The translations under genes were made by a program, and so were the position numbers. This document shows, piece after piece, positions 1 through 29,581 of a DNA stretch of 29,581 bases. The notes under the pieces are model-generated. The model saw only the letters and a list, made by a program, of their open reading frames with translations. It was not told the DNA's origin and made no database searches. Origin of the DNA: a virus; IMG/VR virus record IMGVR_UViG_3300030102_004070, positions 1-29,581 of that record; one strand, written 5' to 3'. How positions within the stretch are numbered: the stretch's first letter is position 1; each line of letters starts with the position of its first letter.

Positions 1-55
1 TCATATCAATGAAGCCATCGACCTGCTCGTGGCAACCAAGACACGCAAGCCCTCC
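1..55. repeat. Left terminal overlap, identical to 27853-27907
   Basis: Bases 1-55 match 27853-27907 exactly and the match ends at base 56 (a versus c). Together with the second identity (1600-1669 and 29512-29581) this shows that both window ends cover the same locus. A 55-base exact overlap is a common k-mer length in short-read assemblers, so an assembly-graph branch point is likely. Confidence 0.95.
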
Positions 56-151
56 ATGTGGTGGGTGAAGTCGTTTGACGCTGTGCTGGCCGTTGCTTAC
101 CTCGGGGCGTTTGTGTGGCTCATCTACAAAATGGTGGCATGGCTAACGTAA
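2..151 (+). CDS. Small single-pass membrane protein, allele A (5'-truncated by window start)
   Basis: The first codons are missing because the window begins inside the gene; the intact counterpart is at 27839-28000, which supplies five more N-terminal residues. About 49 residues are visible: a polar stretch, a basic patch (TKTRKP), then one hydrophobic segment (VLAVAYLGAFVWLIYKMV) reaching almost to the C-terminus. It overlaps the start of the tape-measure-like gene by 13 bases, so the two are probably translationally coupled. The function is unknown. Position directly in front of the tape-measure-like gene suggests a tail or membrane-contact role, which is inference only. The first 18 codons are identical at DNA level to the other allele and the rest differs. 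Confidence 0.7.
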   Translation, partial: HINEAIDLLVATKTRKPSMWWVKSFDAVLAVAYLGAFVWLIYKMVAWLT

Positions 152-1722
152 CAAAGCAACAAATCATCCTTGAGTTTGACGCGGAAACGGGTCAACTCAC
201 TCAACAGCTCTCGCAAGTTGACAAAGGGGTCGAGAAGGTTGGCGACAGCACAAGCCTTTTAACCACTCAAATCGACAAAATGACGGGCGGCGCGGTGTCT
301 GGATTCAAGAACGCCGTCGCCGGGACCAAGTCGTTCATCAAAGGGCTCAAGCTAACCAAGGCCGCCATCATTGGAACGGGTATTGGTGCGCTTGTCATTG
401 CGGTGTTGGGTCTTGTCAAGGCATTCACACGCTCAGAGGAGGGTGCCCGCAAGTTTGCCCGCGCGTTTGAAAGCGTTAAAACCGTCACGAACGTCATCCT
501 TGACCGGTTGGGTATGTTGGGCAAAGCCGTCGTCCAGTTGTTCGAGGGTGACTTTGCTGGGGCCGCCAAGACGGCGACCGCCGCGGTGTCAGGTATCAAC
601 GACGAAATCCGTGAGGAAATTGCCTTGTTCGACGAGCTTATCAAACGCGAGCAAGACCTTGAGGACGCACGCATCAAGCAAATCGTGGCAACGGCACAAA
701 CACGCGCCGAAATCAAAGAGCTCAACCTTGTGGCCGAGGACACAACTAAGAGCCTTGAGGAACGCGAAGCGGCGGCCGCCCGTGCAGGCGAGTTGGAGCG
801 TGCTTTGTTTGAGGAACGCAAGCGGTTGGCCGAGGAGGAGCTCGCCATCGCAAAGGCACGACTTGAAAACACGGCCAGCACAACCGAAGACCGCCAACGT
901 GTCGCCGAGTTGGAGGCCAACATCTTCAGCCTCGCCCAAGAGTCGCTTGAACTGCAAACGACGCTCAACAACAAGCTGAACATCATCCGGGCCGAGGGGC
1001 TACGCATCCAACAAGAGGAGTACGCGCTACAACTGGAACGCCTTGAGAAGACCAACGAAGCCCTTCAAGCCGAGGTGGTTTTGGTCGATGAAGTGAACAA
1101 TGAACTCGAACGCGGGTTGATGATGCGCAAGGACGCGGAGACAGTTGCCACGGGCATTGTCGTCAGCGAGGCCGAAAAGCGCAAGAAAGCACGCCGCGAC
1201 GAGTTCGAAAACACCGTCGACTTATTGGAAGACGAGGGTGTCGTTCGTTTGCAGTTAGCACAAGCCAGTTTCGCGGCCCTCAGCGCACTCAACCAAGCGT
1301 TCTCGGGTGAAGGTGAGCAGGAAGCTCGAAAGGCGTTTAAACGCAACAAGGCGCTCTCCCTTGCGACGGCCATCGCACAAACGGCTCAAGGTATCATCAC
1401 ACAGCTCGCTTCGCCGAAAGACGTCGTGACAGGTAGCAACTTCATCAAGGCCGCCATCGTTGCGGCTACTGGCGCGGCTCAAGTGGCAAACATCTCAAAA
1501 ACCAAATACGAGTCCGCCGGGCAGGGCAACCTGTCAACAAGCATTCCGAGACCCGGCGAAACGGCGGGCGCCTTTGGGGGTGCTCCGCAACTGGACCTCG
1601 GGTTCTTGGGTGAAGGCGCTGGGCAAAGCGGCCCCATTCAAGCGTTCGTTATCGCGCAAAACGTAAGCAACGCACAACAAGCAAACCAACAGGTCCAAGA
1701 CCAAGCAACACTCGGAGGATGA
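139..1722 (+). CDS. Tape-measure-like coiled-coil tail protein, allele A
   Basis: The product has 527 residues from the ATG at 139, which aligns with the start of the second allele at 27991; an upstream in-frame ATG at 115 lies inside the preceding gene and is not shared. The N-terminus (MANVTKQQIILEF) is followed by one hydrophobic segment at about 75-94, a long charged heptad-rich helical region (about 150-380), and an Ala/Gly-rich C-terminus ending near LDLGFLGEGAGQSG and QAFVIAQNVS. This layout is typical of short tape-measure proteins, which set tail length and help DNA cross the membrane. It is preceded by a tiny membrane protein and its stop overlaps the next start (ATGA). An internal virion protein is an alternative. 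Allele B at 27991 is clearly homologous at both ends but differs in the middle. Confidence 0.7.
   Translation: MANVTKQQIILEFDAETGQLTQQLSQVDKGVEKVGDSTSLLTTQIDKMTGGAVSGFKNAVAGTKSFIKGLKLTKAAIIGTGIGALVIAVLGLVKAFTRSEEGARKFARAFESVKTVTNVILDRLGMLGKAVVQLFEGDFAGAAKTATAAVSGINDEIREEIALFDELIKREQDLEDARIKQIVATAQTRAEIKELNLVAEDTTKSLEEREAAAARAGELERALFEERKRLAEEELAIAKARLENTASTTEDRQRVAELEANIFSLAQESLELQTTLNNKLNIIRAEGLRIQQEEYALQLERLEKTNEALQAEVVLVDEVNNELERGLMMRKDAETVATGIVVSEAEKRKKARRDEFENTVDLLEDEGVVRLQLAQASFAALSALNQAFSGEGEQEARKAFKRNKALSLATAIAQTAQGIITQLASPKDVVTGSNFIKAAIVAATGAAQVANISKTKYESAGQGNLSTSIPRPGETAGAFGGAPQLDLGFLGEGAGQSGPIQAFVIAQNVSNAQQANQQVQDQATLGG
1600..1669. repeat. Right terminal overlap, identical to 29512-29581
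   Basis: The last 70 bases of the window (29512-29581) are identical to 1600-1669 and the window stops inside this identity. The preceding base differs (c at 1599, t at 29511). It encodes the conserved C-terminal part of both tape-measure alleles. Confidence 0.95.
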
Positions 1723-3236
1723 AAATTGTGGAACTAATTATCGACGAGGAAGCCGAGGTGTTCGGCATCGAAGCCATCTCGCTCGTAGACCGTCCAGCCA
1801 TCGAGCTGGACTTCGTGGCCTTGAAAGACCAAAAGGTCACTTTTGCCGAGGTGGACAACGACAAGCGCATCCTCATGGGGCCGGCTCTCGTCCCGGATAA
1901 GCCCATCTACCGCAAGAACGCCGAGGGCGAGTTCTACGTGTACTTCTCAAAGGACACCGTGCGCCGTGCGGCCGAGCTCTACCTTCAACAAGGCCGCCAA
2001 ACGGCCCACACCTTGGAGCACGAGCACGCCATCAACGGCCTCACCGTAGTCGAGTCGTGGCTGGTGGAGGACAAAGACAAGGACAAGTCGGCCATGTATG
2101 ACCTCGACGTGCCCGTAGGTACGTGGATGGTGGCCGTCAAAGTGGAGAACGAGGCCATTTGGCAAGATTGGGTCAAAGAGGGCAAAGTGAAGGGCTTCTC
2201 GATTGAGGGCTACTTCGCCGACAAGATGCAAAAGCAAGAGGAGGAGACGGCGATGGGCTACGACGTCGTCGACGCGGTGTTGAGCGTCTTGGAACTTGAG
2301 ACGTATTCCGATTACCCGGACGCCGTGGTGAACAACGCCAAGCGCGGCATCGAGCTAAACGAGAAGGAAGGGAACAAGTGCGCCACGCAGACGGGCAAGG
2401 TTCGCGCTCAACAGCTCGCCAAGCGCCAACCCTTGAGCCGTGAAACGGTGAAACGCATGGCCTCCTATTTAGCGCGTGCGGAGGTGTACTACGACAACGG
2501 CGACCCGAGCGAATGCGGGTACATTTCGTACCTATTGTGGGGTGGCAAAGCGGGCAAGCGGTGGGCCGACGCTAAGGTGCGCGAGTTTGAGACGCTGTCA
2601 GAGCTTGAGAAGGTCGCGGTTCAAATCATGGCCGAGACATTCTTGGAAAGCAAAGTTGTCGACGAAAACACGGCTATCATTGACGACCGTTTGGCCTATG
2701 CGACGAGAGAGGCGGCAGAAAAGGCCGCAGAAGACATCGGGTGCGAAGGGCACCACACTCACGAGTTTGAAGGCAAGACGTGGTATATGCCGTGCAAACA
2801 ACACAACCTCGCAGACGTAGGGCCACGCGGCGGGGTGCGCCGTAGCCGTAAGGCACCAAAGTCCGGCACACCTAACCGCAACCCCAATAGGGGAAGCGAC
2901 AAGAACAAACCCGGGGCGGCCGCCAGCGAGGGCAAGGTCAAAGTTCCCAAGTCCGTGGAGGAAGCATTGCAAAAAAAGAGCGACGACTTCAACGAACGCT
3001 ACAAAGAAAAACTCGGCTACGGGGTGAGTGTTGCAAAGCTCAAGGTCGTCTACCAACGCGGGGTTGGTGCTTATCAAACGTCACACAGCCCCCGGGTAAC
3101 GAGCCAACAGCAATGGGCGTACGCGAGGGTCAACGCCTTCCTCTACCTCGTAAAAAATGGCAGGCCGCAAAACGCCAAATACACCGGCGACAACGACCTC
3201 TTGCCCAAGGGACACCCTAAGTCAGAAAAAAAATGA
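1719..3236 (+). CDS. XkdF-like prohead protease with extra C-terminal domains
   Basis: This 505-residue protein starts with an XkdF-type putative phage serine protease domain (about 1-170): ISLVDRPAI near the N-terminus, a His-rich LEHEHAI (His101/103) and GFSIEGYF (Ser161) as candidate catalytic elements. Such proteases mature proheads. Further along are a second conserved-looking domain (about 205-290, KRGIELNEKEGNKCATQ to YLLWGGKAGKRW), a Cys/His-rich patch (Cys342, His345, His346, His348, Cys359, His362) that could bind metal, a basic linker (about 370-395), and a C-terminal domain with TSHSPRVTS and WAYARVNAFLYLVKNGRP. It overlaps the tape-measure gene by 4 bases and lies directly upstream of scaffold and capsid genes. 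The domain fusion is notable, and the functions of the last three parts are unknown to me. Confidence 0.8.
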   Translation: MKIVELIIDEEAEVFGIEAISLVDRPAIELDFVALKDQKVTFAEVDNDKRILMGPALVPDKPIYRKNAEGEFYVYFSKDTVRRAAELYLQQGRQTAHTLEHEHAINGLTVVESWLVEDKDKDKSAMYDLDVPVGTWMVAVKVENEAIWQDWVKEGKVKGFSIEGYFADKMQKQEEETAMGYDVVDAVLSVLELETYSDYPDAVVNNAKRGIELNEKEGNKCATQTGKVRAQQLAKRQPLSRETVKRMASYLARAEVYYDNGDPSECGYISYLLWGGKAGKRWADAKVREFETLSELEKVAVQIMAETFLESKVVDENTAIIDDRLAYATREAAEKAAEDIGCEGHHTHEFEGKTWYMPCKQHNLADVGPRGGVRRSRKAPKSGTPNRNPNRGSDKNKPGAAASEGKVKVPKSVEEALQKKSDDFNERYKEKLGYGVSVAKLKVVYQRGVGAYQTSHSPRVTSQQQWAYARVNAFLYLVKNGRPQNAKYTGDNDLLPKGHPKSEKK

Positions 3237-3289
3237 GGCACGGCGTAAGCATTCGCCTCCTTCATCCGTCTAATACAAAACGCACACCC

Positions 3290-4042
3290 ATGAACATCCA
3301 ACAACGCGTGCAAGACATCCTCAACCGTTTCGACGTCAACTTGACCGTGACGGAAGAAAAAAGCACCGAACTGGCCGAGGTCACCCTTGAAAACGGCACC
3401 GTCGTGTACACTGACGACGAATTTGCCGCAGGAGCAGAGGCCTACATCATCAACGACGAGGGCGAACGCATCTCTGTCCCCGCTGGCGACTACGAATTGG
3501 CCGACGGCCGTTTGATGGTTGTGGGCGAGGGTGGTGCCATCGAGGAAATCAAAGGCGCCGAGGAACCAGCCGAGGAGCCCGTGGCCGAAGAAGCGCGCGT
3601 CGAGCAGAGCGCCGACGAGCCCGAAGCCACCGAGGAGGCGAGCGAAGAAGCTACCGAAGAACTCGAAGTCGAGGTCGAAATTGAAATGGAGGACGAAGAC
3701 GAGGACAAAAAGAAGCCCACCTACGTCACCCGCGCAGAGGTCGAGGACATGATTCAAGCTGCGTTTGAAGCCCTCAAGGATAAGGACAAGGACAAAGAAG
3801 AAATGTTCGACGTTAACCCAGAGGCACCCAAAGAAGAACCCAAGACGGAGGAAGCCCCCGAGGCCGACCCCGTTGCCGAGGAACTGGCCGCCGTCAAGGC
3901 CGAGCTTTCAGAGATGAAAGACGAAGCCGTTCCCATGCTCAAGCACGCCACCCCAACGGCGCAAGCGGAGCCCATTGATTTGTCGAAACTTTCACTTACG
4001 GAGCGCGTTGCCGCCCTCCATTCAAAATTCTCTCAGAAATGA
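3290..4042 (+). CDS. Acidic scaffold-like protein
   Basis: The product has 250 residues from the ATG at 3290. An in-frame ATG at 3233 would overlap the previous gene but adds an unconvincing extension (RHGVSIRLL...). The N-terminal 90 residues look folded, followed by a strongly acidic Glu/Ala/Pro-rich stretch (about 100-165), a short helical part around THVTRAE-like YVTRAEVEDM, a KDKDKDKEE run and a second acidic linker. The C-terminus is helical (LTERVAALHSKF). Position between the protease and the major capsid gene, the acidic composition and the helical C-terminus fit a prohead scaffold, which would be removed by the upstream protease. This is inferred from context rather than from a recognised family. 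Its stop overlaps the capsid start (ATGA). Confidence 0.6.
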   Translation: MNIQQRVQDILNRFDVNLTVTEEKSTELAEVTLENGTVVYTDDEFAAGAEAYIINDEGERISVPAGDYELADGRLMVVGEGGAIEEIKGAEEPAEEPVAEEARVEQSADEPEATEEASEEATEELEVEVEIEMEDEDEDKKKPTYVTRAEVEDMIQAAFEALKDKDKDKEEMFDVNPEAPKEEPKTEEAPEADPVAEELAAVKAELSEMKDEAVPMLKHATPTAQAEPIDLSKLSLTERVAALHSKFSQK

Positions 4043-5049
4043 GCCAATACAAATTTGCCAACGCGTCCATCGCCGTTGGAACCTACGCAGGAGAGGCGGC
4101 CCGCCCATACGTGGCGGCGGCAATCCTGTCCGCAGACACAATCGCGAACAACTACGTGAGCGTGTTGCAAAATGTCCACAGCAAAGCCGTCCTCCGGAAG
4201 TTCTCCGGCGCCGCCATCCAGGCGAACGACGACTGCGGTTTTTCTACTGCCGCCGGGCAGTTGACCCTCGGGGAAGCCGTCTTGGCGACAAGCCCGTTGA
4301 AGGTGAACGAGCAGGTCTGCAACGAAGACCTCCGGGCCACTTGGGAAAGCGCCCAAATGTCTGGACAGAACAGCGCGGCCCCTGCCGACTTCACCACCTT
4401 TGTTGCCCAATACGTGGCCGCGAAGGTTGCTGAAAACATCGAAATCAACATTTGGGGCGGTAACTACGACCCGACCGACGGCTCTCTCTCGGGAGGCGGT
4501 GAGCTTGGAACAGCCTTTGACGGGTTGTGCCACCAACTCGTGGACGCCACACCCGGTTACGAAAAAGTTGGAAATGGTGCTTTCACCGCTGACAACGCCG
4601 CGACCACAGGTATCTTGACCCGTTTGGACGACATTGTTGACAACGCGCCAAGCGAGGTGCAAGGTGACAGCAACGCCGTCATCTACATGAGCAAGAAGTC
4701 CTTGTTCTTGTTGCAACGCGCGATGTCTGGATTGGTGCAACAAGCCACAGGAACACCCGGCAACGGCCCGGTGGCTTTGTCACCCACTTTCTTGGGCGAC
4801 TCTCGTCCTTTGTCGTACCTCGGCTTCCCAATCGTATGCCCCGCAGGTATGGCAAACGACACCATCATCTTCTGCAACCCCAACCAGTTGTACTTCGGTA
4901 CCGACTTGTTGACCGACCACGTGAACGCGAGCATCTTGAACCTCCGCGACGTGACAGGTGACGACGTGACCCGCGTCATCATGCAGTTCAGCGGTGGTAC
5001 ACAGATTGTGGACGCTGGGTCCATCGCCATCTCTCGCCGCAACGGATAA
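4039..5049 (+). CDS. Major capsid protein
   Basis: This 336-residue protein resembles major capsid proteins of Bacteroidota phages, probably of the HK97 fold. Supporting features are an N-terminal helical segment, an Ala/Gly-rich central part (FAQYVAAKVAENIEINIWGG-like around residue 120-140), an LxYLGFPIV(C)PAGM segment typical of capsid P-domains, and a C-terminal beta-rich end (VTRVIMQFSGGTQIVDAGSIAI). It follows protease and scaffold genes, and a GC-rich hairpin (5069-5088) lies just downstream. That hairpin may stabilise or limit the capsid message. Glycine-rich codons and even codon use fit a highly expressed gene. Confidence 0.85.
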   Translation: MSQYKFANASIAVGTYAGEAARPYVAAAILSADTIANNYVSVLQNVHSKAVLRKFSGAAIQANDDCGFSTAAGQLTLGEAVLATSPLKVNEQVCNEDLRATWESAQMSGQNSAAPADFTTFVAQYVAAKVAENIEINIWGGNYDPTDGSLSGGGELGTAFDGLCHQLVDATPGYEKVGNGAFTADNAATTGILTRLDDIVDNAPSEVQGDSNAVIYMSKKSLFLLQRAMSGLVQQATGTPGNGPVALSPTFLGDSRPLSYLGFPIVCPAGMANDTIIFCNPNQLYFGTDLLTDHVNASILNLRDVTGDDVTRVIMQFSGGTQIVDAGSIAISRRNG

Positions 5050-5068
5050 TATAAACCCGAAGAACGCG

Positions 5069-5088
5069 GGGGAGCGACTTGGCTCCCC
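5069..5088 (+). promoter_or_regulatory. Intercistronic hairpin downstream of the capsid gene
   Basis: GGGGAGC (5069-5075) pairs with GCTCCCC (5082-5088) around a 6-base loop. No T-run follows, so it is more likely an RNA-stabilising or partial-termination element than a full terminator. It sits in one of the few real gaps (5050-5112) of an otherwise overlapping operon. A related hairpin with a similar loop (TTGGCTC on the 3' side) follows the next gene. Confidence 0.6.
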
Positions 5089-5112
5089 TGCATCTTCCTA
5101 ACCTCTGACATC

Positions 5113-5658
5113 ATGGCTTGTAGCCTTACAGTAACAGGACGCTCTTTACCTTGCCGCGACGCCCTCGGAGGTGTGAAAAAGGTTTGGATTGTTTCGTCAT
5201 TCAACTCGGTTGCGACCGTGTCGTTTGTGGACGGAATGTGGGACCCCGTAGCAAGCGGAGAAATTCCGGGAGCTACACAGGCGACAATTTTGAAGGACTA
5301 CGTTTCACCAAAGAACACGTCAAGCCTGACGCAAACCGTGAACGCATCTGTCGAGAACGGGACTGTCTTCTACACGCAGGTCTTGAGCTTGGTCGTAAAC
5401 AAGCCCGTCGCGGCTGACGTTGCCGAGATTCAAAACCTTGCCAAGGGGCGACTCGCCATCGTGGTGCAGGACTTGAATGACAACTACTTTGTCATGGGTC
5501 ACACGCGAGGCGCGGAGTTGACCGGGGGAAGCATCGCGACAGGTACCGCCATCGGCGACCTCAACGGCTTTACCTTGGAGTTCACAGCAGAGGAGGCCAT
5601 TCCGGCTCCATTCTTGGACACAACCGACGCGACTTTGACGTTCACCGTGACAGCGTAA
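5113..5658 (+). CDS. Putative tail tube-like structural protein
   Basis: The 181-residue product belongs to a set of proteins found next to capsid genes in Bacteroidota phages and prophages, as far as I recognise it. It has an N-terminal CRDALGGVKKVWI motif, a strand-rich middle (SSLTQTVNASVENGTVFYTQ) and a Gly/Thr-rich C-terminal half (RGAELTGGS, GTAIGDLNGFTLEF). The beta-rich character and its insulation between two hairpins suggest an abundant virion protein such as the tail tube. A head decoration protein is an alternative. The start is the only ATG in the gap, preceded by an A/C-rich leader without a Shine-Dalgarno sequence. Confidence 0.55.
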   Translation: MACSLTVTGRSLPCRDALGGVKKVWIVSSFNSVATVSFVDGMWDPVASGEIPGATQATILKDYVSPKNTSSLTQTVNASVENGTVFYTQVLSLVVNKPVAADVAEIQNLAKGRLAIVVQDLNDNYFVMGHTRGAELTGGSIATGTAIGDLNGFTLEFTAEEAIPAPFLDTTDATLTFTVTA

Positions 5659-5703
5659 TAAACACCGGGCCAAAAAGCCTTGGGACCGTTTATAGTTACA
5701 AAA

Positions 5704-5735
5704 GGAGGGGGAGGGCGTTGGCTCTCCCCTTTTTT
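5704..5735 (+). terminator. Hairpin with T-tract between tail-tube-like gene and downstream gene
   Basis: GGGGAG (5708-5713) pairs with CTCCCC (5724-5729), followed directly by six Ts (5730-5735). This is a rho-independent terminator shape, although the stem is short. It lies in an 83-base gap (5659-5741). It resembles the hairpin at 5069-5088, including TTGGCTC on the descending side. It would give partial readthrough to portal and lysis genes, since I see no convincing promoter just downstream. Confidence 0.6.
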
Positions 5736-5741
5736 GATACC

Positions 5742-6137
5742 ATGATACACCTCACACCAAACGCCGCCTCGAACGTTGTCAGCCTTTCGCCCTTTCAGGC
5801 GCGGAAGTACCTCGCCACGTTCACGCACTACCTCATCGTCTTGACGAACGAGGCCACTGAAGCAACGCACAAGGCCGTCCTCAACACGTCGGTCGACAAT
5901 GCAAGGGAGACCAAGTTCGACCTGCCGACGGACGCGGATGCGGCCGGTGAGGTGCTTATCACCCAGTCCGGCCTCTACACGTACACCGTGTACGGCCAAA
6001 ACAGCTCATCCAACACCGACCCAACGAACGGCTCGGTGGTTGGCATTTGCGAAACGGGAGCCGCCCGCGTGGCCGCCGAGGCCGCATGGACGACGCCCGA
6101 CATTTCTATCCCTGACAACGTCGTATATTACGAGTGA
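5742..6137 (+). CDS. Conserved hypothetical structural-module protein
   Basis: The product has 131 residues from the ATG at 5742; an upstream in-frame TTG at 5718 would lie within the terminator hairpin and is rejected. The sequence is beta-rich (HLTPNAASNVVSLS near the N-terminus, GLYTYTVYGQNSSSNTDPT in the middle, DNVVYYE at the end). Proteins of this size and pattern occur near portal and capsid genes in Bacteroidota prophages, but I do not know a function. The stop overlaps the portal start (TGATG). A small neck or decoration protein is possible from position. Confidence 0.6.
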   Translation: MIHLTPNAASNVVSLSPFQARKYLATFTHYLIVLTNEATEATHKAVLNTSVDNARETKFDLPTDADAAGEVLITQSGLYTYTVYGQNSSSNTDPTNGSVVGICETGAARVAAEAAWTTPDISIPDNVVYYE

Positions 6138-7822
6138 TGGACCTACTACAACTCAAAGAATACCAAGCGAAAAGCTACGCGGAAGTCTCAAGCCGTGAAG
6201 GCTGGATGAACTACGGAGACGACAATATGTTTCCGCAATACCTCATCGACCTATACCATTCGAGCGCGACACACAACGCGCTTTGCACGTCCATCGCTTA
6301 CATGATTTTCGGCGACGGGGTGCAAGCGGACACCCTTGACGCTCGGTTGAAGTTAGAGGAGTGGGGCTTGGACGATGAGATTCGCAAGGCGTGCCTCGAC
6401 CTCAAAATCCAAGGCGGCTTCGCGTTGGAAATTGCGTACAACCTCGGGCGCACCTCCATCAAAAAGGTCAAGCACTGCCCGTTTGAGCGCATCCGTTCGG
6501 GTGAGGTCAACGACGACGAGAAGGTCGAGTTCTACTACTACTCGGAGGACTGGAGCAACAAGCAAATCGAACCCGTGAAGGTGCGATGCTTCAACCCCGA
6601 GGACAAGAAAGAGTTCCCGCATCAAATCCTCTACGTCAAGCCGTTCTCACCCGGGTCGTACTACTACCCCAAGCCCGACTACGTGGGGTCCATCAACTAC
6701 ATCGAGCTGGACAAGGAAATCGGGACGTACCACATAAACAACATCAAGAACGGCCTCGCCCCTTCGTTCACCATCCACTTCAAGAACGGGGTGCCGTCAC
6801 AGGAGGAGCGCCACAAAATCCGCAACGACATCGAGCGCCAACTCGGAGGCGCTACCAACGCGGGCAAGTTCATCGTCACCTACTCGGACCAACCCGACAG
6901 GAAACCCGACTTTGAGCCGTTCCCACTTTCGGATGCGGACAAGCAATACCAATTTCTCTCGACCGAGGTGTCGGACAAAATCATGGTGGGCCACCGCGTG
7001 GTGAGCTCGGCCATGTTTGGCGTGAAGACGCCTGGCCAACTGGGCAACACCCAAGAGCTTGAAATCGCGTCGGAGCTGTTCGACAAGCAAGTGGTCAAGC
7101 CATACCAACGCATCCTCACCAACGCCATCGAGAGCGTATTGGAGGCGGCCGACACCCCGGCCAAAGTCACCGTCGAGGTGGTCGAGACGGATGCCGAGAT
7201 TGTCGAGGACGCAGACGCCAACACCGAGTTGAGTGCGGACGTCTTGAACCTTGCGTGCGACTACCTCATCGAGATGGGCGAGGAAGAAAGCGACGAGTGG
7301 GAACTCATCGACGCCCGCCGGGTGGACTACGACACCGAAGCACAGCAAGACGCCATGTGGACGTTCGCCACGGTTCCAAGTGGCAAGCCGCAAGCAAGCT
7401 CCGAACAAGACAACGCGGTCATCAAGGTCAGGTACGCATATATGCCCAAGAAAACGGGCACCGGCGACCACGAGAGCCGCGACTTTTGCAAGCGCATGGT
7501 CAACGCCGGCAACCGCGTGTGGCGAAAGGAGGACATCGAGGCCGCTTCACAGCGTGCCGTGAACCCCGGATGGGGGCCAAATGGTGCCGACACCTACGAC
7601 ATCTTCCTCTACAAAGGGGGAGGGTCGTGCCAACACTACTTTGAGCGTCGCACCTACCTACGTCGCAACAACAAAAAGGTGAGCGTCAACCGCGCGCGTG
7701 CAATCATTCGTGAGGCAGGGTTGCCACCAATGCAACAAAACGACTCCAAGGTCGCCCAGCGCCCCCGCGACATGGTCAACCGTGGATTCCTTCAACCTAA
7801 GAACTGGCAAACACCGCAATAA
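6137..7822 (+). CDS. Portal protein with C-terminal extension
   Basis: This 561-residue protein fits a phage portal: N-terminal GDDNMFPQYLIDLYHSSATH, then a small-domain helix (LCTSIAYMIFGDGV), a central stem region (EIGTYHINNIKNGLAPSF) and PGQLGNTQELEIASELFDKQVV near residue 300, typical of portal stem and wing segments. The portal forms the dodecameric DNA channel at the capsid vertex. After about residue 390 there is an extra domain (KMVNAGNRVWRKEDIE-like, NPGWGPNGADTYDIFLYKGG, CQHYFERRTYLRR) seen in related phages either fused or separate. It may act in head assembly. A GTG at 6134 is an alternative start, and the ATG at 6137 overlaps the previous stop by one base. Confidence 0.8.
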   Translation: MDLLQLKEYQAKSYAEVSSREGWMNYGDDNMFPQYLIDLYHSSATHNALCTSIAYMIFGDGVQADTLDARLKLEEWGLDDEIRKACLDLKIQGGFALEIAYNLGRTSIKKVKHCPFERIRSGEVNDDEKVEFYYYSEDWSNKQIEPVKVRCFNPEDKKEFPHQILYVKPFSPGSYYYPKPDYVGSINYIELDKEIGTYHINNIKNGLAPSFTIHFKNGVPSQEERHKIRNDIERQLGGATNAGKFIVTYSDQPDRKPDFEPFPLSDADKQYQFLSTEVSDKIMVGHRVVSSAMFGVKTPGQLGNTQELEIASELFDKQVVKPYQRILTNAIESVLEAADTPAKVTVEVVETDAEIVEDADANTELSADVLNLACDYLIEMGEEESDEWELIDARRVDYDTEAQQDAMWTFATVPSGKPQASSEQDNAVIKVRYAYMPKKTGTGDHESRDFCKRMVNAGNRVWRKEDIEAASQRAVNPGWGPNGADTYDIFLYKGGGSCQHYFERRTYLRRNNKKVSVNRARAIIREAGLPPMQQNDSKVAQRPRDMVNRGFLQPKNWQTPQ

Positions 7823-8386
7823 ATGGCACTCACCGCAGAAGTTCTCTTTGTCAACCCCGACTACCTCAAGCGCATCACCCAACTCAACGGGGCGGTCGAG
7901 GAGGCGGTCATGGTTCCTGCCATCATTTTGGCCCAAGACAAGTACCTCCAACAATACCTCGGGACCGACCTCTTGAACAAGCTCAAGAGCGACGTGGCCG
8001 GAAGCGGCCCCTCAGGCGTTTACGAGGCCCTCTTGGACGACTACGTGCGTAAGACGACAGCGTGGTGGTCTATGGTCGAGATGTTGCCTAATTTGTACGT
8101 CAAACTGGACAACGGGGGGTTGGTTATTCGCACCGCAGAGAACACCGCCGCCATCGGCCCGGACGACCTGCACCGAGAAATCGAGAACGCACGCCAGAAC
8201 GCGCAATTCTACACCACACGCATGGTAGAGTATTTGTGTCACAACCAAACGAGCTTCCCCGAGTACACGTCGAACACCTCGCCGGATATGTTCCCGCAAA
8301 AGACGGCGTACTATCAAAACGGAATGACCATCTCCATCGGTCACGAAGGCATCGACCCGGACCTCGCTCGCAAGCTCTACAAATGA
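7823..8386 (+). CDS. Putative head-tail connector protein
   Basis: The 187-residue product begins immediately after the portal stop. The N-terminal part (AEVLFVNPDYLKRI, then VMVPAIILAQDKYLQQYLGTDLLNKL) matches the pattern of Bacteroidota phage connector-like proteins, in which a helical unit with a DKYLxxxLG(T/D)xL motif precedes a region like VRKTTAWWSMVEMLPNLYVK. Helical adaptor proteins of this type join the portal to the tail. Assignment rests on pattern and its place directly after portal. The stop overlaps the next small ORF (ATGA). Confidence 0.55.
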   Translation: MALTAEVLFVNPDYLKRITQLNGAVEEAVMVPAIILAQDKYLQQYLGTDLLNKLKSDVAGSGPSGVYEALLDDYVRKTTAWWSMVEMLPNLYVKLDNGGLVIRTAENTAAIGPDDLHREIENARQNAQFYTTRMVEYLCHNQTSFPEYTSNTSPDMFPQKTAYYQNGMTISIGHEGIDPDLARKLYK

Positions 8387-8469
8387 CACGCAAAGAGAAC
8401 GAGGCGGCCTTGCGTGCATGGCTGGCCAAACAAGAGAAGGAAAAACCCAAGCCCAAACCCAAGCCATGA
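8383..8469 (+). CDS. Tiny basic protein, 28 residues
   Basis: A short ORF starts with ATGA overlap at the connector stop and ends with ATGA overlap at the next gene, exactly as the surrounding operon does. It encodes a charged helix-like part (TRKENEAALRAWLAKQ) and a Lys-Pro tail (KEKPKPKPKP). The coupling at both ends is the main support that it is translated. Function unknown. Confidence 0.5.
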   Translation: MTRKENEAALRAWLAKQEKEKPKPKPKP

Positions 8470-8669
8470 ACATTGACGCGTTGATAACTTTGGTTCCCAC
8501 TTTGGTTGCGATTATTGGTGTTTGGGTGAACTTCAACGCAGAGGTGGCAAAATTAAAGGGCCGCGTGTACCGTTTGGAGTCAGACCAAAACGAACTCAAG
8601 GCCATGCTCAAGGAATGCGTCGAAGGCATTCAGGAGCTCAAAATTCTGCTCGCCAAAAAAGGTTTTTGA
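8466..8669 (+). CDS. XhlA-like small membrane/coiled-coil protein (lysis-associated)
   Basis: The 67-residue product starts at the ATG at 8466, overlapping the previous stop. One membrane segment (ALITLVPTLVAIIGVWVNF) at the N-terminus is followed by a coiled coil (VAKLKGRVYRLESDQNELK, then ECVEGIQELKILLAKK). Small proteins of this build next to endolysins are usually holin accessory proteins, as in the XhlA family, although XhlA has the opposite order of coil and membrane segment. The endolysin-like gene begins directly after the stop. A spanin or antiholin role cannot be excluded. Confidence 0.6.
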   Translation: MNIDALITLVPTLVAIIGVWVNFNAEVAKLKGRVYRLESDQNELKAMLKECVEGIQELKILLAKKGF

Positions 8670-9026
8670 ATGTACAAATACTTCAAGCTCTCAGAGTTCG
8701 ACAGCCCCGACGAACCGGGGTCCGGTGAAATGATGGAGCCCGCAGTCATCGAAGCGTTGGAGAACGCCCGAGACCTTGCGGGTTTTCCCTTTGTGGTGAC
8801 GAGTGGCGTGCGGACCATCGCACACAACCGAGCCGTCGGGGGGTCGCCCCGGTCGAGTCATCTTTTGGGCCTCGCGGTCGACCTGCGCGTCGACAACAGC
8901 GAACGCCGCTACCTCATGGTTGAGGCATTGCTCGACGCCGGTTTCAACCGCATTGGAGTGGCCGAAAACTTCATTCACGCGGACATGGACAAAAACAAAA
9001 AACCCAACGTATTGTGGACATACTAA
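8670..9026 (+). CDS. M15-type peptidase endolysin
   Basis: This 118-residue single-domain protein fits the peptidase M15 (D-Ala-D-Ala carboxypeptidase-like) group used as small endolysins. It has KYFKLSEFDSPDEPGSGE at the N-terminus, TSGVRTIAHNRAVGG, then SSHLLGLAVDL with zinc ligands His64 and Asp71, and FIHADMD with His103. The full set of metal ligands is present, so it should be active. It would cleave peptide stems of the host wall at lysis. No signal peptide is visible, so it needs a holin. The gene is directly downstream of the membrane/coiled-coil protein. Confidence 0.85.
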   Translation: MYKYFKLSEFDSPDEPGSGEMMEPAVIEALENARDLAGFPFVVTSGVRTIAHNRAVGGSPRSSHLLGLAVDLRVDNSERRYLMVEALLDAGFNRIGVAENFIHADMDKNKKPNVLWTY

Positions 9027-9859
9027 GAAAGAGCCGCACGGTTCACCACGTCGACCTCGACTTCAAAAAGCGAGGCACCGACAAGAACCTCTTGTTCATC
9101 TCGGACGTCCACTACGACAGCGTCAAATGCGACCGGTCACTTTTGCACCGCCACCTTGAGGAGGCGAGACGCATTGGGGCCGGCGTTTTCATTTTCGGCG
9201 ACTTGTTTGACCTCATGCAAGGACGCTTCGACCCTCGGGGCAACTACTCCGAACTCCGCCCCGAATACAAGTCGTGCACGTACGTCGACGAAGTCATCCA
9301 AGACGTGGGCGAGAAGCTGGCCGAATACAAGGACGTCATCCGGTTCATCGCACGAGGCAACCACGAGACCAACATCGAAAAGAGGATGATGGTGTCGCCC
9401 ATCGACCGCGTGGCGCAAATCATCAACGCCGCAGGGGGTAGGGTAGAAACGGGGGGTTATGCCGGGTGGCTCGGCTTGACGTGTCACCGTGGCGGCAAAA
9501 GTTGCAAGCGTTTCCTCGTCCATTATCATCACGGGTACGGCGGCAACGCCAAACGCTCGAAGGGTGTTCTCAACAACGACCTCGACCTCGCCCAGTTCCC
9601 CGACGCCGACTTCATCGTAAGGGGCCACGACCACAACAAGTGGTATCACCCCGTCACCGTGGACCGCATCAACCAAAAGTTGAAGCTCGAACAAAGCACG
9701 CGCTACATCATGCGCCTCGGCTCCTACAAGAAACTCGGGGACCGCTTTGCAGGGTGGGCCACCGAGAAGGGCTTCAATACGCCAACCCTTGGGGGGTGGT
9801 GGGTGCGCTTCGTTGAAAACCGAGACGTGTACCGCGTCGAAGTACGGGACGCCTCGTAG
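9014..9859 (+). CDS. Calcineurin-like metallophosphoesterase
   Basis: The 281-residue protein carries all core motifs of the calcineurin-like phosphoesterase superfamily: Asp31-X-His33 (SDVHYD), Gly62-Asp63 (FGDLFD), Gly115-Asn-His-Glu118, an HYHHG segment near residue 170 and GHDH near 206. Such enzymes use two metal ions to cut phosphoesters in nucleic acids, nucleotides or proteins; the substrate is unknown. The start is a GTG at 9014 overlapping the endolysin by 13 bases; no suitable ATG exists before the DVHYD motif. It is the last gene before a strong terminator. It may modify host nucleotides or signalling, which is inference. Confidence 0.85.
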   Translation: MDILRKSRTVHHVDLDFKKRGTDKNLLFISDVHYDSVKCDRSLLHRHLEEARRIGAGVFIFGDLFDLMQGRFDPRGNYSELRPEYKSCTYVDEVIQDVGEKLAEYKDVIRFIARGNHETNIEKRMMVSPIDRVAQIINAAGGRVETGGYAGWLGLTCHRGGKSCKRFLVHYHHGYGGNAKRSKGVLNNDLDLAQFPDADFIVRGHDHNKWYHPVTVDRINQKLKLEQSTRYIMRLGSYKKLGDRFAGWATEKGFNTPTLGGWWVRFVENRDVYRVEVRDAS

Positions 9860-9911
9860 TATATTAGCCACGGCCATCAGGTGGTCAAATCATTTGTTTT
9901 TTTCAGTCGAG

Positions 9912-9944
9912 GAGCCTCCGGAACGCCGGGGGCTCTTTTTTTTT
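9912..9944 (+). terminator. Strong rho-independent terminator
   Basis: GAGCCTCCGG (9912-9921) pairs with CCGGGGGCTC (9926-9935) around the loop AACG, a 10-bp stem with one T-G pair, followed by nine Ts (9936-9944). It closes the head and lysis operon and separates it from the early promoter. The intergenic stretch 9860-9990 is the longest gene-free region in the window. Confidence 0.92.
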
Positions 9945-9953
9945 GTGTCAAAA

Positions 9954-9986
9954 TTTGGATGGTAAGGAATACTTGTCCTATATTTG
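9954..9986 (+). promoter_or_regulatory. Bacteroidota-type promoter for the early operon
   Basis: TTTG at 9954-9957 and TATATTTG at 9979-9986, separated by 21 bases, match the established Bacteroidota -33/-7 consensus (TTTG and TAnnTTTG). It lies just after the terminator and only 4 bases before the ATG at 9991, so transcription would start at or very near that codon. It is the only good match I noticed in the intergenic gaps. Confidence 0.75.
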
Positions 9987-9990
9987 ACAC

Positions 9991-10149
9991 ATGAAACAAA
10001 CAAACACACCCCTCTGCTTCACCGATTTGCTCAACGACGCGCACTTCGTCGCAATCTTTCAAGAGTGGGAATACCTTGAAAGCATCAACGACGATGGCTC
10101 CCACGTTCTTTGGGACTACATGGTGGAGAAGTTTAACTACGAAGCCTGA
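9991..10149 (+). CDS. Small early protein, 52 residues
   Basis: The first gene of the early operon encodes 52 residues beginning MKQTNTPLCFTDLLND and ending in an acidic, aromatic stretch (HVLWDYMVEKFNYEA). The ATG lies 4 bases after the promoter -7 element, so the message would be leaderless or nearly so. The length and position suggest an early host-takeover or regulatory protein, but no family is recognised. Alternative in-frame starts downstream would give a very short product. Confidence 0.6.
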   Translation: MKQTNTPLCFTDLLNDAHFVAIFQEWEYLESINDDGSHVLWDYMVEKFNYEA

Positions 10150-10153
10150 AACC

Positions 10154-10351
10154 ATGAGACCAACACCCGCAAACATTACGGCCATGATTGCCGAGCAAGG
10201 CTACGGCGGCGTCAAGAAAGCCATCCGGTCAAGCTACTGGGAACTCTACCGCCTCGGCTACAACCTGAAAGAGATGAAGGAAGCCTTGAGCCGTGAGTAC
10301 GGTACCGAGGATGCCATGATTCGCAACTTCATATACTTTGAATTTCACTAA
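10154..10351 (+). CDS. Small early protein, 65 residues
   Basis: The start is the ATG at 10154, four bases after the previous stop; a longer in-frame version from 10076 would run through the preceding gene. The sequence is helical and basic (ITAMIAEQGYGGVKKAIRSS, then YRLGYNLKEMKEALSREYG). The pattern of short helices with a turn could be a small DNA-binding fold, but no motif is clear. Function unknown. Confidence 0.6.
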   Translation: MRPTPANITAMIAEQGYGGVKKAIRSSYWELYRLGYNLKEMKEALSREYGTEDAMIRNFIYFEFH

Positions 10352-10362
10352 ACCCAAAACAA

Positions 10363-10551
10363 ATGGATAAGACCCTCAAACCCAACGGCATCAGCCACAC
10401 CGTCTACCCGGACAACCCGGCCAAGGATTACAACGAATGGATGGAGCATATCACCGCCTCAAGCATCAAGCGCGACGCGGACACGTTCAAGCAAAAGCTC
10501 GACGCCTTGTGGTCCGAATTCATTCAGGAAATTGAAAACCACGCAAAATGA
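10363..10551 (+). CDS. Small early protein, 62 residues
   Basis: This 62-residue product is acidic and helical in its second half (ASSIKRDADTFKQKLDALW, then SEFIQEIENHAK). It follows an A-rich leader (aaacccaaaacaa) typical of translation starts in Bacteroidota. The stop overlaps the next start (ATGA). No family recognised. Confidence 0.6.
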   Translation: MDKTLKPNGISHTVYPDNPAKDYNEWMEHITASSIKRDADTFKQKLDALWSEFIQEIENHAK

Positions 10552-10808
10552 AAGACCACTACGAAAAGAAAAGCGGCGAGACGGTCGTCAAGGACGCCCT
10601 CGATTTGCCCTGCGTGTTCATGCCCGACAACGGGTGCCAATTCAAGCCGGACCGCATGAAAGAGATGGGGTACACGCTGTACATTGACACCCGCCACAAG
10701 GACCGCGACTACAACACGCGGTGGTGGTTCCGTGGCGAACACAACCGAGACCGAGTGATACAAGGCATCAAGGCACAAGGCTTTGAGGTCGTAACTATAA
10801 ACCCCTAA
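10548..10808 (+). CDS. Small early protein, 86 residues
   Basis: The 86-residue protein is rich in charged and aromatic residues (DLPCVFMPDNGCQFKPDRM, DRDYNTRWWFRGEHNRDR). It contains two cysteines five residues apart in sequence context CVFMPDNGC but no convincing metal site. It overlaps the preceding gene by 4 bases and precedes the OB-fold-like gene, so it probably belongs to the replication set. Function unknown. Confidence 0.6.
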   Translation: MKDHYEKKSGETVVKDALDLPCVFMPDNGCQFKPDRMKEMGYTLYIDTRHKDRDYNTRWWFRGEHNRDRVIQGIKAQGFEVVTINP

Positions 10809-10811
10809 ACA

Positions 10812-11225
10812 ATGGCACAAGCCAAAATTTCGCGGATTGAACCCGCAAACCCCCCAACGTGGCAAGGCAGTCACGGGCTCATGTATGCGTTCGACGTCGA
10901 GCTTGACGACGGCGCCAACGGCTCCGTGAACTGCAAGACGCCAAACAAGTGGAACGTCGGCGACGAGGTCGAGTACACGTCACAAAGCACACACCACGGC
11001 AACAAGCTCCGCCTCGACAAGCCGGGCTTCAACGGCCTCCCTAAACCCTATGCGGGTGGTGGTGGCAACGAAGACGCGACCAAGGGCATCATCGCCTCGT
11101 GGGCTGTAGGTGTGGCGATGCAGGTGGCCGACGTCACGGCCCCCAACTACGACCAACAGGTCATGCAGTACGCCCGCATGGCTTTGGAGGCACGACGTCA
11201 AATGAAAAACGAGGTCGAGCCGTGA
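10812..11225 (+). CDS. OB-fold-like, putative single-stranded DNA-binding protein
   Basis: This 137-residue protein has the layout of OB-fold-like proteins in Bacteroidota phage early regions: a beta-rich N-terminal domain (KISRIEPANPPTW, LMYAFDVELDDGANGSVNC, WNVGDEVEYTSQ, HHGNKLRLDKP), a Gly/Pro linker and a helical C-terminal part (GIIASWAVGVAMQVAD, QQVMQYARMALEARRQM). It could coat single strands during replication. It lacks the acidic tail of classical SSB. The fold assignment is pattern-based. Confidence 0.5.
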   Translation: MAQAKISRIEPANPPTWQGSHGLMYAFDVELDDGANGSVNCKTPNKWNVGDEVEYTSQSTHHGNKLRLDKPGFNGLPKPYAGGGGNEDATKGIIASWAVGVAMQVADVTAPNYDQQVMQYARMALEARRQMKNEVEP

Positions 11226-11461
11226 GCGGCTGGGACTTCCGATGGAGTGAAGGGCGCCCGCAATCGCCGGGCCTATACCTCCTTTGTTGGCTGAGTCCTA
11301 ACGAGGACAAGTGGCCGACGGATTACGAGATGCACCAATGGGACGGCAAACACTGGACGACCTTCAGGCCAAACCAATCCCTCCCAACACACTGGCAGAA
11401 AATCACGAGCCCTGCCCTCGACATTTTGAAAATGAAGGAATACGAAAACGCAACAACATGA
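11222..11461 (+). CDS. DUF551-like small protein, 79 residues
   Basis: The start is a GTG at 11222, overlapping the previous stop (GTGA); no in-frame ATG fits. The body has the pattern W-x(n)-PQSPGLYLLCW, then MHQWDGKHWTTF and LPTHWQKI, matching the rhythm of DUF551-type phage proteins (P-x-x-G-x-YL, WDGxxW, xxTHWxxI). The function of that family is unknown. The stop overlaps the next start (ATGA). Confidence 0.55.
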   Translation: MSGWDFRWSEGRPQSPGLYLLCWLSPNEDKWPTDYEMHQWDGKHWTTFRPNQSLPTHWQKITSPALDILKMKEYENATT

Positions 11462-11712
11462 ACAAGCACAACTCCCGATGGACCGAAGCCGACGAAAAGC
11501 AAATGCTTCACCTCCACGCCCAAAGCAAAAGCCCAGCCGAAATGTCCAAGGTCATGGGTCGAACCTCTAAAGCCATCGCCCTGCGATTGAGCCAAAAGAA
11601 CCTCAAGCCGTACCGCAATCCTAAGCAGTCGGCCAAGTACACCAAGTACACCAACGTCCCGCGCAAGACGGTCAAGTGGTTTTGGGGTGCTCTTGAAATC
11701 ACCAAATTTTGA
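11458..11712 (+). CDS. Putative HTH/SANT-like DNA-binding protein
   Basis: The 84-residue product has an N-terminal helical domain (SRWTEADEKQMLHLHAQSK, then SPAEMSKVMGRTSKAIALRL) that resembles SANT/Myb-like or GcrA-like helix-turn-helix domains, with W-T-E at the start of helix 1 and GRTSKAI in the recognition region. The C-terminal part is basic (KYTKYTNVPRKTVKWFW). It probably binds DNA and may regulate phage genes. The start is the ATG at 11458, overlapping the previous stop. Confidence 0.6.
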   Translation: MNKHNSRWTEADEKQMLHLHAQSKSPAEMSKVMGRTSKAIALRLSQKNLKPYRNPKQSAKYTKYTNVPRKTVKWFWGALEITKF

Positions 11713-11715
11713 GCA

Positions 11716-11898
11716 ATGAAAACTTTTGAAGATTGCCTTGAGTGTGGTAAGATTGGCACCATGACCGTGGAACGAGTTATCGGCCACACGGTCGGAGGGA
11801 GTGCCATTCAACAACAAGAATATCACTGCGACAAATGCGAAAGCGATTGGAGCGTGTGGTTGGAGCAAGTAGCAATTTCACGAACAATGACATCATGA
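11716..11898 (+). CDS. Small zinc-ribbon protein
   Basis: This 60-residue protein contains two Cys-X2-Cys pairs: CLECG near residue 7-10 and CDKC near residue 38-41, the spacing of a zinc ribbon. The rest includes hydrophobic strands. It overlaps the next gene by 4 bases. Zinc-ribbon proteins in phage early regions often contact DNA or RNA polymerase, and nothing here decides the target. Confidence 0.65.
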   Translation: MKTFEDCLECGKIGTMTVERVIGHTVGGSAIQQQEYHCDKCESDWSVWLEQVAISRTMTS

Positions 11899-12110
11899 AA
11901 GAGTACATCTGCAAACACTACGGGAGCCTCGACAAGTGCGCCGAGGAGCTCAACGTCGGTCGGTCGACCGTGTACCGCTGGGTCCAAAGCAACCCTCGGG
12001 GCATCTTGCTCCACGCTCCGGAAATCATTCGGGACAAGAACACGACAGCGACCACTCTCATTTCGGAGGTGGTGTTCCGTGAGGGCGAGCTTGCAAACAC
12101 CGAAGCATGA
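11895..12110 (+). CDS. Small helix-turn-helix regulator
   Basis: The product has 71 residues from the ATG at 11895, overlapping the previous stop. A helix-turn-helix is visible: HYGSLDKCAEELNVGRSTVYRWV, of which ELNVGRSTVYRWV is the turn and recognition helix, followed by a basic stretch NPRGILLHAPEII. It is likely a phage transcription regulator or a Cro-like protein. No partner repressor is seen in the genome. The stop overlaps the next start (ATGA). Confidence 0.65.
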   Translation: MKEYICKHYGSLDKCAEELNVGRSTVYRWVQSNPRGILLHAPEIIRDKNTTATTLISEVVFREGELANTEA

Positions 12111-12286
12111 GCGACAAGAACCTCGCGCAAGGTTGGATAGATGGAGGGGGCTTCGGCTCCCTCCCTCCCAACTCGCACAAGAAAAGCAGTAAATACCACA
12201 GCGGACCGCAGAGGACGTACTACCACGGCGTCAAGACGTGGGACCCTTGGAAGAAGCGGTGGTGGGTGATACAAACGTACCCATGA
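12107..12286 (+). CDS. Small Gly/aromatic-rich protein, 59 residues
   Basis: The ORF is coupled by ATGA overlaps at both ends (12107-12110 and 12283-12286). The sequence has a Gly/Pro-rich part (GWIDGGGFGSLPPNSHKK) and a basic, Trp/Tyr-rich C-terminus (YYHGVKTWDPWKKRWWVIQ). A GC-rich hairpin with a TTCG loop (12143-12164) falls inside it. No family recognised; coding is supported mainly by the couplings. Confidence 0.5.
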   Translation: MSDKNLAQGWIDGGGFGSLPPNSHKKSSKYHSGPQRTYYHGVKTWDPWKKRWWVIQTYP

Positions 12287-13245
12287 CACACGGCTCACTT
12301 TTTTCAGGAATTGGAGGGTTTGACCTGGCCGCCGAGTGGATGGGTTGGTCAAACGTCTTCAACTGCGAGTGGGAAGACTTCCCGCGCCGCGTACTAAAAC
12401 ACCATTTTCCCCATGCAACACAACACAAAGACATCCGCGACTTCAACGCGACAGCTTACGCTGGACGAGTTGATACGCTCAGCGGAGGGTTCCCATGCCA
12501 ACCCTACTCGACCGCAGGAAAGCGAAAAGGAAAAGACGACGAGCGCCACTTGTGGCCCGAGATGTTGCGCGTTGTTCGAGAATGCGCCCCGCGCTACGTC
12601 GTGGGCGAAAACGTTCGCGGGCTTGTTAGTTGGAATGGAGGGTTGGTCTTCGAGGAGGTGTGTACTGACTTGGAATCTCTTGGGTACGCCGTTCAACCGT
12701 TCCTACTTCCGGCTTGCGGCGTCGGCGCACCCCACAGACGGGACCGAGTGTGGTTTGTTGCTTACTCCGACCAGCACGCAAATCTGCGAAGACCCGGAGA
12801 AGACACAAGCACGGACGAAGGACAAGGGCTACAACAAGGGGTCGAAATACAACAGCCTTGTGAGCCAAGTCGTGTACGGCTTGCTTCCGACTCCGGTAGC
12901 CTCCGACCACGTACCAAAATCAAAGATGAGGCCAAGCCGAGAGGCAACGAACAGAAAGACGGGCTACCTCTCGGAAATGACCGGAATGCTTCCAACTCCG
13001 ACAACCGGAGCAGACCACAAGACGCAGTACGCACAAGGCGGCAAAAGCCTGCGGTGCGCCCTTGGTCAGAGTTCCCAACTTTCTCCCCTGTTTGTGGAGG
13101 AGATGATGGGCTTCCCAAAGAACTGGACGGCATTACCTTTTCAAAGTGGCGACGAGAAAGCATAAAAGCCTACGGGAACGCAATCGTCCCTCAAGTAGCT
13201 TTGCAAATCTTCAAAGCAATTCAAGCGCATGAAAATGCAACGTGA
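12283..13245 (+). CDS. dcm: C5-cytosine DNA methyltransferase
   Basis: The 320-residue protein transfers a methyl group from S-adenosylmethionine to cytosine. Motifs appear in order: I (GSLFSGIGGFDLAA, residues 3-16), IV with catalytic Cys72 (GGFPCQPYS), VI (ENVRGL, from 109), VIII (APHRRDRVWF, His151) and X (YGNAIVPQVALQIF, from 297). Between VIII and X is a Ser/Asn/Arg-rich variable stretch and a conserved-looking PTFSPVCGGDDGLPKELDGI segment. The start is the ATG at 12283 (ATGA overlap with the previous stop), rather than the in-frame 12238. No restriction enzyme is nearby, so it probably shields phage DNA from host restriction. A second ORF overlaps its body in the +1 frame. Confidence 0.88.
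   Translation: MTHGSLFSGIGGFDLAAEWMGWSNVFNCEWEDFPRRVLKHHFPHATQHKDIRDFNATAYAGRVDTLSGGFPCQPYSTAGKRKGKDDERHLWPEMLRVVRECAPRYVVGENVRGLVSWNGGLVFEEVCTDLESLGYAVQPFLLPACGVGAPHRRDRVWFVAYSDQHANLRRPGEDTSTDEGQGLQQGVEIQQPCEPSRVRLASDSGSLRPRTKIKDEAKPRGNEQKDGLPLGNDRNASNSDNRSRPQDAVRTRRQKPAVRPWSEFPTFSPVCGGDDGLPKELDGITFSKWRRESIKAYGNAIVPQVALQIFKAIQAHENAT
12413..13165 (+). CDS. Overlapping +1-frame ORF with methyltransferase-associated PTPxASD-type sequence
   Basis: This 250-codon ORF lies wholly inside the cytosine methyltransferase gene in the +1 frame, opening just after a TAA at 12395. Its translation is not random: WSSRRCVLTWNLLGTPFNRS, LLLTPT, LLPTPVASDH, GMLPTPTTGADHK, and near the end LSPLFVEEMMGFPKNWT. 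I recognise this series (PTPxASD repeats and a final MMGFPxxWT) as a domain annotated in phage proteins next to or fused with cytosine methyltransferases. The same bases encode VCGGDDGLPKELDG in the main frame. An inner ATG at 12635 (MEGWSS) is an alternative start. It may be a true overlapping gene, a frameshift product, or a conserved shadow. Confidence 0.45.
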   Translation: MQHNTKTSATSTRQLTLDELIRSAEGSHANPTRPQESEKEKTTSATCGPRCCALFENAPRATSWAKTFAGLLVGMEGWSSRRCVLTWNLLGTPFNRSYFRLAASAHPTDGTECGLLLTPTSTQICEDPEKTQARTKDKGYNKGSKYNSLVSQVVYGLLPTPVASDHVPKSKMRPSREATNRKTGYLSEMTGMLPTPTTGADHKTQYAQGGKSLRCALGQSSQLSPLFVEEMMGFPKNWTALPFQSGDEKA

Positions 13246-13906
13246 ATTTCGAGGGGTGTGGATACCCGCCGAGGTGTGGCTCGACAACCGCCTCACGTTG
13301 GTCGAGAAGGCTTTGCTTGCCGAGATTGATTCGTTCACCGGCAACGGGAAGACCTTTCACAAGTGCAACAACACCATCCAAACCGAGTACGGCATCAGCC
13401 GCAACACCATTTCGAGGGCTTTGCGTAAGTTAGAAGCGCTCGACTTCATCGACGTGAACTTCAATGGAAGGGTGCGCCATTGCTCAATTCGTGCAGGCAG
13501 CATCCCCAAAATGGGGAGGCAGACTACCCAAAATGGTGATGCAGCATCCCCAAATAATACCCCTACTAATACAATAGAGAGAACAAAGAACAACACAATG
13601 GAAAAGAGAGGGGCGCGCCCTCACAGTTTGGAGGAGGTGGTTGAGGCGTTTACCGATGCCCAAGCCTCCGAAGACGACGCAATGGCCTTTTGGGATTATT
13701 ACGAGGCAAACGGGTGGACGCAAGGCAGGGGCAAACCCATTAAAGATTGGAAGGCCGCCGCGCGCGGTTGGATTCGCAGAACAGGACAATTCAAAACAAA
13801 TGAACGAACTCGCAAAGGCTCAACAACAAATGGTCCAGCGGACGGCTCACTCATTGAGCAACATCTCCGCCGCCTCGCGGATGGACCCGGTGGAGGCATG
13901 GCATAA
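13229..13906 (+). CDS. Replication initiator-like protein with winged-helix domain
   Basis: The 225-residue product begins with a winged-helix-like domain (FRGVWIPAEVWLDNRLTLVE, NNTIQTEYGISRNTISRALR, LEALDFIDVN), as in phage lambda O-like and DnaD-related initiators. A polar linker (about 90-125: PKMGRQTTQNGD, then PNNTPTNTIER) follows. The C-terminal domain (FWDYYEANGWTQGRGKPIKD, then AARGWIRRT) is typical of phage replication proteins that recruit helicase loaders. The linker DNA holds three repeats at 21-22 base spacing and an AT-rich tract, so the origin probably lies inside this gene. It overlaps the methylase by 17 bases; an ATG at 13235 is an alternative start. Confidence 0.7.
   Translation: MKMQREFRGVWIPAEVWLDNRLTLVEKALLAEIDSFTGNGKTFHKCNNTIQTEYGISRNTISRALRKLEALDFIDVNFNGRVRHCSIRAGSIPKMGRQTTQNGDAASPNNTPTNTIERTKNNTMEKRGARPHSLEEVVEAFTDAQASEDDAMAFWDYYEANGWTQGRGKPIKDWKAAARGWIRRTGQFKTNERTRKGSTTNGPADGSLIEQHLRRLADGPGGGMA
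13500..13612 (+). other. Candidate replication origin: iteron-like repeats plus AT-rich tract
   Basis: Three related elements, GCATCCCCAAAATGG (13500-13514), CTACCCAAAATGG (13524-13536) and GCATCCCCAAAT (13544-13555), are 22 and 21 bases apart, about two DNA turns. An AT-rich stretch (about 13552-13612) follows in an otherwise GC-rich genome. Iterons in the linker of an initiator gene, next to an AT-rich region, is the established layout of lambda-type origins. Confidence 0.55.
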
Positions 13907-14444
13907 GGGCGTCAACGTCCAAGCCGCCTACAACAACCCACAAACGCAAGCGGCGGTCGAGGCTACCTTGATCGCAATGGTCGCCAAGACGCTCCGGTAC
14001 TTGGACTACTCCCGGACCATCACAGCGGACCAAGACATCATCGACGCGGTGGAACATCTGCGCCTTGAGTTTCCGGCCATGAAGCTCGAAGAGTGGGCAA
14101 TCATCTTCCACCGTCTCAAGACGGGCCAGTACCGCCCCGGTTACGAGCGTTTGAAACTTCCGGAACTTGTAAGTATATTCCAGCAGTACGAAGGCGAACG
14201 CGCCGAGCGACGTGAGGCCAACTGGGGCGAGCTCAAAAAGGCAACCCCCAACAACCTCGACGACGAACAGGTCAAAGCCTTGTACGAACAATACGCCCAA
14301 CAACGCCGTGAAGCGAAGCAAGCCGCTCAAAAGGAAACCAAAGTCGAGCGCGTCCAAACGGACGAGCGAGGCCGGTGGGACTTCATCCCGTACCCGAACA
14401 CGAAAGACCACGAACCCCCGGGGGGCGATGGTCAAGAAAGTTGA
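13800..14444 (+). CDS. Putative helicase loader / DUF6633-like replication protein
   Basis: The product has 214 residues from the ATG at 13800, which would overlap the initiator gene by 107 bases; ATG codons at 13830 and 13881 are shorter options. The core (QAAVEATLIAMVAKTLRYLD, DIIDAVEHLRLEFPAMKLEE, RLKTGQYRPGYERLKLPELV) resembles DUF6633-type helical proteins of Bacteroidota phages, which sit after initiators and may load the host helicase. The C-terminal third is a charged coiled coil (DDEQVKALYEQYAQQRREAK). No ATPase motif is present. The role is inferred from position. Confidence 0.55.
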   Translation: MNELAKAQQQMVQRTAHSLSNISAASRMDPVEAWHKGVNVQAAYNNPQTQAAVEATLIAMVAKTLRYLDYSRTITADQDIIDAVEHLRLEFPAMKLEEWAIIFHRLKTGQYRPGYERLKLPELVSIFQQYEGERAERREANWGELKKATPNNLDDEQVKALYEQYAQQRREAKQAAQKETKVERVQTDERGRWDFIPYPNTKDHEPPGGDGQES

Positions 14445-14811
14445 CGCGGTCTTCTCTCAATACGTGCGGCTTCGCGCCACCGACGAAACCGGACACGGCG
14501 AGTGCTACACTTGCGGCTCTCGTCGCCATTGGTCTGAAGTAGACGCGGGGCACTTCATGAGCCGGGCGTGCATGAGCACCCGCTGGCACGAAGACAATGT
14601 CATGTTCCAGTGTAAAAGATGCAACGGGTTTCGGTCGGGTGAGCAGTTCCTGTTTGCTCGCAACTTGGACGCCCAGTTTGGAGAGGGCAAGGCTGAGGAG
14701 CTGTTTCGATTGTCCAAGCAAACGCGCAAATGGACACGCGCTGAGCTTGAGCAAATGTATCACCACTACAAACGCCTCGTGCATGAACTCCGCTCGTCGA
14801 AGGGACTTTGA
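14428..14811 (+). CDS. ninG: NinG/Rap-like recombination protein
   Basis: The 127-residue protein fits NinG (Rap), which resolves branched DNA in lambdoid recombination. Visible features are a FSQYVRLRATDETGHGECYTC segment with Cys-X2-Cys (CYTCGSRRHW), VDAGHFMSRACMSTRWHEDN, and CKRCNGFRSGE with the second Cys-X2-Cys, followed by a helical C-terminus. The start is the ATG at 14428, overlapping the previous gene by 17 bases; it lacks the first few basic residues often present in relatives. It sits among replication genes, as expected. Confidence 0.82.
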   Translation: MVKKVDAVFSQYVRLRATDETGHGECYTCGSRRHWSEVDAGHFMSRACMSTRWHEDNVMFQCKRCNGFRSGEQFLFARNLDAQFGEGKAEELFRLSKQTRKWTRAELEQMYHHYKRLVHELRSSKGL

Positions 14812-15274
14812 GGCGTGGTTCGTGGAGAACTACGACGACCTTGTGGCCTCGGCCCAGTCGTTTCACCCCGACGGGCGTGACCTCGTCCACAACGTGTACC
14901 TCCGATGCATCGACGCGCTGGCAAGCACCGGGCGACCCATCGACAAGTATGCGGCGTACTTCCGCCGGGCTATGTGGATAGAGTCAACGAGAGGGGCCTT
15001 CAAGCGGCTTTTCACGTATGTAGACGCCCCTCAAATAGAGCTGGGCAACCCTGACCCTACCCGCGACCCTTTCGAGGCCGAGAACGCGCTAATTTTAACC
15101 CGTCACCTCGCGTGGTTTGACCGCACCGTCCTGAACCTCTATCTCGACGGGTACAACCTCCGACAAGTAGCAAGGGAGTCGGGCATCCCTGCGACCACGC
15201 TTTACCAATCGCTCCACCGAAGCAAAACCAAACTCCGCCATGTTCATCGTCAGCGCACAAACAAGGGCAAATAG
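14783..15274 (+). CDS. Sigma-70-like factor (phage-encoded)
   Basis: The product has 163 residues from the ATG at 14783, overlapping NinG. The N-terminal part (FEAWFVENYDDLVASAQSF, GRDLVHNVYLRCIDAL) resembles sigma region 2, and the C-terminal part has a helix-turn-helix like region 4 (WFDRTVLNLYLDGYNLRQVA, then ESGIPATTLYQSLHRSKTKL). Such small factors may direct RNA polymerase to late phage promoters, or serve as regulators. The region-2 match is weaker than the region-4 match, so a plain HTH regulator is possible. Confidence 0.65.
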   Translation: MNSARRRDFEAWFVENYDDLVASAQSFHPDGRDLVHNVYLRCIDALASTGRPIDKYAAYFRRAMWIESTRGAFKRLFTYVDAPQIELGNPDPTRDPFEAENALILTRHLAWFDRTVLNLYLDGYNLRQVARESGIPATTLYQSLHRSKTKLRHVHRQRTNKGK

Positions 15275-15647
15275 GCTCAACACCTGCCGAGAGTGTGAAC
15301 ACTTCGTCGAGACGACCAAAAGTTGCGGGCCTCTCGTCACCGAAGCGTTCACCGACTCCAAGCTCTGCGGGTGCCATATGCCGACCAAGACACGCCTCAA
15401 GTGGGCCGAGTGTCCCCTTGGCAAATGGGAGGCCGTAATAACATCCGAACAACTCGACGAGGTGCAAGCCTTCCTCGACATCGTTGACACCGACCCCAAA
15501 AGCCTGACCGACCAAGACCTCGCGGACCTGTACAACCGTATCTTGGGCACCAAAGAACAAGCCACCTCTTGCGGGGGGTGCAATCGCAAAATGCTCAAGA
15601 CCCTGAAAAAACTCATCAATGAAAGCCAACGAAACCATCCCAAGTGA
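15240..15647 (+). CDS. Cys-rich small protein with two zinc-site-like regions
   Basis: This 135-residue protein has an N-terminal Cys cluster (TCRECEHF, TTKSCG, KLCGCHMPTK, AECPLGKW) typical of a small zinc-binding domain, and a C-terminal part (LADLYNRILGTKEQATSCGG, CNRKMLKTLKKLI) with another Cys-X2-Cys. The second part resembles a short segment seen in Bacteroidota phage proteins near terminase genes. It overlaps the sigma-like gene by 35 bases and the next gene by 29 bases. Function unknown. Confidence 0.6.
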   Translation: MFIVSAQTRANRLNTCRECEHFVETTKSCGPLVTEAFTDSKLCGCHMPTKTRLKWAECPLGKWEAVITSEQLDEVQAFLDIVDTDPKSLTDQDLADLYNRILGTKEQATSCGGCNRKMLKTLKKLINESQRNHPK

Positions 15648-15975
15648 ATCCTTCTATCTCGCCGTCGGTACGCTTGCCCATCAGGGCGGGTACAGAATGA
15701 CAGAGGACGAAGCCCTGCAACGTGCCCAACGTGGCGTCACACGCCTTGGACTTTCGTGGGAACAAATCGTGAGCCCGGTGCGCCTTCGCCCATTGGTAGA
15801 CGCCCGCAAAATGGTGTCTTTTTTTCTGCGCGACCAGGGATGGACCTACAAGGCCATCGGTCAAGTAATGAACCGCGACCACGCCACCGCTGTCCACCAT
15901 GTGCGCTCTCTCTTTTGGTTAATTGAAACCGAAGACCACCTGCGCCGACAATACACCGAATTCATATCCGCATGA
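15619..15975 (+). CDS. DnaA domain IV-like DNA-binding protein
   Basis: The 118-residue protein ends with a region close to the DNA-binding domain of DnaA: VRLRPLVDARKMVSFFLRDQ, GWTYKAIGQVMNRDHATAVH, HVRSLFWLI. The NRDHATAVHHVR signature matches the DnaA recognition helix (GRDHSTVLHA type). It lacks the AAA+ ATPase part, so it can bind DNA but not oligomerise as DnaA does. It could compete with host DnaA, serve as a regulator, or assist phage replication. It overlaps neighbours at both ends (29 and 4 bases). Confidence 0.7.
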   Translation: MKANETIPSESFYLAVGTLAHQGGYRMTEDEALQRAQRGVTRLGLSWEQIVSPVRLRPLVDARKMVSFFLRDQGWTYKAIGQVMNRDHATAVHHVRSLFWLIETEDHLRRQYTEFISA

Positions 15976-16226
15976 CCAACAAACCCCTCACCTTTCGCAA
16001 GGCCAAGCGCCTCCTCGGTCAGTGCGACGACTGGGTTCTCTTTACAGCCAAAAACAACGGCGACGACACGTGCAACCTTGAGTGTGCCACAATGGCTCCC
16101 ACGTCGTGGGCTCTCTTGATTGACTTCGCAACCGCCGACGAAAACTTCTACAATGCCCTCGAAACAATCCTCAACACGGCCCGTGACATACGCGAAAACG
16201 GCGAATCTCCGGACCAACCCGAATAA
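15972..16226 (+). CDS. Hypothetical early protein, 84 residues
   Basis: The 84-residue product starts with an ATGA overlap to the DnaA-like gene. It contains FRKAKRLLGQCDDWVLFTAK, LECATMAPTSWALLIDFA and an acidic C-terminus. No family recognised. It overlaps the ParB-methyltransferase gene by about 44 bases if the GTG at 16183 is that gene's start. Confidence 0.55.
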   Translation: MTNKPLTFRKAKRLLGQCDDWVLFTAKNNGDDTCNLECATMAPTSWALLIDFATADENFYNALETILNTARDIRENGESPDQPE

Positions 16227-17367
16227 CCCCCGGGCCATACGCAAGGACCAACTCAACAAGCTCGTCAAGAGTTTGCAAGAGTTCCCGGAGATGCTTGAGG
16301 CTCGGCCCATCGTTATCGACAAAGACGGGACCGTGCTCGGGGGTAATATGCGCCTCAAGGCGGCCCAACTTGCCGGCCTCGATGAGGTGCCCGTCTACGT
16401 CCGTGAATGGGACGAAGGCAAGGACGGCCAGTTCATCATCAAGGACAACGTCAGCTTCGGCGAGTGGGACCAAGATATGCTCGGCAACGAATGGGAGCCC
16501 GAACAGCTCGACGAGTGGGGCTTGAACATCGACTGGGACGAACCCGAGGAGACGGAAGGACTCACCGACGCGGACGACGTCCCCGAAGTACCGGAGGAGG
16601 CCACAACGAAACCCGGCGACCTTTGGGTCTTGGGTGAGCACCGCCTCTTGTGTGGCGACTCGACCAAAGCCGAGGACGTGGAACGTCTCATGGACGGCAA
16701 CAAGGCCGACATGGCCTTCACCGACCCGCCGTATAACGTAGAATATACCGGGGGAATTCAGTACAAAAACGGCAAAAAAGTCACCAACAACCGAGAGATG
16801 ATTGCGAACGACGACCGCGATTTGTACCCGGAGGTTGTGGGCATACTTTGCGACTACGTGGACGGTCCAAGTTACGTGTGGTTTGCGGGGACAAAAGCCT
16901 CGACCCTTTATGCGACCGCCGAAGAATTGGCGGACATTCACAGCCTTATTATTTGGGTGAAGAACGGCGGATATGGCGCCCTCGGGGCAAGCTACAAGCA
17001 AAAACATGAGCCGTGTCTGTTCATTAAGACCAAAGGCTCGACCCTACGATTTGTCGGGCCCACGACAGAGAATACGGTATGGGAGATTGACAAGGACGGC
17101 GTAAACCGGTTACACCCAACACAAAAGCCCGTGGAACTGGCCGAACGCGCACTCAAAAATCACGACGCCAAAAACGTCCTTGACCTCTTCCTCGGTTCAG
17201 GTTCTACGCTTATAGCCGCAGAGAAAACCAACCGCATCTGCTACGGCATGGAACTGGACCCTAAATATTGTGACGTCATCGTCAAGCGATGGGAGGAGTT
17301 CACCGGTAAAAAAGCACACCTACAAAATGACGAGGAGGAGTTTGAAATTTTAACGCAAGCGAACTAA
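16183..17367 (+). CDS. ParB-like domain fused to N6-adenine DNA methyltransferase
   Basis: The product has 394 residues from a GTG at 16183; ATGs at 16120 and 16153 would extend it with low-complexity residues inside the previous gene. The N-terminal ParB/Spo0J-like domain shows LRTNPNNPRAIRKDQLNKLV, RPIVIDKDGTVLGGNMRLKA, FIIKDNVSFGEWD. A linker then leads to a beta-class methyltransferase: DPPYNVEY (motif IV, Asp181), a target-recognition part, and DLFLGSGSTLIAA (motif I, from 334). ParB-methylase fusions are known in phages, and may mark origins, protect DNA or control packaging. It directly precedes the terminase genes. Confidence 0.85.
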   Translation: MTYAKTANLRTNPNNPRAIRKDQLNKLVKSLQEFPEMLEARPIVIDKDGTVLGGNMRLKAAQLAGLDEVPVYVREWDEGKDGQFIIKDNVSFGEWDQDMLGNEWEPEQLDEWGLNIDWDEPEETEGLTDADDVPEVPEEATTKPGDLWVLGEHRLLCGDSTKAEDVERLMDGNKADMAFTDPPYNVEYTGGIQYKNGKKVTNNREMIANDDRDLYPEVVGILCDYVDGPSYVWFAGTKASTLYATAEELADIHSLIIWVKNGGYGALGASYKQKHEPCLFIKTKGSTLRFVGPTTENTVWEIDKDGVNRLHPTQKPVELAERALKNHDAKNVLDLFLGSGSTLIAAEKTNRICYGMELDPKYCDVIVKRWEEFTGKKAHLQNDEEEFEILTQAN

Positions 17368-17368
17368 C

Positions 17369-17752
17369 ATGGCATTTACACATCCGGACGAAACGTTGGC
17401 AAAAACCACCAAAACCGACACCAAAAAAGAGGCGATGTTGGAAGCCCTTGAACGGTCGCTCGGCATCGTGACGACAGCTTGCAACGCGGTCGGCATCAAT
17501 CGGTCCACGCATTACGACTGGCTCAAGAAAGACAGCGACTACGCCGACAAGGTGAAAGCCATCGAAGGGCGGACGCTCGACTTTGCGGAGAGCCACCTTC
17601 ACAAGCTCATCAAAGAGGGCAACCCCGCCGCGACCATCTTCTTCCTCAAGACCAAGGGCAAGGGACGCGGGTACGTGGAACGACAAGAAATCGAGGTGGC
17701 CGAGAAGAAGCCGCTCTCGTGGTTTGGCAACGACAATTCAACAACGACATGA
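17369..17752 (+). CDS. terS: Putative terminase small subunit
   Basis: The 127-residue product has an HTH-like N-terminal domain (KKEAMLEALERSLGIVTTAC, then AVGINRSTHYDWLKKDSDYA) and a helical middle (RTLDFAESHLHKLIKEGNPA, TIFFLKTKGKGRGY). This is the usual build of small terminases in Bacteroidota phages, which bind the pac site and stimulate the large subunit. It lies two tiny genes upstream of the large terminase. The spacing from the previous stop is one base. Confidence 0.75.
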   Translation: MAFTHPDETLAKTTKTDTKKEAMLEALERSLGIVTTACNAVGINRSTHYDWLKKDSDYADKVKAIEGRTLDFAESHLHKLIKEGNPAATIFFLKTKGKGRGYVERQEIEVAEKKPLSWFGNDNSTTT

Positions 17753-17931
17753 AGTACACCATCAACACAACTGTCCGCAACATTGCGGAGAACGGAACCG
17801 AACAGGAGCGCACGCTCTACCAAGTAATCGGAACAGACAGGGAAGGCAACGCCTCTATCGTGGGTAACTACGAGACCGATGAAGCCGCCAAGGAAGTTGT
17901 CCGCCAACTGCAAGAACTTGAAGATGAGTGA
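17749..17931 (+). CDS. Small hypothetical protein, 60 residues
   Basis: The ATG at 17749 overlaps the terminase small-subunit stop. The product is mixed beta/alpha (KYTINTTVRNIAENGTEQER, TLYQVIGTDREGNAS, EAAKEVVRQLQELEDE). It overlaps the next tiny ORF by 8 bases. No family recognised. Confidence 0.6.
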   Translation: MKYTINTTVRNIAENGTEQERTLYQVIGTDREGNASIVGNYETDEAAKEVVRQLQELEDE

Positions 17932-18049
17932 GGCACTATACCACGCGCTTGGGTTGTGTGGTGAGCACTGGCATCCCAACCTCATCAACGTGTCCCTCTT
18001 TGCCGTCCTTTGTTGGGCCGCTTGGAAGTGGCGCAACGTGAACGCATGA
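17924..18049 (+). CDS. Tiny membrane protein, 41 residues
   Basis: A short ORF overlapping the previous stop (8 bases) and the next start (ATGA). It has one hydrophobic stretch (LINVSLFAVLCWAAWKW) and a polar N-terminus. The conserved coupling suggests it is translated. Role unknown. Confidence 0.5.
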   Translation: MSEALYHALGLCGEHWHPNLINVSLFAVLCWAAWKWRNVNA

Positions 18050-18150
18050 CGGCCTACCTGTCCCAGTATTTTGGCGCCAAGGAAATTATGATGCTGTTCG
18101 TGCTGAACCTTGCTATCTGGCGTTTTGTCATGTGGCTCTTGGAAGATTGA
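18046..18150 (+). CDS. Tiny membrane protein, 34 residues
   Basis: Coupled by ATGA to the previous ORF and running to the large terminase start region. It has one membrane-like segment (IMMLFVLNLAIWRFVMWLL) near the C-terminus. It overlaps the terminase start (4 bases if TTG 18147, 19 bases if GTG 18132). Role unknown. Confidence 0.5.
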   Translation: MTAYLSQYFGAKEIMMLFVLNLAIWRFVMWLLED

Positions 18151-19304
18151 GACAGGCGGCCACATATTACCACGTCAAAGAGTCGCCGGCCAAAATACAA
18201 GTCCACCAAGGGGGCACACGTAGCGGCAAGACGTTCTCCATCCTTACGGCGCTCATTGAGCTCTGCCACACGAACGAGAACGCGGGCGCCATCATCACAA
18301 TCGCGCGGAAGACCTTCCCGGCCATCCGTGCCTCGGTCATGCGTGACTTTTTTACCATCCTCGAACGGGAGGGCATCTACAACGTCGCGAACCACAACAA
18401 GAGCGAGGCCACGTACATCCTATACGGCAACCTCGTGGAGTTCATTAGCATTGACCAACCGCAAAAGGTGCGCGGTCGCAAGCGTGACATCCTCTTTGTG
18501 AACGAGGCCAACGAGCTCAACCTTGAGGACTGGCGGCAACTCATCCTCCGAACTACGGGGCGCATCTTGATTGACTACAACCCGTCCGACGAGTTTCACT
18601 GGATATACGACGAGGTCATTCCACGCGACGACGCCGACTTCTACCAAACCACGTACCTCGACAACCCTCACCTCCCGGATGCGGTTGTGCAAGAGATTGA
18701 ACGCCTACAAGACGCGGACCCTGACTACTGGAAGGTCTACGGATTGGGCGAGCGTGGCGTCAGTCGTGCGACCATCCTCACCCACTGGAAACAGTTCGAC
18801 CAAATCCCTACCGACTACAAGCTCCTCAACATCGGCCTCGACTTCGGGTACACCAACGACCCCACGGCCATCGTGAAAGTGTACACGGACGGCCACGGCT
18901 TTATCTTGGATGAGGTGTGCTACGCCACGGGACTCACCAACGCGGCCATCTCGCAAACCTTACGCGACGCCGAGGTTGGTCGGGGTACCATGATTGTGGC
19001 GGACAGCGCCGAGCCCAAGAGCATCGACGAAATACACGGGCACGGGTTCAACGTCCACCCAGCACGCAAGGGACGGGACAGCATCCGAGCAGGGTTGGAC
19101 TTCCTACGCTCCCGGCCGTTGGGCATCACATCGCGAAGCGTTAACGGCATCAAAGAGCTCCGGAACTACAAATGGAAGGAGGACAAGAACGGGCGCCAAC
19201 TGAACGAGCCCGTGGACGCGTTCAACCACTTCATCGACGCGAGTCGGTACGCCATCACCCACACACAGACGAACCCCAACTTCGGAAAGTACGCCCTTGG
19301 ATAA
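18147..19304 (+). CDS. terL: Terminase large subunit
   Basis: The 385-residue motor cuts and pumps DNA into the prohead. Walker A (GGTRSGKT, residues 22-29), Walker B with catalytic Glu (DILFVNEAN, Glu120) and a nuclease domain with IGLDFGYTNDPTA (Asp232), MIVADSAEPKSIDE and a later acidic site (PVDAFNHFIDASRYA) are all visible. It is of the Terminase_3 / Terminase_6 kind common in Bacteroidota phages. The start is taken as TTG 18147, which overlaps the previous stop by 4 bases as elsewhere; GTG 18132 is the alternative. The length is on the short side but complete. Confidence 0.88.
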   Translation: MRQAATYYHVKESPAKIQVHQGGTRSGKTFSILTALIELCHTNENAGAIITIARKTFPAIRASVMRDFFTILEREGIYNVANHNKSEATYILYGNLVEFISIDQPQKVRGRKRDILFVNEANELNLEDWRQLILRTTGRILIDYNPSDEFHWIYDEVIPRDDADFYQTTYLDNPHLPDAVVQEIERLQDADPDYWKVYGLGERGVSRATILTHWKQFDQIPTDYKLLNIGLDFGYTNDPTAIVKVYTDGHGFILDEVCYATGLTNAAISQTLRDAEVGRGTMIVADSAEPKSIDEIHGHGFNVHPARKGRDSIRAGLDFLRSRPLGITSRSVNGIKELRNYKWKEDKNGRQLNEPVDAFNHFIDASRYAITHTQTNPNFGKYALG

Positions 19305-19349
19305 CGCTTTGTAACTTAGGCGCGTAAGCAAACCACGAAACCGCGTCTT

Positions 19350-20050
19350 ATGAGTGTGAAGCTATCCCTCCCCGCTACTTTTGCCGACCTCACCTTGAGA
19401 CACCTTCAGGTGCTTGAGACGTCCGACGACCCCATGACGTGCGTGGGCGCCGTTACGGGAACCGATTGGGAGGAGTTGAGGGATATGCCCCGGGCTTTGA
19501 TTCAAGAGGCATACAACCACCTCCAAACGCTTCGCAAGGCCGAGACCCAACGCCACCTCGAAACGTTCGAGCTCAACGGCACGCGCTACGGCTTCATCCC
19601 GAACTGGGACGAGTTCACGGCGGGTGAGTGGATTGACGCGGAGCAACTTTGCGGGGACTTTTGGAAAAACGCCCACAAGGTCATGGCGCTCTTGTTCCGT
19701 CCCGTCACAAGGGAGTGGGGCAACCGTTACGAGATAGAGCCCTACACGGCCAAGGAAGACGCCGAGGCGTTCCTCGATATGCCAGCGGACCAAGTGGCGG
19801 GGGCGTTGCTTTTTTTTTCGACTACCAAAAACGAACTTCTGAGCACTTTGCAATCCTCTTTGATTCAAGCGGCGACGAAGGTGGCGACGACTTCGGGGAG
19901 AAGTGGGGGTGGTACCCTGTCCTCCATTCTCTTGCGGGTGAGGACATTCTTCGCATTGAAGACGTCACCAAGCTCACCGTCGGTCATGTATTCACCCACC
20001 TCGCATTCTTGAAGGACTTGGAGTTCAAACGCAAACAGGCCACCGCATGA
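19350..20050 (+). CDS. Probable tail assembly chaperone with -1 frameshift (extended product)
   Basis: The zero-frame ORF runs 19350-20012 (220 residues). After a T9 run (19810-19818) the zero frame gives a poor, Ser/Arg-rich tail, while the -1 frame gives a plausible C-terminus (FGEKWGWYPVLHSLAGEDIL, EDVTKLTVGHVFTHLAFLKD) with the KWGWY and TKLxVxxxxTxLAxxKD pattern I recognise in Bacteroidota tail proteins. The joined product (156 plus 77 residues) ends at 20050 with an ATGA overlap to the next gene, as the operon usually does. Two-frame G/GT chaperones are established for long-tailed phages. A sequencing indel in the T-run is the alternative. Confidence 0.62.
19809..19819 (+). other. Candidate -1 slippery sequence (T9)
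   Basis: The zero frame reads ctt ttt ttt tcg across nine Ts (19810-19818). Slippage by one base allows both tRNAs to re-pair on T-only codons and leads into ttc gac tac of the -1 frame. The only other long T-runs noticed are in the terminators. See the chaperone entry for the product. Confidence 0.6.
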
Positions 20051-20502
20051 TAACCTACACCAACATCGTGAACCGTTTCGAGGCATTCGTCGCGGCCAAT
20101 CCGTTCGTGTCGACCTTCTCTTTTGGCTCGCCATCCGACGTCGACTTGGACAAGCTCGAAACCTATCCCGTCCTTCACCTCGTGTACACGGGTGCCAGCT
20201 ACGAAGGAAGCTCCAAGACCTACTCGTTCGAGGTGTACATCTTGGACAACCCGCCCAACGACGAGTCCAAGGTGGACTTTCAAAAGGGCGCCATTACAAA
20301 CGCCGAACAAATCGCCGAGGACATCTTGGCCGACATGGAGCGTGGTGGGGAGGTGTTCACCTTCGCCCATCGCTTTGACGTGGCAAGCGCCTCGACTGTC
20401 CCCCTTGAGGAGGAAGGGAGCAACGTGCTGTCCGGCGTCCTCTTGAACCTTTCCGTGACCGTTGGTTACGAACACAACTCTTGCATTTCACCACTCACAT
20501 GA
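20047..20502 (+). CDS. Tail terminator-like protein
   Basis: This 151-residue protein follows the chaperone-like gene. Its pattern (RFEAFVAANPFVSTFSFGSPSDVDL, cut here to show a short N-terminal helix and then SFGSPSDVD, KLETYPVLHLVY, YSFEVYILDNPP, AITNAEQIAEDILADME) resembles Bacteroidota phage tail proteins that may cap the tail tube. It is beta-rich with one helix in the middle. The stop overlaps the fibre gene start. A neck protein is an alternative. Confidence 0.5.
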   Translation: MITYTNIVNRFEAFVAANPFVSTFSFGSPSDVDLDKLETYPVLHLVYTGASYEGSSKTYSFEVYILDNPPNDESKVDFQKGAITNAEQIAEDILADMERGGEVFTFAHRFDVASASTVPLEEEGSNVLSGVLLNLSVTVGYEHNSCISPLT

Positions 20503-22682
20503 AAAACTGGAAACTCCGCTACACCTTCGACAGCAACGAGGACTCGGACTACGTCGAAGTCAACGGGCACCTTGCCAACCTTTCAAACGGCGACTTCACC
20601 GTGGACATCATTCCCTTCGGCAATCAATTTGCGGCCGCTTTGCGTACTGGGGCCACCGACACCTTCGGCCCTGCCTCAAACCAAGTCCCCGGCATTTGCA
20701 ACGGCACCTTCACCCACACCGGGTCCGGCTCTGCGACCGTGTCGGCGACTACGCTGACCGGGGGAGGCTCGGGCGCTACATTCACCTACACATTCATCGC
20801 TGACGGAACGCTGTCAACCATTGTAGCGGCATCGGGCGGAAGCGGCTACCTTGTGGGCGACAAGCTCCGCATCACCACAAGTGCCTCGCATGGCTCACAG
20901 GTCATTGAGTTCCGTTTGGTCGATGGGTCTAACGCGACAGAGTTCACCGTCCAAGCCAACCACGAAAACCAAACGCCCTTTCCATTTGCGGTGCATCGCG
21001 CTCGGGTTGGGCAAGCGACGGAGAAGACCCTTTACGTCTTCGACTACCGGAGCTCGCAGGTCTTCCCAAAGCCACAGGACAAGCTCCTCGACAAGTTCCC
21101 GAACCCGGCGGCTGCCTACGGCTTGCGCCTCTTGCGTTCGGCCTACCTCGGCCCTGCCATCCGCGTGCGTCGTGAGTCACCCGGAACCCCCGAGATGGAC
21201 ATCTACTTTGACGCACAAGGCAATCTCGATACCAAGACGTTGCTCGACTTTGCTGGCACGTCCAACGTGAGGTGCAAAATTTGGTACGACCAATCGGGCA
21301 ACGGGAATGACGCCGAGCAAAGCAGCAACTCGGCACAACCTCGCATTGTCGCCAGTGGAGTGCTTCACACGGTCAACGGCAAGCCCGCCCTCGACTTCGA
21401 CGGGAGCGACGACAAGTTCTCGCTGAACCATGACGACCTGTACGGGCAAGACCGATTGGATGCTTACTTCCACATCGAGAGCGACGACAACAAGTACCTC
21501 ATGTTTTCGTCGTCGACGACAGGGGGCGAACACGGCTTTGTAATTACGGACGGAGACACAAGCACATCAGTGTCCGCGAACTACAACAGAGCCTCAACAA
21601 ACGTGTACGTCAACGGCGTTGACATGAACTTTGTCAGCGGAACCACGACGCGTGACGACTTGCACACGGCCATCATCACAAACGGCGCCGACCATTCTAC
21701 GGGGGCAATCGTGGTGCATGAGGACGCTCTCACGACAAATTGGACCAACTTCAAGGTTTCGGCCTATGGTTCATTTGCTTTTTCCGGCAAGCTGACCGAG
21801 ATGGTGCTTTACAACACCGACCAGTCGGCCAACCGCGAGAACATCGAGAAGGACATGGCCCTGCACTCGGGAGCCTACGAAGTGGAGGACGCGCCGTTGC
21901 TTGACGCCTACGGGGGTGCCCATGCGGCCTACTCCCTCCGCAAGCTCAACAGCGACTACACGGGGTCGGCGATGCGCGTAAGGGCCGCCCGCGCTGGCAA
22001 CCCTGAGCAAGACATTGGTTTTGATTCAGACGGCAACTTAGATACGGCCGCGTTGTTGACATTTGCGGGTTCAAACTTTTGCCATGTCAAAACATGGTAC
22101 GACCAAAGTGGTAATGGCAACGACGTCACGCAAACGGCGACAGGTAAACAGCCCATTATAGCGTTTTCAGAGGCCGTGCAAACTGTAGACGGCAGGCCCG
22201 CCGTTCGTTTTGAAGCAAGCACATTCGACGCCCTACCCTTCGACAGCACGGGCCTCGACATTGGCAACCTTTCGTCGTTCATTGTTATGAAGGCAAGCGG
22301 CACGACCGGGCTCCAATTCCCACTCGTGGTTAGTGCCGGAGACCCTACGCGTTTCTATCCTCCCGTCATTTCCAACGGCAACTTTACATACACCTACGGC
22401 AGCTCCACAGCCGTCGGGACTTCCACAGCCAACACGAACAACAACCTTCACTCCATGATTGCGGGAGCCACACAGGGCGACGCTGAAGCGTTCCTGAATG
22501 GCTCAAGCGTGGGCACCAAGGCGTTGGCGTCCGGGGTTGGTTCATTTACGGACGGAATTGGTGGCGTAAACGGCGGTAACTTTTTCAACGGCTTCATCCA
22601 AGAAATTGTCGTCTACTCCAGCGACCAAAGCGAGCGCCGCCTTGGCATCGAACGCAACATTTCAAACCACTACGACTTATGA
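20499..22682 (+). CDS. Receptor-binding fibre with tandem LamG/arabinofuranosidase-like modules
   Basis: The product has 727 residues from the ATG at 20499 (ATGA overlap); an in-frame TTG at 20481 is not needed. Residues about 1-190 form an anchor-like beta domain (NQVPGI, GSGATFTY, SHGSQVIEFRLVDGSN) shared with the gene at 23250. Two homologous modules follow, about 200-440 and 474-727, each with AAYxLRxL, FDxxGNLDT, KxWYDQSGNGND (Tyr263, Tyr534 contexts) and a V-x-GxPAxxF segment. These match concanavalin-like modules related to alpha-L-arabinofuranosidase B catalytic regions. It probably binds or degrades a host surface glycan. Catalysis is not proven by visible residues. Confidence 0.75.
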   Translation: MKNWKLRYTFDSNEDSDYVEVNGHLANLSNGDFTVDIIPFGNQFAAALRTGATDTFGPASNQVPGICNGTFTHTGSGSATVSATTLTGGGSGATFTYTFIADGTLSTIVAASGGSGYLVGDKLRITTSASHGSQVIEFRLVDGSNATEFTVQANHENQTPFPFAVHRARVGQATEKTLYVFDYRSSQVFPKPQDKLLDKFPNPAAAYGLRLLRSAYLGPAIRVRRESPGTPEMDIYFDAQGNLDTKTLLDFAGTSNVRCKIWYDQSGNGNDAEQSSNSAQPRIVASGVLHTVNGKPALDFDGSDDKFSLNHDDLYGQDRLDAYFHIESDDNKYLMFSSSTTGGEHGFVITDGDTSTSVSANYNRASTNVYVNGVDMNFVSGTTTRDDLHTAIITNGADHSTGAIVVHEDALTTNWTNFKVSAYGSFAFSGKLTEMVLYNTDQSANRENIEKDMALHSGAYEVEDAPLLDAYGGAHAAYSLRKLNSDYTGSAMRVRAARAGNPEQDIGFDSDGNLDTAALLTFAGSNFCHVKTWYDQSGNGNDVTQTATGKQPIIAFSEAVQTVDGRPAVRFEASTFDALPFDSTGLDIGNLSSFIVMKASGTTGLQFPLVVSAGDPTRFYPPVISNGNFTYTYGSSTAVGTSTANTNNNLHSMIAGATQGDAEAFLNGSSVGTKALASGVGSFTDGIGGVNGGNFFNGFIQEIVVYSSDQSERRLGIERNISNHYDL

Positions 22683-23071
22683 GTTATATCCTCATTGAAT
22701 CCAACGACGACTTGACGTCGCAGGAGCGCGCCGAACTCATCACCCGCGAGCTCTACAACATTACGGCCCCCGAAGCCATGCAGCATGACTATCAAGCCGA
22801 CGGAACCGTCTTTGGCCTCGTGGAGCACCCCGACGGGGGCGACTGGGCCATGCACATACAAGAGGACTGGCTCATCTACTGCCACGACGACGTGGACCTT
22901 GCTCGCCTTGTGGGTGCCTTCCCTGAAGTGCCCGCCGACGAGGTAGCCACCCTTCGCTCTTTGATTGAGTCGAGCGACAAGATTGAGTTCTCGCAAATCA
23001 TTCCAAGCACCGCCACCGTGCGCGACCACGACTACATGGTCGACAACGGTTGGTTCACTGACGAAATCTAA
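22679..23071 (+). CDS. Hypothetical protein between fibre and holin-like genes
   Basis: The 130-residue acidic product overlaps the fibre stop by 4 bases. It has an N-terminal SYILIESNDDLTSQERAEL, then DYQADGTVFGLVEHPDGGDW, WLIYCHDDVDLARLV and a C-terminal DHDYMVDNGWFTDEI. No family recognised. Position just behind the fibre would fit a fibre assembly chaperone, but nothing in the sequence proves this. Confidence 0.6.
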   Translation: MSYILIESNDDLTSQERAELITRELYNITAPEAMQHDYQADGTVFGLVEHPDGGDWAMHIQEDWLIYCHDDVDLARLVGAFPEVPADEVATLRSLIESSDKIEFSQIIPSTATVRDHDYMVDNGWFTDEI

Positions 23072-23082
23072 ACACAACACGC

Positions 23083-23253
23083 ATGGACTTTATTCTCAAC
23101 AACTGGGCCGAGTTGGCCCTCGCCATCCTCGGAGCCCTTGGCACCTACACCGCCCTCACTGAATCCACCAAGGACGACAAGGTGGTGGACGTACTGAAAC
23201 GAATTGTGAACGCCATCGTCTTGGGCCGTTCGCGCAAAGCTGACAAAAAGTGA
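23083..23253 (+). CDS. Holin-like small membrane protein
   Basis: The 56-residue product has one membrane segment at the N-terminus (FILNNWAELALAILGALGTY) and a charged C-terminal part (STKDDKVVDVLKRIV, then RSRKADKK). The pattern INNW...A-x(2)-AI then T-x-(S/K)-DDKVxD is common in small holin-like proteins of Bacteroidota phages. It lies inside the tail module, far from the endolysin at 8670. The stop overlaps the next gene (GTGA). Confidence 0.6.
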   Translation: MDFILNNWAELALAILGALGTYTALTESTKDDKVVDVLKRIVNAIVLGRSRKADKK

Positions 23254-23795
23254 AGGACTACGACTTGTTTGGCCGCACGTCGGCCGTAGCGTCTGACGGT
23301 TTCGTAACCGTGAACGGCTACATCTACAACGCGACGGGCGTCGACTTTAACATCGAAGTTGTGCCCTACGGCACCGAATACGCCGCACCTTTGGTGACAA
23401 GTTCGGCTCCTAACCAAGTGCCTGGCATTACAAGCGGGACTCCGGATGCAATTACAGCAAACCAAACCGTCACCGGTCGCACGGCAACGAGCATCACCGG
23501 TGAAGGGAGCGGAGCGACGTTTACCTATGTCAGCAACGGCGACGGAGCTATCACAAGCATTGTCGCAGACGCGGGTGGTACGGGTTACTTGGAGAACGAC
23601 CACTTGAGCATCACGACAACGTCGGCTCACGGCTCGCAAACGCTGTCCTTCCGACTTGTGACAGGAAGCAACGAGGCCGAGGTAGCTATGACGTTTGTAC
23701 ACGACCAAAAGGGGCCGCTTCCTTTTGCGGTGCGCGAATACAAGAACACCACAACTGACGCTCGCCAAGTATTTTTCCTGCGTGAACGCTCGTGA
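23250..23795 (+). CDS. Fibre-anchor paralog without LamG modules
   Basis: The 181-residue product begins with a GTG overlapping the previous stop. It matches the N-terminal domain of the 20499 fibre: NIEVVPYGTEYAAPL against VDIIPFGNQFAAAL, then NQVPGI, GSGATFTY, G(S/T)GYLxxDxLxITT, SAHGSQTLSFRLVTGSN, and PLPFAVRE near the end. It stops where the fibre continues into LamG-like modules. It may form a hetero-oligomeric base or be a relic of a duplication. It is not obviously broken. Confidence 0.65.
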   Translation: MKDYDLFGRTSAVASDGFVTVNGYIYNATGVDFNIEVVPYGTEYAAPLVTSSAPNQVPGITSGTPDAITANQTVTGRTATSITGEGSGATFTYVSNGDGAITSIVADAGGTGYLENDHLSITTTSAHGSQTLSFRLVTGSNEAEVAMTFVHDQKGPLPFAVREYKNTTTDARQVFFLRERS

Positions 23796-24337
23796 CCAAC
23801 TATGAGGCCATTTTGGAGGAGTTCGCAAGGGAGACAACCCTCGCGGCAAAACGCGAGCTTGGTTCGCGACGCATTGGTCGCAATCGCTCGTACGGTGTTG
23901 CGACGCGTAAGCTCCAAAGGTCTCTCACGTTTAGCCGTCAAGGCTCTCGTGTTGCGTTCGGCTCTCCGCTTCCTTACGCCGGTTTTGTTCATTGGGGTGT
24001 TAACGGCACCAATCGTTCGCACGGTTCGCCGTATTCGTACACGACGAAGCAACCCCCCACCGACGCCATCCTGCGGTGGATGCGAACCAAGCCGGTGCGA
24101 CTGCAAAAAAAGGGAGGCAAGGGCTTCGCGCGTCAAACGCCGTCGGCGCTCAAATCGGCGGCTTATCTCATCGCGCGGGCAATCAAGAGGAACGGCGTAC
24201 CGGGGGTGAAATACTGGACGGAAGCCTACGACACCATGTGGCCGCGCTACGCCCAAAAGATAGCAGAAGCAAAAGCCGAAGATGTGGCCCTTGAAGTAGC
24301 GGCCAACATTGGAGGCATAACAATCAAAGCGAAGTAA
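23792..24337 (+). CDS. HK97 gp10-like tail completion protein
   Basis: The 181-residue product starts with a GTG (GTGA overlap). The pattern fits HK97 gp10-type or minor tail proteins: an N-terminal helix (NYEAILEEFARETTLAAKRE), a basic strand region (GVATRKLQRSLTFSRQGSRV), AFGSPLPYAGFVHWGVNGT, and a central basic helix (SALKSAAYLIARAIKRN). In siphoviruses gp10-type proteins join head and tail. The HWG motif in FVHWGV is typical. Confidence 0.7.
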   Translation: MTNYEAILEEFARETTLAAKRELGSRRIGRNRSYGVATRKLQRSLTFSRQGSRVAFGSPLPYAGFVHWGVNGTNRSHGSPYSYTTKQPPTDAILRWMRTKPVRLQKKGGKGFARQTPSALKSAAYLIARAIKRNGVPGVKYWTEAYDTMWPRYAQKIAEAKAEDVALEVAANIGGITIKAK

Positions 24338-24340
24338 GAC

Positions 24341-25600
24341 ATGGCCGTTGCCTTTACATCGGAGCCGGTTGACGACATCAACGTCAGCAACCAGCACCTC
24401 ATATACACCATATACGACTCCGCTTCAACCCCGGACCGTTACGTCGTGGATGTACACGAGACCTTCAACTTCACTCAGCAGGTGAGCACGAGCACGCTAA
24501 TTGCCAAGGTTTACATCACGCCAAACGCTCAAAACCGAGGTGTGTTCGACCTCTCTGACATTGTAGAAAACCGTCTCATACAGCCCACAACCATTACGGG
24601 TCAAGGCGGCCCGAAATTTGTGCATAACACGGGCTCAACTGAAGCCCCAGCGGTTGACGACCCGTCGGTCGCAAAATACACGCTTCAGGCGAGGCGATTG
24701 GACAACGGCGTTGAAAGTGCAGTGGGGGAGACGCTGGTGAAGTACCTCCTGAATGGGGCGTGGCAAATCAAGGACGGCAAGCACCCCAGTTTTTCAGAGT
24801 TCTACTGCGACGCAGCCTCTAACACCGCAAAGGCGTGGCTCACCAACCTGCCAAACAACTCGCAACTCATCGAGCGACACATGGCCGACGAGGACGAAGG
24901 CCGTGCTCAAATTATGCAACACAGCCTCATGGGGGTGACTTGTTTTTTGAATAGGGTTCGATACGAATTGCGAAACTCGTCGGGCACCTTGCTGGCAAGC
25001 AAGAACTTGTCGGTGAACCTGTCGGTTTTTTTGCCGCAAAACGTCCGAAACGTACCAATGGGGCCGGTCAACCTTGAGGCATATTTTGGAAGCGACTGGG
25101 ACGAAACTTGGTCATATTGCGACCTCATCCCACAACAAACTGGGGTGCAACTTGGTGCGACGCTACGCATACACCGCGACTGCCGGCCCATCAAGCACGC
25201 ACCCGTGCAACTTGCTTGGGCTAACAGCGTAGGGGGGTGGGACATGGTGCGGTTCGACGCACGCGCACCCAAGACCATCCAAAAGAACGAAAAGCGGTTT
25301 CGCAAAGACCCCCTTGACTGGCAGGGCACCACTACCTCGTGGCAACCTTGGGACCGTGGCACTACCACCTTCCACAACGAAGGGCGCAAACGCTTCACCT
25401 TAACCCACGACGAGTTCACAACAGACGAGCGGGCTCTTTTGGAGTTTTGCATGAGGTCCAGGCTTGTGTACTACCGATACGGGACCGACGCGTGGGCCCC
25501 CTGCGTGGTTGACACCAACTCCCTTCTCATCGAGCCGGCAGGGTCTAAAATGTACCGGGTGTCTCTCGTTATTGAAGACGCAAACCCGGTGCGATGCTGA
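24341..25600 (+). CDS. Large tail protein (distal tail or baseplate-like)
   Basis: The 419-residue beta-rich protein (NQHLIYTIYDSASTPDRYVV, TLIAKVYITPNAQNRGVFDL, DSVAKYTLQA-like segments; C-terminal FCMRSRLVYYRYGTDAW and VDTNSLLIEPAG) resembles tail proteins found between gp10-like genes and tape-measure genes in Bacteroidota prophages. It starts 3 bases after the previous stop and overlaps the next gene by 7 bases. A distal tail role is inferred from order and composition. Confidence 0.6.
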   Translation: MAVAFTSEPVDDINVSNQHLIYTIYDSASTPDRYVVDVHETFNFTQQVSTSTLIAKVYITPNAQNRGVFDLSDIVENRLIQPTTITGQGGPKFVHNTGSTEAPAVDDPSVAKYTLQARRLDNGVESAVGETLVKYLLNGAWQIKDGKHPSFSEFYCDAASNTAKAWLTNLPNNSQLIERHMADEDEGRAQIMQHSLMGVTCFLNRVRYELRNSSGTLLASKNLSVNLSVFLPQNVRNVPMGPVNLEAYFGSDWDETWSYCDLIPQQTGVQLGATLRIHRDCRPIKHAPVQLAWANSVGGWDMVRFDARAPKTIQKNEKRFRKDPLDWQGTTTSWQPWDRGTTTFHNEGRKRFTLTHDEFTTDERALLEFCMRSRLVYYRYGTDAWAPCVVDTNSLLIEPAGSKMYRVSLVIEDANPVRC

Positions 25601-27834
25601 GACTGAACGTTTCCGACGTTGACCTTGACCTCTATCAAGACGAGGCGGTCAACCTTACCATTCAGTTTTCGGACCTTGAGGGCATCAACAGCCCGGTGGG
25701 TTCGTTCTCGCAGACGTTCCGCGTGCCGGGCACGCAAAAAAACATGGACGTCTTTGGCCCCATACAAACAAGCGAACCCGCCAACGTCAACCTCAAGACC
25801 AAGAAAGCGGCAGAGCTGTTTTCGGGTTCGGTGTCCATCCTTCGGGGGTTCGTGCAAGTCAAGGCCGTATATCTTCAGAAGCAACACTACGCCGACATCG
25901 AGCTCGTGTTCTTTGCGGGTGCGGTAGACCTCAAAACGGCCATCGGTGACGGGATGCTTTCCGACTTGGACTTTAGCGCTAACAACCATGACCTCACGTA
26001 CAACTTCGTAACCGGTTCCTGGTCGGGTGTTGGTATTGGCCCTGAGATAACCTACGGCCTCATCGACAAGGGTTTTAACTGGGACTTTGACAACAATCGG
26101 CCACCGTGGACAGCCGCCGACGGGTTATTTCTTGGGGAGTTGACGCCCATGTTTCAAGCCAAGTTCGTGTTGGACAAAATCATGTCCACTGCGGGATACA
26201 CCTTCGACTCCACATTTCTCTCAACAACTGGGGCTCAATCATTTGCCAAGATTTACCTCCCGGGATTGACAGGCACGCCCACACCTGCCTCGAGCGAAGC
26301 CGAAAATACCAACGCCCGAGTTGGATTGACGGCTGACTTCAGCGGGTCGGCGCTGACAACGCTGGACCTCGAAGACGACGCCACGGGAGGCGTTGACGAG
26401 GGCGAAAACTTCAACAACACGACCAACAAGTTCACGGCGCCCTACACTGGTTTCTTTCGTGCCAACTTGACGTATTCCTACGACCAAGGTTCAAACACGG
26501 AGCACGTCACTATTCAGGTGGTGAAAAACGGCTCGACGGTTTTGTTTGAGGCGGCAAACCTTGACAACGTGGCCAACAATCGCTCAACCGGATTCCAAGA
26601 GTTCGTGCTTGTGAGTGGCGACACTGTAGAGGTCAAAGGCCGGGCTCATGCCAACGGCGTGGTCATTAAAGGCAACGACTCAACCGTCAGTGGTGTGCGA
26701 ACTTCCCTTGAAATTATAGGCGGTTTCCCGTTCTCGGGGTTTGAGGTAGACGTGGCCCGCAATATGCCGGAGCTCAAACAAATCGACTTCGTGACAGGCT
26801 TGCAAAAAATGTTCAATCTCGTGTTCGTCCCTGACAAGAACAGGGAAAATCACCTCCTTATCGAGCCGTATGTTGACTACATGGCCGCCGGCACTGAGAA
26901 GGCGTGGAATGACCTCATCGACTACGACCACGACATCACCCTCAAGCCCACAACCGACCTCCAGTGCAAGAGATACGAGTGGACCCACAAGCCGGGCAAG
27001 GACTTTTTGAGCGAAGCCATCGACAGCAGTTTGGGACGCGTGTATGGGCGCTTTCAAGTCACCGACGCCGACAACGACTTTGCTACGGGCGACAAGCGCA
27101 TCGAGACGCCGTTTGCGCCGTACATCACCTCGGTTATCCCCGGCTCTCAATTCCCTATTCATCGAAGCCTTAAACAGGACGGGACAGGCATCGACAATCC
27201 GCCGCCCATGTTGGCCTACTACCACGACCTCGTGAACGACTTTGGGACATGGTATTTACGCAACGACAGCGGGGTCGAACAGACGCTCACGACCTTCCCG
27301 AGCTTCTCAAACTACTCTGTTGACCTGCCCGTGCTGACATCGTTGGACCTGAACTACGGCATGGAGGCGGCCTTTATCCCAATGGAATGCAACCCCCGCG
27401 ACACGTTGTACTTCAAATACTGGGCGCAATACGTGACCGAGTTGTACAGCGAGGAGGCCCGCATAATGACGCTCCACGTCAAGCTAGACCGCGTCGAACT
27501 GGCCGACTTTGAGTTCTCGGACAAGATTTGGATGCGTGGGGCGCGGTGGCGTGTCATCAAAATGACGTACGACGCCAACGTCGAGGGGTTGGTTAAGGTC
27601 GAATGCATCAAGGTGCTGTCCGACGTTGCTATATGCGCCGACACCCCGACATCGCTATCGACTAAGTTCAACTACATTTTATTCAACGGCACGACGTCGG
27701 CCTCGCCTGACTACGGGTCACAAGAGTGTTGTGAGTTGTACGGGTACCGGTGGGTCAAGAACGACCAAGCCATCGGCGGCGTCACCCCGGTAAACTTGTG
27801 CAAACCACTCAACGAACAGGCTCAACCCTCGTAA
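25594..27834 (+). CDS. Large tail protein with inserted C1q/TNF-like jellyroll
   Basis: The 746-residue protein has an N-terminal part (RLNVSDVDLDLYQDEAVNLT, GSFSQTFRVPGTQKN, GFVQVKAVYLQK) that I recognise in Bacteroidota phage tail proteins. Residues about 240-376 look like an inserted beta-sandwich of C1q type (FTAPYTGFFRANLTYSYD, VTIQVVKNGSTV, SGDTVEVKGRAHANG). The second half (IDYDHDITLKPTTDLQCKRY, then EWTHKPGKDFL) fits a baseplate or tail-tip body. C1q-like domains in phages usually mediate binding. It ends just before the small membrane gene at 27839. Confidence 0.65.
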   Translation: MLRLNVSDVDLDLYQDEAVNLTIQFSDLEGINSPVGSFSQTFRVPGTQKNMDVFGPIQTSEPANVNLKTKKAAELFSGSVSILRGFVQVKAVYLQKQHYADIELVFFAGAVDLKTAIGDGMLSDLDFSANNHDLTYNFVTGSWSGVGIGPEITYGLIDKGFNWDFDNNRPPWTAADGLFLGELTPMFQAKFVLDKIMSTAGYTFDSTFLSTTGAQSFAKIYLPGLTGTPTPASSEAENTNARVGLTADFSGSALTTLDLEDDATGGVDEGENFNNTTNKFTAPYTGFFRANLTYSYDQGSNTEHVTIQVVKNGSTVLFEAANLDNVANNRSTGFQEFVLVSGDTVEVKGRAHANGVVIKGNDSTVSGVRTSLEIIGGFPFSGFEVDVARNMPELKQIDFVTGLQKMFNLVFVPDKNRENHLLIEPYVDYMAAGTEKAWNDLIDYDHDITLKPTTDLQCKRYEWTHKPGKDFLSEAIDSSLGRVYGRFQVTDADNDFATGDKRIETPFAPYITSVIPGSQFPIHRSLKQDGTGIDNPPPMLAYYHDLVNDFGTWYLRNDSGVEQTLTTFPSFSNYSVDLPVLTSLDLNYGMEAAFIPMECNPRDTLYFKYWAQYVTELYSEEARIMTLHVKLDRVELADFEFSDKIWMRGARWRVIKMTYDANVEGLVKVECIKVLSDVAICADTPTSLSTKFNYILFNGTTSASPDYGSQECCELYGYRWVKNDQAIGGVTPVNLCKPLNEQAQPS

Positions 27835-27838
27835 GCAA

Positions 27839-28000
27839 ATGGAGAACCCGCGTCATATCAATGAAGCCATCGACCTGCTCGTGGCAACCAAGACACGCAA
27901 GCCCTCCCTTTGGTGGGTGAAGCCTTTGGACGTCGTGTTGACCGTTGCTTACCTCGGGGCGTTTGGTTGGCTCATCCTTAACGTGGTCAAATGGCTGTAA
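27839..28000 (+). CDS. Small single-pass membrane protein, allele B (complete)
   Basis: The complete 53-residue form of the gene truncated at the window start. It begins MENPRHINEAIDLLVATKTRK and has one membrane segment (VLTVAYLGAFGWLILNVV). The first 55 bases of the window are identical to 27853-27907 here; the rest differs moderately between alleles. It overlaps the tape-measure start by 10 bases. Role unknown. Confidence 0.7.
   Translation: MENPRHINEAIDLLVATKTRKPSLWWVKPLDVVLTVAYLGAFGWLILNVVKWL
27853..27907. repeat. Second copy of the left terminal overlap (equals 1-55)
   Basis: Exact match to 1-55. It gives an apparent circle length of 27852 bases through allele A. Confidence 0.95.
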
Positions 28001-29581
28001 CCAAGCAACAAGTTATCCTCGAATTCGACGCCGACACGGGCGAGTTGCTCAAAGCAACCAAGGCCGTTGAGGATAGCGTCGAGGACGTAGGCAAAGCGGC
28101 GCAAAAAAGCGGCGACGACTTGTCCGACATGGGCAAGACGGGGTCGAGCGCGTTCAAGGGCATCGGCACGGCTCTCAAGGCCACCGGGATTGGTTTGCTT
28201 GTTGGTTTGTTGGCAAAACTGGCAATGAAATTTGCCGAGAACAAAAAGGTCGCCGACACCTTGGCCGTAGCCAGCGCGGCCTTGGGCACCGTGTTCAACG
28301 ACATCGTGGACCTCGGCATCAGGCTGGGCGAAACGGTGGCGAGTGCCTTCACGGACCCCAAACAGGCCGTTATCGACCTGAAAGATGCCATCGTTGACAA
28401 CATTACAAACCGCATCACGGGGTTGCTCAACCTCTTGCCGTCGTTAGCCGAGGCCATCAATCTCGTGTTCAAGGGCCAATTCAAGGAAGCGGGCAAGGTT
28501 GCCGCAGATGCTACCGCACAGGTCGTTCTTGGCGTGACCGACTTTACCGACAAGGTCAGCGAAGCGGCGGACGCTGTGACCGACTACGCCAGCGCCGTGG
28601 CGAACAGCGTGGACGAAAGCACACAACTCGAACGACAACTCCAAAAGCTACGGGACGCGGAGCGCGACCTTGCGGTGGAGACGGCCCGAAGCCGTGCAGA
28701 GGTGGAGGAACTGAAGCGCCAACGCGACGACCAAACATTGAGCATTGAGCAACGCCTCGAAGCGTCGCAAAAAGCGGCGGCCATCGACAAGGCCATTGCC
28801 GACGAGAACGTCCGCATCCAGGAACAAAAGGCCGCCCTACTTCGACAGGAAATTGAGTTGCAAGGCGAGACGGAAGAACGCCTCAACGCCTTGGCAGAGG
28901 CCGAAATCGCGGCGGCCGATGCACGCCAACAAAGCGCGACCGTACAAACGGAACTCCAAAACAGCATCTTCGCCCTCAACGAGGAAATCAAGGCACAAGA
29001 AGAGGAGGCACAACAAGCCGCCGACGACGCTTTGAAGGCCGAGGAGGAGCGTCTGGCCGAGGAACAAAAGCTCAAAGACGAAGCGGCCAAGAAAGACAAA
29101 GAGCGACGCGACAAAGACCTTGCCGATGAACGGGCCTTGCTTGAACAAAAGCGGGCCATGACGTTCGCCGCATTGTCTGCCTTGGCCGACTTGAGCAACG
29201 CCTTCGCCAAAAACGACGAGGAGGGTGCCCGACGTGCGTTCAAACGCAACAAAGCCCTCTCCCTTGCGTCGGCTGTACTTAACACCGGCCAAGCCATTAC
29301 CGACGCGCTCAAGGGTCCGGAGCTTTTCCCGGGTGGTCGTTTCATCGAAGCGGCAATCACAGGCGCCGCCGGCCTTGCTCAAATCCAAAACATACGCAAG
29401 ACGCAATTTCAAGGAAGTAACCCACCGCCACCGGCTACCGAAGACCGGGGACCGGCGGGAGGTTTTGCAACCGGAGCCGTCAACGCACCCGGAGCGCCTA
29501 CCCTCGACCTTGGGTTCTTGGGTGAAGGCGCTGGGCAAAGCGGCCCCATTCAAGCGTTCGTTATCGCGCAAAACGTAAGCA
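27991..29581 (+). CDS. Tape-measure-like coiled-coil tail protein, allele B (3'-truncated)
   Basis: The window ends inside this gene after 530 codons; by comparison with allele A about 17 residues are missing, giving about 547 in total, 20 more than allele A. The N-terminus (MAVTKQQVILEFDADTGEL) and the C-terminal quarter (EGARRAFKRNKALSLAS, then LDLGFLGEGAGQSG) are close to allele A; the middle is unlike in sequence but keeps the same build: a hydrophobic segment (ATGIGLLVGLLAKLAMKF), a helical region and a long charged coiled coil. It is the same gene on a circular map. Confidence 0.7.
   Translation, partial: MAVTKQQVILEFDADTGELLKATKAVEDSVEDVGKAAQKSGDDLSDMGKTGSSAFKGIGTALKATGIGLLVGLLAKLAMKFAENKKVADTLAVASAALGTVFNDIVDLGIRLGETVASAFTDPKQAVIDLKDAIVDNITNRITGLLNLLPSLAEAINLVFKGQFKEAGKVAADATAQVVLGVTDFTDKVSEAADAVTDYASAVANSVDESTQLERQLQKLRDAERDLAVETARSRAEVEELKRQRDDQTLSIEQRLEASQKAAAIDKAIADENVRIQEQKAALLRQEIELQGETEERLNALAEAEIAAADARQQSATVQTELQNSIFALNEEIKAQEEEAQQAADDALKAEEERLAEEQKLKDEAAKKDKERRDKDLADERALLEQKRAMTFAALSALADLSNAFAKNDEEGARRAFKRNKALSLASAVLNTGQAITDALKGPELFPGGRFIEAAITGAAGLAQIQNIRKTQFQGSNPPPPATEDRGPAGGFATGAVNAPGAPTLDLGFLGEGAGQSGPIQAFVIAQNVS
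29512..29581. repeat. Second copy of the right terminal overlap (equals 1600-1669)
   Basis: The last 70 bases are identical to 1600-1669. This gives an apparent circle length of 27912 bases through allele B, 60 bases longer than through allele A. Confidence 0.95.

Follow-up and report, generated by a model that had tools for sequence, protein, structure and literature searches.

The C5 cytosine methyltransferase gene of a virus, whose IMG/VR record of 29,581 bases was analysed at its full length (hereafter the window), contains a second long reading frame. This raises the question of whether the same bases encode two proteins and, if so, what the second one contributes. An earlier note on the sequence had offered three readings, namely a real overlapping gene, a frameshift fusion that swaps the C-terminus of the enzyme, and two domains sharing DNA. 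The +1 frame described there does stay open for 250 codons inside the methylase; this frame, which we call B, runs from the ATG at 12413 to the stop codon at 13163-13165 and is +1 relative to the methylase frame, called A. The series attributed to B (LLLTPT, LLPTPVASDH, MLPTPTTGADHK and MMGFPKNWT) is present, as are the elements SPVCGGDDGLPKELDG and motif X (KAYGNAIVPQ) of the main frame. The features of the locus are listed in Table 1.

Table 1. Features of the nested methyltransferase locus and their positions in the window.
Feature	Position	Strand	Remarks
Gene A, C5 cytosine methyltransferase catalytic subunit, 320 aa	12283..13245	+	motifs I-VIII and X, without motif IX
Gene A stop codon	13243-13245	+	
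Gene B, nested +1-frame gene, 250 aa, proposed target-recognition/motif IX subunit	12413..13165	+	
Gene B stop codon	13163-13165	+	
Gene B start codon ATG	12413..12415	+	relatives: same ATG, or another 4 or 6 codons further on
A motif I (SLFSGIGGFD), upstream of B	12295..12324	+	sequence; alignment to M.HhaI
A motif IV (GFPCQPYS), overlapped by B	12487..12510	+	sequence; alignment to M.HhaI
A catalytic Cys codon, inside motif IV	12496-12498	+	
A motif VIII (APHRRDRVWFV), overlapped by B	12727..12759	+	sequence; alignment to M.HhaI
B PTP-type unit 1 (LTPT of LLLTPT)	12761..12772	+	
B PTP unit 2 (LPTP of LLPTPVASDH)	12884..12895	+	
B PTP unit 3 (LPTP of MLPTPTTGADH)	12989..13000	+	
Variable region	12773..13060	+	B constrained (dN/dS 0.49), A neutral (1.13); close relatives diverge here in a cassette-like manner
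B motif IX-like element LSPLFVEEMMGFPKNW, B aa 223-238	13079..13126	+	matrix from canonical motif IX
A motif X (ESIKAYGNAIVPQVALQIFKAI), mostly downstream of B stop	13156..13221	+	sequence; third-position variation

The ATG of A overlaps the stop codon of the preceding gene, and a replication-initiator-like gene (13229-13906) starts 17 bases before the end of A. The region is thus tightly packed, with three genes crowded into the stretch.

Frame B is kept open in relatives

Of 156 loci collected from viral contigs, bacterial genomes and named records, 155 keep B open in the same +1 register; the collection includes near-identical copies (63 loci of the first set are distinct at 97%). In the first 83 loci with B, A was also present in the overlap, B was always at +1 and a stop was never present. 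Close relatives therefore contain none of the interruptions that had been suggested as a sign of a spurious frame. The single exception, in a Candidatus Bacteroides pullicola MAG (L108, about 3959-5071), carries a one-base indel in the variable region that shifts A and B together. It was considered as a natural fusion and rejected, since the indel breaks both frames and indicates a broken copy or a misread or assembly error.

When the synonymous codons of A were shuffled with its protein and codon usage fixed, B acquired a mean of 3.8 stops and its 250-codon frame stayed open in 0.5% of the shuffles. The converse shuffles, with B fixed, put 7.7 stops into A, whose frame never stayed open. Across 85 sequences, about 3.2 stops per sequence are expected in B and about 9.8 in A; none was observed. 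In ten named distant phages the +1 frame was open for 184-355 codons, versus 34-85 codons for the +2 frame of the same DNA.

Selection acts on both frames

The number of base changes was compared among 63 non-redundant loci aligned by the codons of A, using 22 disjoint sister pairs of 81-94% identity. Each possible and each observed change was classed by its effect in A and in B; the ratio for B compares changes altering both proteins with changes altering A only, and the ratio for A compares changes altering both proteins with changes altering B only. By this simple counting, which has no correction for multiple hits and whose weight rests on the contrasts between segments, the dN/dS of B was 0.42 (bootstrap 95% interval 0.33-0.51) over motifs IV-VIII of A, 0.49 (0.37-0.63) in the variable region and 0.29 (0.21-0.41) at the B C-terminus. 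In the two flanks, where B is absent, the B frame gave 0.72 (0.45-1.22) and 0.75 (0.37-1.27), intervals that include 1. The dN/dS of A was 0.07 upstream of B and 0.22 in motifs IV-VIII, became neutral in the variable region (1.13; 0.98-1.33), and was 0.38 at the B C-terminus and 0.14 downstream. These ratios indicate that both proteins are under selection and that between motifs VIII and X, in the variable region, B alone is constrained. Purifying selection on B, for which a codon-level check on homologous loci had been proposed, is clear. The earlier claim of protein-level constraint in both frames holds for B across the overlap and for A outside the variable region, but not for A inside it, where A is neutral.

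Third-position variation of A in 50 pairs was 0.26-0.34 before B, 0.19 at the B start codon and about 0.10-0.24 over most of the overlap, with 0.29 in the most variable 60 bases, and returned to 0.32 directly after the B stop. Inside the variable region the fastest position in these pairs was the first of A, which is the third of B.

A shadow frame, open through the base composition and the codon use or conservation of A and untranslated, would agree with the location of every nested B copy in a methyltransferase gene and with the minority of synonymous shuffles that keep B open, but 99.5% of those shuffles break B, the +2 frames of the same DNA are short, nonsynonymous changes of B, with the effect on A held fixed, are depleted inside the overlap and not outside it, and it is A, not B, that is neutral in the variable region; the selection result already refutes this reading, to which we assign a vanishingly small probability, unless the simple counting is badly biased. 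The data confirm that B is a real gene nested in the C5 cytosine methyltransferase gene A, and the reading as a real overlapping gene is borne out by both its openness in the same register in relatives and the purifying selection on it.

Frame B has its own start codon

An in-frame ATG was found within 7 codons of the B start point in all 59 scorable loci, at codon 1 or 5 of B in 56 of them and at codon 7 in the other 3, and ATG is rare elsewhere in the 5' part of B. The start is kept by either-or use of two or three codons: where residues of A such as Phe-Gly forbid the second-place ATG, the conserved Asn-Ala of A is written AAT GC, which gives the first-place ATG. Among relatives in Shine-Dalgarno-using hosts, ribosome-binding-like sequences precede B in Tadhana (GGAGGTG), N15 (GGAGG), BcepC6B and SW3 (AAGGAG) and P. 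polymyxa (AAGGAGG). No Shine-Dalgarno sequence was found before the ATG at 12413 of the window, which is nonetheless the start that B probably uses.

This pattern of start codons points to independent initiation of B and not to frameshifting. The fusion put forward in the earlier note, in which B would be made only after a start in A and a +1 shift into B that swaps the methyltransferase C-terminus, is highly unlikely because B has its own start codon. It would fit the +1 position of B relative to A everywhere, as a programmed +1 shift would also require. However, the constraint begins at the B ATG, this ATG is retained through alternative codons in every scorable locus, and Shine-Dalgarno-like sequences stand before B in the five relatives named above. 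The annotators of K1G and Tadhana also placed a separate start there, and selection on B spans the motif IV-VIII region of A (dN/dS 0.42), which a swap after motif VIII would not need.

Frame A resembles an incomplete C5 methyltransferase

The C5 motifs I, IV (PCQ), VI (ENV) and VIII occur in order in A, which matched phrog_363 (E 2e-76) and generic type II methyltransferase models of PADLOC. Canonical C5 families match A no further than motif VIII: of its 320 residues, PF00145 covered aa 2-194 only (E 1.1e-45), TIGR00675 covered aa 5-170, and the alignment to M.HhaI chains was confined to aa 5-163. Scanned with a matrix derived from canonical motif IX, A showed no motif IX (the best score was not significant), and its chain does not carry, between VIII and X, the target-recognition (TRD) region and motif IX of a one-piece enzyme. 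Because motif IX is absent and A is neutral between VIII and X, we term A a subunit and not a complete enzyme. A survey of 12 bacterial genomes showed complete C5 enzymes matching PF00145 over nearly the full profile, and several nested-type A proteins that stop near position 165.

Frame B probably supplies the missing part

B matched phrog_1008, a family named 'DNA methyltransferase', over aa 15-204 (E 5.2e-20), and this family had no member in 14 control genomes. No Pfam, NCBIfam or PADLOC model matched B, and a search of PDB sequences with the B profile returned nothing. The motif-IX matrix placed its best match in B on LSPLFVEEMMGFPKNW at aa 223-238 (10.1 bits, p=0.002 against shuffles of B), and on the same element in 59 of 61 family members. 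By sequence this element is only motif-IX-like, because the Arg-Glu pair is absent and its score of 10 bits is below the 19-45 bits of canonical motifs. An hhalign comparison of B with 14 C5 proteins from the canonical search gave no significant match. AlphaFold2 models of B alone, from 58 and 109 sequences, were of low confidence (mean pLDDT 52 and 60, pTM 0.23 and 0.28); searched against the PDB with such a low-confidence model, Foldseek returned no match under E 0.001 and VIA-align a best Z of 2.2.

The position of its relatives is the stronger argument for the role of B than this sequence element. In mycobacteriophage Zaka and its relatives, two ORFs overlap by about 190 bases, the second at +1. 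The first contains motifs I-VIII and then a stop, and the second the PTP units, the MMG element, motif IX and motif X, the latter called by a strict pattern and recognised in most, not all, of them. This split, with the catalytic motifs in the first ORF, was present in 15 of the 16 Zaka relatives fetched, the remaining one (L218) being nested like the window. The unextended B profile found the Zaka-type second ORFs (E 4e-6 to 1e-15) and found neither the first ORFs nor canonical enzymes. Zaka gp91 and gp90 matched consecutive stretches of the single-chain family phrog_116, positions 208-376 and 381-491, and A of the window matched the same stretch, 208-376. B of the window does not reach phrog_116 and is linked to it via gp90, which matched phrog_1008 with an E of 9e-86, the family common to gp90 and B. 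The consecutive matches of the two halves and the shared family place the relatives of B at the target-recognition and motif IX position of one-piece enzymes. Matches of B also extend beyond shadow frames of methylases, a point on which the earlier note had hung the reality of the frame, since the Zaka homologue gp90 lies mostly downstream of its partner gene.

The sequential split of the Zaka group (L201 1492-2491, L203-L217) is a possible intermediate between one-piece and nested enzymes. In Mycobacterium phage Llama (gp74/gp75; L202 1489-2248) it is the catalytic frame that is interrupted, ahead of motif VIII, giving two +1-overlapping ORFs; another frame, the third, contains a motif-IX-like stretch, 'WLMGFPPNWT', possibly a three-way use of frames or decay.

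B could also be a separate protein with a function of its own, for instance in anti-restriction or regulation, and have no more than its DNA in common with the methyltransferase; the lack of a recognisable relative in Pfam or the PDB for its conserved N-terminal part (about aa 45-104) would suit such a protein. We consider this unlikely, because what A lacks of a canonical C5 enzyme, motif IX and a constrained VIII-X region, is present in B, motif X too is on the B homologue in Zaka-type phages, and the two halves in Zaka line up one after the other on a single-chain methylase family.

A proposed two-subunit enzyme

At the level of sequence, the comparison establishes both frames as conserved protein-coding genes, A without motif IX and B with a motif-IX-like element, and puts the relatives of B at the TRD-IX-X position in split and one-piece relatives. 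Very probably, a single piece of DNA here specifies both subunits of a C5 DNA methyltransferase, with A as the catalytic and B as the target-recognition/motif IX subunit. The catalytic subunit would come from frame A, which has motif X besides the SAM-binding and catalytic motifs I-VIII. Frame B, started independently at the internal ATG in the +1 frame, would supply what a one-piece enzyme has between VIII and X, that is the target-recognition region (with the PTP units) and motif IX, and the VIII-X stretch of A itself would be only a tolerant linker. We infer that A and B associate physically, that both are needed for methylation and that B is translated from its internal ATG; B would presumably set the target sequence. 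The earlier idea of two domains sharing DNA was in effect right, as both products have the look of parts of one and the same enzyme.

Among 223 pairs at least 88% identical over motifs IV-VIII (median 91%), identity was 84% in the C-terminal part and 48% in the variable region, where a median of 132 columns were gapped. In one pair of relatives, L018 and L027, the catalytic half is 95% identical and the B variable region 32%. Counted with a strict pattern, B has between 0 and 4 PTP units. This is the picture expected of a target-recognition region under diversifying exchange, with the information in frame B. A broader proposal, about which we are evenly divided, is that a large class of phage C5 methyltransferases carries its DNA specificity in a nested second frame as a replaceable cassette, whose bases the catalytic frame reads as a neutral linker; close relatives keep the catalytic half and differ strongly in the B variable region and in PTP-unit number.

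Comparison with known systems

In the C5 methyltransferase M.EcoHK31I, the gene of the large subunit also contains, in a different frame, the coding sequence of the small one, a layout shared by the window and 155 of the 156 loci. In M.AquI-type split C5 methyltransferases, the break falls between motifs VIII and IX and the small subunit has IX and X. That layout is present in Zaka gp91/gp90 with a B homologue, whereas A carries motif X in the window, which makes the split nested and not sequential, and B does not combine IX with X. M.EcoHK31I (YGGCCR) consists of two polypeptides, the larger having motifs I-VIII and X and the smaller motif IX (PMC3404938), and resembles the window, where A has I-VIII and X without IX and B the IX-like element (p=0.002). 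It differs in that its predicted TRD was placed in the larger subunit (PMC3404938), whereas the VIII-X region of the window is neutral in A and constrained in B. Judged by anatomy, the window pair most likely works like M.EcoHK31I; we file it as a naturally split, nested C5 methyltransferase and claim no closer identity.

The same nested +1 layout, with both genes annotated, is found in Paenibacillus phage Tadhana (gp54/gp55), whose B is only 27-28% identical to that of the window, and in Escherichia phage K1G (ORF31/ORF30, 'Mte8-like'), whose ORF30 has no assigned function. The names of phrog_1008 and phrog_363, which B and A match respectively, are silent on the nesting and on phrog_1008 being a partial enzyme. 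The out-of-frame HNH insertion of the ShiLan type likewise gives a phage methylase gene a further protein in a different frame (PMC11855218), but it is a mobile endonuclease inserted in some copies, whereas B of the window type is in all copies, involves no insertion and has methyltransferase motifs.

Distribution of the nested pair

We detected the nested pair in phages or phage-like plasmids of Bacteroides, Paenibacillus, Lacticaseibacillus, Escherichia (N15 gp58, K1G, Bas72), Edwardsiella, Salmonella, Burkholderia, Rhodobacter, Xanthomonas and Marinobacter, and in environmental phages. Three different queries, whose sets of hits overlap, gave B-family matches in 58, 118 and 218 phage records. 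Both genes are annotated in Tadhana, K1G and PhiXhv-5 and only A in N15, BcepC6B, RcSalem and Bas72; in most other records examined B is unannotated or called hypothetical. No description of the nested family in phages was found in searches of the open-licence literature. The kind of system is already known, and its breadth looks under-appreciated.

About 750 bases are dual coding in phages of Bacteroidota, Bacillota and Pseudomonadota, and the constraint can be divided base by base between what would be two subunits of one enzyme. If the two-subunit reading is right, many annotations of phage C5 methyltransferases would cover half an enzyme, and specificity predictions and cloned single-ORF constructs may fail as a result. 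N15 and the BASEL phages make the system testable in E. coli K-12.

Two other genes of the window were also recorded. A ParB-like nuclease domain fused to a DNA methyltransferase (phrog_498) at 16120-17367 indicates a second modification enzyme in the same phage, and the gene at 14597-15274 weakly matches an RNA polymerase sigma factor family (phrog_1740, E 7e-6) and is possibly a phage sigma-like regulator.

Follow-up and report, generated by a model that had tools for sequence, protein, structure and literature searches.

IMG/VR record IMGVR_UViG_3300030102_004070 raises a simple question: why should one viral contig begin and end with different versions of what appears to be the same gene? 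The window analysed here is the entire record, 29,581 bp, which is classed as linear; because it is the whole entry, the ends of the record are the ends of the contig. We consider it very probable that the record represents one circularly mapping, siphophage-like genome of ~27.85-27.91 kb, that its tape-measure gene was present in the sample in two or more versions, on a background treated as one by the assembler, and that a single path was written out as allele A, backbone and allele B.

Two diverged copies between exact anchors

Two exact repeats, 55 bases long on the left and 70 bases long on the right, frame the two copies of the locus (Table 1). The left match breaks off with a mismatch at base 56, whereas the right match reaches the final base of the record. 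About 3e-25 chance repeats of 55 bases are expected in the window, and chance is excluded as the origin of the anchors. Next to the left anchor, similarity between the copies is 84% by blastn over 1-191 / 27853-28040 and fades with distance from the anchor, while on the right it rises abruptly at the anchor (97.5% over 1591-1669 / 29503-29581). Beyond these end regions and a 56-base stretch at 80% (1315-1370 / 29218-29273), blastn of copy A against copy B returned no other convincing repeat. The middles of the two copies are nearly unalignable at the DNA level, and the encoded proteins are 39% identical. The original prediction had described exact repeats at the window ends with diverged sequence between them, and the comparison confirms that description.

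Table 1. Features at the tape-measure locus, in window coordinates
Feature	Position	Strand	Details
Left anchor, copy A side	1..55		Exact match to 27853-27907, within small membrane-protein ORF
Tape-measure gene, allele A	139..1722	+	527 aa from ATG 139; mechanical ORF starts at GTG 115
Right anchor, copy A side	1600..1669		Exact 70-base match to 29512-29581
Downstream flank, XkdF-type head maturation protease	1719..3236	+	PF14550, E 7.6e-15; overlaps tape-measure stop (ATGA)
Upstream flank, 746-aa protein in virion gene block	25594..27834	+	Several alleles among relatives
Small ORF, 53 aa, one likely membrane helix	27839..28000	+	Bridges left anchor; conserved in relatives
Left anchor, copy B side	27853..27907		Exact match to 1-55
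Tape-measure gene, allele B	27991..29581	+	Runs off record end; reading on at 1670 gives 547 aa
Right anchor, copy B side	29512..29581		Final bases of record

For allele A, the ATG is more likely to be the start than the upstream GTG. Allele B is completed in frame by 1670-1719 and has its stop in common with allele A. In the close relatives examined, the 53-aa ORF directly precedes the tape-measure gene, and downstream of the protease lie more head genes, including that for the portal protein. Change at four-fold sites is low at the anchors, yet 99 of 993 control windows over shared genes were equally low, and we rejected unusual conservation of the anchor DNA as exceptional. RNA structure at the right anchor gave a z of -0.18, and no sigma-70-like promoter was found near the left anchor.

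Relation to known tape-measure proteins

Judged by sequence, the locus is related to known tape-measure families. Allele B matches phrog_20660 (tail length tape measure) with an E of 7.5e-10, and the direct match of allele A is weak (phrog_1506, E 0.0035). The matches of 17 aligned relatives fall into seven PHROG families annotated as tail length tape measure protein, three of which occur in 10 members. Predicted models of A and B consist mostly of long helices, at a low confidence (mean pLDDT only 56-57), and a search of solved structures gave a single weak match, to FtbJ (E 0.007). A hydrophobic stretch of 19 residues begins at residue 61-75 in all five alleles examined. With a hydrophobic segment, conserved ends and tentatively predicted helices, these proteins may resemble the tape measures of lambda (gpH), HK97 and TP901-1. 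They differ in measuring only about 520-550 aa in close relatives and in that a Pfam search matched no family. Infection by TP901-1 depends on the termini and the first hydrophobic region of its tape measure, and protein length tracks tail length (PMC5099701).

A circular map

Relatives were gathered from IMG/VR by four protein queries, and exact-pattern scans of IMG/VR for the anchors yielded no contigs beyond those already collected. Related contigs run unbroken from the homologue of the upstream flank, via one tape-measure gene, into the homologue of the protease. Collinearity with the window extends past its ends in G002 (26,240 bp), G006 and G009, for instance: each leads from the homologue of 26.7-27.8 kb into that of 1.6-10 kb, with a single tape-measure gene on the way. 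Because of the exact anchor positions, the circle measures 27,852 bp with allele A and 27,912 bp with allele B. That the genome is circular or permuted, at about 27.85 kb (A) or 27.91 kb (B), had been proposed from the window alone, and contigs of relatives that cross its ends unbroken bear this out.

Exchange of the gene among relatives

If the two versions are alleles, the question becomes whether they move between genomes. Among independent contigs, pairs with 92-100% identical flanking proteins have tape-measure proteins that are 39-57% identical. Seven discordant pairs combine like flanks with an unlike tape measure, and eight are of the reverse kind. For example, L010 and L016 have flanking proteins that are 99% and 100% identical and tape measures that are 57% identical, and between L008 and L030 identity is 98% in the upstream protein and 39% in the tape measure. 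Conversely, the tape measures of L008 and L010 are 99% identical and their upstream proteins 67%. The upstream allele of the window itself accompanies a B-type gene in L008 (98% identity for the flank and 94% for the tape measure) and an A-type gene in L030 (98% and 67%, respectively). Tape-measure identity shows no significant correlation with that of the upstream protein (Mantel r 0.14, p 0.11) and a modest correlation with that of the protease (r 0.38, p 0.009), both figures being computed without L028, a mis-cut sequence. These comparisons indicate that the flanks and the tape measure differ in history and that exchange is natural in this phage group. The strain-level exchange originally suggested is thus recovered, in that tape-measure type and flank type are reassorted among independent contigs.

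Segment comparison points to combinations within the gene as well. In L021 an A-type first half is joined to a B-type C part, L014 and L016 combine a B-type C part with an N part of a third type, and L035 and L136 have the C part, though not the N part, in common. Over the 70-base right anchor, other B-type genes differ from window B by 24-26 bases. The 3' end of window B is A-like, unlike that of other B-type genes, so that window B itself looks like a recombinant allele. We propose that the tape-measure gene would be a cassette swapped by homologous recombination via conserved flanks. The left flank would be provided by the small upstream ORF and the gene start, and the right flank by the conserved 3' end and the start of the protease gene.

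How the record arose

The best reading of the record is a single passage round a circular map in which both arms of a strain-variant bubble were retained. A circular graph with one large bubble, followed along arm A, the backbone and arm B, yields exactly this layout. The path would start in allele A, pass once round the genome into allele B, and stop at both ends within sequence common to the two alleles; both contig ends do lie within sequence shared by A and B. We infer that A and B coexisted on the same background in this sample, and graph traversal would then have set the end positions of the record.

The anchor lengths bear on this path. A length of 55 is a common assembler k value, and the earlier suspicion that the 55-base anchor is an assembler k-mer is plausible for the left side (k=55). 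It does not carry over to the right side, where the anchor is 70 bases long, and one k does not account for both ends. The longer anchor would need an extra branch 15 bases further on, for example from a third allele. None of 18 other related records checked has both ends inside the tape-measure gene. We also considered contig ends as a sign of a variable gene and rejected the idea, as the end rate among 80 protease-bearing loci is not raised in the gene (0.098 per kb, versus 0.122-0.159 further upstream). Six related contigs (L024, L135, G021 and G024-G026) terminate within the tape-measure gene or close to where it ends.

Alternatively, A and B may derive from different co-occurring lineages, so that their backgrounds differ and the 27-kb backbone they share would be a consensus of merged strains; this is a sub-case of the bubble reading, with an exchange that predates the sample. 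Assemblers may collapse strains into a consensus (PMC11443906), and at the DNA level related contigs from other records show differences of roughly 8-20% from the window over much of the backbone. Counter to this, identity of the flanks is unbroken for 55 and 70 bases up to the point of divergence, and window B is already A-like at the 3' end, where B-type relatives carry their 24-26 mismatches. We regard a merger of lineages as a possible, though doubtful, origin of the record.

A true tandem pair, with two tape-measure genes placed consecutively in one genome and the contig cut between them, would agree with the finding that A and B are both open reading frames with intact ends. The relatives speak against it. 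One tape-measure gene, and in no case two, is present in 16 of 16 close relatives that span the upstream gene to the protease (L005-L010, L014, L016, L020, L021, L027-L030, L035 and L050). The spacing from the end of the upstream gene to the start of the protease fits one copy only: it is 1797 in the B-type L005, L006 and L008 (window B, 1800), and among A-type relatives 1734 in L027 and L028 and 1725 in L030 (window A, 1740). A single copy at A- or B-predicted spacing in all 16 argues strongly, though indirectly, against a tandem pair in the window. In addition, both record ends fall inside shared sequence, which would be rare for a random cut, and no sequence joining the end of B to the start of A is present. 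A tandem pair is therefore highly improbable, and the original preference for two alleles holds.

Least probable of all, to the point of being negligible, is programmed switching, in which one lineage flips alleles by an inversion or copying system: it would explain two alleles at one locus within one record, but self-comparison of the window found no inverted repeat or further copy, and no recombinase or reverse transcriptase occurred among the proteins searched, a subset of the ORFs.

Returning to the reading of one circular genome with two alleles, the record calls for correction: it is over-length by 1.67-1.73 kb, and it is called linear yet maps as a circle.

Tail length and DNA injection

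Why would a phage population keep several versions of this gene? Close relatives have tape measures of 518-547 aa at identities down to 35-39%, and in more distant relatives the protein is longer, reaching 740 aa. The steady 518-547 aa is compatible with protein length setting tail length. In TP901-1, removing 347 aa shortens the tail from 118 to 65 nm, or about 0.15 nm per residue (PMC5099701). On these figures, the 20-residue difference between A and B would amount to ~3 nm of tail. A length so steady beside a changing sequence makes tail length an unlikely target of selection, and the proposal that the locus is a tail-length cassette is disfavoured, given that length hardly differs between alleles of close relatives.

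Tape-measure proteins also have a part in the entry of DNA: a mutation in that of lambda makes ManYZ dispensable, and in one phage tape-measure mutations allow escape from an enhanced form of the SNIPE defence (PMC13190303). We favour, by inference, selection on DNA injection or on escape from defence over selection on tail length. Selection would act on DNA injection through an inner-membrane partner or an injection-sensing defence. More tentatively, and with considerable doubt, we suggest that separate N-terminal, middle and C-terminal modules may reassort via the conserved flanks at near-fixed total length. Such reassortment would vary the injection step (the inner-membrane partner or escape from injection-sensing defences) with tail length constant and several versions coexisting in one population.

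Host and other variable regions

The best isolate matches of the terminase are phages of gut Bacteroidales, at about 40% identity, and the tape-measure matches are mainly phages of marine Flavobacteriia. Taken together, these matches make a Bacteroidota host likely. The portal protein had no relative among the genome contigs searched.

Other regions of the genome may vary among relatives too. The protease gene has a second sharp break at 2636-3224, where most relatives match to about codon 306 and DNA similarity is then lost until ~3224; the C-terminal part of the protease looks like another exchanged cassette. Two DNA methyltransferase genes, one of C5 type (12238-13245) and one of N4/N6 type with a ParB-like N part (16120-17364), overlap stretches that lack a DNA match in the relatives compared, and their neighbours are well conserved. 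These stretches are possible variable anti-restriction cassettes. A large protein encoded at 20481-22682 partially matches the catalytic domain of an arabinofuranosidase (PF09206, 8.5e-12) and also matches a virion structural family. Its DNA is unmatched in G002 and matched in G001, G006 and G009, and its N part seems to resemble a portion of the protein encoded at 23250-23795.

Known systems and implications

Hypervariability of tape-measure genes in phage populations is already reported, and this locus is a new, unusually clear example. In honeybee gut phages, tape-measure genes are among those most often tied to variable islands in co-occurring phages (PMC13331135), a variability like that at this locus. 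Those metagenomic islands were read from coverage against assembled genomes, whereas here two full alleles stand in one contig and more are found across records. Tape-measure genes are also listed under positive selection in soil viruses (PMC10746233).

As in the modular mosaicism of tailed phages, homologous cassettes here reassort against near-identical flanks. In contrast to that pattern, breaks also fall inside the tape-measure gene, giving combinations of N and C parts, and the group is uncultivated. The layout likewise resembles strain-variant bubbles in de Bruijn graphs, with divergent alleles between shared anchors. Faced with strain variants, assemblers break at conserved stretches or form a consensus (PMC11443906). 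Here no such fragmentation has occurred: both arms are retained in one over-length contig of a circular map, and the anchors are of 55 and 70 bases, not of one k.

At this locus, related phages provide a clean series of natural tape-measure exchanges between near-identical flanks. A series of swaps in which length is kept and sequence is changed could help to separate the role of the tape measure as a ruler from its role in DNA injection.
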